A model generated the notes under the pieces. It did no database searches, had not been told where the DNA came from, and saw nothing but the letters and a program-made list of their open reading frames with translations. A DNA stretch of 43,107 nt from an uncultured Shimia sp. GTDB lineage: Bacteria > Pseudomonadota > Alphaproteobacteria > Rhodobacterales > Rhodobacteraceae. The position numbers were made by a program, and so were the translations under genes. The DNA lies in NCBI RefSeq assembly GCF_913054185.1, contig NZ_CAJXIV010000025.1:1-43107 (forward strand), read 5' to 3'. Below are positions 1-43,107 of the stretch, piece after piece (the first letter of the stretch is position 1; every line of letters begins with the position of its first letter).

Positions 1-74
1 CTGCGCATAGCGGACCTCCGCGCCCCCAAAAACCAACTCCCTACCCCACCGTCCCCGTGCAACACATGCCAAAA

Positions 75-122
75 CCACAGACCTCCGCAAAACAGCCGCG
101 ATACAGACGTGTTACCGACGTG
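75..122 (-). repeat. 48-bp dispersed element, copy A (four 11-bp units)
   Basis: On the minus strand this reads as four consecutive 11-bp imperfect units (CGTCGGTAACA, CGTCTGTATCG, CGGCTGTTTTG, CGGAGGTCTGT) flanked by CA and GG. It matches the element at 5487-5534 at 39 of 48 positions. It ends 18 bp past the stop codon of the SnoaL-like gene, in the same orientation relative to its gene as the second copy. Function unknown. Confidence 0.7.
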
Positions 123-140
123 CCAATTGCCCGTTGCGCC

Positions 141-539
141 CTAGCCCATCAAATCCAACCGGTGGTCTTTCAATCGCCACCCCGCTTCTGTCTTCACGAC
201 AGTTTCCACATACCGCCCCACGGCAAAAATCTTGCTCTCGCCCTCCACTGTCTGCAGCGCCTGACTGACACAGCGCACCTGCGCTGAAACACCATCGCCG
301 TCGATCACAAAATTGCTCTGCACATGGGTCAACCCCGGAGGAACCAACGCGGCATTGTCTTTGACCCAGGCCACGATGTTGTCCCGCCCACGTAGATCAA
401 GCCCCATGCCCGGGAAAACAAAAGTTGCGTCTTCTACAAACAACGCTCCCATGGCCTCCGGCCCCTCAACGTCCACCGCCAGGGAGAACCGTGCGAACAG
501 TTCCTGGATCTCTACTCTATCTGCAATCGTAAGTGTCAT
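141..539 (-). CDS. SnoaL-like / NTF2-fold protein
   Basis: A 132-residue protein with the look of the SnoaL-like (NTF2 cone fold) family: an N-terminal helix (ADRVEIQELFARFSLAVD), then FVEDATFVFPG and a C-terminal sheet with WRLKDHRLDL. Family members are small ligand-binding proteins or enzymes (hydratases, isomerases, cyclases) and the sequence does not show which. The ATG is preceded by GAGGG and AAAGG. It lies 72 bp downstream of the quinone reductase on the same strand, so co-transcription is possible. Family call fairly safe; specific function unknown. Confidence 0.75.
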   Translation of the reverse strand: MTLTIADRVEIQELFARFSLAVDVEGPEAMGALFVEDATFVFPGMGLDLRGRDNIVAWVKDNAALVPPGLTHVQSNFVIDGDGVSAQVRCVSQALQTVEGESKIFAVGRYVETVVKTEAGWRLKDHRLDLMG

Positions 540-611
540 ACCTTTGATCCCTCATCGTGTACTGCGCCGCCGCAGCGGGTCATTCCGTTGTTTTTATGAG
601 AAATTTGTGGG

Positions 612-1151
612 TTAAGCCGCGATACTGAGCGGGGTGGTCACATAGTTCACCACTGCCGGTACACTGTCTGGCACCTGCGCCGGGTCACGGCTCATCGCAC
701 TGTGCAGCACAAACGGCGGCAGGTAGCGCATACCCAACATTTTGGCGGTCTGCTCAAACGGGCTTAGAAACACCTGCATCGGAAAACTGTTCATCCCACT
801 TGCTGCGTAGCTCTCCGCCGGCCCGCCTGTGGACACCGCCACCCCCAGCTCCTTGCCATGCATCTTGTCGCCGCCCGGCCCATAGGCAAATCCCGGCAAC
901 AGAACCTGATCCAACCAGGCTTTCAGCACCGGCGGCGAAGAGTACCAATAGAATGGAAACTGCAACACAACCCGATCCGCAGCCTGCAAAACCGTTTGTT
1001 CCGCAATCGGATCAAACCGCATTTCAGCCCCACCCACGGCCGTCAAATCCCGCGTGGTGACGCCATCGATCTGCGAAAGAGCGTCAAACCATTGCCGATT
1101 TACGGTTGAGGTCTCAAGCGCCGGATGCGCGGTCAAAACTACTGTCTGCAT
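612..1151 (-). CDS. NAD(P)H:quinone oxidoreductase, flavodoxin-like fold
   Basis: A 179-residue protein of the Flavodoxin_2 family (KefF/MdaB/YwrO type), expected to bind FMN or FAD and reduce quinones with two electrons from NAD(P)H in the cytoplasm. Visible signs are the N-terminal strand TVVLTAHP, the flavin-site motif QFPFYWYS (residues 64-71) followed by PPVLKAWLDQVLLPGFAYG, and a second loop STGG near 107-110. The frame stays open upstream to 1247, but ATG at 1151 is chosen because an AAAGGACC Shine-Dalgarno precedes it and the strand TVVLTAHP then sits at the N-terminus. It is divergent from a LysR regulator, the usual layout for a redox-responsive reductase and its regulator. Physiological substrate unknown. 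Confidence 0.88.
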   Translation of the reverse strand: MQTVVLTAHPALETSTVNRQWFDALSQIDGVTTRDLTAVGGAEMRFDPIAEQTVLQAADRVVLQFPFYWYSSPPVLKAWLDQVLLPGFAYGPGGDKMHGKELGVAVSTGGPAESYAASGMNSFPMQVFLSPFEQTAKMLGMRYLPPFVLHSAMSRDPAQVPDSVPAVVNYVTTPLSIAA

Positions 1152-1237
1152 GGTGGTCCTTTGGGCTGTGGCCTTCACCGCACGCGCTGCGCGATTTGGG
1201 CATTTGCGTTGTTGCCCAAACCTATCGCCGACGCCAT

Positions 1238-1248
1238 ATTGCAACAAT
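1238..1248. promoter_or_regulatory. Candidate LysR operator in divergent intergenic region
   Basis: The 11-bp inverted repeat ATTG-CAA-CAAT lies between the divergent starts of the quinone reductase (1151) and the LysR gene (1288). LysR regulators bind short interrupted palindromes in such intergenic regions. The position fits, but the motif is short and could be chance. Confidence 0.3.
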
Positions 1249-1287
1249 TGACCAAATTCTCACAACTATGGTGCAGGAGACTCACCA

Positions 1288-2187
1288 ATGCGCTTGCCAC
1301 TCTCCACGCTTGAAGTGTTCAACGCCATTGCCGCCGAAGGCAGCATGACCGCCGCTGCACAGGTTTTGGGTGTGAAACGTTCCACCGTCAGCCATCAGCT
1401 CAAAGCGCTGGAGGACCAACTTGGCACAGCCCTCTTCGTGCGCTCCACCCGCGCCATCAACCTAACCGAAGCGGGCCGCGCCTTGGCCCGCGCCTCCGCA
1501 CCCGCGTTCCAACAGCTGACGGATGGCCTGGAGAGCGCCCGCACCGTTGGCCACGCTGCCCGTGGCACCCTAAAGCTCGCCGCACCGGAGATCGCCTACC
1601 ACCTTCTGCTGCGGCACCACCTAACCGCGTTTCAACACGCCTATCCGGAGATCGAGGTCGAGCTTTCCCTCACCGACGCCCTGTCCGACATCTTGCAAGA
1701 AGGGCTGCACGCGGGCTTCCGCCTCGGTGGATTGGTGGCACAAGACATGATCGCGCTGGCCTTGACGCCCCCCTTGCCCACCGCCGTGGTTGCCAGCCCG
1801 GGCTACCTCTCGGCCCATAGCCGCCCCGAAACGCCTTCCGATTTGCTACAACACAATTGCCTGCAGTATCGCTTCCCCAGTTCCGGCCAGATTGCGCCCT
1901 GGACCTTCACTGGCAAGGATGGCGATTACCAAGTGGCCGCGCCAGGCCACATGACCACCAACTCTGTGCCAATCACCTTGGAACTGGCCACCCAAGGTCT
2001 GGGCATTGCTTATACGTTCCGCAATCACTGTGCGGACACGATCCAATCTGGCATCCTCGAAGAGCTTTTGGTCTCACACCGCGCCACCCTGCCCGGCCTG
2101 CATATCTATTTCCCCCAAGAATACCGCAGCTTTGTTCCCTTGCGACTGTTCACGCAATTCCTGCAATCCCGTCTGCGAACGGATTAG
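1288..2187 (+). CDS. LysR family transcriptional regulator
   Basis: A 299-residue LysR-type regulator. The N-terminal winged helix-turn-helix spans about residues 1-60 (LSTLEVFNAIAAEGSMTAAA, then VKRSTVSHQLKALEDQLG and LFVRSTRAINLTEAGR), followed by a linker helix and a substrate-binding domain from about 90 to 295. It resembles the GcvA/AmpR-like branch (P...LDLLQHNCLQYRF style), but the inducer cannot be inferred. A GGAG lies 9 bp before the ATG. The divergent quinone reductase is the obvious candidate target, and LysR proteins usually autoregulate from the same intergenic region. Confidence 0.93.
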   Translation: MRLPLSTLEVFNAIAAEGSMTAAAQVLGVKRSTVSHQLKALEDQLGTALFVRSTRAINLTEAGRALARASAPAFQQLTDGLESARTVGHAARGTLKLAAPEIAYHLLLRHHLTAFQHAYPEIEVELSLTDALSDILQEGLHAGFRLGGLVAQDMIALALTPPLPTAVVASPGYLSAHSRPETPSDLLQHNCLQYRFPSSGQIAPWTFTGKDGDYQVAAPGHMTTNSVPITLELATQGLGIAYTFRNHCADTIQSGILEELLVSHRATLPGLHIYFPQEYRSFVPLRLFTQFLQSRLRTD

Positions 2188-2514
2188 GCCAACTCACCCT
2201 TGTCTCAGCAAAAACCCGTCATCACCTGCTGCCACTCAAGCAGACCTCGCAGGATTTGATTGCGCCAAATACCTGTACTGGTTTCTCGCCCAACACATGC
2301 TGGAACCCGCGCTTGGGCGCGAATCTCCCCGCTGCTTGGCGATGCCCCTCAAAAACTGCACTTATAAAACCCAACCAATTTTCACACAAAGTAGTGCCCT
2401 CAAGACGGCAGCTCAATCAATGCGTGTATATCATCCTTCCACACACGCATTTGGCTTGATGCCCGCACAAACTTACGTCTAGCTGCACGCATATCCTCCA
2501 ACAGGACGTTTCTC
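2188..2514. other. 327-bp intergenic region, no gene seen
   Basis: No frame here has protein-like composition or a ribosome-binding site. The only clear structure is the inverted repeat at 2419-2451, described separately. The region separates the LysR gene from the co-directional MFS gene and probably holds the latter's promoter, but I cannot place -35/-10 boxes with confidence. Confidence 0.5.
2419..2451. promoter_or_regulatory. 9-bp inverted repeat upstream of MFS gene
   Basis: AATGCGTGT (2419-2427) is the exact reverse complement of ACACGCATT (2443-2451), with a 15-nt loop. It lies 64 bp upstream of the MFS start and is not followed by a T-run, so it is not a terminator. It could be an operator or a hairpin in the 5' leader. 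Confidence 0.35.
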
Positions 2515-3693
2515 ATGACCCCCTCTCTGTCCTCCGGGACCGTGCGCCTCATTATGGCGCTGTTCTTCTTGCACCCATTTGCGCTTGGCGGATGGTTGCC
2601 ACATATCCCTTATGTGCAATCCAAGCTCGACCTGACCAACGCGCAGTTGGCCCTGTCCCTTCTTGGCTTGCCACTGGCTTTTGTGTTCATTTCGAAATTT
2701 GCCGCAAAAGTTGTGGCTCAATACGGCGCACCAAAAATCTTTCTGGTCTTTTTCCCAATCCAGGCGGCCACCGTTGTGTTGCCGCTTTTTGCCGTCAGCC
2801 AAATCACGCTGTTTTTGGCCTTGCTGATCTTTGGCGCATCGATGACTTTCCTCAATGTGGCGCTCAACGTCTACGCCGGCCAGCTTGAGAAAGCCGCCAA
2901 GAAATCCGTGATGAACCGCTGCCATGGCTTCTGGGCGCTTGGCTTGACGGTTGGCTCCTTCCTGGCCGCAATGTTCACTGTGTCCCTGTCACCGGCGTTC
3001 ACCGTGCTTGCTCTCTCCGCAAGCACCACAGTCCTGGCTGTCTGGCTTGCACGGTCTTTGCCCAATCTACGGCCAAAAACCTCTGACACCCAAAAGGCAA
3101 CCAAGCGGCGCAAGCTTCGCGATTACCCAACAACCCTGTTTCTGATCGTGCTTTTTGTGGTCTCCGTCACCATGGCCGAGGGTGCGATGGCCAACTGGGG
3201 AGCGGTCTATATGGCGGAACGCCTGCCCGAAGGTGCAAGCACAGCTGGCCTTGCGATCACTGTGTTTTCCGGCTTTGTGGCCTTTGGCCGCTTCATTGGT
3301 GACTTCTTGAAAGTCCGCATGGGCAGCACCAACCTCGCCCGCATGAACGTTGGCTTGGCCATCATTGGCTTGGTGATCCTGGTGGCGCCATTCCCGCCAC
3401 TGATGTCTTTTGTTGGCTTTGCCTGCATTGGTCTGGGCCTCTCGGTTGGCTTCCCGCTGGCAGTGTCCGCCGCCGCCGCACTGGAGGATGAACACGACGC
3501 TGACAATATTGCTTTCCTATCGGTCATGGCTATCGGCACCAACGTGGTCGCCCCGCCCATCATCGGGCTTCTGGCGGACAATGTTGGCATTTCCCTTGCC
3601 CTGGCCGCTCTGCTGCCGGGTCTCTGTCTCAGCTTTGTGATGGCCCGCCATTTGACCCCAACACCAGAGCTGCCCAAAGCGGCCCCAGCCTAG
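2515..3693 (+). CDS. MFS transporter, YbjJ-like
   Basis: A 392-residue inner-membrane major facilitator with about 12 hydrophobic segments and a charged central loop (KTSDTQKATKRRKLRDYP, near residues 190-205). It resembles the YbjJ branch: MNRCHGFWALGLTVGSF after TM4, AEGAMANWGAVY in TM7 and LGLSVGFPLAVSAAAAL in TM10. Substrate is unknown, and sugar, drug or metabolite export are all possible. The start is supported by AGGA 8 bp before the ATG. It appears monocistronic: a long leader precedes it and a hairpin terminator follows. Confidence 0.9.
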   Translation: MTPSLSSGTVRLIMALFFLHPFALGGWLPHIPYVQSKLDLTNAQLALSLLGLPLAFVFISKFAAKVVAQYGAPKIFLVFFPIQAATVVLPLFAVSQITLFLALLIFGASMTFLNVALNVYAGQLEKAAKKSVMNRCHGFWALGLTVGSFLAAMFTVSLSPAFTVLALSASTTVLAVWLARSLPNLRPKTSDTQKATKRRKLRDYPTTLFLIVLFVVSVTMAEGAMANWGAVYMAERLPEGASTAGLAITVFSGFVAFGRFIGDFLKVRMGSTNLARMNVGLAIIGLVILVAPFPPLMSFVGFACIGLGLSVGFPLAVSAAAALEDEHDADNIAFLSVMAIGTNVVAPPIIGLLADNVGISLALAALLPGLCLSFVMARHLTPTPELPKAAPA

Positions 3694-3725
3694 GTCCAGG
3701 CTTGTTCCAGCATCAATCACCCTCA

Positions 3726-3757
3726 GTGCCCGCGTTTTTTTAACATCACGCGGGCAC
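3726..3757 (+). terminator. Hairpin terminator after MFS gene
   Basis: A perfect 9-bp stem, GTGCCCGCG (3726-3734) with CGCGGGCAC (3749-3757), starts 32 bp after the MFS stop. The loop is T-rich and AATTGTTTT follows. The T-run after the stem is imperfect. Confidence 0.6.
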
Positions 3758-3787
3758 AATTGTTTTCACTAATCTCAAACGCCTACG

Positions 3788-3816
3788 CCTTTTGGCGAGG
3801 GCCAATCGCCCAAAGG
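3788..3816. other. Imperfect hairpin upstream of LRR gene
   Basis: CCTTTTGGCGA (3788-3798) pairs with TCGCCCAAAGG (3806-3816) over 11 positions with one mismatch and a 7-nt loop. It lies about 100 bp before the LRR start with no T-run after it. Role unknown. Confidence 0.35.
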
Positions 3817-3916
3817 CCATCCAAACTGGCCAAAAAGTGAGTTGCCGGAGAGCTGATCCGCAGTACACTGAACCTCCACTATCGCTCCTGTTCTCTTTTT
3901 TCCCCGCGCCCGCTCA

Positions 3917-5437
3917 ATGGCGCCGTTGATGAGTTTTCACGTGCTGACCAGTTTAAAAATCCAATCTTTTCTCACCGTGGCCAAACAAAGCCTCAAACAA
4001 CGCATGCGCCCGCAAGTTCGGGCGCGTCGCAAGGCGGGCATTGCCCCAAACGGTCCCCCCGCTGATCCCACCGCATTCTTTTTCTGGAGCTTAGAGCGTC
4101 ACAAGGAGGCCCGTGCCAAACGAAAAGTGATCTCCGGGGACAACGGCTTGCTGCTACCCGAAATTGCCGAGTTGGATCCGCATTTGCGCAAACTCTGCAT
4201 TCGCCACACACCAATCACTGATGTCTCCGCCCTACGCGGCCTGCCCAGCTTGGTTGAGTTGGAAATCATCGCCTCGCCGGTGGCAGACCTGTCTCCACTG
4301 GCCGACCTGCCCAATCTGGCAAAGCTGACCCTTTCGATCCCGCCCGAGACACCGGTCTCCCTCCCCAATTTGCCAAACCTTCGCTTCTTAAAACTGTCCC
4401 ACCCCCGCACTCCAGTACGGCTTGGCAACATGCCAAATTTGCAAAGTGCTGACCTTCTGGCGCTCTGTGAAGACCTCTCACAACTGGTGCAAAGTCCCGC
4501 GCTAACGGAGCTTAAACTGCGCCTCTCTGACGGGCAGACGCTGGCGCCTCTGGCACAGGCACAAAACCTCTCCAGCCTGTCTCTGCGCTGTGATGGAGCA
4601 GTTGACCTTACCGCCCTCTCTGCTCTCAGCCAACTGGAAACCTTGGACCTGTTTGGCGCTAAAACAACCGACCTTTCCGCACTGAGCGCACTGCCGCGTT
4701 TGAAAACGCTCTCCCTTTGGAACACACCTGCGAGTGATTTTGCCTCACTGGCGGCGTTGTCCACCCTCAAGAATCTCACAATTCAATCACTGGTGCCAGT
4801 GTCCGACCTGTCGTTTGTCGCCGCACTTACAGGGCTCAACCACCTTTCACTGGGACAGGTGTCACAGACAGACCTGTCGCCTTTGTCCCAGTTGAGCAAG
4901 CTGACCTACCTGTTGCTGCAAATCGCGGACCCGGGCGTTGATCTTGCCCCCCTGTCACATTGCACCGCGCTGCAAACCTTGCACGTCCGGTTGGCCGAAT
5001 CCGTGGAAGGCCCCATGACCTCCGCTTGGCCACACCTGCCAAATTTGCAAAGTGCCAGCTTATCCGGGGCCGGCATTGTTTCCTTGAACGGGCTTCAGCG
5101 CTGCCGAGCCCTCCAGTGTCTGCAATGCACGGGCACGGCAGTCAAAGACCTCTATCCCCTGCACTCACTTCCGCAGCTGGAATTTCTGGACATCACGGAC
5201 ACGAGTGTTGTTGATCTGTCGGTGCTGCTCACCTTGCCAAAATTCACCAAGGCCAATGCCAAGGCGACGCTGGCGATCAACGGCACGCCAGCCCTTCAAT
5301 CCATGCATGATTTAGAAGCTTTGGCAGCCTGCGCAAACGGGCGTGAATTTAATCACTACCGCCATGTCATGGCCAACCGTGTGGTCGATCATTTACGCGA
5401 CGCTGCCACACCCTCGTCAGAAACAGCTGACGCCTAA
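3917..5437 (+). CDS. Leucine-rich-repeat protein, function unknown
   Basis: A 506-residue protein built almost entirely of leucine-rich repeats of about 22-23 residues from around residue 80 to 440, for example VADLSPLADLPNLAKLTL, TTDLSALSALPRLKTLSL and QTDLSPLSQLSKLTYLLL. I count roughly 15-16 units of the SDS22/internalin-like type, with the pattern dLspLs.L..L..L.l. The N-terminus is basic (KQSLKQRMRPQVRARRKAG) and there is no signal peptide or membrane segment, so it is probably cytosolic unless exported by a dedicated system. No enzymatic domain is seen. Start uncertain: no good Shine-Dalgarno precedes 3917, and ATG at 3929 or 4001 is possible. LRRs usually bind proteins; partners are unknown. 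Confidence 0.85.
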   Translation: MAPLMSFHVLTSLKIQSFLTVAKQSLKQRMRPQVRARRKAGIAPNGPPADPTAFFFWSLERHKEARAKRKVISGDNGLLLPEIAELDPHLRKLCIRHTPITDVSALRGLPSLVELEIIASPVADLSPLADLPNLAKLTLSIPPETPVSLPNLPNLRFLKLSHPRTPVRLGNMPNLQSADLLALCEDLSQLVQSPALTELKLRLSDGQTLAPLAQAQNLSSLSLRCDGAVDLTALSALSQLETLDLFGAKTTDLSALSALPRLKTLSLWNTPASDFASLAALSTLKNLTIQSLVPVSDLSFVAALTGLNHLSLGQVSQTDLSPLSQLSKLTYLLLQIADPGVDLAPLSHCTALQTLHVRLAESVEGPMTSAWPHLPNLQSASLSGAGIVSLNGLQRCRALQCLQCTGTAVKDLYPLHSLPQLEFLDITDTSVVDLSVLLTLPKFTKANAKATLAINGTPALQSMHDLEALAACANGREFNHYRHVMANRVVDHLRDAATPSSETADA

Positions 5438-5450
5438 AATCTGAACACAA

Positions 5451-5476
5451 TGTTGCGGCACCGTCGCGCCGCAACA
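5451..5476. terminator. Hairpin between convergent LRR and uup genes
   Basis: A 9-bp perfect stem, TGTTGCGGC (5451-5459) with GCCGCAACA (5468-5476), lies 14 bp after the LRR stop in a convergent intergenic region. T-runs on either side are weak, so it may terminate inefficiently or act as a 3' stabiliser. Confidence 0.45.
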
Positions 5477-5486
5477 TATTCAAAAG

Positions 5487-5534
5487 CCACGGACAGTCGC
5501 AAAACAGCCGGGAAACAGACGCAATACCGACGTG
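5487..5534 (-). repeat. 48-bp dispersed element, copy B (four 11-bp units)
   Basis: On the minus strand the units are CGTCGGTATTG, CGTCTGTTTCC, CGGCTGTTTTG and CGACTGTCCGT, flanked by CA and GG as in copy A at 75-122. It ends 4 bp past the uup stop codon, in the same orientation relative to the upstream gene as copy A. Confidence 0.7.
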
Positions 5535-5538
5535 AAAA

Positions 5539-7353
5539 TCAGCCGTTGCTGTCCGCTTTCTCCTCGAGCATCAGCCATTCTTCTTCGGCTTTTTGCAAGG
5601 CAGTGTGACGCTCCACCAATGCCTCTGTGGCCTTCTGGAATTTCACCGGTTCTTTGGTGAACAACTCCGGGTCAGCCATGAAACCTTCCAGCTTGGATAT
5701 CTCCGCCTCCAGCCGTTCCATAATGCCCGGTAGTGCCTCTAAGCGATGCTTCTCGGTAAAGCTCAGGCCAACCGCAGGGGCGGCCTTCTCTGCCTTTGCC
5801 TTTTCGCCCTTAATCTTTGATTTTTCGGCCTTTTTGGGCGCGTCAGCCTGCCGCTGCGTACGGTAGTCGGACCACCCGCCTGCGTAGGTCACCGCGTGTC
5901 CGTTGCCTTCCATGGCAATGGTGGTTGTGGCAACACGGTCGAGAAAATCCCGGTCGTGGCTCACCAGCAAAACGGTGCCATCATAGTCATCCAACAGCTC
6001 TTGCAGAAGATCGAGCGTCTCCACATCCAGATCGTTGGTAGGTTCGTCCATAACCAGGAGATTGCTGTCCTTAGCCATCAGTTTTGCCAGTAACAACCGC
6101 GCCTTTTCACCGCCGGACAAAGACCGCACAGGCGCCCGCGCTTGACGATCGTCAAACAGAAATTCTTTAAGGTATCCAACAACATGCTTGGGATTACCTC
6201 GCACCATGACCTGATCAGCTTTGCCCGAAACCCGCATGTCCGGATCACCTGTCAGGCTGTCCCACAACGTCATGTCCGGGTCCAGTTTGGAACGCGCTTG
6301 ATCAAACACCGCTGACAGCAGATTGGTGCCCAACGCCACCGTTCCCGTGTCAGGCGCCACCTCGCCCATCAGCATTTTAATCAGCGTTGTTTTGCCCACA
6401 CCGTTGGGCCCAACAAAGGCAACACGGTCGCCGCGTTGCACGGTCAGAGAAAAGTCCTGCACAATGCTCTTGCCATCGTAGGTTTTCGACAAACCTTTGG
6501 CGTCTATGACCTTTTTGCCCGACTTTGGACCCGCAGACAGCTCCATGGCCGCTGACCCTTGGCGCGTGATCATCGCAGAGCGTTCGGAGCGTAGATCCTT
6601 TAGCGCCCGCACGCGCCCTTGGTTGCGCTTACGCCGCGCACTGATGCCTTCCACAGCCCACCGCGCCTCTGCTTTGATTTTGCGATCCATCTTGTGACGT
6701 TGCAGGTCTTCTTCGTCCCAAACTTTGTCTCGCCATGCCTCAAAGCCCTCAAAGCCCTTTTCCTGACGACGCACCATTCCCCTATCAATCCAAAGGGTTG
6801 CGCGCGTCAGGGCACGCAAGAACGCGCGGTCGTGACTGATCAAAACGTAGCCCGCCCGAGTGGCATTTAACTCCGCCTCAAGCCAGGCAATGGCTTCAAT
6901 ATCAAGATGGTTGGTCGGCTCGTCCAGCAACATCAACTCTGGCGCTTCCGCCATCAAACGTGCCAAGGCCGCTCGCCGCCGCTCCCCCCCAGATGCGGTT
7001 TCCACCGCACGTGCCGGATCAAATTTCAGCCCTTCGCCCGCGCGTTCAACTTTGTACATCTCGCCTGGATCCAAGGCCGCTGAGGCAAAATCTCCAAGCG
7101 TGGCAAACCCTTTCATATCAGGGTCTTGCTCCATGTATCCTACGCTCACTCCTGGCGGCACAACAATGTCTCCGCGGTCCGGCTCCACCAAGCCAGCCAT
7201 CACTTTCAGCAAGGTTGATTTGCCAGAGCCATTGCGCCCAACCAATGCCACCCGGTCTCCGGGTTGCACCACCAGGCCCAACTGATCAAACACAGGATCC
7301 CCGCCAAAGGTCAGGGAAATATCATTCATCTGTAAAAGGGGTATACGTGCCAT
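5539..7353 (-). CDS. uup: ABC-F family ATPase Uup
   Basis: A 604-residue soluble ABC-F protein with two nucleotide-binding domains and no membrane segments. NBD1: Walker A GRNGSGKST (39-47), signature SGGER (121-125), Walker B LLDEPTNHLD (142-151). NBD2: Walker A GPNGVGKTT (315-323), signature LSGGE (412-416), Walker B LLVMDEPTNDLD (432-443). The linker between them is charged. A Lys/Glu-rich C-terminal region from about 510 looks like the coiled-coil domain typical of Uup. ABC-F proteins act on the ribosome, and Uup has also been linked to DNA branch-structure tolerance. Start ATG at 7353 follows AGGCGCAGGGC. It is followed directly by repeat element B. Confidence 0.93.
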   Translation of the reverse strand: MARIPLLQMNDISLTFGGDPVFDQLGLVVQPGDRVALVGRNGSGKSTLLKVMAGLVEPDRGDIVVPPGVSVGYMEQDPDMKGFATLGDFASAALDPGEMYKVERAGEGLKFDPARAVETASGGERRRAALARLMAEAPELMLLDEPTNHLDIEAIAWLEAELNATRAGYVLISHDRAFLRALTRATLWIDRGMVRRQEKGFEGFEAWRDKVWDEEDLQRHKMDRKIKAEARWAVEGISARRKRNQGRVRALKDLRSERSAMITRQGSAAMELSAGPKSGKKVIDAKGLSKTYDGKSIVQDFSLTVQRGDRVAFVGPNGVGKTTLIKMLMGEVAPDTGTVALGTNLLSAVFDQARSKLDPDMTLWDSLTGDPDMRVSGKADQVMVRGNPKHVVGYLKEFLFDDRQARAPVRSLSGGEKARLLLAKLMAKDSNLLVMDEPTNDLDVETLDLLQELLDDYDGTVLLVSHDRDFLDRVATTTIAMEGNGHAVTYAGGWSDYRTQRQADAPKKAEKSKIKGEKAKAEKAAPAVGLSFTEKHRLEALPGIMERLEAEISKLEGFMADPELFTKEPVKFQKATEALVERHTALQKAEEEWLMLEEKADSNG

Positions 7354-7403
7354 GCCCTGCGCCTAGCCCGCACAGGCTTTCCCGTCAACCACGACAGCTG
7401 CGT

Positions 7404-8144
7404 CTAACTGGCCAAAGCCCGCAAAAGCCGTTTTCGCGCCGCAGGAATGGCCTTTACCTCAACACCAGTAAACACATGCAGCGTATTCATTTTTTGATCC
7501 ACAACCGCATGGTCACTGACCCACCCCCCCATCAAGAGATAGCTGCGCAACATCGGCGGCATGCTGAGTTGTGCGGCCTTGATATTGGGCTTACGGCGCA
7601 ACCGTGTTGCAAACCGAAAGACTTTGGGCGCTTTCACTTTTGGCAGCCACCGTGTTGGCGCCAAGTGGCGGTCTCGCAACATGGCAAAACTATCAAGGTA
7701 GGAGCTGGTGTCCGTGCCCGCAAAGGACGCACAGCCAAACAGAAGTTCTACATTGTTTTCATCCACGTAAGCAGTCATGGCGCCCCATGCGATGCGCAGG
7801 ACATCTGCATCATGTACATCGGGATGCAGACAGAACCGCCCCATTTCGACCATGCGCCCCGGGTACGATTTTAACGCATCCAGTTCATAAAACTGCGCCG
7901 AATAACTGCGGCCGATTTCATCACCACCGTTCAGCGGCAACATCCTAAAGCCACAGACCAACCGGCCACTAATCGCTTCTTCGATCATGTAATGGGTACA
8001 AAGGGAATCGTAGGCGTCAGTATCCAAATCAGAGTCGTCGCCGTGAAAAGCCAAACTCCGCAACCGTTGCGCAGCGTGCAAATCCTGCACGCCATCCGCC
8101 ACACGCACTCGGTAACGCCCCAACTCAAGCTTATGACTGCCCAT
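7404..8144 (-). CDS. Aminolipid N-acyltransferase, OlsB/GlsB-like (GNAT fold)
   Basis: A 246-residue acyltransferase of the Acetyltransf_5 family related to L-ornithine N-alpha-acyltransferase OlsB. It would use 3-hydroxyacyl-ACP to acylate the amino group of an amino acid, the first step of a phosphorus-free aminolipid, at the cytoplasmic membrane. Recognisable blocks are YRVRVADGVQDLHAAQRLR near the N-terminus, MVEMGRFCLHPD and VELLFGCASFAGTDTSSYLD. Rhodobacteraceae also have GlsB, an OlsB homologue making glutamine lipids, and the sequence alone does not tell the two apart. ATG at 8144 is preferred to the upstream GTG at 8159 because GAGGAG lies 5 bp before it. No OlsA-type second acyltransferase gene is nearby. 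Confidence 0.8.
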   Translation of the reverse strand: MGSHKLELGRYRVRVADGVQDLHAAQRLRSLAFHGDDSDLDTDAYDSLCTHYMIEEAISGRLVCGFRMLPLNGGDEIGRSYSAQFYELDALKSYPGRMVEMGRFCLHPDVHDADVLRIAWGAMTAYVDENNVELLFGCASFAGTDTSSYLDSFAMLRDRHLAPTRWLPKVKAPKVFRFATRLRRKPNIKAAQLSMPPMLRSYLLMGGWVSDHAVVDQKMNTLHVFTGVEVKAIPAARKRLLRALAS

Positions 8145-8229
8145 CTGCGCTCCTCTCACACAAGCAGTCTAACAGAGGTGTCGCGACATCCGAATGACAA
8201 ACCGACACCCATCAGATCGAGCTGGCAAA

Positions 8230-8703
8230 TTAGAAGCTTCCGTTGCTCGCGGTTGGCGCACCAGAGGGCCCGAAGTTCCCGATATTGGCCCCGAGCTGAC
8301 GCAACAAGCCACCGGTTTCAATACCGTTGTCAGTTATCCGTCGCTGCAACGGCACAAACCGCCCGTCTTCCAACGCGTAATGCTCAATATTGCGGGCGAT
8401 ACCTTTGCCATCAAATCCGATCACAACAACCTGCCGATCCACCACTTCGGGACGAATCGGGCCAAGATGCCTGACCCTAGAGCGCACGTAAATGTACCCG
8501 CTGTCATCCAATACACCAGACGCAGACGGCGGCCCAAACGTTTCGGCAACCGTGTCCCGGGTGTCCACACCCAAGGTGATCGAGGCCAGTTCTTCCTCTG
8601 TAGGCACATAACCATGATTGCGATAGCGGGTAGAACAGGCTGTCAGCGACAGCAAAACCGCTCCCATGACCGCAAATTTGATCACTTTGGTTCGCGTCTT
8701 CAT
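8230..8703 (-). CDS. bamE: Outer membrane assembly lipoprotein BamE (SmpA/OmlA)
   Basis: A 157-residue lipoprotein. The signal peptide ends in the lipobox LTAC, giving a lipidated Cys23. The SmpA/OmlA domain follows (PTEEELASITLGVDTRDTVA, then FGPPSASGVLDDSGYIYV), matching BamE, the small subunit of the BAM complex that folds beta-barrel proteins into the outer membrane. It is slightly longer than enterobacterial BamE, with a Gly-rich tail. GAGGGCAGGC precedes the ATG. It is divergent from the DUF177 gene; the intervening 118 bp must hold both promoters. Confidence 0.88.
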   Translation of the reverse strand: MKTRTKVIKFAVMGAVLLSLTACSTRYRNHGYVPTEEELASITLGVDTRDTVAETFGPPSASGVLDDSGYIYVRSRVRHLGPIRPEVVDRQVVVIGFDGKGIARNIEHYALEDGRFVPLQRRITDNGIETGGLLRQLGANIGNFGPSGAPTASNGSF

Positions 8704-8821
8704 GCCTGCCCTCTTGTCTTGGCGTCTCTTGCCTTTTATCTCGCTTACAGAAGGAACGCGTTTGGTTCAAGATGACAACCGCGTCCCTAACACCAACCGC
8801 CCTAAATCCGAAGTCAGAAAC

Positions 8822-9382
8822 ATGTCCCCAAGTGCCTCTCCTTCTACCGTCTTCCGCGTGGCAGATCTCCAACAGAACCGCCCCACCCCTTTTGAACTGC
8901 GCCCCGGCCCAAAAGACTTGACTGCTTTGGCTGATGCCTTGTCGCTATCAGCGGTCCGCAAAGTAGTCTTTGCAGGTGAAATTCGTGCCCACGGCAAATC
9001 TGATTGGGAGCTGATCGCAAAGCTCGGCGCCACTGTTGTACAGCCCTGCGTTGTCACGCTTGAACCAGTCACAACACGTGTTGAGGACAAAATCGAGCGT
9101 CGCTTTGTCGCCTACTTGCCTGATCCCGACAGTGACGAAGAAGAAGTTGAGATGCCAGAGGACGAAAATGCGGAACGCTTGGAATCACACATTGATGTGA
9201 AGGCCATCCTGCATGAGGCTCTGGCATTGAACATTCCGCAATTTCCGCGTGCCCAGGGCGCGGAATTGAAAGATGCGGTCTTTACGGAGGCTGGAAAAAA
9301 GGCCATGACGGACGAAGACGCCCGCCCCTTTTCCGGATTGGCTGCCCTGCGCGACCAGTTGGGCTCAAAAGAGGACGAATAG
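8822..9382 (+). CDS. DUF177 family protein (YceD-like)
   Basis: A 186-residue protein of the DUF177/YceD family, whose gene almost always precedes rpmF, as here. The family has been linked to 23S rRNA accumulation; the biochemical role is not settled. Visible features are FRVADLQQNRPTPFELRPGP at the N-terminus, CVVTLEPVTTRVEDKIERRF in the core, and an acidic stretch (DSDEEEVEMPEDENAE) near residues 103-120. The frame stays open upstream into the divergent bamE start. ATG at 8822 is chosen because it gives the family's usual N-terminus, although its ribosome-binding site is weak. Confidence 0.85.
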   Translation: MSPSASPSTVFRVADLQQNRPTPFELRPGPKDLTALADALSLSAVRKVVFAGEIRAHGKSDWELIAKLGATVVQPCVVTLEPVTTRVEDKIERRFVAYLPDPDSDEEEVEMPEDENAERLESHIDVKAILHEALALNIPQFPRAQGAELKDAVFTEAGKKAMTDEDARPFSGLAALRDQLGSKEDE

Positions 9383-9385
9383 GGC

Positions 9386-9477
9386 TTGCGTTGCGTGGAA
9401 ATCGCAGTATTTTCGCGCGCTCATTCGAATTTAGCGTTGGACTCGGGCGCGCTTACCGCGTAGAGGCTCCCAACGCT
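9386..9477 (+). promoter_or_regulatory. Putative promoter and structured leader of rpmF
   Basis: TTGCGT (9386-9391) and TATTTT (9408-9413), spaced 16 bp, resemble a sigma-70 promoter. Downstream, AGCGTTGG (9433-9440) is the exact reverse complement of CCAACGCT (9470-9477), enclosing a GC-rich loop. The promoter call is weak; the long-range stem is seen directly. Confidence 0.3.
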
Positions 9478-9521
9478 CAAGAAACCGGGCTCCGGCCCCC
9501 AAGTATATCAAAGGTTGCGAC

Positions 9522-9728
9522 ATGGCTGTCCAGCAGAACAAAGTATCGAAATCGCGCCGCAACAACCGCCGTGCACATGACGCCCTGGTTGCAGCGAACC
9601 CAAACGAATGTGAGAACTGTGGCGAGCTGAAGCGCCCACACCACGTTTGCGCTTCTTGCGGCCACTACAGCGACCGTGAAGTCGTTGCGATGGTCGAAGA
9701 CGTCGATCTGGACGAAGACGCAGCATAA
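9522..9728 (+). CDS. rpmF: 50S ribosomal protein L32
   Basis: A 68-residue ribosomal protein bL32. The N-terminus [18 protein letters not shown] is the conserved rRNA-binding start. Four cysteines in CENCGEL...CASCGHY form the zinc-ribbon version, and the tail is acidic. AAAGG lies 8 bp before the ATG. It precedes plsX by 20 bp, the conserved ribosome-to-phospholipid linkage. Confidence 0.97.
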
Positions 9729-9748
9729 ACAACGGGATCTGAGCCCGC

Positions 9749-10834
9749 ATGACCGGTTTGGCGCAAACAGCAAACCCCGGCAGCGGGCGCACAGTGATCT
9801 CAGTTGACGCCATGGGTGGCGATCGCGGGCCGGCAGCTGTAGTTGCCGGCATTTCGCATTCTGCGAAGATTAATCCAGACATTGCTTTCATCCTGCACGG
9901 CCCCGAAGACGAGCTGACCAAGCTTGTGGCACGTAAGCGCATATTGGACGGCCGAGTCGAGATTCGGGACGCCTCTGACGTGGTGTCGATGGGAGACAAA
10001 CCCCGTGAAGTGATCCGATCAAAGACCACTTCGATGTGGTCCGCATTGGAATCACTGCGCAGCGGAGAAGCAGCCGGCGTGGTCAGCTGCGGCAACACCG
10101 GCGCCTTGATGATGTTGTCGGTGGTTCGCCTCCGCAAAATCCTCGGCGTCGACCGCCCGGCAATTGCCGTACTCTGGCCTTCGCGTGCGCCGCAGGGTTT
10201 CAACATCATGCTCGATGCCGGCGCAGATATCAGCGCCGATGAACATGACCTGTTGCAATACGCGCTGATGGGTGCCTCTTATGCTCGCAACGGCATGGAC
10301 CTTGAGCGCCCTCGCGTTGGTTTGCTCAATGTTGGCACCGAAGAGCACAAGGGTCGCACCGAGCTCAAGCTCGCGCACGATCTGATTGCGCGCAATGCCA
10401 GGAACGCAAACTATGACTTCGTCGGATTTGTTGAAGGCAATGACTTGCCAGCCAACAAAGCGGATGTGATTGTCACTGACGGGTTCACCGGCAATGTTGC
10501 GTTGAAAACCGGCGAAGGCACTGCTGGCTTGATCGGCTCCTTGCTGAAAGAAGCTTTCAAGTTTTCCCCTCTTTCCCGACTGGCCGCCTTGCTGGCTTAT
10601 ACGTCACTGAACCGTCTGAACAAACGCATTGATCCCCGACGGGTCAATGGAGGTGTGTTTTTGGGCCTCAACGGCACCGTTGTAAAATCCCACGGGTCAT
10701 CGGATGCAACAGGCGTGTCCGCGGCAGTAAAACTCGCCTTCAAACTGGCGCAATCCGGGTTCTCTGAAAAGCTCGCAGCGCGGGTTGCATCTGCTGTTTC
10801 CCTGCCGCAAGATGCTGACAGCACAAACGAATAA
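9749..10834 (+). CDS. plsX: Phosphate acyltransferase PlsX
   Basis: A 361-residue PlsX, converting acyl-ACP and phosphate to acyl-phosphate, the donor for PlsY in phospholipid synthesis. Family signatures are ISVDAMGGDRGP at the N-terminus, VSCGNTGALM in the middle, and FTGNVALKTGEGT followed by a conserved GVFLGLNGTVVKSHG near the C-terminus. Length fits the family. It sits between rpmF and fabH, 23 bp from the latter, so the three are very likely one transcript. Confidence 0.97.
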   Translation: MTGLAQTANPGSGRTVISVDAMGGDRGPAAVVAGISHSAKINPDIAFILHGPEDELTKLVARKRILDGRVEIRDASDVVSMGDKPREVIRSKTTSMWSALESLRSGEAAGVVSCGNTGALMMLSVVRLRKILGVDRPAIAVLWPSRAPQGFNIMLDAGADISADEHDLLQYALMGASYARNGMDLERPRVGLLNVGTEEHKGRTELKLAHDLIARNARNANYDFVGFVEGNDLPANKADVIVTDGFTGNVALKTGEGTAGLIGSLLKEAFKFSPLSRLAALLAYTSLNRLNKRIDPRRVNGGVFLGLNGTVVKSHGSSDATGVSAAVKLAFKLAQSGFSEKLAARVASAVSLPQDADSTNE

Positions 10835-10857
10835 CAATAATATAGCAAGGCACTGAT

Positions 10858-11832
10858 ATGACGACACGCGCCGTGGTTAAGGGCGTTGGCCACTACTTGC
10901 CGGAACGGGTCGTTCCCAACGCCGAATTCGAAAAAACTCTGGACACGTCGGACGAATGGATTCGGACGCGCTCAGGCATTGAGCGCCGCCACTTTGCCGC
11001 TGATGATCAAACCACCTCAGACCTCGCCAGCCTGGCCGCCAACGCGGCTCTTAAGGATGCGAATCTAGAGGCCGATGACATTGATGCAGTGGTTGTGGCC
11101 ACCTCCACGCCAGATCTCACCTTTCCTTCTGTCGCCACTATGGTGCAGCAGAAAATCGGCATGACCCGTGGCTTTGGCTTTGATGTACAAGCCGTCTGTG
11201 CCGGTTTTGTCTATGCGCTGACCAATGCCAACGCGCTGATCCTGTCCGGACAGGCCAATCGTGTTTTGGTGATTGGCGCGGAAACCTTTAGCCGCATTAT
11301 GGATTGGACCGATCGCGCCACCTGTGTGCTGTTTGGTGATGGCGCAGGCGCACTGATCCTCGAAGCCCAAGACGGAACTGGCGATAACGCCGATCGCGGC
11401 GTTCTGAGCGCAGACCTGAATTCTGACGGCCGGTACAAAGACATGCTCTTTGTGGACGGCGGTGTTTCCACCACAGGCGACTCTGGAAAGCTGCGCATGC
11501 AGGGAAATGCCCTTTTCCGTCAAGCGGTTGAGAAGTTGACCTCGACAGCTCACACTGCCCTGACCAAAGTTGGCTTTACTGACGACGACGTCGATTGGAT
11601 TGTGCCACATCAAGCCAATATCCGCATCATTCAAGGCACCGCCAAAAAGCTCGGTGTCCCAATGGATCGCGTGATAGTGACCGTTCAGGATCATGGCAAT
11701 ACATCCGCAGCCTCGATCCCGCTTGCACTGTCCACCGGTGTGGCAGAAGGCAGGATCAAGCGCGGTGATCTGCTGGTGACCGAAGCCATTGGTGGCGGCC
11801 TTGCCTGGGGTGCTGTGGTCATAAGATGGTAA
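10858..11832 (+). CDS. fabH: Beta-ketoacyl-ACP synthase III
   Basis: A 324-residue FabH that condenses acetyl-CoA with malonyl-ACP to start fatty acid synthesis. The catalytic triad is visible as Cys114 (in QAVCAGF), His251 (VPHQAN) and Asn281 (HGNTSAAS). The N-terminal block GHYLPERVVPN and DEWIRTRSGI are typical. AAGG precedes the ATG. It is the last gene of the rpmF-plsX-fabH group; the 121-bp gap to ihfA contains a separate candidate promoter. Confidence 0.97.
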   Translation: MTTRAVVKGVGHYLPERVVPNAEFEKTLDTSDEWIRTRSGIERRHFAADDQTTSDLASLAANAALKDANLEADDIDAVVVATSTPDLTFPSVATMVQQKIGMTRGFGFDVQAVCAGFVYALTNANALILSGQANRVLVIGAETFSRIMDWTDRATCVLFGDGAGALILEAQDGTGDNADRGVLSADLNSDGRYKDMLFVDGGVSTTGDSGKLRMQGNALFRQAVEKLTSTAHTALTKVGFTDDDVDWIVPHQANIRIIQGTAKKLGVPMDRVIVTVQDHGNTSAASIPLALSTGVAEGRIKRGDLLVTEAIGGGLAWGAVVIRW

Positions 11833-11892
11833 GAACCAGCCTAAGTCGTTGGCGAATATTGCAGATAATCGTCTCTGAGACGGTGCAAGTCA

Positions 11893-11922
11893 TTGACTCA
11901 CAAATTCGCTTGCTTCTATGGT
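11893..11922 (+). promoter_or_regulatory. Putative sigma-70 promoter of ihfA
   Basis: TTGACT (11893-11898) and TATGGT (11917-11922) are spaced 18 bp, placing the start about 25 nt before the ihfA ATG. The -35 box is strong and the -10 moderate. Confidence 0.45.
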
Positions 11923-11953
11923 TTTTCAAACGTGTACCGGCAGGGGGGACCAC

Positions 11954-12256
11954 ATGACTGATAAGACATTGACCCGGATGGATCTAAGCGAAGCCGTGTT
12001 TCGCGAAGTGGGCCTGTCCAGAAACGACTCCGCTCAATTGGTTGAGAGCATTCTGACCCACATGTCTGACGCACTGGTGCGTGGCGAACAGGTCAAGATT
12101 TCCTCTTTTGGCACCTTCAGCGTGCGCGACAAAGCTGCACGAGTTGGCCGTAACCCCAAAACCGGTGAAGAAGTTCCGATCCAGCCGCGCCGTGTCCTTA
12201 CCTTCCGGCCCTCGCATCTGATGAAAGATCGCGTCGCCGCTGGCAACAAAAAATAA
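11954..12256 (+). CDS. ihfA: Integration host factor subunit alpha
   Basis: A 100-residue HU/IHF-family DNA-bending protein. The alpha subunit is indicated by [20 protein letters not shown], the DNA-binding arm with [13 protein letters not shown], and [11 protein letters not shown] at the C-terminus. It pairs with IhfB, not present in this window, to bend DNA at promoters and recombination sites. The ATG at 11954, behind AGGGGGGA, is chosen over one 36 bp upstream. A MerR gene follows 15 bp later, the usual order in this family. Confidence 0.96.
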
Positions 12257-12271
12257 GACGAGACAAACTCC

Positions 12272-13657
12272 ATGGCCAAATCGCGTGAAGCATTTCGCAC
12301 CATCAGCGAAGTTGCTGACTGGCTTGACGTGCAAACCCATGTTCTGCGTTTTTGGGAAAGCAAGTTTTCACAAGTCAAACCCGTGAAGCGTGCTGGCGGG
12401 CGGCGCTATTACCGTCCCCAGGACATGGAGCTTTTGGGTGGCCTGAAAAAGCTGCTGCATGAAGACGGGCTGCCCATCAAAGAAGCACAACAGCTGCTGC
12501 GTGAAAAAGGCGTGAAACACGTCTCGAGTCTGTCTCGCCCCGTCGACCAGGATCAAGACGATCTCGAGGACGTCGCGGAAGTGGCTGCAGACGACACTGT
12601 AACGCCGCCAGAAGACGACGCGGTTCAAGAAGAAATCTCGCCACCCGAAGAAGCTGTAACCGTCGACGCTGCTCAAGCCGTCGGAGAACCCGCGCTATCT
12701 GAAGACCAGACAGACGCCATAGACCATCAGAGTGAAATTGTGTCCGAAAGCCTTGAGGCTGAGGTCGTCAGCAAAGATTCTGAGGCTGAACTCGACACAA
12801 CCCCAGACGAAACGGCGACGGACCTGCCCGATGCAGCCACGGAGTCAGCAGAAGATGACGGCTTTCTTGATGATCTTTTGGTCAAGGTTGACCACGAAGG
12901 GACACCGGCAACCTCAGAGCCTGAGATTGAGACAACGCCTCAGACCGCCGCCTCTGCAGCTGACGACTCAAGTGCTGTACCCGCAGATGACGTGGCTCAC
13001 GCCGCTTCAGCACCGGAACAACAAGCTCCTATCGACCAAGCCACACCTGACCAGACACCGCCGATAGATGACCTGTTTGCCGCCGTCGATGCTCCCACAG
13101 AGGGCACACAAACGACGCAAAGCAATCCAGATGTCGAGGCGTTGGAAGCCGCTGCTTCGGAGGATACGCTGCCGCTTTCTTCCAACGCGCAGGGCTCCGC
13201 CCCTCAAATCGATCCGGCTGGCATGACCACAGAAGCCGCTGACGCGAACCAAGCCGGAGACACCGCGATCACTGGAAGCTCGGCTCTTATCTCCCCTGAT
13301 GGCACTGTTCTACCGTCCGCCGACCTGACACCAGCCGAAGGGGCACCGGTGACAAAGGATCCAGACGTTGCTGCGCCTGTAGAACCTAAACCAGCGGCAC
13401 CCAATGAAACTGCAGCATCAGCGGGACGCTCCGTATCGACAAGTAAACCGGCATCAGCCCCTGACGCAGCGTCCAACACACAAGCCGCCTCGAATGCCGC
13501 AGCCAAACCTGATGTGGAAACTATGATCGCGCGCGAAAACACACGTGACGACTTCTTGCTGATGCTGACCCAGCCGGTGACCGTCGCCCCCAAAGACGCG
13601 TCTCGCGCCGCCGATCTTCTGGCTCGCCTTCAGGCGCTTCACAGCAAAGCTGGCTAA
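12272..13657 (+). CDS. MerR family regulator with long acidic disordered tail
   Basis: A 461-residue protein. The N-terminal 80 residues form a MerR-type winged helix ([20 protein letters not shown], then [20 protein letters not shown]). About 300 residues of Ala/Asp/Glu/Pro/Thr-rich low-complexity sequence follow, and a short better-ordered C-terminus ([13 protein letters not shown]...[19 protein letters not shown]). No effector-binding domain or metal-binding cysteines are seen, so the ligand, if any, is unknown. The ihfA-merR-tRNA-Pro order is common in Rhodobacteraceae. The short repeats in the tail are prone to length variation. Confidence 0.88.
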
Positions 13658-13692
13658 TCATTCAGGGCGAGACAAAACTTGCATTTTAAGAC

Positions 13693-13720
13693 TTGCTCCC
13701 GCCCGCAATTTCGTTATGAA
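13693..13720 (+). promoter_or_regulatory. Putative promoter of tRNA-Pro
   Basis: TTGCTC (13693-13698) and TATGAA (13715-13720) with a 16-bp spacer place the start roughly 5 nt before the mature tRNA end, inside the 3' flank of the MerR gene. Confidence 0.45.
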
Positions 13721-13731
13721 CAGCCCATCGT

Positions 13732-13808
13732 CGGGCTATGGCGCAGCCTGGTAGCGCGTCCGTCTGGGGGACGGAAGGTCGCAGGTTCGAGTCCTGCTAG
13801 CCCGACCA
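13732..13808 (+). tRNA. tRNA-Pro (anticodon GGG)
   Basis: A 77-nt tRNA with encoded CCA. The acceptor stem CGGGCTA pairs with TAGCCCG, the anticodon stem TCCGT/ACGGA encloses the loop CTGGGGG with anticodon GGG, and the T arm is GCAGG-TTCGAGT-CCTGC. It reads CCC and CCU proline codons. No integrated element follows its 3' end. Confidence 0.97.
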
Positions 13809-13811
13809 ATC

Positions 13812-13846
13812 AAAACCGCCCGTGTGCCGCAAGGCCCGGGCGTTTT
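13812..13846 (+). terminator. Terminator of tRNA-Pro
   Basis: CGCCCG (13817-13822) pairs with CGGGCG (13837-13842), flanked by AAAA on the left and TTTT on the right, directly after the tRNA. The dCTP deaminase gene starts 20 bp later. Confidence 0.75.
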
Positions 13847-13866
13847 GTGTATCTGGAGACTATCCA

Positions 13867-14943
13867 ATGACCGGCGTTATTCCGAGCCAAACCATTGAAA
13901 CAATGCTGAAAACCGGCGAAATCTCGGTCACACAGCCTGTGGCAGAGGGTCAGGTACAGCCTGCCTCACTGGATTTACGTCTTGGCACAGTCGCCTACCG
14001 CGTACGTGCATCGTTCCTGTCCGGCAGTGGCCGCAGCGTGCAGGATCGCCTCGCAGAATTCGAGATGCACCGCATTGACCTCACCAACGGTGCCGTTCTG
14101 GAAAAAGGCTGCGTCTATGTGGTGCCGCTTATGGAAAGCCTCGCGCTACCAGACGGAATACAGGCTGTGGCCAATGCCAAAAGCTCCACAGGACGCCTTG
14201 ACCTGTTGACCCGCACCATCACCGACGGCGGCACAGAGTTTGACCGCATTGCCTCAGGCTATACCGGGCCTCTTTACGCCGAGATCTGCCCACGCAGCTT
14301 TTCTGTATTGGTGCGTCCAGGCATGCGCCTTAACCAAATTCGTTTCCGCCAGGGCCAAAGCGTGTTGACCGACGCAGACCTCAGTGCGCTGCATGATCGC
14401 AGCCCACTGGTGGATGGCGACGCCGTGATCGACGATGGACTTGGATTCTCGGTCGATTTGAAACCTGATGAAGGCACACTTGTTGGCTATCGTGCCAAAC
14501 CCCACACCGGTGTCATCGACCTCGACAACATCGGTCACTATGATCCTGCTGAATATTGGGAAGAACTGCACGCTTCTGACGGAAAAATCATTCTGGACCC
14601 CGGCGCATTCTACATCTTGGTAAGCCGCGAGGCCGTCAGCATTCCGCCTGCCTATGCTGCTGAAATGGCACCGTTCCTGGCGATGGTTGGAGAGTTCCGC
14701 GTGCACTACGCAGGCTTTTTTGATCCAGGATTTGGTCATGACGCGGCGGGCGGTACAGGCTCACGGGGTGTGCTGGAGGTACGCTGTCACGAGGCTCCAT
14801 TTGTGCTGGAGCACGGACAGGTGGTTGGACGCCTGGTCTACGAACGCATGACAGACGTACCAGAACAGCTTTACGGCGTGGGCATTGCCTCAAACTATCA
14901 GGGGCAAGGTCTGAAACTGAGCAAACACTTCAAAACGGTCTGA
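13867..14943 (+). CDS. dcd: dCTP deaminase, double-length type
   Basis: A 358-residue 2'-deoxycytidine 5'-triphosphate deaminase of the long alphaproteobacterial kind, with tandem N- and C-terminal DCD-like halves. It makes dUTP from dCTP for dTMP synthesis. Motifs: VQPASLDLRLG near residue 30, AKSSTGRLDLLTR about 100-112, and in the second half FRVHYAGFFDPGFG near 280. E. coli Dcd is about half this length. ATG at 13867 follows GGAG; an in-frame ATG 45 bp upstream overlaps the tRNA terminator and is not used. It ends 6 bp from the convergent small gene. Confidence 0.9.
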   Translation: MTGVIPSQTIETMLKTGEISVTQPVAEGQVQPASLDLRLGTVAYRVRASFLSGSGRSVQDRLAEFEMHRIDLTNGAVLEKGCVYVVPLMESLALPDGIQAVANAKSSTGRLDLLTRTITDGGTEFDRIASGYTGPLYAEICPRSFSVLVRPGMRLNQIRFRQGQSVLTDADLSALHDRSPLVDGDAVIDDGLGFSVDLKPDEGTLVGYRAKPHTGVIDLDNIGHYDPAEYWEELHASDGKIILDPGAFYILVSREAVSIPPAYAAEMAPFLAMVGEFRVHYAGFFDPGFGHDAAGGTGSRGVLEVRCHEAPFVLEHGQVVGRLVYERMTDVPEQLYGVGIASNYQGQGLKLSKHFKTV

Positions 14944-14949
14944 TCCCGT

Positions 14950-15174
14950 TTAGAACCGGCCAATCTTGCGTGTGACGCGCATGGCCTGCCGCGTGCGTTT
15001 GGCGTCAAACTGTGGGGCTTTGGTGGGCTTTGCGGTCTCCCCCCATGGTCCTGGCTCCGCAGGTGCCTTTTTCTGCACCTTGGACGCCGCGTTGATCCCA
15101 GCGTTGATGCCGCCGTTGATCAGACGGCGCATCACCATACGGGTGACCATATTGATCAGCTGATTGGCATTCAT
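14950..15174 (-). CDS. Small basic hypothetical protein
   Basis: A 74-residue protein I do not recognise by function. The first 32 residues are an amphipathic, Asn/Ile/Met-rich segment (NQLINMVTRMVMRRLINGG, then INAGINAASKV); the rest is Lys/Arg/Pro-rich. GGAG is 7 bp before the ATG, and composition matches its neighbours, so the gene looks real. It sits after scpB on the same strand, separated by 85 bp. The N-terminal part could associate with a membrane, but that is inference. Confidence 0.65.
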   Translation of the reverse strand: MNANQLINMVTRMVMRRLINGGINAGINAASKVQKKAPAEPGPWGETAKPTKAPQFDAKRTRQAMRVTRKIGRF

Positions 15175-15259
15175 TGGGTCTACTCCGAAAATTCACTGGT
15201 CCCAATCTAGGGACAAAATGCGCCTATAGTAAGGCTGTCACGCTTTTTTGAGGTGGAAC

Positions 15260-15964
15260 TTATTCCTCAAACAGCTCCGGCTGCCCGTCATCTATGACCA
15301 TCCCGTCTTCCTCCTCATCGGAATTCAGTCCTAACGGAATCGTGCCCGGTGGTGGACGGTTTTCCAAAAGCCCCGCCGCCCGCAGCTCCTTGAGCCCCGG
15401 CAAGTCGCGCGGACTGGACAGGCCAAAGTGATCCAAGAATTGCGGTGTCACCACAAAAGTCACCGGCCGCCCCGGCGTCATTTTGCGCCGGCCAAATCGG
15501 ATCCATTCCATCTCGAGCAATTGATCGACCGTGCCTCTGCTCACGCTCACACCGCGAATTTCTTCAATCTCCGCCCGTGTCACCGGCTGATGGTAGGCGA
15601 TGATGGCCAGTGTTTCGACCGCTGCACGAGACAGTTTGCGTGTTTCCACGGTCTCTTTTTGCATGAGGAAACCAAGGTCTGGCGCAGTGCGCATCGCCCA
15701 GGCATCGCCGATTTTCACAACACTTACTCCGCGTCCCTCATACCGCTTGCGCAGATGCACCAAGGCCTCCGCCGCGTCACAGCCATGTGGCATACGGTTG
15801 TTCATCTCTTTGACGCTCACCGGCTCTGTACTGGCAAAAAGGATGGCCTCACACATGCGCTCCTGCTCAGCGATGGGCGGTGCTTCAAACAAGCTTTCTT
15901 CCTGTTGTGGTGCGTCCCGCACCGCCTCAACGTCCGGCTCCGACATATTGATATTGTCACTCAT
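15260..15964 (-). CDS. scpB: Segregation and condensation protein B
   Basis: A 234-residue ScpB, the winged-helix kleisin partner that dimerises and binds ScpA in the SMC-ScpAB condensin complex. Typical blocks are CEAILFASTEPVS, RKLSRAAVETLAIIAYHQPV and RGVSVSRGTVDQLLE, followed by FVVTPQFLDHFGL. The acidic C-terminal tail (NSDEEEDGMVIDDG) is common in alphaproteobacterial ScpB. It overlaps scpA by 8 bp, indicating translational coupling. Confidence 0.95.
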   Translation of the reverse strand: MSDNINMSEPDVEAVRDAPQQEESLFEAPPIAEQERMCEAILFASTEPVSVKEMNNRMPHGCDAAEALVHLRKRYEGRGVSVVKIGDAWAMRTAPDLGFLMQKETVETRKLSRAAVETLAIIAYHQPVTRAEIEEIRGVSVSRGTVDQLLEMEWIRFGRRKMTPGRPVTFVVTPQFLDHFGLSSPRDLPGLKELRAAGLLENRPPPGTIPLGLNSDEEEDGMVIDDGQPELFEE

Positions 15965-16781
15965 CCCTGCCGTCTCTCTTTCGTACTTCTATTGGCGCAA
16001 AGGTTTCGCTTTGGCGGATAAACACCTTGCCCTCTTTGGCCAGTTCCAGCGAGGCCGCAAATGTGGCTGCAGTGGCTGAACGCCGTTTTTTCGGATCGTT
16101 CTCCCAGCCCACGGGAAGATAACTCAGAATATTGGTCCACGCACCGGCATAGCCGATCAGACCGCGCATCCGCTCCAACGCCTCTTCCATGGTGAACACC
16201 GACTCGCGGTCCAGAATAAAGGGACGGAATTCGTCTCTTGTGCGCAGCCGCGCGTATCCTTGCATCAAATCCATTAACGTTGCCGTGAAGGTCACCTTCC
16301 GCACGCGTTCCACGGTTTCTGGCACACCTCTCGCAAAGAAATCACGTCCCAACCGGTCTCGCGCCATCAACTTAGCGGCCGCATCCCGCATCGCCTGCAA
16401 ACGCTCCAATTGAAAGGCTAGGTGTGCCGCAAGTTCTTCACCCGACGGTCCTTCTTCGGTTGGATCAGGCGGCAACAACAGGCGCGATTTCAAAAACGCC
16501 AGCCAGGCGGCCATCACCAGGTAATCCGCGGCCAACTCAAGCCGCAGCCGTTTGGCCCGCTCGACAAAGTCCAGATACTGCTTGGCAAGTTCCAAAACCG
16601 AAATCTTGCGCAAATCAACTTTCTGCGTACGCGACAAAGTCAACAACAGATCGAGAGGCCCCTCAAACCCATCCACATCAACAATTAGAGCTTCCGCAGC
16701 CATGCGATCGGCAACGGAAATCTCCTCCTGATCCTCCGCAAAGGACATCTGTAGAGTTTTGTTAAGGTCGGTCTCGGCCAT
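15957..16781 (-). CDS. scpA: Segregation and condensation protein A
   Basis: A 274-residue kleisin ScpA that bridges the SMC heads in chromosome condensation. Signature sequences are GFEGPLDLLLTLSRTQKVDL at residues 40-60, LELAKQYLDFVERAKRL, and AADYLVMAAWLAFLKSRLLL, the helix that contacts SMC. ATG at 16781 is chosen; a TTG at 16796 would add five residues. It lies 23 bp after nagZ and overlaps scpB, within the same operon. Confidence 0.94.
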   Translation of the reverse strand: MAETDLNKTLQMSFAEDQEEISVADRMAAEALIVDVDGFEGPLDLLLTLSRTQKVDLRKISVLELAKQYLDFVERAKRLRLELAADYLVMAAWLAFLKSRLLLPPDPTEEGPSGEELAAHLAFQLERLQAMRDAAAKLMARDRLGRDFFARGVPETVERVRKVTFTATLMDLMQGYARLRTRDEFRPFILDRESVFTMEEALERMRGLIGYAGAWTNILSYLPVGWENDPKKRRSATAATFAASLELAKEGKVFIRQSETFAPIEVRKRDGRDE

Positions 16782-16804
16782 GCCCCTGCCCGTCAAGCGC
16801 CTGT

Positions 16805-17788
16805 TCAGAACGCTTTAAGTTCCTCGGCAAGCGCTTCAATGTCAACAGGCACGGCCTGTCGCCGCGCTGCTAACACCTCATCGGCCCGGCGCTGCCCGGA
16901 ATCAGACATCTCGCCAATCGCTGCTGCCACAGCCTGACGCTCCGCCAAGGTTCCGTTGCAATGCAGCACCGCGTCACATCCGGCTGCAATTGCAGCGGCG
17001 GCACGTTGGTCCACAGTGCCGCTCAAAGCCTGCATGTCGATGTCATCGGTCATTATCAGCCCATCAAAGCCAATCTCATCGCGCATAAACTGCATCATCT
17101 TAGGCGAGGTCGTTGCAGGCGCGTCATCCATGTCTTCAAACACGATATGCGCCGTCATGCCCATCGGCAGATCATTGAGCGCTTTGAACGGTGCAAAATC
17201 ACCTTCCAACTGCGCTTTTGGCACAGAGACACGCGGCAAATCTTTGTGGCTGTCCACCACGGCCAGACCATGCCCCGGCATATGTTTGATCACGGGATAA
17301 ACGCCACCATCCCACAGCCCCTTGGCCACTGCGCGACCAATTTCGATAATCTGTTTTGGATTTTCACCATAACACCGGTTGCGTAAAAACGGATGTGTAT
17401 CCGGCCGCGCCACATCAACCATCGGCGCACAATCCGCATCAATACCCAGCGCCATCAACTCATGTGCGATGATGCGATAGCGCAAATACATCGCCCGCGC
17501 TGCATTTGGGCCAGCTTTTTGCACTTCTTCCAAGGGCGGCAACCACTCAGAGGCTAGGGGCGCGCGAAGACGTTGCACCCGTCCACCTTCCTGATCAATC
17601 AGGATCGGCGCATGATGATCCACGCATGCGCGCAGTTCATCACACAGCGCGCGGATTTGATCCGCAGTCTCGATATTGCGCGCAAACAGGATAAAGCCAA
17701 ACGGCTGCACATCCCGAAAGAATGTCTTTTCCTCATCTGTCAGGCGCAGCCCGTCACAACCAAAGATCGCGGCGCAAAAGCGGCTCAT
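16805..17788 (-). CDS. nagZ: Beta-N-acetylhexosaminidase NagZ
   Basis: A 327-residue glycoside hydrolase family 3 enzyme that removes GlcNAc from GlcNAc-anhydroMurNAc muropeptides in cytoplasmic wall recycling. Key parts are LIDQEGGRVQRL (63-74), the mobile loop KHMPGHG (168-174) with catalytic His, and the nucleophile Asp248 in MTDDIDM. No signal peptide, as expected for NagZ. ATG at 17788 overlaps the SPOR-gene stop codon in an ATGA arrangement, which fixes the start and shows translational coupling. Confidence 0.96.
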   Translation of the reverse strand: MSRFCAAIFGCDGLRLTDEEKTFFRDVQPFGFILFARNIETADQIRALCDELRACVDHHAPILIDQEGGRVQRLRAPLASEWLPPLEEVQKAGPNAARAMYLRYRIIAHELMALGIDADCAPMVDVARPDTHPFLRNRCYGENPKQIIEIGRAVAKGLWDGGVYPVIKHMPGHGLAVVDSHKDLPRVSVPKAQLEGDFAPFKALNDLPMGMTAHIVFEDMDDAPATTSPKMMQFMRDEIGFDGLIMTDDIDMQALSGTVDQRAAAAIAAGCDAVLHCNGTLAERQAVAAAIGEMSDSGQRRADEVLAARRQAVPVDIEALAEELKAF

Positions 17789-18807
17789 CGGGTGGTGACC
17801 GGAATACAATCTGCGTTTTCAGCCTTCAGCGCAGAGCAAAGACGGCGCGCGTCACTTACGGTTTCAAAGCCCATCGCCCGCAAGCGATAGAACACCCGCC
17901 CGCCGCTGCTGGCTTTCTCAATCACCCGGGACTTGTCCCCAAGGTAAGTGTCAAACCGCTGTTGCAACTTGTCCCATTCTGCCCGTGCAATCTCTGGGCT
18001 GGCATAGGCACCCAGTTGCACCAAACGTGTGCCTGCGGGAATGGTCTCCGCATCCACTTCTTTCAGGGCGCCCTGCACTGCGGCGTCAATCGACGCAACC
18101 TGCGTGCCTTGCGCCGCGGAAGACAGTTTCGCTGGACGCAACACAGGACGCAGTGAGCGCTTCAACCCACCCGTGACCTCTGGCTTAGGCGCCTCTGCAA
18201 CATCTTCACTTGAAGGTTCCGGCTCACTCAATGCCACTTGAATCGGCTTCACCTCACCCACCTCAATGGTTTCGAGCGGCGCGGCACCAGCGGCCAATCG
18301 ATCTGCCAATTCTTCCACCGACAGCGGCTTACTTACATCCAACGGCGCAGGAGCGACAATTGGCGCAACCCGCGCGCGGGCAACCACTTCGGTCAATTTT
18401 TCTGTCTCAACAAGGCTTGGCACTGCCGACCGGTCCTGGGCAGGCCGCACCACAGCAGGCGCATTCTGCACCCGATCACGATCTGTCAGAGAAATGGGCG
18501 GCGGCGCTACAATCACCTGATCCGCTGGACCAGCCGCGCTGCCATCTGCAGCCACCTGATTGACCATCAATCCCTGGTGACCCGCCTGACGTCCACCCGG
18601 ATCTTCCGGTTGAATCCGCATTGGACCTTCCAAGGCCCGTACAACTGGCACACCGCTCACATCGCGGGAAAGGATCTGGAACCCCCACACGCCCGTTCCG
18701 ACAACCAGCGCAAGAGATACAAACATCCCTGCGCGGTTCACCAAAAGAGCCGCGTTCGGAGAGTCGCCTTTGGGCGCGCCATGCGCACCCATCGGAATTT
18801 CTGCCAT
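17785..18807 (-). CDS. SPOR-domain membrane protein
   Basis: A 340-residue inner-membrane protein with one transmembrane helix at about 26-44 (cytoplasmic N-terminus), a long Pro/Ala-rich periplasmic linker, and a C-terminal SPOR domain (about 262-338: GTRLVQLGAYASPEIARAEW ... VFYRLRAMGFETVSDARRLC). SPOR domains bind denuded peptidoglycan strands at the septum, so a division or wall-turnover role is likely. Being coupled to nagZ supports a wall connection. GAGGCAAA precedes the ATG. It lies 90 bp after argS. Confidence 0.9.
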   Translation of the reverse strand: MAEIPMGAHGAPKGDSPNAALLVNRAGMFVSLALVVGTGVWGFQILSRDVSGVPVVRALEGPMRIQPEDPGGRQAGHQGLMVNQVAADGSAAGPADQVIVAPPPISLTDRDRVQNAPAVVRPAQDRSAVPSLVETEKLTEVVARARVAPIVAPAPLDVSKPLSVEELADRLAAGAAPLETIEVGEVKPIQVALSEPEPSSEDVAEAPKPEVTGGLKRSLRPVLRPAKLSSAAQGTQVASIDAAVQGALKEVDAETIPAGTRLVQLGAYASPEIARAEWDKLQQRFDTYLGDKSRVIEKASSGGRVFYRLRAMGFETVSDARRLCSALKAENADCIPVTTR

Positions 18808-18897
18808 TTTTGCCTCACTGCCCGTACGCGTTACCGCAGATGTGCGGTGTCGCCGGGGTCGTCTTGCCTAGTCCTCAACCCCGACGAACGTGCAGCT

Positions 18898-20643
18898 TTA
18901 GCGCATCTCTTGTGCCGGAGTTACGCCCAGAATACCAAGACCTGCGGAAATAACAACGGCCACGGCGCGTGCGAGCGCAATTTTCGCCTGTGATGTATCT
19001 GCGTCACCCTCTTGCACAAAGCGCAGCGAGGTGTCCTCGTTGCCTTTGTAGTACAGCGCATGCAGCTCCCCTGCGAGTTCATAGAGAAAAAACGCAATCC
19101 GGTGCGGCTCGTTGGTGCGGCCCGCAATTTCCACCAAACGTGGCCATTCGGCCAATTTCCTGGCCACGGCGATCTCTGCCGCATGATCCAGCTTGGACAA
19201 ATCAGCCGCGGCCAAAGTTGCGTCATCCGCAGTGATACCCGCGGACTCCGCGTTACGGATCACCGAACACACCCGCGCATGCGCATACTGCACGTAGAAC
19301 ACAGGGTTGTCTTTGGACTGCTCCAGCACCTTATCAAAATCAAAATCCAACGGCGCGTCGTTTTTGCGGGTCAGCATCACAAAACGGGTCACATCCGGCC
19401 CCACCTGATCCACGACATCCCGCAGGGTCACAAATGTGCCTGCCCGCTTGGACATCTTGAACGGCTCGCCGTTTTTGAACAGTTTCACCAGCTGGGTCAG
19501 CTTAATGTCCAAGGGAACCTTGCCATCTGACAGTGCGGATACCGCTGCTTTCATACGCTTGACGTAACCGCCATGATCCGCGCCAAAGACGTCGATCAGC
19601 ATATCAAAACCGCGATCAACCTTGTCGTAGTGGTAAGCGATGTCTGGCGCAAAATAGGTCCACGCCCCGTCAGATTTTTTCACCGGGCGGTCGACATCAT
19701 CCCCATGTTCGGTTGATTTGAACAGGGTTTGCTCACGTGGTTCCCAATCTTCCGGCTTCTTGCCTTTTGGTGGCTCCAACACACCTTCATAGATCAAGCC
19801 CTTGGCGTCCAGCTCCGCGATGGCAGCCTCGATACGGCCTGTGCCATACAGCGATTTTTCGGAATAGAACTTGTCCATCACCACGCCCAGAGACTTCAGA
19901 TCCGCGCGGATCAGTTCCATCATAGCATCAGTGGCGAAGAGGCGGACATCCTGGAGCCAGACATCTTCTGGCTGATCGATATACGCGGTGCCGACCTTTT
20001 CTTTCAGCGCCTTGCCGGTCTCAATCAGGTAGTCACCGGGATAGGTGCCATCAGGGAAAGCAACCTCTTGGCCGTGCGCTTCCAGATACCGCAGATACAC
20101 AGAGCGCGCCAACACATCGACCTGCCCGCCCCCATCGTTGATGTAGTACTCACGGGTCACATCAAAGCCGACAAAATCCAACAGCGACGCAAGCGCATCG
20201 CCAAACACCGCACCACGCGTGTGCCCAACGTGCAGCGGCCCGGTTGGGTTGGCGGAGACATACTCCACATTCACTTTCTTGTTCCCACCCATGGTGGAGC
20301 GGCCAAAGTCCTGGCCACCATCCAGCGCAGCTTTCACAACACCTTGCCACAGTACCGGCGCCAAACGCAGGTTCAAGAACCCGGGACCAGCTACCTCAGC
20401 CACATCCACACGCGCGTCTTCCGCCAGCCTGACAGCCAGCACTTCGGCGATGTCGCGTGGTTTCATCTTGGCAGGCTTGGCCAGCACCATCGCAGCGTTG
20501 GTGGCCATATCACCATGCAGAGCATCGCGTGGGGGCTCCACCGCCACGTTTTTGAAGTCCAGTCCTTCAGGCAGCTTGCCTTCGGCTTGCATCGCAGTCA
20601 GCGCGTCGATCACGGCAACGCGGATCTCGGAAAACAGGTTCAT
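18898..20643 (-). CDS. argS: Arginyl-tRNA synthetase
   Basis: A 581-residue class I aminoacyl-tRNA synthetase for arginine. It has the N-terminal additional domain, the HIGH-type motif HVGH (138-141, within [14 protein letters not shown]), the KMSKS-type motif FKMSKRAG in the second half, and the DALR anticodon-binding domain at the C-terminus ([12 protein letters not shown] ... [18 protein letters not shown]). Length is normal. AGGACGG precedes the ATG. It starts the argS-SPOR-nagZ-scpA-scpB run, 75 bp after dgt. Confidence 0.97.
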
Positions 20644-20718
20644 CAGACCGTCCTATCAATGTGTCTTTGGTCTTTTCGGATTTGGCGTGGTTTATCACCC
20701 CAATCCGTCACGTCAACG

Positions 20719-21858
20719 TCACTTGCCCAGAAGCTGCTCATGTTGTTGCAGCGCATAGCGGTCTGTCATGCCGGAAATATAGTCCGACACCATACGCGCC
20801 ACTGCTGTTTCATTATCACATTTTGCCAAATCCGCATGCCAGCGCACTGGCAACAACGTTGGCTCAGACAAAAACAACGGGAACAGCTCCTGCACCACAA
20901 CGGTTACTTCTTTGCGCATCTTCACCACGCTTGGCGCGCGATACATACGTGTGAACAGAAAGCTTCGGATTTCCTTGAGGTCCGACCAAAGCGCCGTGGA
21001 AAACTGCACCACAGGCCGACCACAGGCGCGCAACTCTTCCACTGTCTGCGCGTCTACCTCGGCCAATGCCGCACGAGACGTATCAATCACGTCCCCCACC
21101 ATCACACCAAACACGCGTCTTAAAGCTTCATGACGCCGTCGGATAGCCTCCAAGCCCGGGTATCTCTGATCTACAGCGGCAAAAGCATCGCCCACAATTG
21201 GCAGCTCACAAATCTCTTCTTCGGTAAACAGGCCAGCGCGCAGACCGTCGTGTAAATCGTGATTGTTGTACGCCACATCATCCGCCAACGCCGCAACTTG
21301 TGCCTCCGCACTGGCATGGGTGTGCAGCTCCAAATCATGGATCGCGTTGTAGTCCGCCAACGCATAAGGAAGATCACCCGTCACTGGCCCGTTATGCTTG
21401 GCAATGCCCTCCAAGGTCTCCCACGTCAGGTTCAGCCCATCAAAATCCGCGTAATGCCGTTCCAGAGAGGTCACAATCCGGACCGCCTGTGCGTTGTGAT
21501 CAAACCCACCATACGGTGCCATCAATTCATGCAGCGCGTCTTCTCCGGTATGCCCAAACGGCGTGTGCCCCAAATCATGCGCCAAAGCGATCGCTTCGGT
21601 GATTTCCTGATTGAGCCCCAGCGCTCCCGCAATCGTTCGCGCCACCTGCGCCACTTCAATCGAATGCGTCAAACGGGTGCGAAAGTAATCACCTTCATGC
21701 TCCACAAACACCTGTGTTTTGTGCTTGAGCCGCCGAAACGCGCTGGCATGAATGATACGGTCCCGGTCTCGCTGAAAACACGACCGGAAACTGCTCTCCT
21801 CCTCCGGAAAACGCCGTCCCTTGGCGCGTGCCGGATCTGAGGCATAGGGCGCCTGCAT
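20719..21858 (-). CDS. dgt: dGTP triphosphohydrolase-like HD protein
   Basis: A 379-residue deoxyguanosinetriphosphate triphosphohydrolase-like protein (short type 2 form). It releases triphosphate from dNTPs and adjusts nucleotide pools. The metal-binding HD motif is visible as RTRLTHSIEVAQVARTIA followed by ALAHDLGHTPFGHTGEDAL, plus a downstream NHD segment (DVAYNNHDLHDGL). The N-terminus RDRIIHASAFRRLKHKTQVF is characteristic. AAGGACC precedes the ATG. It is divergent from the Fe-S carrier gene and leads into argS. Confidence 0.94.
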   Translation of the reverse strand: MQAPYASDPARAKGRRFPEEESSFRSCFQRDRDRIIHASAFRRLKHKTQVFVEHEGDYFRTRLTHSIEVAQVARTIAGALGLNQEITEAIALAHDLGHTPFGHTGEDALHELMAPYGGFDHNAQAVRIVTSLERHYADFDGLNLTWETLEGIAKHNGPVTGDLPYALADYNAIHDLELHTHASAEAQVAALADDVAYNNHDLHDGLRAGLFTEEEICELPIVGDAFAAVDQRYPGLEAIRRRHEALRRVFGVMVGDVIDTSRAALAEVDAQTVEELRACGRPVVQFSTALWSDLKEIRSFLFTRMYRAPSVVKMRKEVTVVVQELFPLFLSEPTLLPVRWHADLAKCDNETAVARMVSDYISGMTDRYALQQHEQLLGK

Positions 21859-21951
21859 GAGCGTGGTCCTTGTAGCCTGTCCTTGGCCCTTCTATATTGG
21901 AGTTTATGCCCGCTAGGAACCGGGCAATTCGCGCGAATAGGACAAAATATC

Positions 21952-22275
21952 ATGCAGTTGCCGCCCAAAGTCACCCAAAGAGCCTTCGAACGTCTCGCCG
22001 AGATCGGCGCCGCCGATCAGGGACAGGCCCTGCGCGTGGCGGTCGAAGGTGGCGGATGTTCCGGCTTTCAGTACGAAATCAAACTCGACTCCCAAACCGA
22101 CGACGACCTCGTGCTCGAAGGTGCCGGTGAGAAAGTCTTGGTGGACAGCGTGTCGTTGCCGTTCCTCACAGACGCGGTGATCGATTTTACAGAAGAGCTG
22201 ATTGGTGCCCGGTTTGTAATCAACAATCCCAATGCCACAAGCTCTTGCGGCTGCGGCACCAGCTTTTCGATGTAG
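21952..22275 (+). CDS. A-type iron-sulfur carrier protein (ErpA/IscA-like)
   Basis: A 107-residue HesB/IscA-family protein that hands Fe-S clusters to apo-enzymes. The three conserved cysteines are in GGGCSGF (near residue 37) and SSCGCG (near 99-102). The N-terminus MQLPPKVTQRAFERL is usual for the alphaproteobacterial form. ATG at 21952 follows AGGA; an in-frame ATG at 21883 would add a poorly conserved extension. The gene stands alone between dgt and xth, apart from any suf or isc cluster. ErpA, IscA and SufA cannot be told apart here. Confidence 0.92.
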   Translation: MQLPPKVTQRAFERLAEIGAADQGQALRVAVEGGGCSGFQYEIKLDSQTDDDLVLEGAGEKVLVDSVSLPFLTDAVIDFTEELIGARFVINNPNATSSCGCGTSFSM

Positions 22276-22353
22276 GGTCAGCGATTTTCGCCTCTTGCTG
22301 TTCCCTCCATTGGCTGGATAGATAGCCCTGTCCAGCGAATAGGAGCGCGTCCC

Positions 22354-23133
22354 ATGAAAATCGCCACATTCAACATCAATGGCATCAAGGCGCGCATAGA
22401 AACCCTGCCCCGCTGGCTGGATGAGGCGCAGCCCGATGTGGCGCTGCTGCAAGAAATCAAATCCGTCGACGAAGCTTTCCCGCGCGAAATCTTTGAAGAA
22501 CGCGGCTACCAGGTCGAAACCCACGGCATGAAAAGCTTCAACGGCGTCGCGATCCTCTCCAAGCTCCCGCTTGAGGATGTAACCCGCGGTCTGCCCGGAG
22601 ATGAGACCGACGAACAGGCCCGCTACATCGAAGCCACCGTGATGGGCGACACCCCGGTACGGGTCTGCGGCCTCTACCTGCCCAACGGCAATCCAACACC
22701 TGGCCCAAAATACGACTACAAATTGGCCTGGATGGAGCGGCTATATACCCGCGCCCAGGAGCTTATGGCCACTGAAGAACCCTTCCTCATGGCCGGTGAC
22801 TTCAACATCATCCCGCAAGACGAAGACGCCGCCAAACCGGAAGACTGGCAAGAAGACGCACTCGCCCGTCCCGAAAGCCGCGCCGCCTACCGCCGTTTGC
22901 TGAACCTTGGATTCACCGAAGCCTTCCGTGCCCGCAATCAAATGCCTGGCATGTATTCTTTCTGGGACTACCAAGCCGGCGCATGGAACCGCAACAACGG
23001 CATCCGCATCGACCATTTCTTGCTCAGCCCACAATGCTCGGACCTGCTGCAAGATTGCCAGATCGACAAAGAAGAGCGCGGACGCTCTAAGCCATCTGAC
23101 CACGTGCCTGTCTGGGTAGACCTCGCGGCCTAA
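22354..23133 (+). CDS. xth: Exodeoxyribonuclease III
   Basis: A 259-residue exonuclease III-type AP endonuclease that cuts 5' of abasic sites and removes 3' blocking groups. Catalytic motifs of the family are visible: FNINGIKAR at the N-terminus, LLQEIKS with the metal-binding Glu, LYLPNGN, AGDFNIIPQDEDA, and SDHVPVWVDL at the C-terminus. AGGAGCG precedes the ATG. Its stop codon overlaps that of the convergent YedK-like gene by 4 bp, placing two abasic-site proteins back to back. Confidence 0.96.
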   Translation: MKIATFNINGIKARIETLPRWLDEAQPDVALLQEIKSVDEAFPREIFEERGYQVETHGMKSFNGVAILSKLPLEDVTRGLPGDETDEQARYIEATVMGDTPVRVCGLYLPNGNPTPGPKYDYKLAWMERLYTRAQELMATEEPFLMAGDFNIIPQDEDAAKPEDWQEDALARPESRAAYRRLLNLGFTEAFRARNQMPGMYSFWDYQAGAWNRNNGIRIDHFLLSPQCSDLLQDCQIDKEERGRSKPSDHVPVWVDLAA

Positions 23134-23741
23134 GGCGCATCCCAATCCACATCCGTAGCTTCTTCGATGGTCAGACATCCCTCTGGCCAAGGTACCATCA
23201 ACGGCGTGACCTCTTCCGTCGTGCCTGTGAGCCACAAATCAATCGCGTCTTTCTCAAGCAGAACCCCCATCCGATGATGGATCGGCTTCACGTCGCCATT
23301 GGGCTCACAGGTCACTGTCGCTACCTGATGCACCTCCCGCCCTCCGGGTGCGATCCACACATCCGTGATTGCCGCAAACACCAGTGGCTCACTGCCCTTG
23401 ATGCGCCACGCCGTTTTCTTGCGCTTCTCACCGGTCCACTCGTACCAGCCGTCAACAATCACCAAGGCCCGCCCAACGCCATCAAACGCGGACTTGTCGA
23501 ACACTGTCTCGGACCTCGCATTGACAATGGTTTCCATCACCGGCCGCCCCCGCGCATTCACGCGGCCAACCGGAATGATACCCCAGCGCATATGCTTGAA
23601 GCCATCCGCAGTCAGGCACACAATCTCCTGTCCCGGCGCTATATTCCGGCGTGACGGCTCATCAGAAACACCGACAACCTCACGACCAACCCACTGGCCG
23701 ATCTCCGTCATTGAGGTCTCAAGAAAAAGCCGCCCCGGCAT
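23130..23741 (-). CDS. YedK/HMCES (SRAP) family protein, Cys2 replaced by Pro
   Basis: A 203-residue SRAP-family protein. Known members shield abasic sites in single-stranded DNA by forming a thiazolidine crosslink through the N-terminal Cys2 of MCGR. Here the start reads MPGRLF, so the crosslinking residue is proline. The other active-site positions remain: Asn74 (VNARSET), Glu101 (VDGWYEW) and His155/156 (IHHRMG). No upstream start could restore a cysteine: the ATG lies 3 bp after the esterase stop and begins the conserved PGR motif. Length fits the family. It may be inactive, or use the N-terminal proline amine. Convergent with xth and co-directional with the esterase gene. Confidence 0.88.
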   Translation of the reverse strand: MPGRLFLETSMTEIGQWVGREVVGVSDEPSRRNIAPGQEIVCLTADGFKHMRWGIIPVGRVNARGRPVMETIVNARSETVFDKSAFDGVGRALVIVDGWYEWTGEKRKKTAWRIKGSEPLVFAAITDVWIAPGGREVHQVATVTCEPNGDVKPIHHRMGVLLEKDAIDLWLTGTTEEVTPLMVPWPEGCLTIEEATDVDWDAP

Positions 23742-23744
23742 AAC

Positions 23745-24422
23745 TCACTCCTTTGCGGCGCTCTCCGCCAAGCCCTGCACATATGGACCTAGCGCCGGTA
23801 CAATTTGCGCCACACCCTGCACATTGGGATGGATACCATCCGCCTGCATCAGCCCGCGTAACTGATCCGCGGGCAAATCCCGAATGGCCTCAAAGAAATC
23901 CGGCGCCAGCTCCACATTAAACTCAGCAGCCAGTTCGCCATACATCCCATCAAAGACTTGTTTGTAGTCCGCGCCAAAATTCATCGGCGCTTCCACCCCG
24001 ATCAACAGCACATCCACTTCCGCCGCCTGCCCAGCTTCGATGATCCCAGCCAAGTTGGCTTTGCTCACCGCTGGATCAATCCCACGCAAAGCGTCGTTGC
24101 CCCCCAACGAGACAATCATCGCATCCACGTCCGGCCCCAGGGTCCAACCAACCCGTGACAAGCCGCCCTGCGTGGTGTCTCCAGACACCCCCGCATTCTG
24201 CACAATCACGTCCAACCCTTGCGCCTTAAGCCAGCTTTCCAGCTGCGGTACAAAGCCATCACCTTGCGGCAAGCCATAGCCATGTGTGAGGCTATCCCCC
24301 AAGGCCGCAATCACCACCGGCTCCGCAAAAGCCGAGCAAACCGTTACCGGAACAACTAAAATGCCGAAGGTCAGCGCCTTGCCCGCGCGCTTAGACGCCC
24401 CATATAGGGTGGAAACATTCAT
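23745..24422 (-). CDS. tesA: GDSL-type esterase/lysophospholipase, TesA-like
   Basis: A 225-residue SGNH hydrolase of the TesA type: a periplasmic thioesterase, arylesterase or lysophospholipase. A signal peptide (ALTFGILVVPVTVCSAFA) is followed by the four SGNH blocks: GDSLTHGYG with the nucleophile, SGDTTQGG, LGGNDALRG, and DGIHPN with the catalytic Asp and His. ATG at 24422 is used; the frame also allows a TTG one codon upstream. It is divergent from the ABC exporter genes with only 18 bp between start codons, the same arrangement as tesA-ybbAP in E. coli. Confidence 0.9.
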   Translation of the reverse strand: MNVSTLYGASKRAGKALTFGILVVPVTVCSAFAEPVVIAALGDSLTHGYGLPQGDGFVPQLESWLKAQGLDVIVQNAGVSGDTTQGGLSRVGWTLGPDVDAMIVSLGGNDALRGIDPAVSKANLAGIIEAGQAAEVDVLLIGVEAPMNFGADYKQVFDGMYGELAAEFNVELAPDFFEAIRDLPADQLRGLMQADGIHPNVQGVAQIVPALGPYVQGLAESAAKE

Positions 24423-24440
24423 CAACAGGCGGCCTCTTTC

Positions 24441-25136
24441 ATGTCATCCATTCTCTCCCTTCAAGATGCGACTTTGGCGCTGGATAGCAATGCCGGACGC
24501 ATAGAAATCTTGCACGGAATCTCTTTGGACGTGCAGGCGGGGGAGGCTTTGGCGCTTGTTGGTCCATCTGGTTCAGGCAAATCCTCGTTGCTGATGTTGA
24601 TGGGCGGGTTGGAGCGCGCAACCTCCGGCACCATCACCGCGCTGGATCATGATCTCTCTGCCATGGACGAAGACGCCCTTGCCCGATTCCGCCGCGAAAA
24701 CATGGGGGTGGTGTTTCAGAACTTCCACCTAATCCCCACCATGACCGCGCTGGAAAATGTCGCCACACCTTTGGAGCTTTCTGGCCGTAAGGATGCACTG
24801 GAACGCGCCAAAGCCGAGCTTGAGGCTGTTGGCCTTGGCCATCGGGCCGATCACTATCCCAGCCAAATGTCCGGCGGCGAACAGCAACGGGTTGCGCTTG
24901 CGCGGGCCTGTGCCCCCTCCCCGCGCCTGCTGCTGGCGGATGAGCCCACCGGCAACCTCGACCAATCCACCGGCGAGACCATCATGGACCTGCTGTTTGA
25001 CCTACACGCCAAACGCGACACCACGCTGGTGCTGGTCACTCACTCCAATGCGCTTGCAAAACGCTGTGAACGGGTTGTCCGCCTTCGTGACGGTCGCATT
25101 GAAACACCTCTTGCGTCGGTCGAGGCCTCTGCATGA
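24441..25136 (+). CDS. ybbA: ABC transporter ATP-binding protein, YbbA/LolD type
   Basis: A 231-residue ABC ATPase of the MacB/LolD family. Walker [10 protein letters not shown] (about 47-55), Q-loop [17 protein letters not shown], signature [14 protein letters not shown], Walker [13 protein letters not shown] and the H-loop VTHS are intact. It pairs with the FtsX-like permease that follows, whose start overlaps its stop in an ATGA. By the neighbouring esterase and permease size it corresponds to the YbbA-YbbP system; the cargo is not established. Confidence 0.92.
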
Positions 25137-27658
25137 GCCTCTCCGCCGCAACGCGCATTGCTCGCCGTGAAATCCGAGGCGGGTTGCGCGGCTTCACCGT
25201 TTTCCTTGCCTGTCTGATCCTCGGCGTGGCCACCATCGCTGCCATCGGTTCCGTGCGCAGCGCCATCCAAACCGGCCTTACTTCCGAGGGTGCCACGCTT
25301 CTGGGCGGTGACGCCGAAATGAGTTTCACCTACCGCCGCGCCACCGACGCAGAACTGGCATGGATGGACAAAAATACCGACGCCACGTCCGAAATAATCG
25401 ATTTCCGCTCCATGGTGGTGGTTCCCCGCGAGGACGGCACCGAACGCGCATTGGCCCAGGTCAAAGCCGTCGATGACGCCTACCCGCTTGTTGGTGCTGT
25501 TGAGATTACACCTCACATTTCTTGGACAGACGCCCTAGCCGGATCAGACACCCTTCCTGGCGCCGTGCTACACGGGTTGCTCGCAGACCGTCTCTCTCTT
25601 GAAGTCGGCGACACCTTCCAGCTTGGCACCCAAGAATTCATCCTCACTGCCCGACTGGATCGCGAACCCGACACCGCTGGCGGCTTCAACTTTGCCCCCC
25701 GCGCTTTTGTACGCACCGTTGATCTTGCAGGCAGCGGTCTTCTTTCTGCCGGTACGTTGTTCACAAGCCACTACCGTCTCGACCTGCCACCATCCCCCGA
25801 TCTGGCCGCGCTTGAAGCTGACGCCCGTGCCAAATTTGAAAGCACCGGCCTGCGCTGGCGCGACAGCCGCAACGGCGCGCCGGGTATCACCCGTTTTGTC
25901 GAACGCTTCGGCGCCTTCCTGATCCTTGTCGGCCTCGCAGGCCTTGCCGTGGGTGGCGTGGGCATCTCCACCGCCATTCGCGCCTACCTTTCGCGCAAGA
26001 CTGAAACCATCGCCACACTGCGCAGTCTTGGCGCAGATCGCAGCACCATATTCCTCAGCTACTTCCTACAAATCGGTTTTGTCTCTCTTGTCGGTATATC
26101 TCTTGGCCTCGCCCTCGGCGCACTCCTGCCCATTTTACTTGGCCCACTGATAGAATCCGTGCTGCCTTTCCCCGCGAATTTTAGCCTCTACCCGATCCCA
26201 CTGATCGAAGCCGCGCTCTATGGCGCACTCGCCGCCGCCATCTTCACCCTATGGCCGCTGGCGCGCGTCGAAAACGTCCGCCCAAGCGCACTCTTTCGCG
26301 ATCAACTTGGCGAAAGCCGAAATCTACCCGCCGCGCGCTACATCTTTGCCGTCGGTCTGCTGATAGCATTGCTCCTCGGCCTCGCCAGCTGGCTCTCCGG
26401 CTCCGCCCGCCTCACACTCTGGTTTGCAGCTGGTGTGGTCATAGCCATGGTCGCGCTCACTTTCGCCGCCACCGGCCTACGCGCCCTCCTGCGCCGTCTT
26501 GCCACCCGCCTGCGCAGCCGCCCCGAACTCCGCTGGGCCGTGCAATCCCTCGGCCGGGCTGGCGACGCGACCACGCCCGTAGTGTTATCTCTTGGCCTAG
26601 GCCTTAGCGTGCTCGCCACTGTTGGCCAAGTTGACGGCAACCTGCGCAACGCCATTGCCCGCGATCTGCCCGACGTTGCGCCATCGTTTTTCTTTGTCGA
26701 CATCCAACGCGACCAAATGCCAGCCTTGCAATCGGATTGGGACGCCACCCCAACCATTCACAATGTGGAAACCGCCCCCATGCTGCGCGGCGTGGTCACC
26801 CGCATCAATGATCAACCCGCCAAAGAAGTCGCGGGGGATCATTGGGTCATTCGCGGCGACCGCGGTGTGACCTACGTAGGCCAAATGCCAGAAGACACCA
26901 AGCTCACCGCAGGCACTTGGTGGGATCCGGACCACACCGGCGATCCTCAGATCAGCTTTGCTGAAGAGGAAGCCCTGGAAATGGGCCTGAAGCTGGGCGA
27001 CAGCCTGACCATCAACATTCTGGGCCGCGACATCACCGGCTCCGTCACCAGCTTCCGCGAGGTGGATTTCTCCTCCGCCGGAATGGGTTTTGTGATTGTC
27101 TTGAACGAGGCGGCGCTTTCCGGGGCCCCGCACAGCTTCATCGCCACGGTCTATGCGGAAGCTGACAGCGAGGCGACCCTGCTCAAAGACGTCTCTGAGC
27201 AATACCCCAACGTGACAGCCATCCACGTGCGTGACGCCGCTGAACAGGTCTCCAGCCTCGTCGCACAGCTCGCCAACGCCACCACCTATGGCGCGTCGAC
27301 CATCCTGCTCACCGGCCTCTTGGTGATCTTTGGCGCTGCGGCAGCGGGCCAAGCCGCCCGCACCTATGAGGCGGCGATCCTCAAAACCCTCGGCGCCACC
27401 CGTGCGCAAGTGCTGCGGAGCTTTGCCTGGCGCGCCGCTCTCCTTGGGGCGGCGGCTGGTACGGTCGCGCTTGCCGTCGGCCTCACCGGTGGCTGGGCTG
27501 TGATGACCTTTGTCATGGAGAGCGATTTTTATGTAATCTGGCCCAATGCTCTGTTGATCCTTTCCGCTGGCATCCTGGCCAATCTGTTGGCCGGAATGGT
27601 CTTTGCGCTGCCTTCCTTGGCCAATCGCCCCGCACAAATCCTGCGCGCCCGCGACTGA
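25133..27658 (+). CDS. ybbP: FtsX-like ABC permease, YbbP type
   Basis: An 841-residue permease with an N-terminal membrane anchor (FTVFLACLILGVATIAAIGS), a periplasmic domain of about 220 residues, a first FtsX-type bundle (about 255-400), a middle helix pair (about 400-450), a second periplasmic domain, and a C-terminal FtsX bundle (about 715-835). This size and plan fit YbbP-like proteins more than LolC/E or MacB. It overlaps the ATPase gene by 4 bp and is followed by a strong terminator, so the two form one operon. It probably acts mechanically on periplasmic or outer-membrane lipids or proteins, which is inference. Confidence 0.9.
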   Translation: MSLSAATRIARREIRGGLRGFTVFLACLILGVATIAAIGSVRSAIQTGLTSEGATLLGGDAEMSFTYRRATDAELAWMDKNTDATSEIIDFRSMVVVPREDGTERALAQVKAVDDAYPLVGAVEITPHISWTDALAGSDTLPGAVLHGLLADRLSLEVGDTFQLGTQEFILTARLDREPDTAGGFNFAPRAFVRTVDLAGSGLLSAGTLFTSHYRLDLPPSPDLAALEADARAKFESTGLRWRDSRNGAPGITRFVERFGAFLILVGLAGLAVGGVGISTAIRAYLSRKTETIATLRSLGADRSTIFLSYFLQIGFVSLVGISLGLALGALLPILLGPLIESVLPFPANFSLYPIPLIEAALYGALAAAIFTLWPLARVENVRPSALFRDQLGESRNLPAARYIFAVGLLIALLLGLASWLSGSARLTLWFAAGVVIAMVALTFAATGLRALLRRLATRLRSRPELRWAVQSLGRAGDATTPVVLSLGLGLSVLATVGQVDGNLRNAIARDLPDVAPSFFFVDIQRDQMPALQSDWDATPTIHNVETAPMLRGVVTRINDQPAKEVAGDHWVIRGDRGVTYVGQMPEDTKLTAGTWWDPDHTGDPQISFAEEEALEMGLKLGDSLTINILGRDITGSVTSFREVDFSSAGMGFVIVLNEAALSGAPHSFIATVYAEADSEATLLKDVSEQYPNVTAIHVRDAAEQVSSLVAQLANATTYGASTILLTGLLVIFGAAAAGQAARTYEAAILKTLGATRAQVLRSFAWRAALLGAAAGTVALAVGLTGGWAVMTFVMESDFYVIWPNALLILSAGILANLLAGMVFALPSLANRPAQILRARD

Positions 27659-27670
27659 TCCGCAAAACAG

Positions 27671-27698
27671 AAAAAGCCGGGAGCAAACCCGGCTTTTT
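27671..27698. terminator. Bidirectional terminator between ybbP and gcvP
   Basis: AAAAAGCCGGG (27671-27681) pairs perfectly with CCCGGCTTTTT (27688-27698) around a 6-nt loop, 12 bp after the ybbP stop. The A/T tails make it functional in both directions. Confidence 0.9.
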
Positions 27699-27710
27699 CA
27701 TTCTTCAAAT

Positions 27711-27771
27711 ATCTCGGGGGTGCGCTTGCCTTGGCAAGCGAGGGGCTGGCCCCCTCACCCAAACCCGAGAT
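27711..27771. repeat. Cloverleaf-like palindromic element (61 bp)
   Basis: Outer stem ATCTCGGG (27711-27718) with CCCGAGAT (27764-27771) encloses two hairpins: CGCTTGCC/GGCAAGCG (27723-27730 and 27733-27740, 2-nt loop) and GAGGGG/CCCCTC (27740-27745 and 27751-27756). GGGTG at 27718-27722 can also pair with CACCC at 27756-27760. It abuts the gcvP stop codon. It looks like a REP-type element; copy number cannot be seen here. Confidence 0.6.
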
Positions 27772-30621
27772 TTACTCCGCTGCGTCTGCGTAATCGTCCA
27801 TGGGCGGACAGATACAGACCAAGTTGCGGTCGCCATAGGCATTGTCCACTCGGTTCACTGGCGGCCAATACTTGTCCACACGGAACGCACCCGGAGGGAA
27901 GCAACCCTGTTCACGCGTGTAGGGACGATCCCAATCTTTCACGAGGTCTTCCATCGTATGCGGCGCGTGTTTCAGCGGGTTGTTCTCCGCATCAATCCGG
28001 CCTTCTTCGATGTCGCGAATTTCCTCACGAATGGACAGCATCGCATCACAGAAACGATCCAGCTCCGCCTTGTTCTCGGACTCCGTGGGCTCAACCATCA
28101 ATGTACCAGCCACAGGCCAGCTCATGGTGGGCGCGTGGAAGCCGCTGTCCACCAGACGCTTGGCAATGTCATCCACGGTCACACCAGCACTGTCGGCAAA
28201 CGGACGGGTGTCGATGATACACTCATGCGCCACGCGGCCGGTTGGGCCTTTGTACAAGATGTCAAACGCCCCTTCGAGCCGCTTGGCAATGTAGTTACCG
28301 TTTAAGATCGCCACACGGGTTGCCTGGGTCAGACCTTCGCCCCCCATCAGCAGCACGTAAGCCCAGCTGATCGGCAGGATCGAGGGTGAGCCAAACGGCG
28401 CCGCCGAAACCGGCCCTTCCTGACCGCCGGTTTCCGGATGGCCTGGAAGGTGTTGCGTCAGATGAGATTTCACACCAATGGGCCCCATGCCGGGGCCACC
28501 ACCGCCATGCGGAATGCAGAAGGTTTTGTGCAGGTTCAAGTGGCTCACGTCACCGCCAAGATCGCCGGGACGAGACAAACCCACCATCGCGTTCAGGTTG
28601 GCACCATCAATATAGACCTGCCCCCCAAACTCGTGGGTGATGCCACAGATCTCGTGCACCGTGTCCTCAAATACACCATGTGTGGAGGGGTAGGTGATCA
28701 TACAGGCTGCAAGGTTTTCGGCGTGTTTCTCAGCTTTGGCGCGGAAGTCTTCCACATCAATGTCACCGTTTTCTGCGGTTTTCACAGCAACCACTTTCCA
28801 ACCCACCATCTGTGCCGACGCCGGGTTGGTGCCATGTGCACTCATCGGGATCAGACACACATTGCGATGGCCTTCGCCTTGTGATCGGTGATAGGCCGCG
28901 ATGGTCAACAGACCGGCGTATTCACCCTGTGCACCGGAGTTGGACTGCATGGAAATCGCATCATACCCGGTGATCTGGCACAGCTTGTCGCTCAGATCGT
29001 CGATCATGTGTGTGTAGCCTGCAACCTGATCTTTGGGTGCAAACGGGTGCATGTTGGAGAACTCTTCCCAGCTCACTGGCATCATCTCAACAGCCGCGTT
29101 GAGTTTCATGGTGCAGGAGCCCAGCGGGATCATCGCGCGGTCCAGCGCAAGATCGCGATCCGCCAGACGACGCATATAGCGCATCATCTCGGTTTCTGCC
29201 CGGTTCATGTGGAAAATTGGGTGATCCAGATAGCTGGTTTCACGCAGCAGTTTTTCCGGCAAGCGGTACTCTGGAGTATAATCTTCGTCTTCCTGCACAA
29301 TGCCAAAGGCACGCCAGACCGCTTCGATGGTCTGCGACCGTGCAGTCTCATCCAGCGAAATGCCAACCTTGGTTTTGCCAACCTTGCGCAGGTTGATGCC
29401 TTCTTGCACCGCGTGCTGCAGAACACCGCGCTGCAACAGACCTACGTCGACAGTGATGGTGTCAAAGAACACACCCGGATCCACCGTAAAGCCGGCATCT
29501 TCCAGACCTTTTGCCAGACGGGCGGTCTTGCGGTGGATACGCTGTGCAATCGCCTGCAATCCTTGCGGTCCGTGGAACACGGCATACATCGATGCCATCA
29601 CCGCCAGCAGCGCCTGTGCAGTACAAACGTTGGAGTTGGCTTTCTCACGACGGATGTGCTGTTCGCGGGTTTGCAGTGACAGGCGATACGCACGGTTGCC
29701 CTGCGCATCAATTGACACACCAATAATCCGACCCGGCATCGAACGTTTGTAGGCGTCTTTACAGCTCATATAGGCCGCGTGTGGACCACCGTAACCAACC
29801 GGCACGCCAAAGCGCTGCGTGCTGCCCACGGCAATATCTGCGCCCATCGCGCCCGGCTCTTTCAAAAGCGTCAGCGCCAGCGGATCTGCCACCACAACAC
29901 CAATCGCTTTGTTGGCGTGCAGCGCTTCGATTTCAGCAGTGAAATCACGGACATGACCATGGGTGCCGGGGTATTGGAAGATCGCGCCAAAGACTTTGTC
30001 GGCCTCAAGATCATCCGGATTGCCGACAATCACTTCAATGCCCAGCGGCGCGGCGCGGGTTTTCATCACGCCGATGTTCTGGGGATGACAGTTTTCATCC
30101 ACAAAGAAGGCTTTGACTTTCGACTTAGAAACACGCTGCGCCATGGTCATCGCTTCGGCACAGGCGGTGGATTCATCCAGCAACGAGGCGTTGGCCACTT
30201 CCAGACCCGTCAGATCGCTGACCATAGTCTGATAGTTCAACAACGCCTCAAGACGGCCTTGCGAAATCTCCGGCTGATACGGCGTATACGCCGTGTACCA
30301 GGCTGGGTTTTCCAGAATGTTACGCTGGATGGCTGGTGGCGTCACCGTGCCATAGTAGCCCTGCCCAATCAGGCTGGTCAGCACGTCGTTTTTTTCAGCA
30401 ATTTCCCGCATGTGACGCAGCACTTCGCGCTCCGACATCGGGCGGCCAAATTCCAAAGGCGCTTTCTGGCGGATGCTCTCCGGCATCGTGTCCTCGACCA
30501 GCGCGTCAAGGCTGTCAGCACCAATCACCTCAAGCATCGCGTCCATCTCTTCAGGAGACGGGCCGATGTGACGGCGGTTGGCAAAATCATAAGGTAGATA
30601 GTCGGTGGGTTTGAAGGTCAT
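27772..30621 (-). CDS. gcvP: Glycine dehydrogenase (decarboxylating), P protein
   Basis: A 949-residue single-chain P protein of the glycine cleavage system. It decarboxylates glycine with pyridoxal phosphate and passes the aminomethyl group to lipoyl-GcvH. The N-terminus [20 protein letters not shown] is typical. The PLP-binding lysine lies in [16 protein letters not shown] in the C-terminal half, and the Gly-rich loop follows. The frame is open to 30702, but ATG at 30621 is chosen because GAGGAG lies 6 bp before it and it gives the conserved start. It is last in the gcvT-gcvH-gcvP operon, 146 bp after gcvH. Confidence 0.96.
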
Positions 30622-30729
30622 CTTCATCTCCTCAACAATCCGCGGCAACAGGTGCGGCGAAGAAAAAGTCAGACTGCGGTCCAGCCAGAAAAGCCGACCC
30701 AATCATGTTTCCTGAAGATCATAGGGAAC

Positions 30730-30753
30730 GCGGATCGGCATCATCCGATCCGC
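30730..30753. other. Intercistronic hairpin between gcvH and gcvP
   Basis: GCGGATCGG (30730-30738) is the perfect complement of CCGATCCGC (30745-30753) with a 6-nt loop, 15 bp after the gcvH stop codon on the minus strand. No T-run follows in that direction, so it is more likely an mRNA stabiliser or processing site than a terminator. Confidence 0.5.
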
Positions 30754-30767
30754 ACGCGCATCAGCGC

Positions 30768-31127
30768 TTACCCAATGAAGTCTTTGTAGGCGTTTTCGTC
30801 CATGTAGTCGTCCATTTGAGACAGATCAGATGGCTTGATCTTGAAGAACCAAGCGCCCTCCATTGGATCATCATTGACCTTGCCCGGTTCATCGACCAGT
30901 GGCGAGTTCACTTCAACAATCTCACCATCCAATGGTGCCAGAACGTCAGACGCGGCTTTCACGGATTCAATCACACAGACTTCTTCGTCTTTGGTGACTT
31001 CGGTGCCCGCTTCTGGCAGCTCAATAAACACTACGTCACCCAATTGCTCGCTGGCGTGTTCGGTGATGCCTACCACCACAACGTCGCCTTCAACCCGCAG
31101 CCATTCGTGCTCTTCGGTAAATTTCAT
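30768..31127 (-). CDS. gcvH: Glycine cleavage system H protein
   Basis: A 119-residue lipoyl-carrier protein that shuttles the aminomethyl group between GcvP, GcvT and dihydrolipoamide dehydrogenase. The lipoylated residue is Lys57 in [10 protein letters not shown]. The flanking [12 protein letters not shown] and the C-terminal WFFKIKPSD blocks are standard. AGGAGAG lies 6 bp before the ATG. It is 18 bp after gcvT. Confidence 0.97.
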
Positions 31128-31145
31128 TGCTTGCTCTCCTGTTGC

Positions 31146-32270
31146 TCAACGCTTGAAATTGGCAGGTACCAACGGCATCTTCGCCACGGTCACCGGCATG
31201 CGTTTGCCACGCACTTCACCAAAAATTTCTGTTCCGACAACGGCTTGCGCCTTGCCAACGTACCCCATAGCCACCGGACCTTCATAGGTCGGACCAAAGC
31301 CGCCCGAGGTCACTTCACCAATGGGTTCACCACCTTCAGCCGCCGCAAACAACTGCGTGCCGGCTCGCATTGGCGCGCGACCAGTCGGGGCCAAGCCCAC
31401 ACGCTTGCGCGCCACACCTTCTGCCAGATCGCCAAAAATACGGTCCGCACCGGGGAAACCACCTGCGCGGTCGCCATCAGCGCGGCGCACTTTCTGGATC
31501 GCCCAGGTCAGTGCCGCTTCAATTGGGGAAGTATCGGTGCTGATGTCATTGCCATACAGGCAAAGTCCGCCTTCCAAACGCAGGCTATCGCGTGCGCCAA
31601 GGCCAATGCCTTCTACCTCTTCCATCTCCAACAGCTTGCGACAAATCCCTGCCGCATCTGCTTCGGGTATGGAAATCTCATATCCATCTTCACCAGTGTA
31701 GCCCGAACGACTGACCCAACAGGCCACACCATCCAGTTCAACTTCGGTGAAGTCCATAAACGCCATATCAGCTACAGAGGGATTGAGCCGCGCCAGCGCC
31801 GTCTCAGCCGCCGGACCTTGCAGCGCCACCAAAGCGCGATCCGTGATCTCTTCCACCGTAACATCCGGCGTCAATGCCGCGACCATGCGCGCGATGTCGG
31901 CTTCTTTGCAGGCCGCGTTCACAACCACAAACAGGTGATCGCCACGGTTGGCAAACATCAAATCGTCTTCGATCCCGCCTGCGTCATTGGTGAAAAACCC
32001 GTACCGCTGACGCGCAACGCCAAGGCCCATCACATCCTGCGGCACCAGCGCTTCAAACGCTTTGGCCGCCGCCTCATAGCTTTCGGCCCGCAAGGCAACC
32101 TGCCCCATGTGACTTACGTCAAACAGACCAGCTGCCGCACGACAGTGCAGGTGTTCTTTCATAACGCCAAGCGGGTACTGAACGGGCATATCATAGCCCG
32201 CAAAACCAACCATTTTGGCACCAAGCTCAACATGCAGATCATAAAGCGGTGTACGCTTCAACTCTCCCAT
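31146..32270 (-). CDS. gcvT: Aminomethyltransferase, T protein
   Basis: A 374-residue T protein, transferring the one-carbon unit from aminomethyl-GcvH to tetrahydrofolate and releasing ammonia. N-terminal LKRTPLYDLHVELGAKMVGF with AGYDMPVQYPLG, the folate-site segment GLFDVSHMGQV and later SRSGYTGEDGYEI match the family. ATG at 32270 is chosen: it gives the standard N-terminus, and codons further upstream run towards the riboswitch. It is first in the operon and directly controlled by the tandem glycine riboswitch. Confidence 0.96.
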   Translation of the reverse strand: MGELKRTPLYDLHVELGAKMVGFAGYDMPVQYPLGVMKEHLHCRAAAGLFDVSHMGQVALRAESYEAAAKAFEALVPQDVMGLGVARQRYGFFTNDAGGIEDDLMFANRGDHLFVVVNAACKEADIARMVAALTPDVTVEEITDRALVALQGPAAETALARLNPSVADMAFMDFTEVELDGVACWVSRSGYTGEDGYEISIPEADAAGICRKLLEMEEVEGIGLGARDSLRLEGGLCLYGNDISTDTSPIEAALTWAIQKVRRADGDRAGGFPGADRIFGDLAEGVARKRVGLAPTGRAPMRAGTQLFAAAEGGEPIGEVTSGGFGPTYEGPVAMGYVGKAQAVVGTEIFGEVRGKRMPVTVAKMPLVPANFKR

Positions 32271-32359
32271 AGACTTCGCCCTTCTCCTTCCGGGCGTGTC
32301 CATGTTCTGGAGGTCACATCCGGCATCCCATTTTCGCGCAACTCTTCTGCGCGTGCGAT

Positions 32360-32520
32360 GCCCCCTCTGTCCGATTGCCTGAGATCGTTATCCCTTCGGC
32401 GGGTGTCCTGACGAACACCACTCTCCAGAGTGTGTTTCCTTAGGTGGTCGGTCCCTGTGGCCTGAGAGTTTCCGGGGCGGTTGCTCCTTCGGCACTGGAT
32501 CGTCCAGTTCTCCCGATTCA
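32360..32520 (-). promoter_or_regulatory. Tandem glycine riboswitch upstream of gcvT
   Basis: Read on the minus strand, aptamer 1 (about 32518-32455) has GGGAGAACTGG, then CCGAAGGAGCAA and AAACTCTCAGGC. Aptamer 2 (about 32430-32360) has GGAGAGTGGTG, then CCGAAGGGATAA and GATCTCAGGCAATCGG. These are the conserved core segments of the glycine riboswitch, in the usual tandem form. High glycine should switch on gcvTHP expression. About 90 nt of expression platform separate it from the gcvT ATG; boundaries are approximate. Confidence 0.93.
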
Positions 32521-32806
32521 CCTTGGTGTGCACCGTAGTATGCAGAACAATCTCTGACAAGCCTCTATGTTGCGCCGAGTTATTGCGCGATAAGTGATGC
32601 TTATCACGCTATACTTCCGCCCCCGACAACCATTGGCAAATCAACAAAGGGCCAAACTGTCCCGCATTGCCACCATGGGGCTGCTACGCATCTTCAGCCA
32701 TACTTATGATCAGACCGCTTTCCCCAGAAATCTCCGATAGCCCAACTGCATTGGCTTCCCCCAATTTTCCTCTTAGGAAGATGCCATCACAATAGGAACA
32801 CAACCG
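32521..32806. other. Divergent intergenic region between gcv riboswitch and membrane-protein gene
   Basis: This stretch must contain the gcv promoter (minus strand) and that of the membrane-protein gene (plus strand). Apart from the palindrome at 32585-32609 I see no gene, RNA or repeat. No convincing -35/-10 pair could be assigned. Confidence 0.4.
32585..32609. promoter_or_regulatory. Candidate CRP/FNR-type operator
   Basis: A near-perfect 25-bp palindrome: GATAAG (32589-32594) and CTTATC (32600-32605) around TGATG, flanked by GCG and CGC. Nested in it is GTGAT-N4-ATCAC (32594-32607), the half-site geometry of CRP/FNR-family proteins. Which regulator binds, and which side it controls, is unknown. 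Confidence 0.4.
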
Positions 32807-33193
32807 ATGCTTGCGCTTGCCCTGATAATTTTTGTTGGCCCTCTCATCGGCGGTCTCCTGTCCTTTGCCGCCGGTGTACAGCTCTGGCGTGGCCGGAAAG
32901 TTGAGGGACCAATTGTGGTTCTACTGACAAGCCTCTTGGCCTTTTTAGCTCTTTGGGAATTGCGCTATGATCTGGGCTTCAACCTGCCGGATCTCACCTT
33001 CCTGCCGTCTGGGGCAGACCTCGAACGCACACTGGTCGTACTGGCGGCGGCAATTCTTGCAACGTTATTTTTTGGCGCACTGCGATGGCCCTCTCGATTG
33101 AAGGGACGTTGGATGGCCTTTGTCGCAATAGCTTTCTGGGCCTTAATTATCGCAGCCGGTTTTGTTCTCGCGGGCATCGACTTCCGCCACTAA
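32807..33193 (+). CDS. Small hypothetical membrane protein, four TM helices
   Basis: A 128-residue integral membrane protein I cannot assign. Hydrophobic segments lie at about 2-23, 34-51, 72-93 and 103-124. Between the second and third is a short loop, LRYDLGFNLPDLTFLPSG. AGGA precedes the ATG by 9 bp, so translation is well supported. It stands alone between the divergent gcv operon and the convergent Rrf2 gene, whose stop is 17 bp away. Confidence 0.75.
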   Translation: MLALALIIFVGPLIGGLLSFAAGVQLWRGRKVEGPIVVLLTSLLAFLALWELRYDLGFNLPDLTFLPSGADLERTLVVLAAAILATLFFGALRWPSRLKGRWMAFVAIAFWALIIAAGFVLAGIDFRH

Positions 33194-33210
33194 ACCGGGC
33201 GGTAACCGCT

Positions 33211-33666
33211 TCAGCCAGCGGTCGCCCCACAGGGTTCGGGCGCCAAAATGCCCAACAACGCGGTGTTGCCACACACCAGTGCGTCCAGAGTCACCCTATC
33301 CAACCGCGCATAAAACGCCTCCGCGGCTTCACTCAACGCATCCTTTAGACGACAGGCCCCCACCAGTGGGCAGGAATTGTCCACATCGGCAAAACACTCT
33401 GCCAACGGCACCGACGCTTCCATGGCGCGAAAAATCTCGCCAATTTCAATGTCTTTTGGCTCCCGTGCCAACTCCAACCCACCGTTACGCCCACGTTGCG
33501 TGCTCAAAACACCCATTAGCGCCAACTGATGAATGACCTGCGCCAGATGGTTTTCCGACGCATTACACACGCCGGCAATCTCGTGCTTGGTCACCAAGCG
33601 GCCACGATGCGCTGTGCAAAACATCAGCACACGAATGGCGATGTTCGTCCGTTTGGTAATCCGCAT
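33211..33666 (-). CDS. Rrf2 family regulator, NsrR-like
   Basis: A 151-residue Rrf2-type winged-helix repressor. The DNA-binding part covers about 1-65 (TKHEIAGVCNASENHLAQVI, then RGRNGGLELA). Three cysteines, Cys91, Cys99 and Cys105, in ECFADVDNSCPLVGACRLKDAL match the cluster ligands and the CRLK motif of NsrR, a nitric-oxide-sensing [Fe-S] repressor. IscR is less likely because of the C-X7-C-X5-C spacing. ATG at 33666 follows AGAGGAA; the frame extends 24 bp further upstream. It faces the cyclotransferase gene across an FNR-type box. No NO-detoxifying gene is in the window, so targets are unseen. Confidence 0.87.
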   Translation of the reverse strand: MRITKRTNIAIRVLMFCTAHRGRLVTKHEIAGVCNASENHLAQVIHQLALMGVLSTQRGRNGGLELAREPKDIEIGEIFRAMEASVPLAECFADVDNSCPLVGACRLKDALSEAAEAFYARLDRVTLDALVCGNTALLGILAPEPCGATAG

Positions 33667-33737
33667 GGTCTTCCTCTCAGTCCGTCCCAACGGTCAGATG
33701 GGTGGCCGCCTTGTGCCAGAGCGGCCAACGCATAGCA

Positions 33738-33751
33738 TTGACATGGATCAA
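33738..33751. promoter_or_regulatory. FNR/FnrL-type box
   Basis: TTGAC-N4-ATCAA (spacer ATGG) differs from the FNR consensus TTGAT-N4-ATCAA at one position. It lies between the divergent NsrR-like gene (start 33666) and the cyclotransferase gene (start 33772). Its centre is about 78 bp upstream of the regulator's ATG, compatible with activation of that gene, and close enough to the other ATG to block it. Confidence 0.55.
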
Positions 33752-33771
33752 CACCCGTGTAGGGAGGAAGC

Positions 33772-34335
33772 ATGACCACCTCTTACTTCTTTGGCTATGG
33801 CAGCCTCGTGAACCACAGCACGCATTCGTATGAGAATGCACACCCGGCCCGCCTGAACGGCTGGCGGCGTCAATGGTGTCATACCAGCTTGCGACCCATC
33901 GCTTTCCTGACCGCGGTTCCTGACAATTCCTGCGTCATTGACGGCCTCATCGCCCATGTTCCCGGCGATGATTGGGACGCATTGGATGCCCGCGAATTTG
34001 CCTACACCCGCGTGCTCAGCACTGCCAATGTCACCCATCCGATCACCGATCCCATTGAAATCGCCGTCTACACCATGCGCCGCGACATCGGTGTTTCCGC
34101 CGAAACGCGCCTTCCAATCCTGCTCAGCTATCTGGACGTGGTTGTGCAAGGCTATTTGCAACAGTTCGGCGAACAAGGCGTGGCGGATTTTTTCGCCACC
34201 ACAACAGGTTGGGATGCCCCGATCCTGCATGACCGTGCGGATCCGCAATACCCTCGCCACCGCGTACTGACCAAAGACGAAACCGCTCTGGTGGATCAGC
34301 ACCTCACCACTCTGGACGCAAAATTCACCAGCTAA
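33772..34335 (+). CDS. Gamma-glutamylcyclotransferase-like protein
   Basis: A 187-residue protein of the GGCT/AIG2 fold. FGYGSLVN (7-14) is the substrate-binding loop of gamma-glutamylcyclotransferases, and Glu75 in AREFAYTRV is at the position of the catalytic acid. Such enzymes cleave gamma-glutamyl compounds to 5-oxoproline; the substrate here is not certain. GGGAGGAAGC directly precedes the ATG. mgtE follows 13 bp later, so they are probably co-transcribed. Confidence 0.8.
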   Translation: MTTSYFFGYGSLVNHSTHSYENAHPARLNGWRRQWCHTSLRPIAFLTAVPDNSCVIDGLIAHVPGDDWDALDAREFAYTRVLSTANVTHPITDPIEIAVYTMRRDIGVSAETRLPILLSYLDVVVQGYLQQFGEQGVADFFATTTGWDAPILHDRADPQYPRHRVLTKDETALVDQHLTTLDAKFTS

Positions 34336-34348
34336 AAGGCCCGCTGCC

Positions 34349-35743
34349 ATGCCCTCTTTGATCTGGCACGACGACCACACAGAGGACGGCAAACAGGCCA
34401 ACCGCAAGCTGCTAAAACAGCTCGATCACTGGATCGCAGCTGATGCAAAAGCGGCCTTGCTCGAAGCCCTCCAAGACTGGCCCGCAGCTGACACAATGGC
34501 TGCGCTCACCCACTTACGCCCTGCCCACGCACGGGTGATGTTTGACTGGATCCCAGACGCTCTGGGCCTCAAGGTTATGGCCGAACTTGATCCAGACCTG
34601 CGCGCGGTGTTGTTCTCAGAAACTGCATTCACTACCTTCTCCAACATCATCGCCATGATGGACGTGGACGAAGCGGTCGACACCCTTCTCGAGCTGCCGC
34701 GCAGCTTTGCCGCACAACTGGTTGCTGCCCACCCTGAGGCCGAGACAATCGCCACTGTGCTGCAAGCCCGTGACGACAGTGCCGCCACCGTCATGCGCCT
34801 AAGTGTCTTGATGGCCCCAGCCGATTGGACCGTTGCACAGCTGACCCAAGACATTCGCGCCCGCAGCCAAAACCTGGGCAAAATCGACATGATGTTTGTG
34901 GTGGACGCCACCCGCAAACCGCTTGGTTTTCTACGCTTCCGAGAAGTGCTCGCCGCCTCCGACGCGATAATCCTACGCGACATCCTGCACCCAGAACTGC
35001 TTTTGGTCAGCGCCGATTGGGACCGCGAAGACGTGTTGTCCATGGCCCGCGCCAAAAACCTGCATGCCATCGGCGTGGTCGACACGTCTGGTAAGTTGGT
35101 TGGCGGCATTTCCCCGCGAGAGCTTGGCGAAATTACCCGCGAAGAGGCCGAAGAAGACATGTTGCGCATGGGCTCGGTCTCGCCCGCCACCACACAATTT
35201 GACAGCCCTTTCACCATCCTGCGCCGCCGCCTGCCTTGGCTATTGGGCGGCCTTGGTGGCGCTGGCTTTGCTGCAGGTGTGATTGGCTCCTTTGAGGACG
35301 CGCTGGCGCAAGCCGCCGTACTTGCCAGCTTTATTCCCGTGGTCATGGCCACCGCAGGCAACGCTGGCATTCAGGCCTCCACCGTCTCGGTACAGTCGCT
35401 CACTTCCGGCGTGAACTGGCGCGGCGACTTTGGTGGACGTATTCTGCGCGAGCTTTTTGGCGCAATGCTCAATGGCCTCTCCATTGGCAGTATCACAGCC
35501 CTCATGGTCCTGCTGGTCAGCCAAGTCATCCCGCTACACGCCCCGGTCTATTTGGCCCTCACAGCGCTTTTTGCTCTCACATTGGTGACCACCATCGCCG
35601 GCACAATTGGCGCGGTAATTCCGTTTGTTTTAAAGTCCTTACGACTCGACCCTGCCGTGGCAACAGGCATCTTCATCACCACCACCAACGATGTGTTTGG
35701 CGTGCTGATCTTCTTCCTCGTTGCCTCCGTGCTTTATCTTTGA
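34349..35743 (+). CDS. mgtE: Magnesium transporter MgtE
   Basis: A 464-residue MgtE/SLC41-type Mg2+ channel. The N domain (about 20-130, superhelical, e.g. LTHLRPAHARVMFDWIPDAL) is followed by paired CBS domains (about 140-265: MFVVDATRKPLGFLRFREV, then NLHAIGVVDTSGKLVGGIS) and five transmembrane helices (about 288-464). GNAGIQASTVSVQSL in the pore region is characteristic. In the family, Mg2+ binding to the N and CBS domains closes the channel. No M-box riboswitch fits in the 13-bp gap before it. It probably shares the cyclotransferase transcript. Confidence 0.94.
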   Translation: MPSLIWHDDHTEDGKQANRKLLKQLDHWIAADAKAALLEALQDWPAADTMAALTHLRPAHARVMFDWIPDALGLKVMAELDPDLRAVLFSETAFTTFSNIIAMMDVDEAVDTLLELPRSFAAQLVAAHPEAETIATVLQARDDSAATVMRLSVLMAPADWTVAQLTQDIRARSQNLGKIDMMFVVDATRKPLGFLRFREVLAASDAIILRDILHPELLLVSADWDREDVLSMARAKNLHAIGVVDTSGKLVGGISPRELGEITREEAEEDMLRMGSVSPATTQFDSPFTILRRRLPWLLGGLGGAGFAAGVIGSFEDALAQAAVLASFIPVVMATAGNAGIQASTVSVQSLTSGVNWRGDFGGRILRELFGAMLNGLSIGSITALMVLLVSQVIPLHAPVYLALTALFALTLVTTIAGTIGAVIPFVLKSLRLDPAVATGIFITTTNDVFGVLIFFLVASVLYL

Positions 35744-35916
35744 CGGACACAGCTCTGCGCGCACTGGTCAATGACAAAACGGTCCAAACGCGCGCCTCAT
35801 CACACCGCTGCCCGGCTCACTCTAAGCTGAAGCGACACTCGATATCTGATATGTACGGCTTACAGTCCTGCATCAGATCGTCACGCTGATCTTCGCCTCT
35901 TTCGCTGGAACCCTAC

Positions 35917-36345
35917 ATGAGCACCAACAAAACTGCCCCAACAGATATCGCCCCACGCGACTTCCTACAAACCGTAACCCCTGCCCGCCGCCAATCCGAC
36001 GCAACCGCCTTGCTCGACTTGTTTGAAAGCGTCTCCGGCTATCCCCCTGTCATGTGGGGACCGTCAATCATTGGCTTTGGCCAATACCACTTCCGCTACG
36101 ACAGCGGCCGCGAAGGCACATTCCTCGCCACAGGGTTTAGCCCGCGCAAAGCCAATCTCGTGCTCTACATCATGCCCGGTTATCAAGACTACAGCGCCAT
36201 CCTCTCCCGCCTCGGCAAACACAAGCTTGGCAAATCCTGCCTCTATGTCAACAAACTCGCAGACATCGACTTGACTGTGCTCGAAGAGCTCATCCAAACC
36301 GGCCTGACTGACCTCAATGCCAAATGGCCGGTTCACGCAAGCTAA
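35917..36345 (+). CDS. DUF1801 domain-containing protein
   Basis: A 142-residue protein with a DUF1801 (YdhG-like) domain: DATALLDLFESVSGYPPVMWGPSIIGFGQY at about 28-57, FSPRKANLVLYIMPG, and KLGKSCLYVNKLADIDLTVL. This is a small alpha/beta fold of unknown biochemical role. It has no signal peptide or membrane segment. The ribosome-binding site is weak (CTGGAA). It lies 62 bp before gltX in the same direction. Confidence 0.85.
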   Translation: MSTNKTAPTDIAPRDFLQTVTPARRQSDATALLDLFESVSGYPPVMWGPSIIGFGQYHFRYDSGREGTFLATGFSPRKANLVLYIMPGYQDYSAILSRLGKHKLGKSCLYVNKLADIDLTVLEELIQTGLTDLNAKWPVHAS

Positions 36346-36407
36346 GCGCCACATTTCTGGACAAATCGCCCAAGGTATGGAATTGGGACACGCAACAGGA
36401 GATTCCC

Positions 36408-37733
36408 ATGACGACCACCCGTTTTGCCCCTTCGCCCACTGGCTACATCCACGTTGGCAACCTGCGCACCGCGCTGATGAACTATCTGATCGCCCGCAAG
36501 GCTGGCGGCACCTTTGTGCTGCGCATTGACGACACCGATCCAGAGCGCAGCAAACAGGAATATGTCGCCGCCATTCAACAGGATCTCGAATGGCTTGGCC
36601 TGACCTGGGACCGCATCGAGACCCAGTCCTCACGTCTGGAGCGTTATGAAGACGCAGCGCAGAAACTGCGCGACATGGGCCGGTTTTATGAGTGCTTTGA
36701 GACCCCAACCGAGCTGGACCTGAAGCGTAAGAAACAGCTCAACATGGGCAAACCACCGGTTTACGACCGCGCGGGTCTGAACCTGTCGGATGATGAGAAA
36801 GCCAAACTGCGCGAAGAGCGCGGCAACGGCCACTGGCGCTTTAAGCTGGATCAAGAGCGCATCGAATGGACCGACGGAATATTGGGCAACCGCTCGATTG
36901 ACGCGGCCTCTGTATCTGACCCGGTGCTGATCCGCGCCGATGGCCAGTTCCTCTACACGCTGGCCTCTGTGTGCGACGACATCGACTACGGCATCACCGA
37001 TGTGGTGCGCGGCTCTGACCATGTCACCAACACCGCCACGCAAATTCAGATCATCGAAGCCCTTGGCGGCGCGGTGCCAAACTTTGCGCACCACTCGCTG
37101 CTGACCGGCCCACAGGGCGAAGCGCTCTCCAAACGCCTCGGCACCCTGGCCCTGCGCGACCTGCGCGAAGCCGGTGTGCAGCCAATGGCGCTCTTAAGCC
37201 TGATGGCCCGTCTGGGCAGCTCCGACCCAATGGAACTGCGCGCCAACCTCGAAGAGATTGCCGAAGGGTTCGACATCACCAAATTTGGCGCCGCGCCGAC
37301 AAAATTCGACGTCGAAGACCTCTACCCGCTCACCGCCAAAGTGCTGCACGAAAAGCCACTCGCAGACGTGGCAGACGCCATCGCCGCTGTCGGCGTGCCT
37401 GCCGACAAAGCAGAGCGTTTCTGGAACGTCACCCGTGACAACATCACCACGCTCAACGATCTGGGCAAATGGTGGGACCTTTACACCAATGGTGCTGAGC
37501 CGGAGATCGACGACGAGGACAAAGAGTTCATCGCCGAGGCCATGAAGCTCCTGCCCGAAGGCCCGTTTGACGACGACACATGGTCCACCTGGACGGCTGC
37601 GGTGAAAGAAGCCACCGGTCGCAAAGGCCGCGGCCTCTTCATGCCGCTGCGCAAAGCCCTCACAGGTCAGAAAAACGGCCCCGACATGGCCTCGCTGATG
37701 CCGCTGCTGCAGGTCATCAAAGCCCGCGGCTAG
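36408..37733 (+). CDS. gltX: Glutamyl-tRNA synthetase
   Basis: A 441-residue class I synthetase. FAPSPTGYIHVGNLR (HIGH motif region) is at the N-terminus, LRIDDTDPERS follows, and the KMSKS-like motif is ALSKRLG in the middle. Alphaproteobacteria often carry two GltX copies, one of which may charge tRNA-Gln; this is the shorter kind, and its specificity cannot be told from sequence alone. ATG at 36408 follows AGGAGA; an open upstream extension overlaps the DUF1801 gene and is not used. A strong terminator follows. Confidence 0.96.
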   Translation: MTTTRFAPSPTGYIHVGNLRTALMNYLIARKAGGTFVLRIDDTDPERSKQEYVAAIQQDLEWLGLTWDRIETQSSRLERYEDAAQKLRDMGRFYECFETPTELDLKRKKQLNMGKPPVYDRAGLNLSDDEKAKLREERGNGHWRFKLDQERIEWTDGILGNRSIDAASVSDPVLIRADGQFLYTLASVCDDIDYGITDVVRGSDHVTNTATQIQIIEALGGAVPNFAHHSLLTGPQGEALSKRLGTLALRDLREAGVQPMALLSLMARLGSSDPMELRANLEEIAEGFDITKFGAAPTKFDVEDLYPLTAKVLHEKPLADVADAIAAVGVPADKAERFWNVTRDNITTLNDLGKWWDLYTNGAEPEIDDEDKEFIAEAMKLLPEGPFDDDTWSTWTAAVKEATGRKGRGLFMPLRKALTGQKNGPDMASLMPLLQVIKARG

Positions 37734-37748
37734 GTCGCCAACAGAAAA

Positions 37749-37783
37749 CGGCGCGTGCCAAAACGGGACGCGCCGCTATTTTT
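37749..37783 (+). terminator. Terminator of gltX
   Basis: CGGCGCGT (37749-37756) pairs with ACGCGCCG (37768-37775), followed by CTATTTTT, 15 bp after the gltX stop codon. Confidence 0.88.
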
Positions 37784-37900
37784 AGAGCACGACAACAAGG
37801 CACCCTGAGAACACACGGTAGCATTGCGGGACAATGCGTCCGTTTCCCGATGCTCCCTGAATGTCCGATTGCGGTACACACGCGGCAGTCAGCGGCAGCG

Positions 37901-37928
37901 TTGACGACACAACTATGGGTGTTAGAAA
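37901..37928 (+). promoter_or_regulatory. Putative promoter of SMI1/KNR4-like gene
   Basis: TTGACG (37901-37906) and TAGAAA (37923-37928) with a 16-bp spacer lie 32 bp upstream of the ATG at 37961. Confidence 0.4.
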
Positions 37929-37960
37929 CGCTTAGATTGGAAAAATCGCGAGACCGCCTA

Positions 37961-38656
37961 ATGACGAAATCTGTTTCCGAAACGCTCAAACGGCTCGATG
38001 AGCAACTGCGAGAGCGCTACGATCCACTCGGCTCGGTTGAAGGTGAAAATGGTGCGTATGAAACCGGACATGTGCCCCACGTCGCTCGCTACGCATACCT
38101 TTGCACACGTTATGCCGGCTTGGATGACATCGGAATACGCGACGCTGAAAATGAAGCCGAGCGGTACATACCCGAGACGTATAAAGACCTTCTTCGCCAC
38201 ATGAATGGAGCAAGGGTTCTAGGCGTCTCGTTGCTCGGCGGGATTGGTGGATCAGTCGATAGATCAGGGGTTGGGATCGGGCAACCAATAAGCATTAGGT
38301 ATCAGAATGCGGTTGAACGTCCCGACTATATCCCGGAAGGGCATCTGGGTTTTGGCGCAATCAATGGCGAGTGGTCGTCTCAAGGGCATCTTTATCTGGC
38401 TTCGACCGGCGAGGTGGAGTTGTACAACGCTAGGCTCGACATGATCGGAGCACGTTGGACTTCACTTTTGGATTTTTTGGAGGATGAAATTCCTCGACGC
38501 TTTTCGAATTACGATGAGGAAGGGCGTGAAATCGAAAAATCAAAACGCCTACCGGGCGATACGGAAAACTGGGAACGCCTTGCTCAAGAAGCAAAAGAAG
38601 AAGGAGCAAGTGACGGCCTACTAAAACGCACGCTCAGAAGGCTTCACCGCAAATAA
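37961..38656 (+). CDS. SMI1/KNR4 (SUKH)-like protein, orphan
   Basis: A 231-residue protein with a SUKH-type core: YIPETYKDLLRHMNGARVLG near residues 69-90 (the pattern of Pro, Tyr, then an NG turn), followed by GHLGFGAINGEWSSQGHLYL and LDFLEDEIP. The tail is charged (KSKRLPGDTENWERLAQEAK). SUKH proteins in bacteria are mostly immunity proteins against nuclease and other polymorphic toxins. No toxin gene is adjacent. It is bounded by the gltX terminator and a structured palindrome, and its codon use looks slightly less GC-biased than its neighbours. The frame is open upstream through gltX, but ATG at 37961 is the sensible start; its ribosome-binding site is weak. Confidence 0.75.
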   Translation: MTKSVSETLKRLDEQLRERYDPLGSVEGENGAYETGHVPHVARYAYLCTRYAGLDDIGIRDAENEAERYIPETYKDLLRHMNGARVLGVSLLGGIGGSVDRSGVGIGQPISIRYQNAVERPDYIPEGHLGFGAINGEWSSQGHLYLASTGEVELYNARLDMIGARWTSLLDFLEDEIPRRFSNYDEEGREIEKSKRLPGDTENWERLAQEAKEEGASDGLLKRTLRRLHRK

Positions 38657-38687
38657 GCAGACTTTCGTCGCTTCACAACATTTTGGA

Positions 38688-38751
38688 GGTATGGGCTCTA
38701 ATCAGCTGTCCGCCGCTGGACACGATTTGTTAGAAAATCGTTCCCCATACC
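38688..38751. other. Cloverleaf-like palindrome between SMI1-like and Rid genes
   Basis: Outer stem GGTATGGG (38688-38695) with CCCATACC (38744-38751) encloses two hairpins: TGTCC/GGACA (38707-38711 and 38718-38722) and CGATTT/AAATCG (38723-38728 and 38735-38740). It lacks tRNA hallmarks. It lies 31 bp after the SMI1-like stop and just outside the convergent Rid gene. Confidence 0.5.
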
Positions 38752-38764
38752 CATCAACGCCCCC

Positions 38765-39112
38765 TCAGCCCGCTTTCACAGCCGCCGTTACAATCACCTC
38801 AACCTTCAGCACATCGCGCGCCAGCTTCGCCTCGCCACAGGCCCGCGCAGGCGCGTGGCCTTCCGGCACCCAGTCATCCCAAACCGCATTCATCTCGGCA
38901 AAATCGGCCATATCAGACAGCCACACGATGGATTGCAGGATATGCTCACGATCCGACCCTGCCTCTTCCAGCAAAGTATCCACGCGAGACAGGCAATCCC
39001 GAGTCTGCTCCGCAACCGTGTCCCCCGCACCAACTTGGCCACACAGGTACGCCACCTGATTGTGGATGACGATTTTGGACATCCGTGTGCCCGTGTGTTT
39101 GCGCTCAATCAT
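38765..39112 (-). CDS. Rid family protein (RidA/YjgF-like)
   Basis: A 115-residue Rid-fold protein. Recognisable parts are [38 protein letters not shown], and [22 protein letters not shown], whose arginine occupies the position of the imine-binding Arg in active Rid enzymes. Archetypal RidA hydrolyses reactive enamines and imines from PLP enzymes; this sequence is closer to the diverse Rid4-7 groups, whose roles vary. ATG at 39112 follows AGGGG; a TTG two codons upstream is possible. It follows nadE on the same strand by 37 bp. Confidence 0.88.
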
Positions 39113-39149
39113 GTTCAAGCCCCTGATAATTCTACGTTAGTGCTGCCGC

Positions 39150-40808
39150 TCAGCTTGGATCGCGGAATCGGTTCACAATTGGATAGCGCCGATCCAGCCA
39201 AAACGCCTTTTTGCTCAACCGCGCCCCCGGCGCCGACTGAAAGCGTTTGTATTCGCTGATATACACCAGATGCTCCACGCGCTTCACCGTCTCCCGATCA
39301 TAGCCAGCGGCAACACAGTCCGCGACAGACTTATCCTCATCCACCAACATGAACAGGATCGCATCCAGCACATCATACGGCGGCAGGCTGTCCTCATCTT
39401 TCTGATCCGGGCGCAGCTCGGCGGAGGGCGGCTTGTCGATGATATTCACCGGGATGACTTCGCTCTCCGGCCCATTCATCCAGTCGCGATGCACGTTGTT
39501 GCGCCAGCGCGAGGTCTCAAACACGCGGGTTTTGTACATATCTTTGATGGGGTTATACCCGCCCGCCATGTCGCCATAGATCGTGGCATAGCCCACCGCG
39601 ACCTCGGATTTATTACCTGTGGTCAGCAGCATCTCGCCAAACTTGTTGGACAGCGCCATCAACAGCAGCCCGCGCAGGCGGCTCTGAATGTTCTCCTCGG
39701 TCAGTCCCGGCTCAGTACCCTCAAACAACGGCGCCAGCGTGTTGGTGATCGCGGCACGGCCTTCGGCAATTGGCACATAATCGTAATGAACACCCAACCG
39801 CTTCGCGATGTCCTCAGCGTCATCCAGCGACTCCTGCGAGGTATATTCAGACGGCAACATCACACAACGCACGTTTTCCGGCCCCAGCGCATCGACCGCA
39901 ATCGTCGCCACCAACGCGCTATCAATGCCACCAGACAGCCCCAGCAACACCTTCTTAAACCCGGTCTTGCCCATATAGTCGCGCAGCGCTTCGACACAGA
40001 CGCGATAGTCCTGCTCTTCCCCCGCAGGCAGCAGCGCCTTTGGGCCATCTTTACAGCGCCAACCAGCCGCGGTGCGCTCAAACTCCACATGCGCCACGGC
40101 CTCATCAAACACCGGCAATTGCATCGCCAACTGCCCACCGGGGTTCAGCACAAAAGAGCCGCCATCAAACACCTGATCGTCCTGACCACCCACCATGTTG
40201 AGATACACCAGCGGCAGTTCGGTCTCGATCACCCGCGCCACCATATGGTTCATGCGGCGATCAAACTTGTCGCGAAAATACGGCGAGCCATTGGGCACCA
40301 CGAGGATCTCCGCACCGGTCTCCTCCATGGTCTCCGGCACATCCTCAAACCAGGCATCTTCACAGATTGGCGAGCCAACCCGCACCCCGTTCACATCATA
40401 CGGCCCCCCCATCGGCCCATGCGCAAACAGACGCTCTTCGTCAAACACCGTGTAATTTGGTAAATGGTGCTTCAGCTGCGTGTGCGCAATCTTGCCGCCC
40501 TTCAGGATGAAATACGCGTTGTACAGCGCGCCGTCCCGCACCAGCGGACCACCCACGGCCACAACCGGCCCATCCGCGCAATCCACCGCCAGTTGCTCAA
40601 TCTCTGCCAACGCCGCTGCCTGTAAGGCCGGCTTCAACACCAAGTCCTGCGCGTTGTAGCCCACAATGAACATCTCTGGGAAAGCGGCCATATCGGAACC
40701 CGCCGCCTTGGCCTCGGCCCAGACCTCACGCACCTTGTTGGCGTTGCCCGCCAGATCCCCCATCACCGGATTGGCCTGCACCAGTGTCAAACGGAATGTA
40801 TCAGCCAT
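39150..40808 (-). CDS. nadE: Glutamine-dependent NAD+ synthetase
   Basis: A 552-residue two-domain enzyme making NAD from deamido-NAD with glutamine as nitrogen donor. The N-terminal nitrilase-type glutaminase has the triad Glu45 (FPEMFI), Lys113 (QLKHHLPNY) and Cys149 (SPICEDAW). The C-terminal synthetase has the PP-loop SGGIDS (292-297) and later GNKSEVAVGYATIYGDMAGG. ATG at 40808 is used; the frame has a TTG one codon earlier. It is first of a probable nadE-rid pair. Confidence 0.96.
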   Translation of the reverse strand: MADTFRLTLVQANPVMGDLAGNANKVREVWAEAKAAGSDMAAFPEMFIVGYNAQDLVLKPALQAAALAEIEQLAVDCADGPVVAVGGPLVRDGALYNAYFILKGGKIAHTQLKHHLPNYTVFDEERLFAHGPMGGPYDVNGVRVGSPICEDAWFEDVPETMEETGAEILVVPNGSPYFRDKFDRRMNHMVARVIETELPLVYLNMVGGQDDQVFDGGSFVLNPGGQLAMQLPVFDEAVAHVEFERTAAGWRCKDGPKALLPAGEEQDYRVCVEALRDYMGKTGFKKVLLGLSGGIDSALVATIAVDALGPENVRCVMLPSEYTSQESLDDAEDIAKRLGVHYDYVPIAEGRAAITNTLAPLFEGTEPGLTEENIQSRLRGLLLMALSNKFGEMLLTTGNKSEVAVGYATIYGDMAGGYNPIKDMYKTRVFETSRWRNNVHRDWMNGPESEVIPVNIIDKPPSAELRPDQKDEDSLPPYDVLDAILFMLVDEDKSVADCVAAGYDRETVKRVEHLVYISEYKRFQSAPGARLSKKAFWLDRRYPIVNRFRDPS

Positions 40809-41022
40809 CAAATCTCTTCCCGCACCGCGTTACTTGCGCAAAGATGTAGCAGACACAGCGCCAAGGAAAAGCGCAAACCACTACCCCCAAGCCGTTCAAA
40901 CCCGCCAAAACAGGTCAAACGTGCAAAACCGTTTGCTCCAAAGAAACCCTTGCCCTAAAATCAAACAAAACACCGCAAGGTGATGGGGATGCTCCGATGG
41001 GGCAACAGTGGGACTAGAAATT

Positions 41023-42432
41023 ATGAGCAGAACTCAGGCACTTACCTTAGCCATCCTGTTGGCAGGCACATCCGCCTTCGCACAGGACAGCCAGGTTCTG
41101 ACCAAACAATATGACGATGGCGGTGTCTATGAGGGCACCTTCAAGAACGGGCTGCAGCACGGCACCGGCATCTACCGCCTGCCCAACGGCTACGAATACG
41201 AAGGCGCCTGGGTCGATGGCGAGATTGTCGGCGACGGCATGGCCCGCTTCCCCAACGGCTCGGTTTATGTGGGCAATTTTGCCAAAGGCAAACCCCATGG
41301 CTTTGGCAAAATCACTTTCACTGACGGCGGCACCTATGAGGGCGATTGGGCAGACGGCAAAATCACCGGCACCGGCGTGGCGACTTACGCCAACGGCGTG
41401 CGTTACGAGGGCAGCTTCCAAAACGCCAACCACCACGGCAAAGGTGTGATGATCAGCCCGGCAGGCTACCGCTACGAAGGCGACTGGCTCAATGGGATCA
41501 AAGAAGGCCTCGGCAAGATCACCTACGCCGACGGCACCATCTATGACGGTGAAATCAAAGCTGGCGAACGTGCTGGACAAGGCCGACTAACCATGCCTGG
41601 TGGCTTGATCTACCAAGGCACCTGGGCGGCTGGCCAAATCGAAGGTGACGGCACCCTCACCCAACCCAATGGCGACATCTACGTTGGTCAGTTGGTGGGC
41701 GGGCAACGTCAGGGCACAGGCATGGTGACATACGCCAACGGCGACACCTATGAGGGCAACTTCCAAGCCGATCAACGCCACGGTGAAGGCACCTTCAAAG
41801 GCAGCGATGGCTACGTCTATGTCGGCACTTGGGTCAATGGTGACATCGCAGGCAACGGCCAGGTCACCTATGCCGACGGCTCCGTCTATGTTGGGCAATT
41901 TGCCGACGGGCTTGCCGATGGCCAAGGCAAAATCACCTACACCGACGGCACCACTTATGAAGGTGACTGGCAAGCAGGCGTCAACGAAGGTGTGGGCAAA
42001 GCAATCTACGCCAATGGCTTGGTCTATGAAGGTGATTTCAAAAACGCCAAAAACCACGGTCGCGGCGTGATGACATATGCAGACGGCTATCGCTACGAAG
42101 GCGAATGGCAAGACGGCCAGCGCCACGGCATGGGCGTCGCGACTTACGCAGACGGCACCACCTACACCGGCCAATTCTCGTTGGGTCAGCGCAACGGTAT
42201 CGGCGAAATTGTCATGCCCGACGGTTTCAAATACGCGGGCGAATGGAAAAGTGGTGAGATCGACGGCGTTGGCGTAGCCACCTATGCCAATGGCGACATT
42301 TATGAGGGCACCTTCAAAGGAGGCCAACGTCAGGGCGAAGGCACCATGAAATATGCCTCCGGCGAAGAGCGCAAAGGCAACTGGGCCAACGGCACCTTGT
42401 CCGAAGCCGCCCCTGCCCAAAACGACGGGTAA
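41023..42432 (+). CDS. Secreted MORN-repeat protein
   Basis: A 469-residue protein with a signal peptide (TQALTLAILLAGTSAFA, cleavage near AFA/QD) followed by 18 MORN repeats of exactly 23 residues and a degenerate 19th (RKGNWANG). The unit pattern is YEG.W..G...G.G..TYA.G. Repeats 10-18 match repeats 1-9 in order, so the protein is a doubled nine-repeat module. Bacterial MORN proteins are thought to bind lipids or form extended scaffolds; no enzymatic domain is present, so the role is unknown. Likely periplasmic or outer-membrane associated. ATG at 41023 gives a good signal peptide; the ribosome-binding site is weak. Confidence 0.88.
   Translation: MSRTQALTLAILLAGTSAFAQDSQVLTKQYDDGGVYEGTFKNGLQHGTGIYRLPNGYEYEGAWVDGEIVGDGMARFPNGSVYVGNFAKGKPHGFGKITFTDGGTYEGDWADGKITGTGVATYANGVRYEGSFQNANHHGKGVMISPAGYRYEGDWLNGIKEGLGKITYADGTIYDGEIKAGERAGQGRLTMPGGLIYQGTWAAGQIEGDGTLTQPNGDIYVGQLVGGQRQGTGMVTYANGDTYEGNFQADQRHGEGTFKGSDGYVYVGTWVNGDIAGNGQVTYADGSVYVGQFADGLADGQGKITYTDGTTYEGDWQAGVNEGVGKAIYANGLVYEGDFKNAKNHGRGVMTYADGYRYEGEWQDGQRHGMGVATYADGTTYTGQFSLGQRNGIGEIVMPDGFKYAGEWKSGEIDGVGVATYANGDIYEGTFKGGQRQGEGTMKYASGEERKGNWANGTLSEAAPAQNDG
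41128..42369 (+). repeat. MORN-coding tandem repeat, 18 x 69 bp, duplicated 9+9
   Basis: Eighteen in-frame units of exactly 69 bp. The first block of nine runs 41128-41748 and the second 41749-42369 (621 bp each). Corresponding units share diagnostic sequence, for example FQNANHHGKGVM with FKNAKNHGRGVM (units 5 and 14). Confidence 0.9.
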
Positions 42433-42493
42433 TGGAGCGTTGACCCTTGGTAATTCACATAGGAACTAAATGGCGTAACGTTTGTCTTTGAAG

Positions 42494-42519
42494 GAATTGC
42501 AGCTTAATCGATGCAATTC
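42494..42519. promoter_or_regulatory. 7-bp inverted repeat upstream of DUF1496-like gene
   Basis: GAATTGC (42494-42500) and GCAATTC (42513-42519) with a 12-nt spacer form a candidate operator about 50 bp before the ATG. A weak TTGTCT/TAATCG promoter (42482-42510) would overlap it. Confidence 0.35.
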
Positions 42520-42530
42520 GCCCGGAGTTG

Positions 42531-42567
42531 TGATACCCTAGGGTTGTTTTAGGGTTAGAGGGTATCA
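42531..42567 (+). promoter_or_regulatory. Alternative hairpins covering the ribosome-binding site
   Basis: TGATACCCT (42531-42539) is the perfect complement of AGGGTATCA (42559-42567), a stem that buries the AGGG ribosome-binding site directly before ATG 42570. ACCCTA (42535-42540) can instead pair with TAGGGT (42550-42555), which would free the site. The two stems share bases and exclude each other. Confidence 0.5.
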
Positions 42568-42569
42568 GT

Positions 42570-42878
42570 ATGAATAGGATTAATTTCGCTTTTGCATCGT
42601 CACTCTGTCTTGTGTCTTTCGCGTCCGCAGAAAGCTCTGACAAACACCTCGCAGCAGCCTGTTGGTACGAAGACATGAAGTACTCGGAAGGTGCTGAATT
42701 CGTAGATGGAGCTGTTTGGCTCAAATGTGTTGGGCAAAACAACTGGACAGTTATGAAGGATTATTGCGTGAGCGGAGGAAAAACTTACTCTCAGTGCGCC
42801 GTCATTCCTGTTACTAACGGAAACTACTTCTGCAAAGGTGGGAAATGGGAATGGGGAAACGGTTCAGGAAACTGTTGA
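42570..42878 (+). CDS. Small secreted Cys-rich protein, DUF1496-like
   Basis: A 102-residue protein with a signal peptide (FAFASSLCLVSFASA) and a mature part of about 80 residues. The block CWYEDMKYSEGAEFVDGAVW followed by LKC resembles the DUF1496/YnjH family pattern (C.Y....YSEGA......L.C). Five further cysteine positions (DYC, SQC, YFC, GNC and the above) suggest disulfides in the periplasm. Base composition is visibly more AT-rich than neighbouring genes, suggesting transfer or relaxed selection. The ribosome-binding site (GAGGG) lies inside a potential hairpin. A terminator follows. Function unknown. Confidence 0.78.
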   Translation: MNRINFAFASSLCLVSFASAESSDKHLAAACWYEDMKYSEGAEFVDGAVWLKCVGQNNWTVMKDYCVSGGKTYSQCAVIPVTNGNYFCKGGKWEWGNGSGNC

Positions 42879-42916
42879 ATCCGCGTGCACTGCACGACCA
42901 TAATTTCTAGCTAGCT

Positions 42917-42944
42917 AAAAGCCGCGGTCTCTGGTGCGGCTTTT
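42917..42944 (+). terminator. Terminator of DUF1496-like gene
   Basis: AAAAGCCGC (42917-42925) pairs perfectly with GCGGCTTTT (42936-42944) around a 10-nt loop, 38 bp after the stop codon, with further Ts downstream. Confidence 0.88.
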
Positions 42945-43048
42945 CTGTTTCTTAAGTCGGAAGCAAACTTCGAGGCACTTCATTCCCCAACACAAATCCA
43001 AAACTTTTGCCCTTTTCATTTGCCAAACGGCATGTATAAATCTGCGTC

Positions 43049-43107
43049 ATGACCATGAGAGCCCATATCGCAACAGACGCGCGCCTTCCGGCGCCCTTTG
43101 CGCGTGG
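43049..43107 (+). CDS. Possible start of a gene cut by the window edge
   Basis: An open frame from ATG 43049 (or 43055) to the right edge begins MTMRAHIATDARLPAPFAR. Composition is protein-like, and the preceding 100 bp after the terminator are AT-rich as expected for a promoter. No clear ribosome-binding site is present. Too short to assign. Confidence 0.3.
   Translation, partial: MTMRAHIATDARLPAPFAR

Follow-up and report, generated by a model that had tools for sequence, protein, structure and literature searches.

The closest described relatives of the protein reported here are the SRAP proteins YedK of Escherichia coli and human HMCES, which carry a Cys residue at position 2. Cys2 is described as absolutely conserved in SRAPs (PMC3765255). 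In YedK, Glu105 and His160 open the ring of the abasic site, and Glu105 catalyzes the formation of a Schiff base by the N-terminal amine. The C2A mutant of YedK uses its N-terminal amine to form a Schiff base that borohydride can trap, and it cleaves DNA with abasic sites. These YedK findings are from PMC9436759. In the Fpg/Nei proteins, the N-terminal nucleophile is Pro2. The AP lyase activity of mycobacterial Nei2 on single-stranded DNA requires Pro2, the Nei2 structure lacks Met1, and the P2C mutant is inactive (PMC11323726). Since Nei2 P2C is inactive, a swap of the nucleophile is not trivially tolerated.

We analysed a window of 43,107 nucleotides from an uncultured Shimia sp. (GCF_913054185.1, contig NZ_CAJXIV010000025.1, positions 1-43,107, forward strand), which encodes an SRAP-domain protein with Pro at position 2. 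The gene, its second codon and the adjacent open reading frames (ORFs) are as follows.

23130..23741, minus strand: Pro2 SRAP-domain protein of 203 residues, ORF with an ATG start, identified by Pfam, AlphaFold2 and Foldseek
23736..23738, minus strand: codon 2, CCG, encoding Pro2 where SRAPs have the nucleophile Cys2, from the sequence and the alignment with YedK
23745..24425, minus strand: tesA-like GDSL esterase ORF, a conserved upstream neighbour on the same strand as the SRAP gene, separated from it by a 3-nt gap
22354..23133, plus strand: xth-like exo/endonuclease ORF, convergent with a 4-bp overlap, a neighbour that is not conserved

The protein has in common with YedK and HMCES the fold, the Asn75/Glu105/His160 set, Arg4, Arg77 and Arg162 (YedK numbering) and the position of the N-terminal residue. 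It differs from them in having Pro in place of Cys2, a different basic loop, a shorter C-terminus and no thiazolidine through residue 2. A reading made from the sequence alone (hereafter the sequence-only reading) had assigned it to the SRAP/YedK family with MPGR in place of MCGR, and this assignment held. The ORF begins MPGRLFLETS from its ATG codon, and PF02586 (SRAP) spans residues 1-192 (E = 6.4e-36; 124.3 bits against a curated cut-off of 27.1), which places the protein in the SRAP superfamily by profile. A single NCBIfam model matched, with 44 bits against a cut-off of 349. An in-frame TGA lies two codons 5' of the ATG, a GGAG stretch is also found 5' of it, and the tesA-like ORF ends 3 nt before it. 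Since the TGA and the tesA-like stop adjoin the ATG, a longer, Cys-bearing start is excluded. The Pro2 ORF is confirmed as intact and genuine. It is also beyond chance, because Pro2 is found throughout the clade members read and is encoded by four different codons. An annotation or sequencing error at the start is contradicted by the upstream in-frame stop and the clade-wide Pro2.

The sequence-only reading had proposed checking whether Pro2 is conserved among Rhodobacteraceae, and every clade member read carries it. Among members from whole genomes, Pro2 is present in 51 of 51, which start [MV]PGR, and is encoded by CCG (34), CCC (13), CCA (2) or CCT (2); this set leaves out L002, identical to L031, and the interrupted L072. 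Pro2 is likewise found in 80/80 loci of the genome_contigs set, the best 80 of 340 relatives, and in 20/20 order-wide loci, among them one interrupted copy and several whose N-terminal part is shortened. The three sets overlap, with 21 sequences common to the first two and 5 of the 20 order-wide loci seen previously, and together hold 124 distinct clade sequences (without L112; one consists only of the opening fragment of an interrupted copy). Pro2 is thus fixed clade-wide and not confined to one strain. The starts among the best 80 of 340 comprise 69 MPGR and 7 VPGR by script, TTG in L108 and L109, MPGR read in L143, and AGG in L112. The AGG at the start-codon position of L112 (L112:6001) represents a rare start, an assembly error or decay. 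The record titles of these 80 relatives name Rhodobacteraceae sensu lato or bins, with genera that we take to belong there.

With the Pro2 protein as query, a search of 295 family genomes recovered 41 intact, closely related copies (54-100% identity) and one interrupted copy; clade members scored at least 217 bits, the interrupted copy 125 and the next match at most 90. The clade occurs in 12 of the 25 genomes of the genus and in 37 of the 149 genomes of the order search (at least 299 bits, against at most 140 for the rest). In the class search, 4 of 385 genomes had clade members, all Rhodobacteraceae (at least 319 bits); the next matches reached at most 135 bits, and those whose loci were read have Cys2 in 26 of 26 cases. 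Matches were found in 39 phage and 1243 plasmid records, all below 60% identity, and no relative was found in viral contigs with this single protein as query. A Pro2 SRAP was not described in the literature searched, most subscription papers lying outside that search. As judged from these sequences, the conserved Pro2 branch of SRAP is real, and its chemistry is predicted.

The active-site residues were located by alignment with YedK of E. coli K-12, whose residue numbering was verified.

23520..23522, minus strand: codon 74, Asn74 (YedK Asn75)
23439..23441, minus strand: codon 101, Glu101 (YedK Glu105)
23277..23279, minus strand: codon 155, His155 (YedK His160)

Residue counts were made after removal of duplicates and exclusion of L112 and the 20 order-wide loci, and the 125 Cys2 sequences used for comparison had been selected for having Cys2. 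All three residues are present in 109 of the 109 unique Pro2-clade sequences, which thus have the Asn/Glu/His active site of Cys2-type SRAPs, with Pro2 and not Cys at position 2 in all members read. Arg4, Arg76 and Arg157, equivalent to YedK Arg4, Arg77 and Arg162, are also found in 109/109. The sequence-only reading had listed Asn74, Glu101 and His155/156 as kept, which is correct for the first two and for His155, the catalytic His. His156 sits at the position of YedK Asp161 and varies within the clade (His in 103 and Asp in 6 of the 109). Cys145 (codon 145, 23307-23309) is invariant in one alignment and almost so in another; in an alignment with Cys2 SRAPs, one of five (L073) has Cys at this position.

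Among the Cys2 SRAPs, 121 of 125 have Asn75, Glu105 and His160 together, and the four exceptions (L202, L247, L249, L250) are without Asn75 and His160. SRAPs lacking Cys2 were encountered among 68 control loci of the same phylum (L216-L283), of which 28 were the best search matches and 40 were hand-picked and mostly lower-scoring. Cys2 is present in 56 controls by script and in L248 by eye; four were excluded for an unreadable N-terminus (L257, L280-L282), and seven lack Cys2 (L251, L252, L253, L254, L256, L259, L262). These seven, a small set of mostly lower-scoring matches, start with MSGR, MTGR, MAGR, MSTH or MSSC, residue 2 being Ser, Ala or Thr. Like the Pro2 clade they are without Cys2, but unlike it they never keep the full Asn75/Glu105/His160 set (0/7; His160 in none, Asn75 in three and Glu105 in three). 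Loss is partial, two of the seven retaining both Asn75 and Glu105, and with the four Cys2 exceptions among 125 this indicates that the linkage of Cys2 to the other active-site residues is not strict. The contrast of 109/109 with 0/7 points to two or more kinds of SRAP without Cys2. The seven controls speak against the view of Cys2 as absolutely conserved.

We lean towards the view that the Pro2 protein is a paralogous SRAP of Rhodobacteraceae, probably neofunctionalized, that carries out Schiff-base chemistry through the Pro2 amine as an AP lyase or a reversible trap. Removal of Met1 would expose Pro2. The SRAP pocket would bind an abasic site, presumably in single-stranded DNA, the sugar would be ring-opened by Glu101 and His155, and Pro2, through its secondary amine, would attack C1' and form an iminium (Schiff base). 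The adduct would then either undergo β-elimination, leaving a 3'-unsaturated aldehyde as in an AP lyase reaction, or be hydrolyzed back. A thiazolidine cross-link through residue 2 is impossible without a thiol, and since closure of this ring is lacking, the adduct would be expected to eliminate or hydrolyze. The iminium between Pro2 and the AP site is proposed because of the chemistry of YedK C2A and Nei2, by analogy. The sequence-only reading had suggested a non-thiol, perhaps reversible, abasic-site binder or lyase, a prediction in accord with what is published on YedK C2A and on the Pro2-dependent lyase of Nei2. YedK C2A (8d2m) likewise has an SRAP pocket and an N-terminal amine without a thiol at residue 2, and its Schiff base and AP lyase activity are published (PMC9436759). 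On the other hand, YedK C2A is one engineered mutant with a primary amine, whereas the Pro2 proteins form a separate natural clade with a fixed secondary amine. Its lyase activity may be a by-product of the mutation, which argues against the lyase reading. The conserved neighbour of the Pro2 gene is an esterase and not a repair gene, which argues in the same direction. The source genome also encodes one H2TH (Fpg/Nei-type) protein, and a second Pro-type lyase may therefore be redundant.

More tentatively, and with somewhat less confidence than an even chance would imply, we propose the specific route of a Cys cross-linker that became a turnover AP lyase (or a reversible clamp) on single-stranded DNA through its N-terminal Pro, converging on the Fpg/Nei nucleophile, with most bearers having another SRAP. 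The sequences suggest that a glue may have become a protein that cuts at abasic sites or holds them reversibly; this would be the role of the Pro2 protein, and the Cys2 paralogue would be the long-lived shield. A natural change of Cys to Pro with the active site otherwise intact means that evolution, not mutagenesis, parts the Schiff base from thiazolidine closure. If true, the proposal shows a route from a DNA-protein cross-linker to an AP lyase, and one lineage would have a shield and a cutter on one fold.

Pro2 occurs in both Nei2 and the SRAP ORF (PMC11323726), but the Fpg/Nei fold is unrelated, and Nei2 has Glu3 where the SRAP ORF has Gly3. An Fpg/Nei fold with an H2TH domain was not found in the Pro2 protein, SRAP alone being present in Pfam and in the significant Foldseek matches. 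Any likeness to Fpg/Nei is convergent. The AlphaFold2 model has a mean pLDDT of 91.7, with lower-confidence blocks at residues 61-70 in the loop (pLDDT 78) and 101-110, which include Glu101 (pLDDT 75). The modelled structure is predicted to have the SRAP fold, as all 21 PDB matches of Foldseek at E ≤ 0.001 are SRAP structures, with TM-scores by query length of 0.64-0.84. They include 8d2m, the Schiff-base complex of YedK C2A with DNA. PMC3765255 lists 2f20, 1zn6, 2bdv, 2aeg and 2icu as SRAP structures.

The Pro2 clade is remodelled in one loop and at the C-terminus.

23523..23570, minus strand: clade-specific basic loop VGRxNARGRP..., residues 58-73, in place of a loop that contains Trp in many Cys2 SRAPs

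The loop sequence VGRxNARGRPVMET follows W53-G54-x-x-P57. Its GR.NARGR core is found in 107 of 109 Pro2 sequences and none of 125 Cys2 sequences, while the loop of Cys2 SRAPs has a P-x-W motif, found in 83/125 of them, in 7/7 other Cys2-less SRAPs and in 0/109 Pro2 sequences. At the positions of YedK Trp67 and Trp68, the clade has Gly (108/109) and Arg (109/109). In the alignment, the Pro2 protein also lacks the C-terminal end of Cys2 SRAPs. Since both regions are altered, DNA binding is probably changed and the substrate may differ.

This remodelling would fit a protein that no longer performs AP-site chemistry and is a non-covalent binder of abasic sites, single-stranded DNA or 3'-overhang junctions, with Pro2 capping the pocket and the remaining residues kept for shape or DNA contact. 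The other Cys2-less SRAPs, in which the full catalytic set is missing from all seven, look non-catalytic and also speak for such a binder. So does the finding that Asn75 alone matters little for cross-linking by YedK at an internal AP site (PMC9436759). We nevertheless consider a mere binder unlikely, mainly because loss of Cys2 elsewhere broke the catalytic set, whereas here the set is kept and Pro is fixed. Pro2, Glu101 and His155 are invariant in 109/109, while the controls have Ser, Ala or Thr at residue 2 and have lost His160 in 7/7. A vacated site would not need strict fixation of Pro.

The genomic neighbourhood was counted in flanks of up to 6 kb among the best 80 of 340 relatives. In this set, 76 of 80 loci have the tesA-like gene immediately upstream of the SRAP gene, and the spacing is -1 to 9 nt in 68 of these 76. 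Beyond it come two ABC-transporter genes, present in 79/80 and 76/80. The xth-like gene had been brought forward by the sequence-only reading as a convergent partner with a 4-bp stop overlap. The arrangement is genuine, but it is not supported as a functional context, since an xth-like ORF is found in 5 of the best 80 related loci of 340. On the same count, xth is rejected as a general functional partner. None of four exact LexA-like patterns occurs in 23741-24900, which is weak evidence on SOS control; in the same type of scan, and equally weak as evidence, L001, which holds the Cys2 paralogue, has one GAAC-N3-GTTC.

The tight association with the tesA-like gene would be accounted for if the target of Pro2 were a different aldehyde (a 3'-unsaturated aldehyde end, a formaldehyde adduct or some small molecule), or if Pro2 served as a general base, in a tesA-linked pathway. 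The N-terminal Pro of the tautomerase superfamily, which serves as a base, is a precedent for the latter. We consider such chemistry distinctly improbable. The tesA pairing may be merely transcriptional, and the invariant Arg4, Arg76 and Arg157 match Arg4, Arg77 and Arg162 of YedK. Moreover, the retained residues are those that open the ring of the AP site in YedK (PMC9436759).

In a tree with residue 2 masked (26 Pro2 sequences, every second of the 51, and 57 Cys2 sequences; a quick tree without bootstrap), the Pro2 clade is monophyletic with an SH-aLRT of 99, and the Cys2 sequences likewise group together. Its stem is long (1.07 changes per column), and the tree does not resolve its branching point among the Cys2 SRAPs. 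The median dN/dS (NG86) is 0.10 for the Pro2 gene (48 usable of 66 genus pairs) and 0.076 for the Cys2 paralogue (35/66 genus pairs), indicating purifying selection on the Pro2 gene. A decaying or misread gene, arising from a start error, a sequencing error or pseudogenization, would suit the patchy distribution (12/25 genus genomes; 41 intact and one interrupted copy in 295 family genomes) and the interrupted copies in G287 and G884, but can be dismissed as highly improbable given the dN/dS of about 0.10, the in-frame stop upstream and Pro2 in all copies read. The statement of the sequence-only reading that the gene does not look like a decaying pseudogene is borne out by this dN/dS and the clade-wide Pro2. 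The interrupted copies L072 (G287) and L296 (G884) retain the MPGR start.

The source genome has two SRAP genes, the second of which lies on a different contig and encodes a protein of 218 residues beginning MCGRFAIT. Within the genus, an SRAP match above the cut-off is found in 25/25 genomes and two such matches in 12/25. The first loci (25, one per genome, plus L073 and L080) start with MCGR in 27 of 27, and the 12 second loci start with MPGR. The sequence-only reading had asked whether Pro2 co-occurs with a separate Cys2 paralogue. A Cys2 SRAP is present in the source genome and in all 25 genus genomes searched, but the co-occurrence is not obligatory, since 5 of the 41 intact bearers among the 295 family genomes have no other SRAP match and 36 have one. 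The five are G102 and G170 (83% complete) and G244, G295 and G309 (99-100% complete). Another SRAP is found in 36/41 bearers against 195/254 non-bearers (Fisher p = 0.15), outside the genus mostly counted by match and unread. A strict need for a second SRAP is rejected, as bearers without one exist and the rate is like that of non-bearers. The start of the second SRAP ORF is unreadable in G195 and reads MCN in G317. Divergent Cys2 SRAPs of the family (L196-L198, L200, L201, L203-L209, L211, L212) start with MCN, MCH or MCS (VCN in two) and not MCGR; Cys2 is therefore retained when positions 3 and 4 change.
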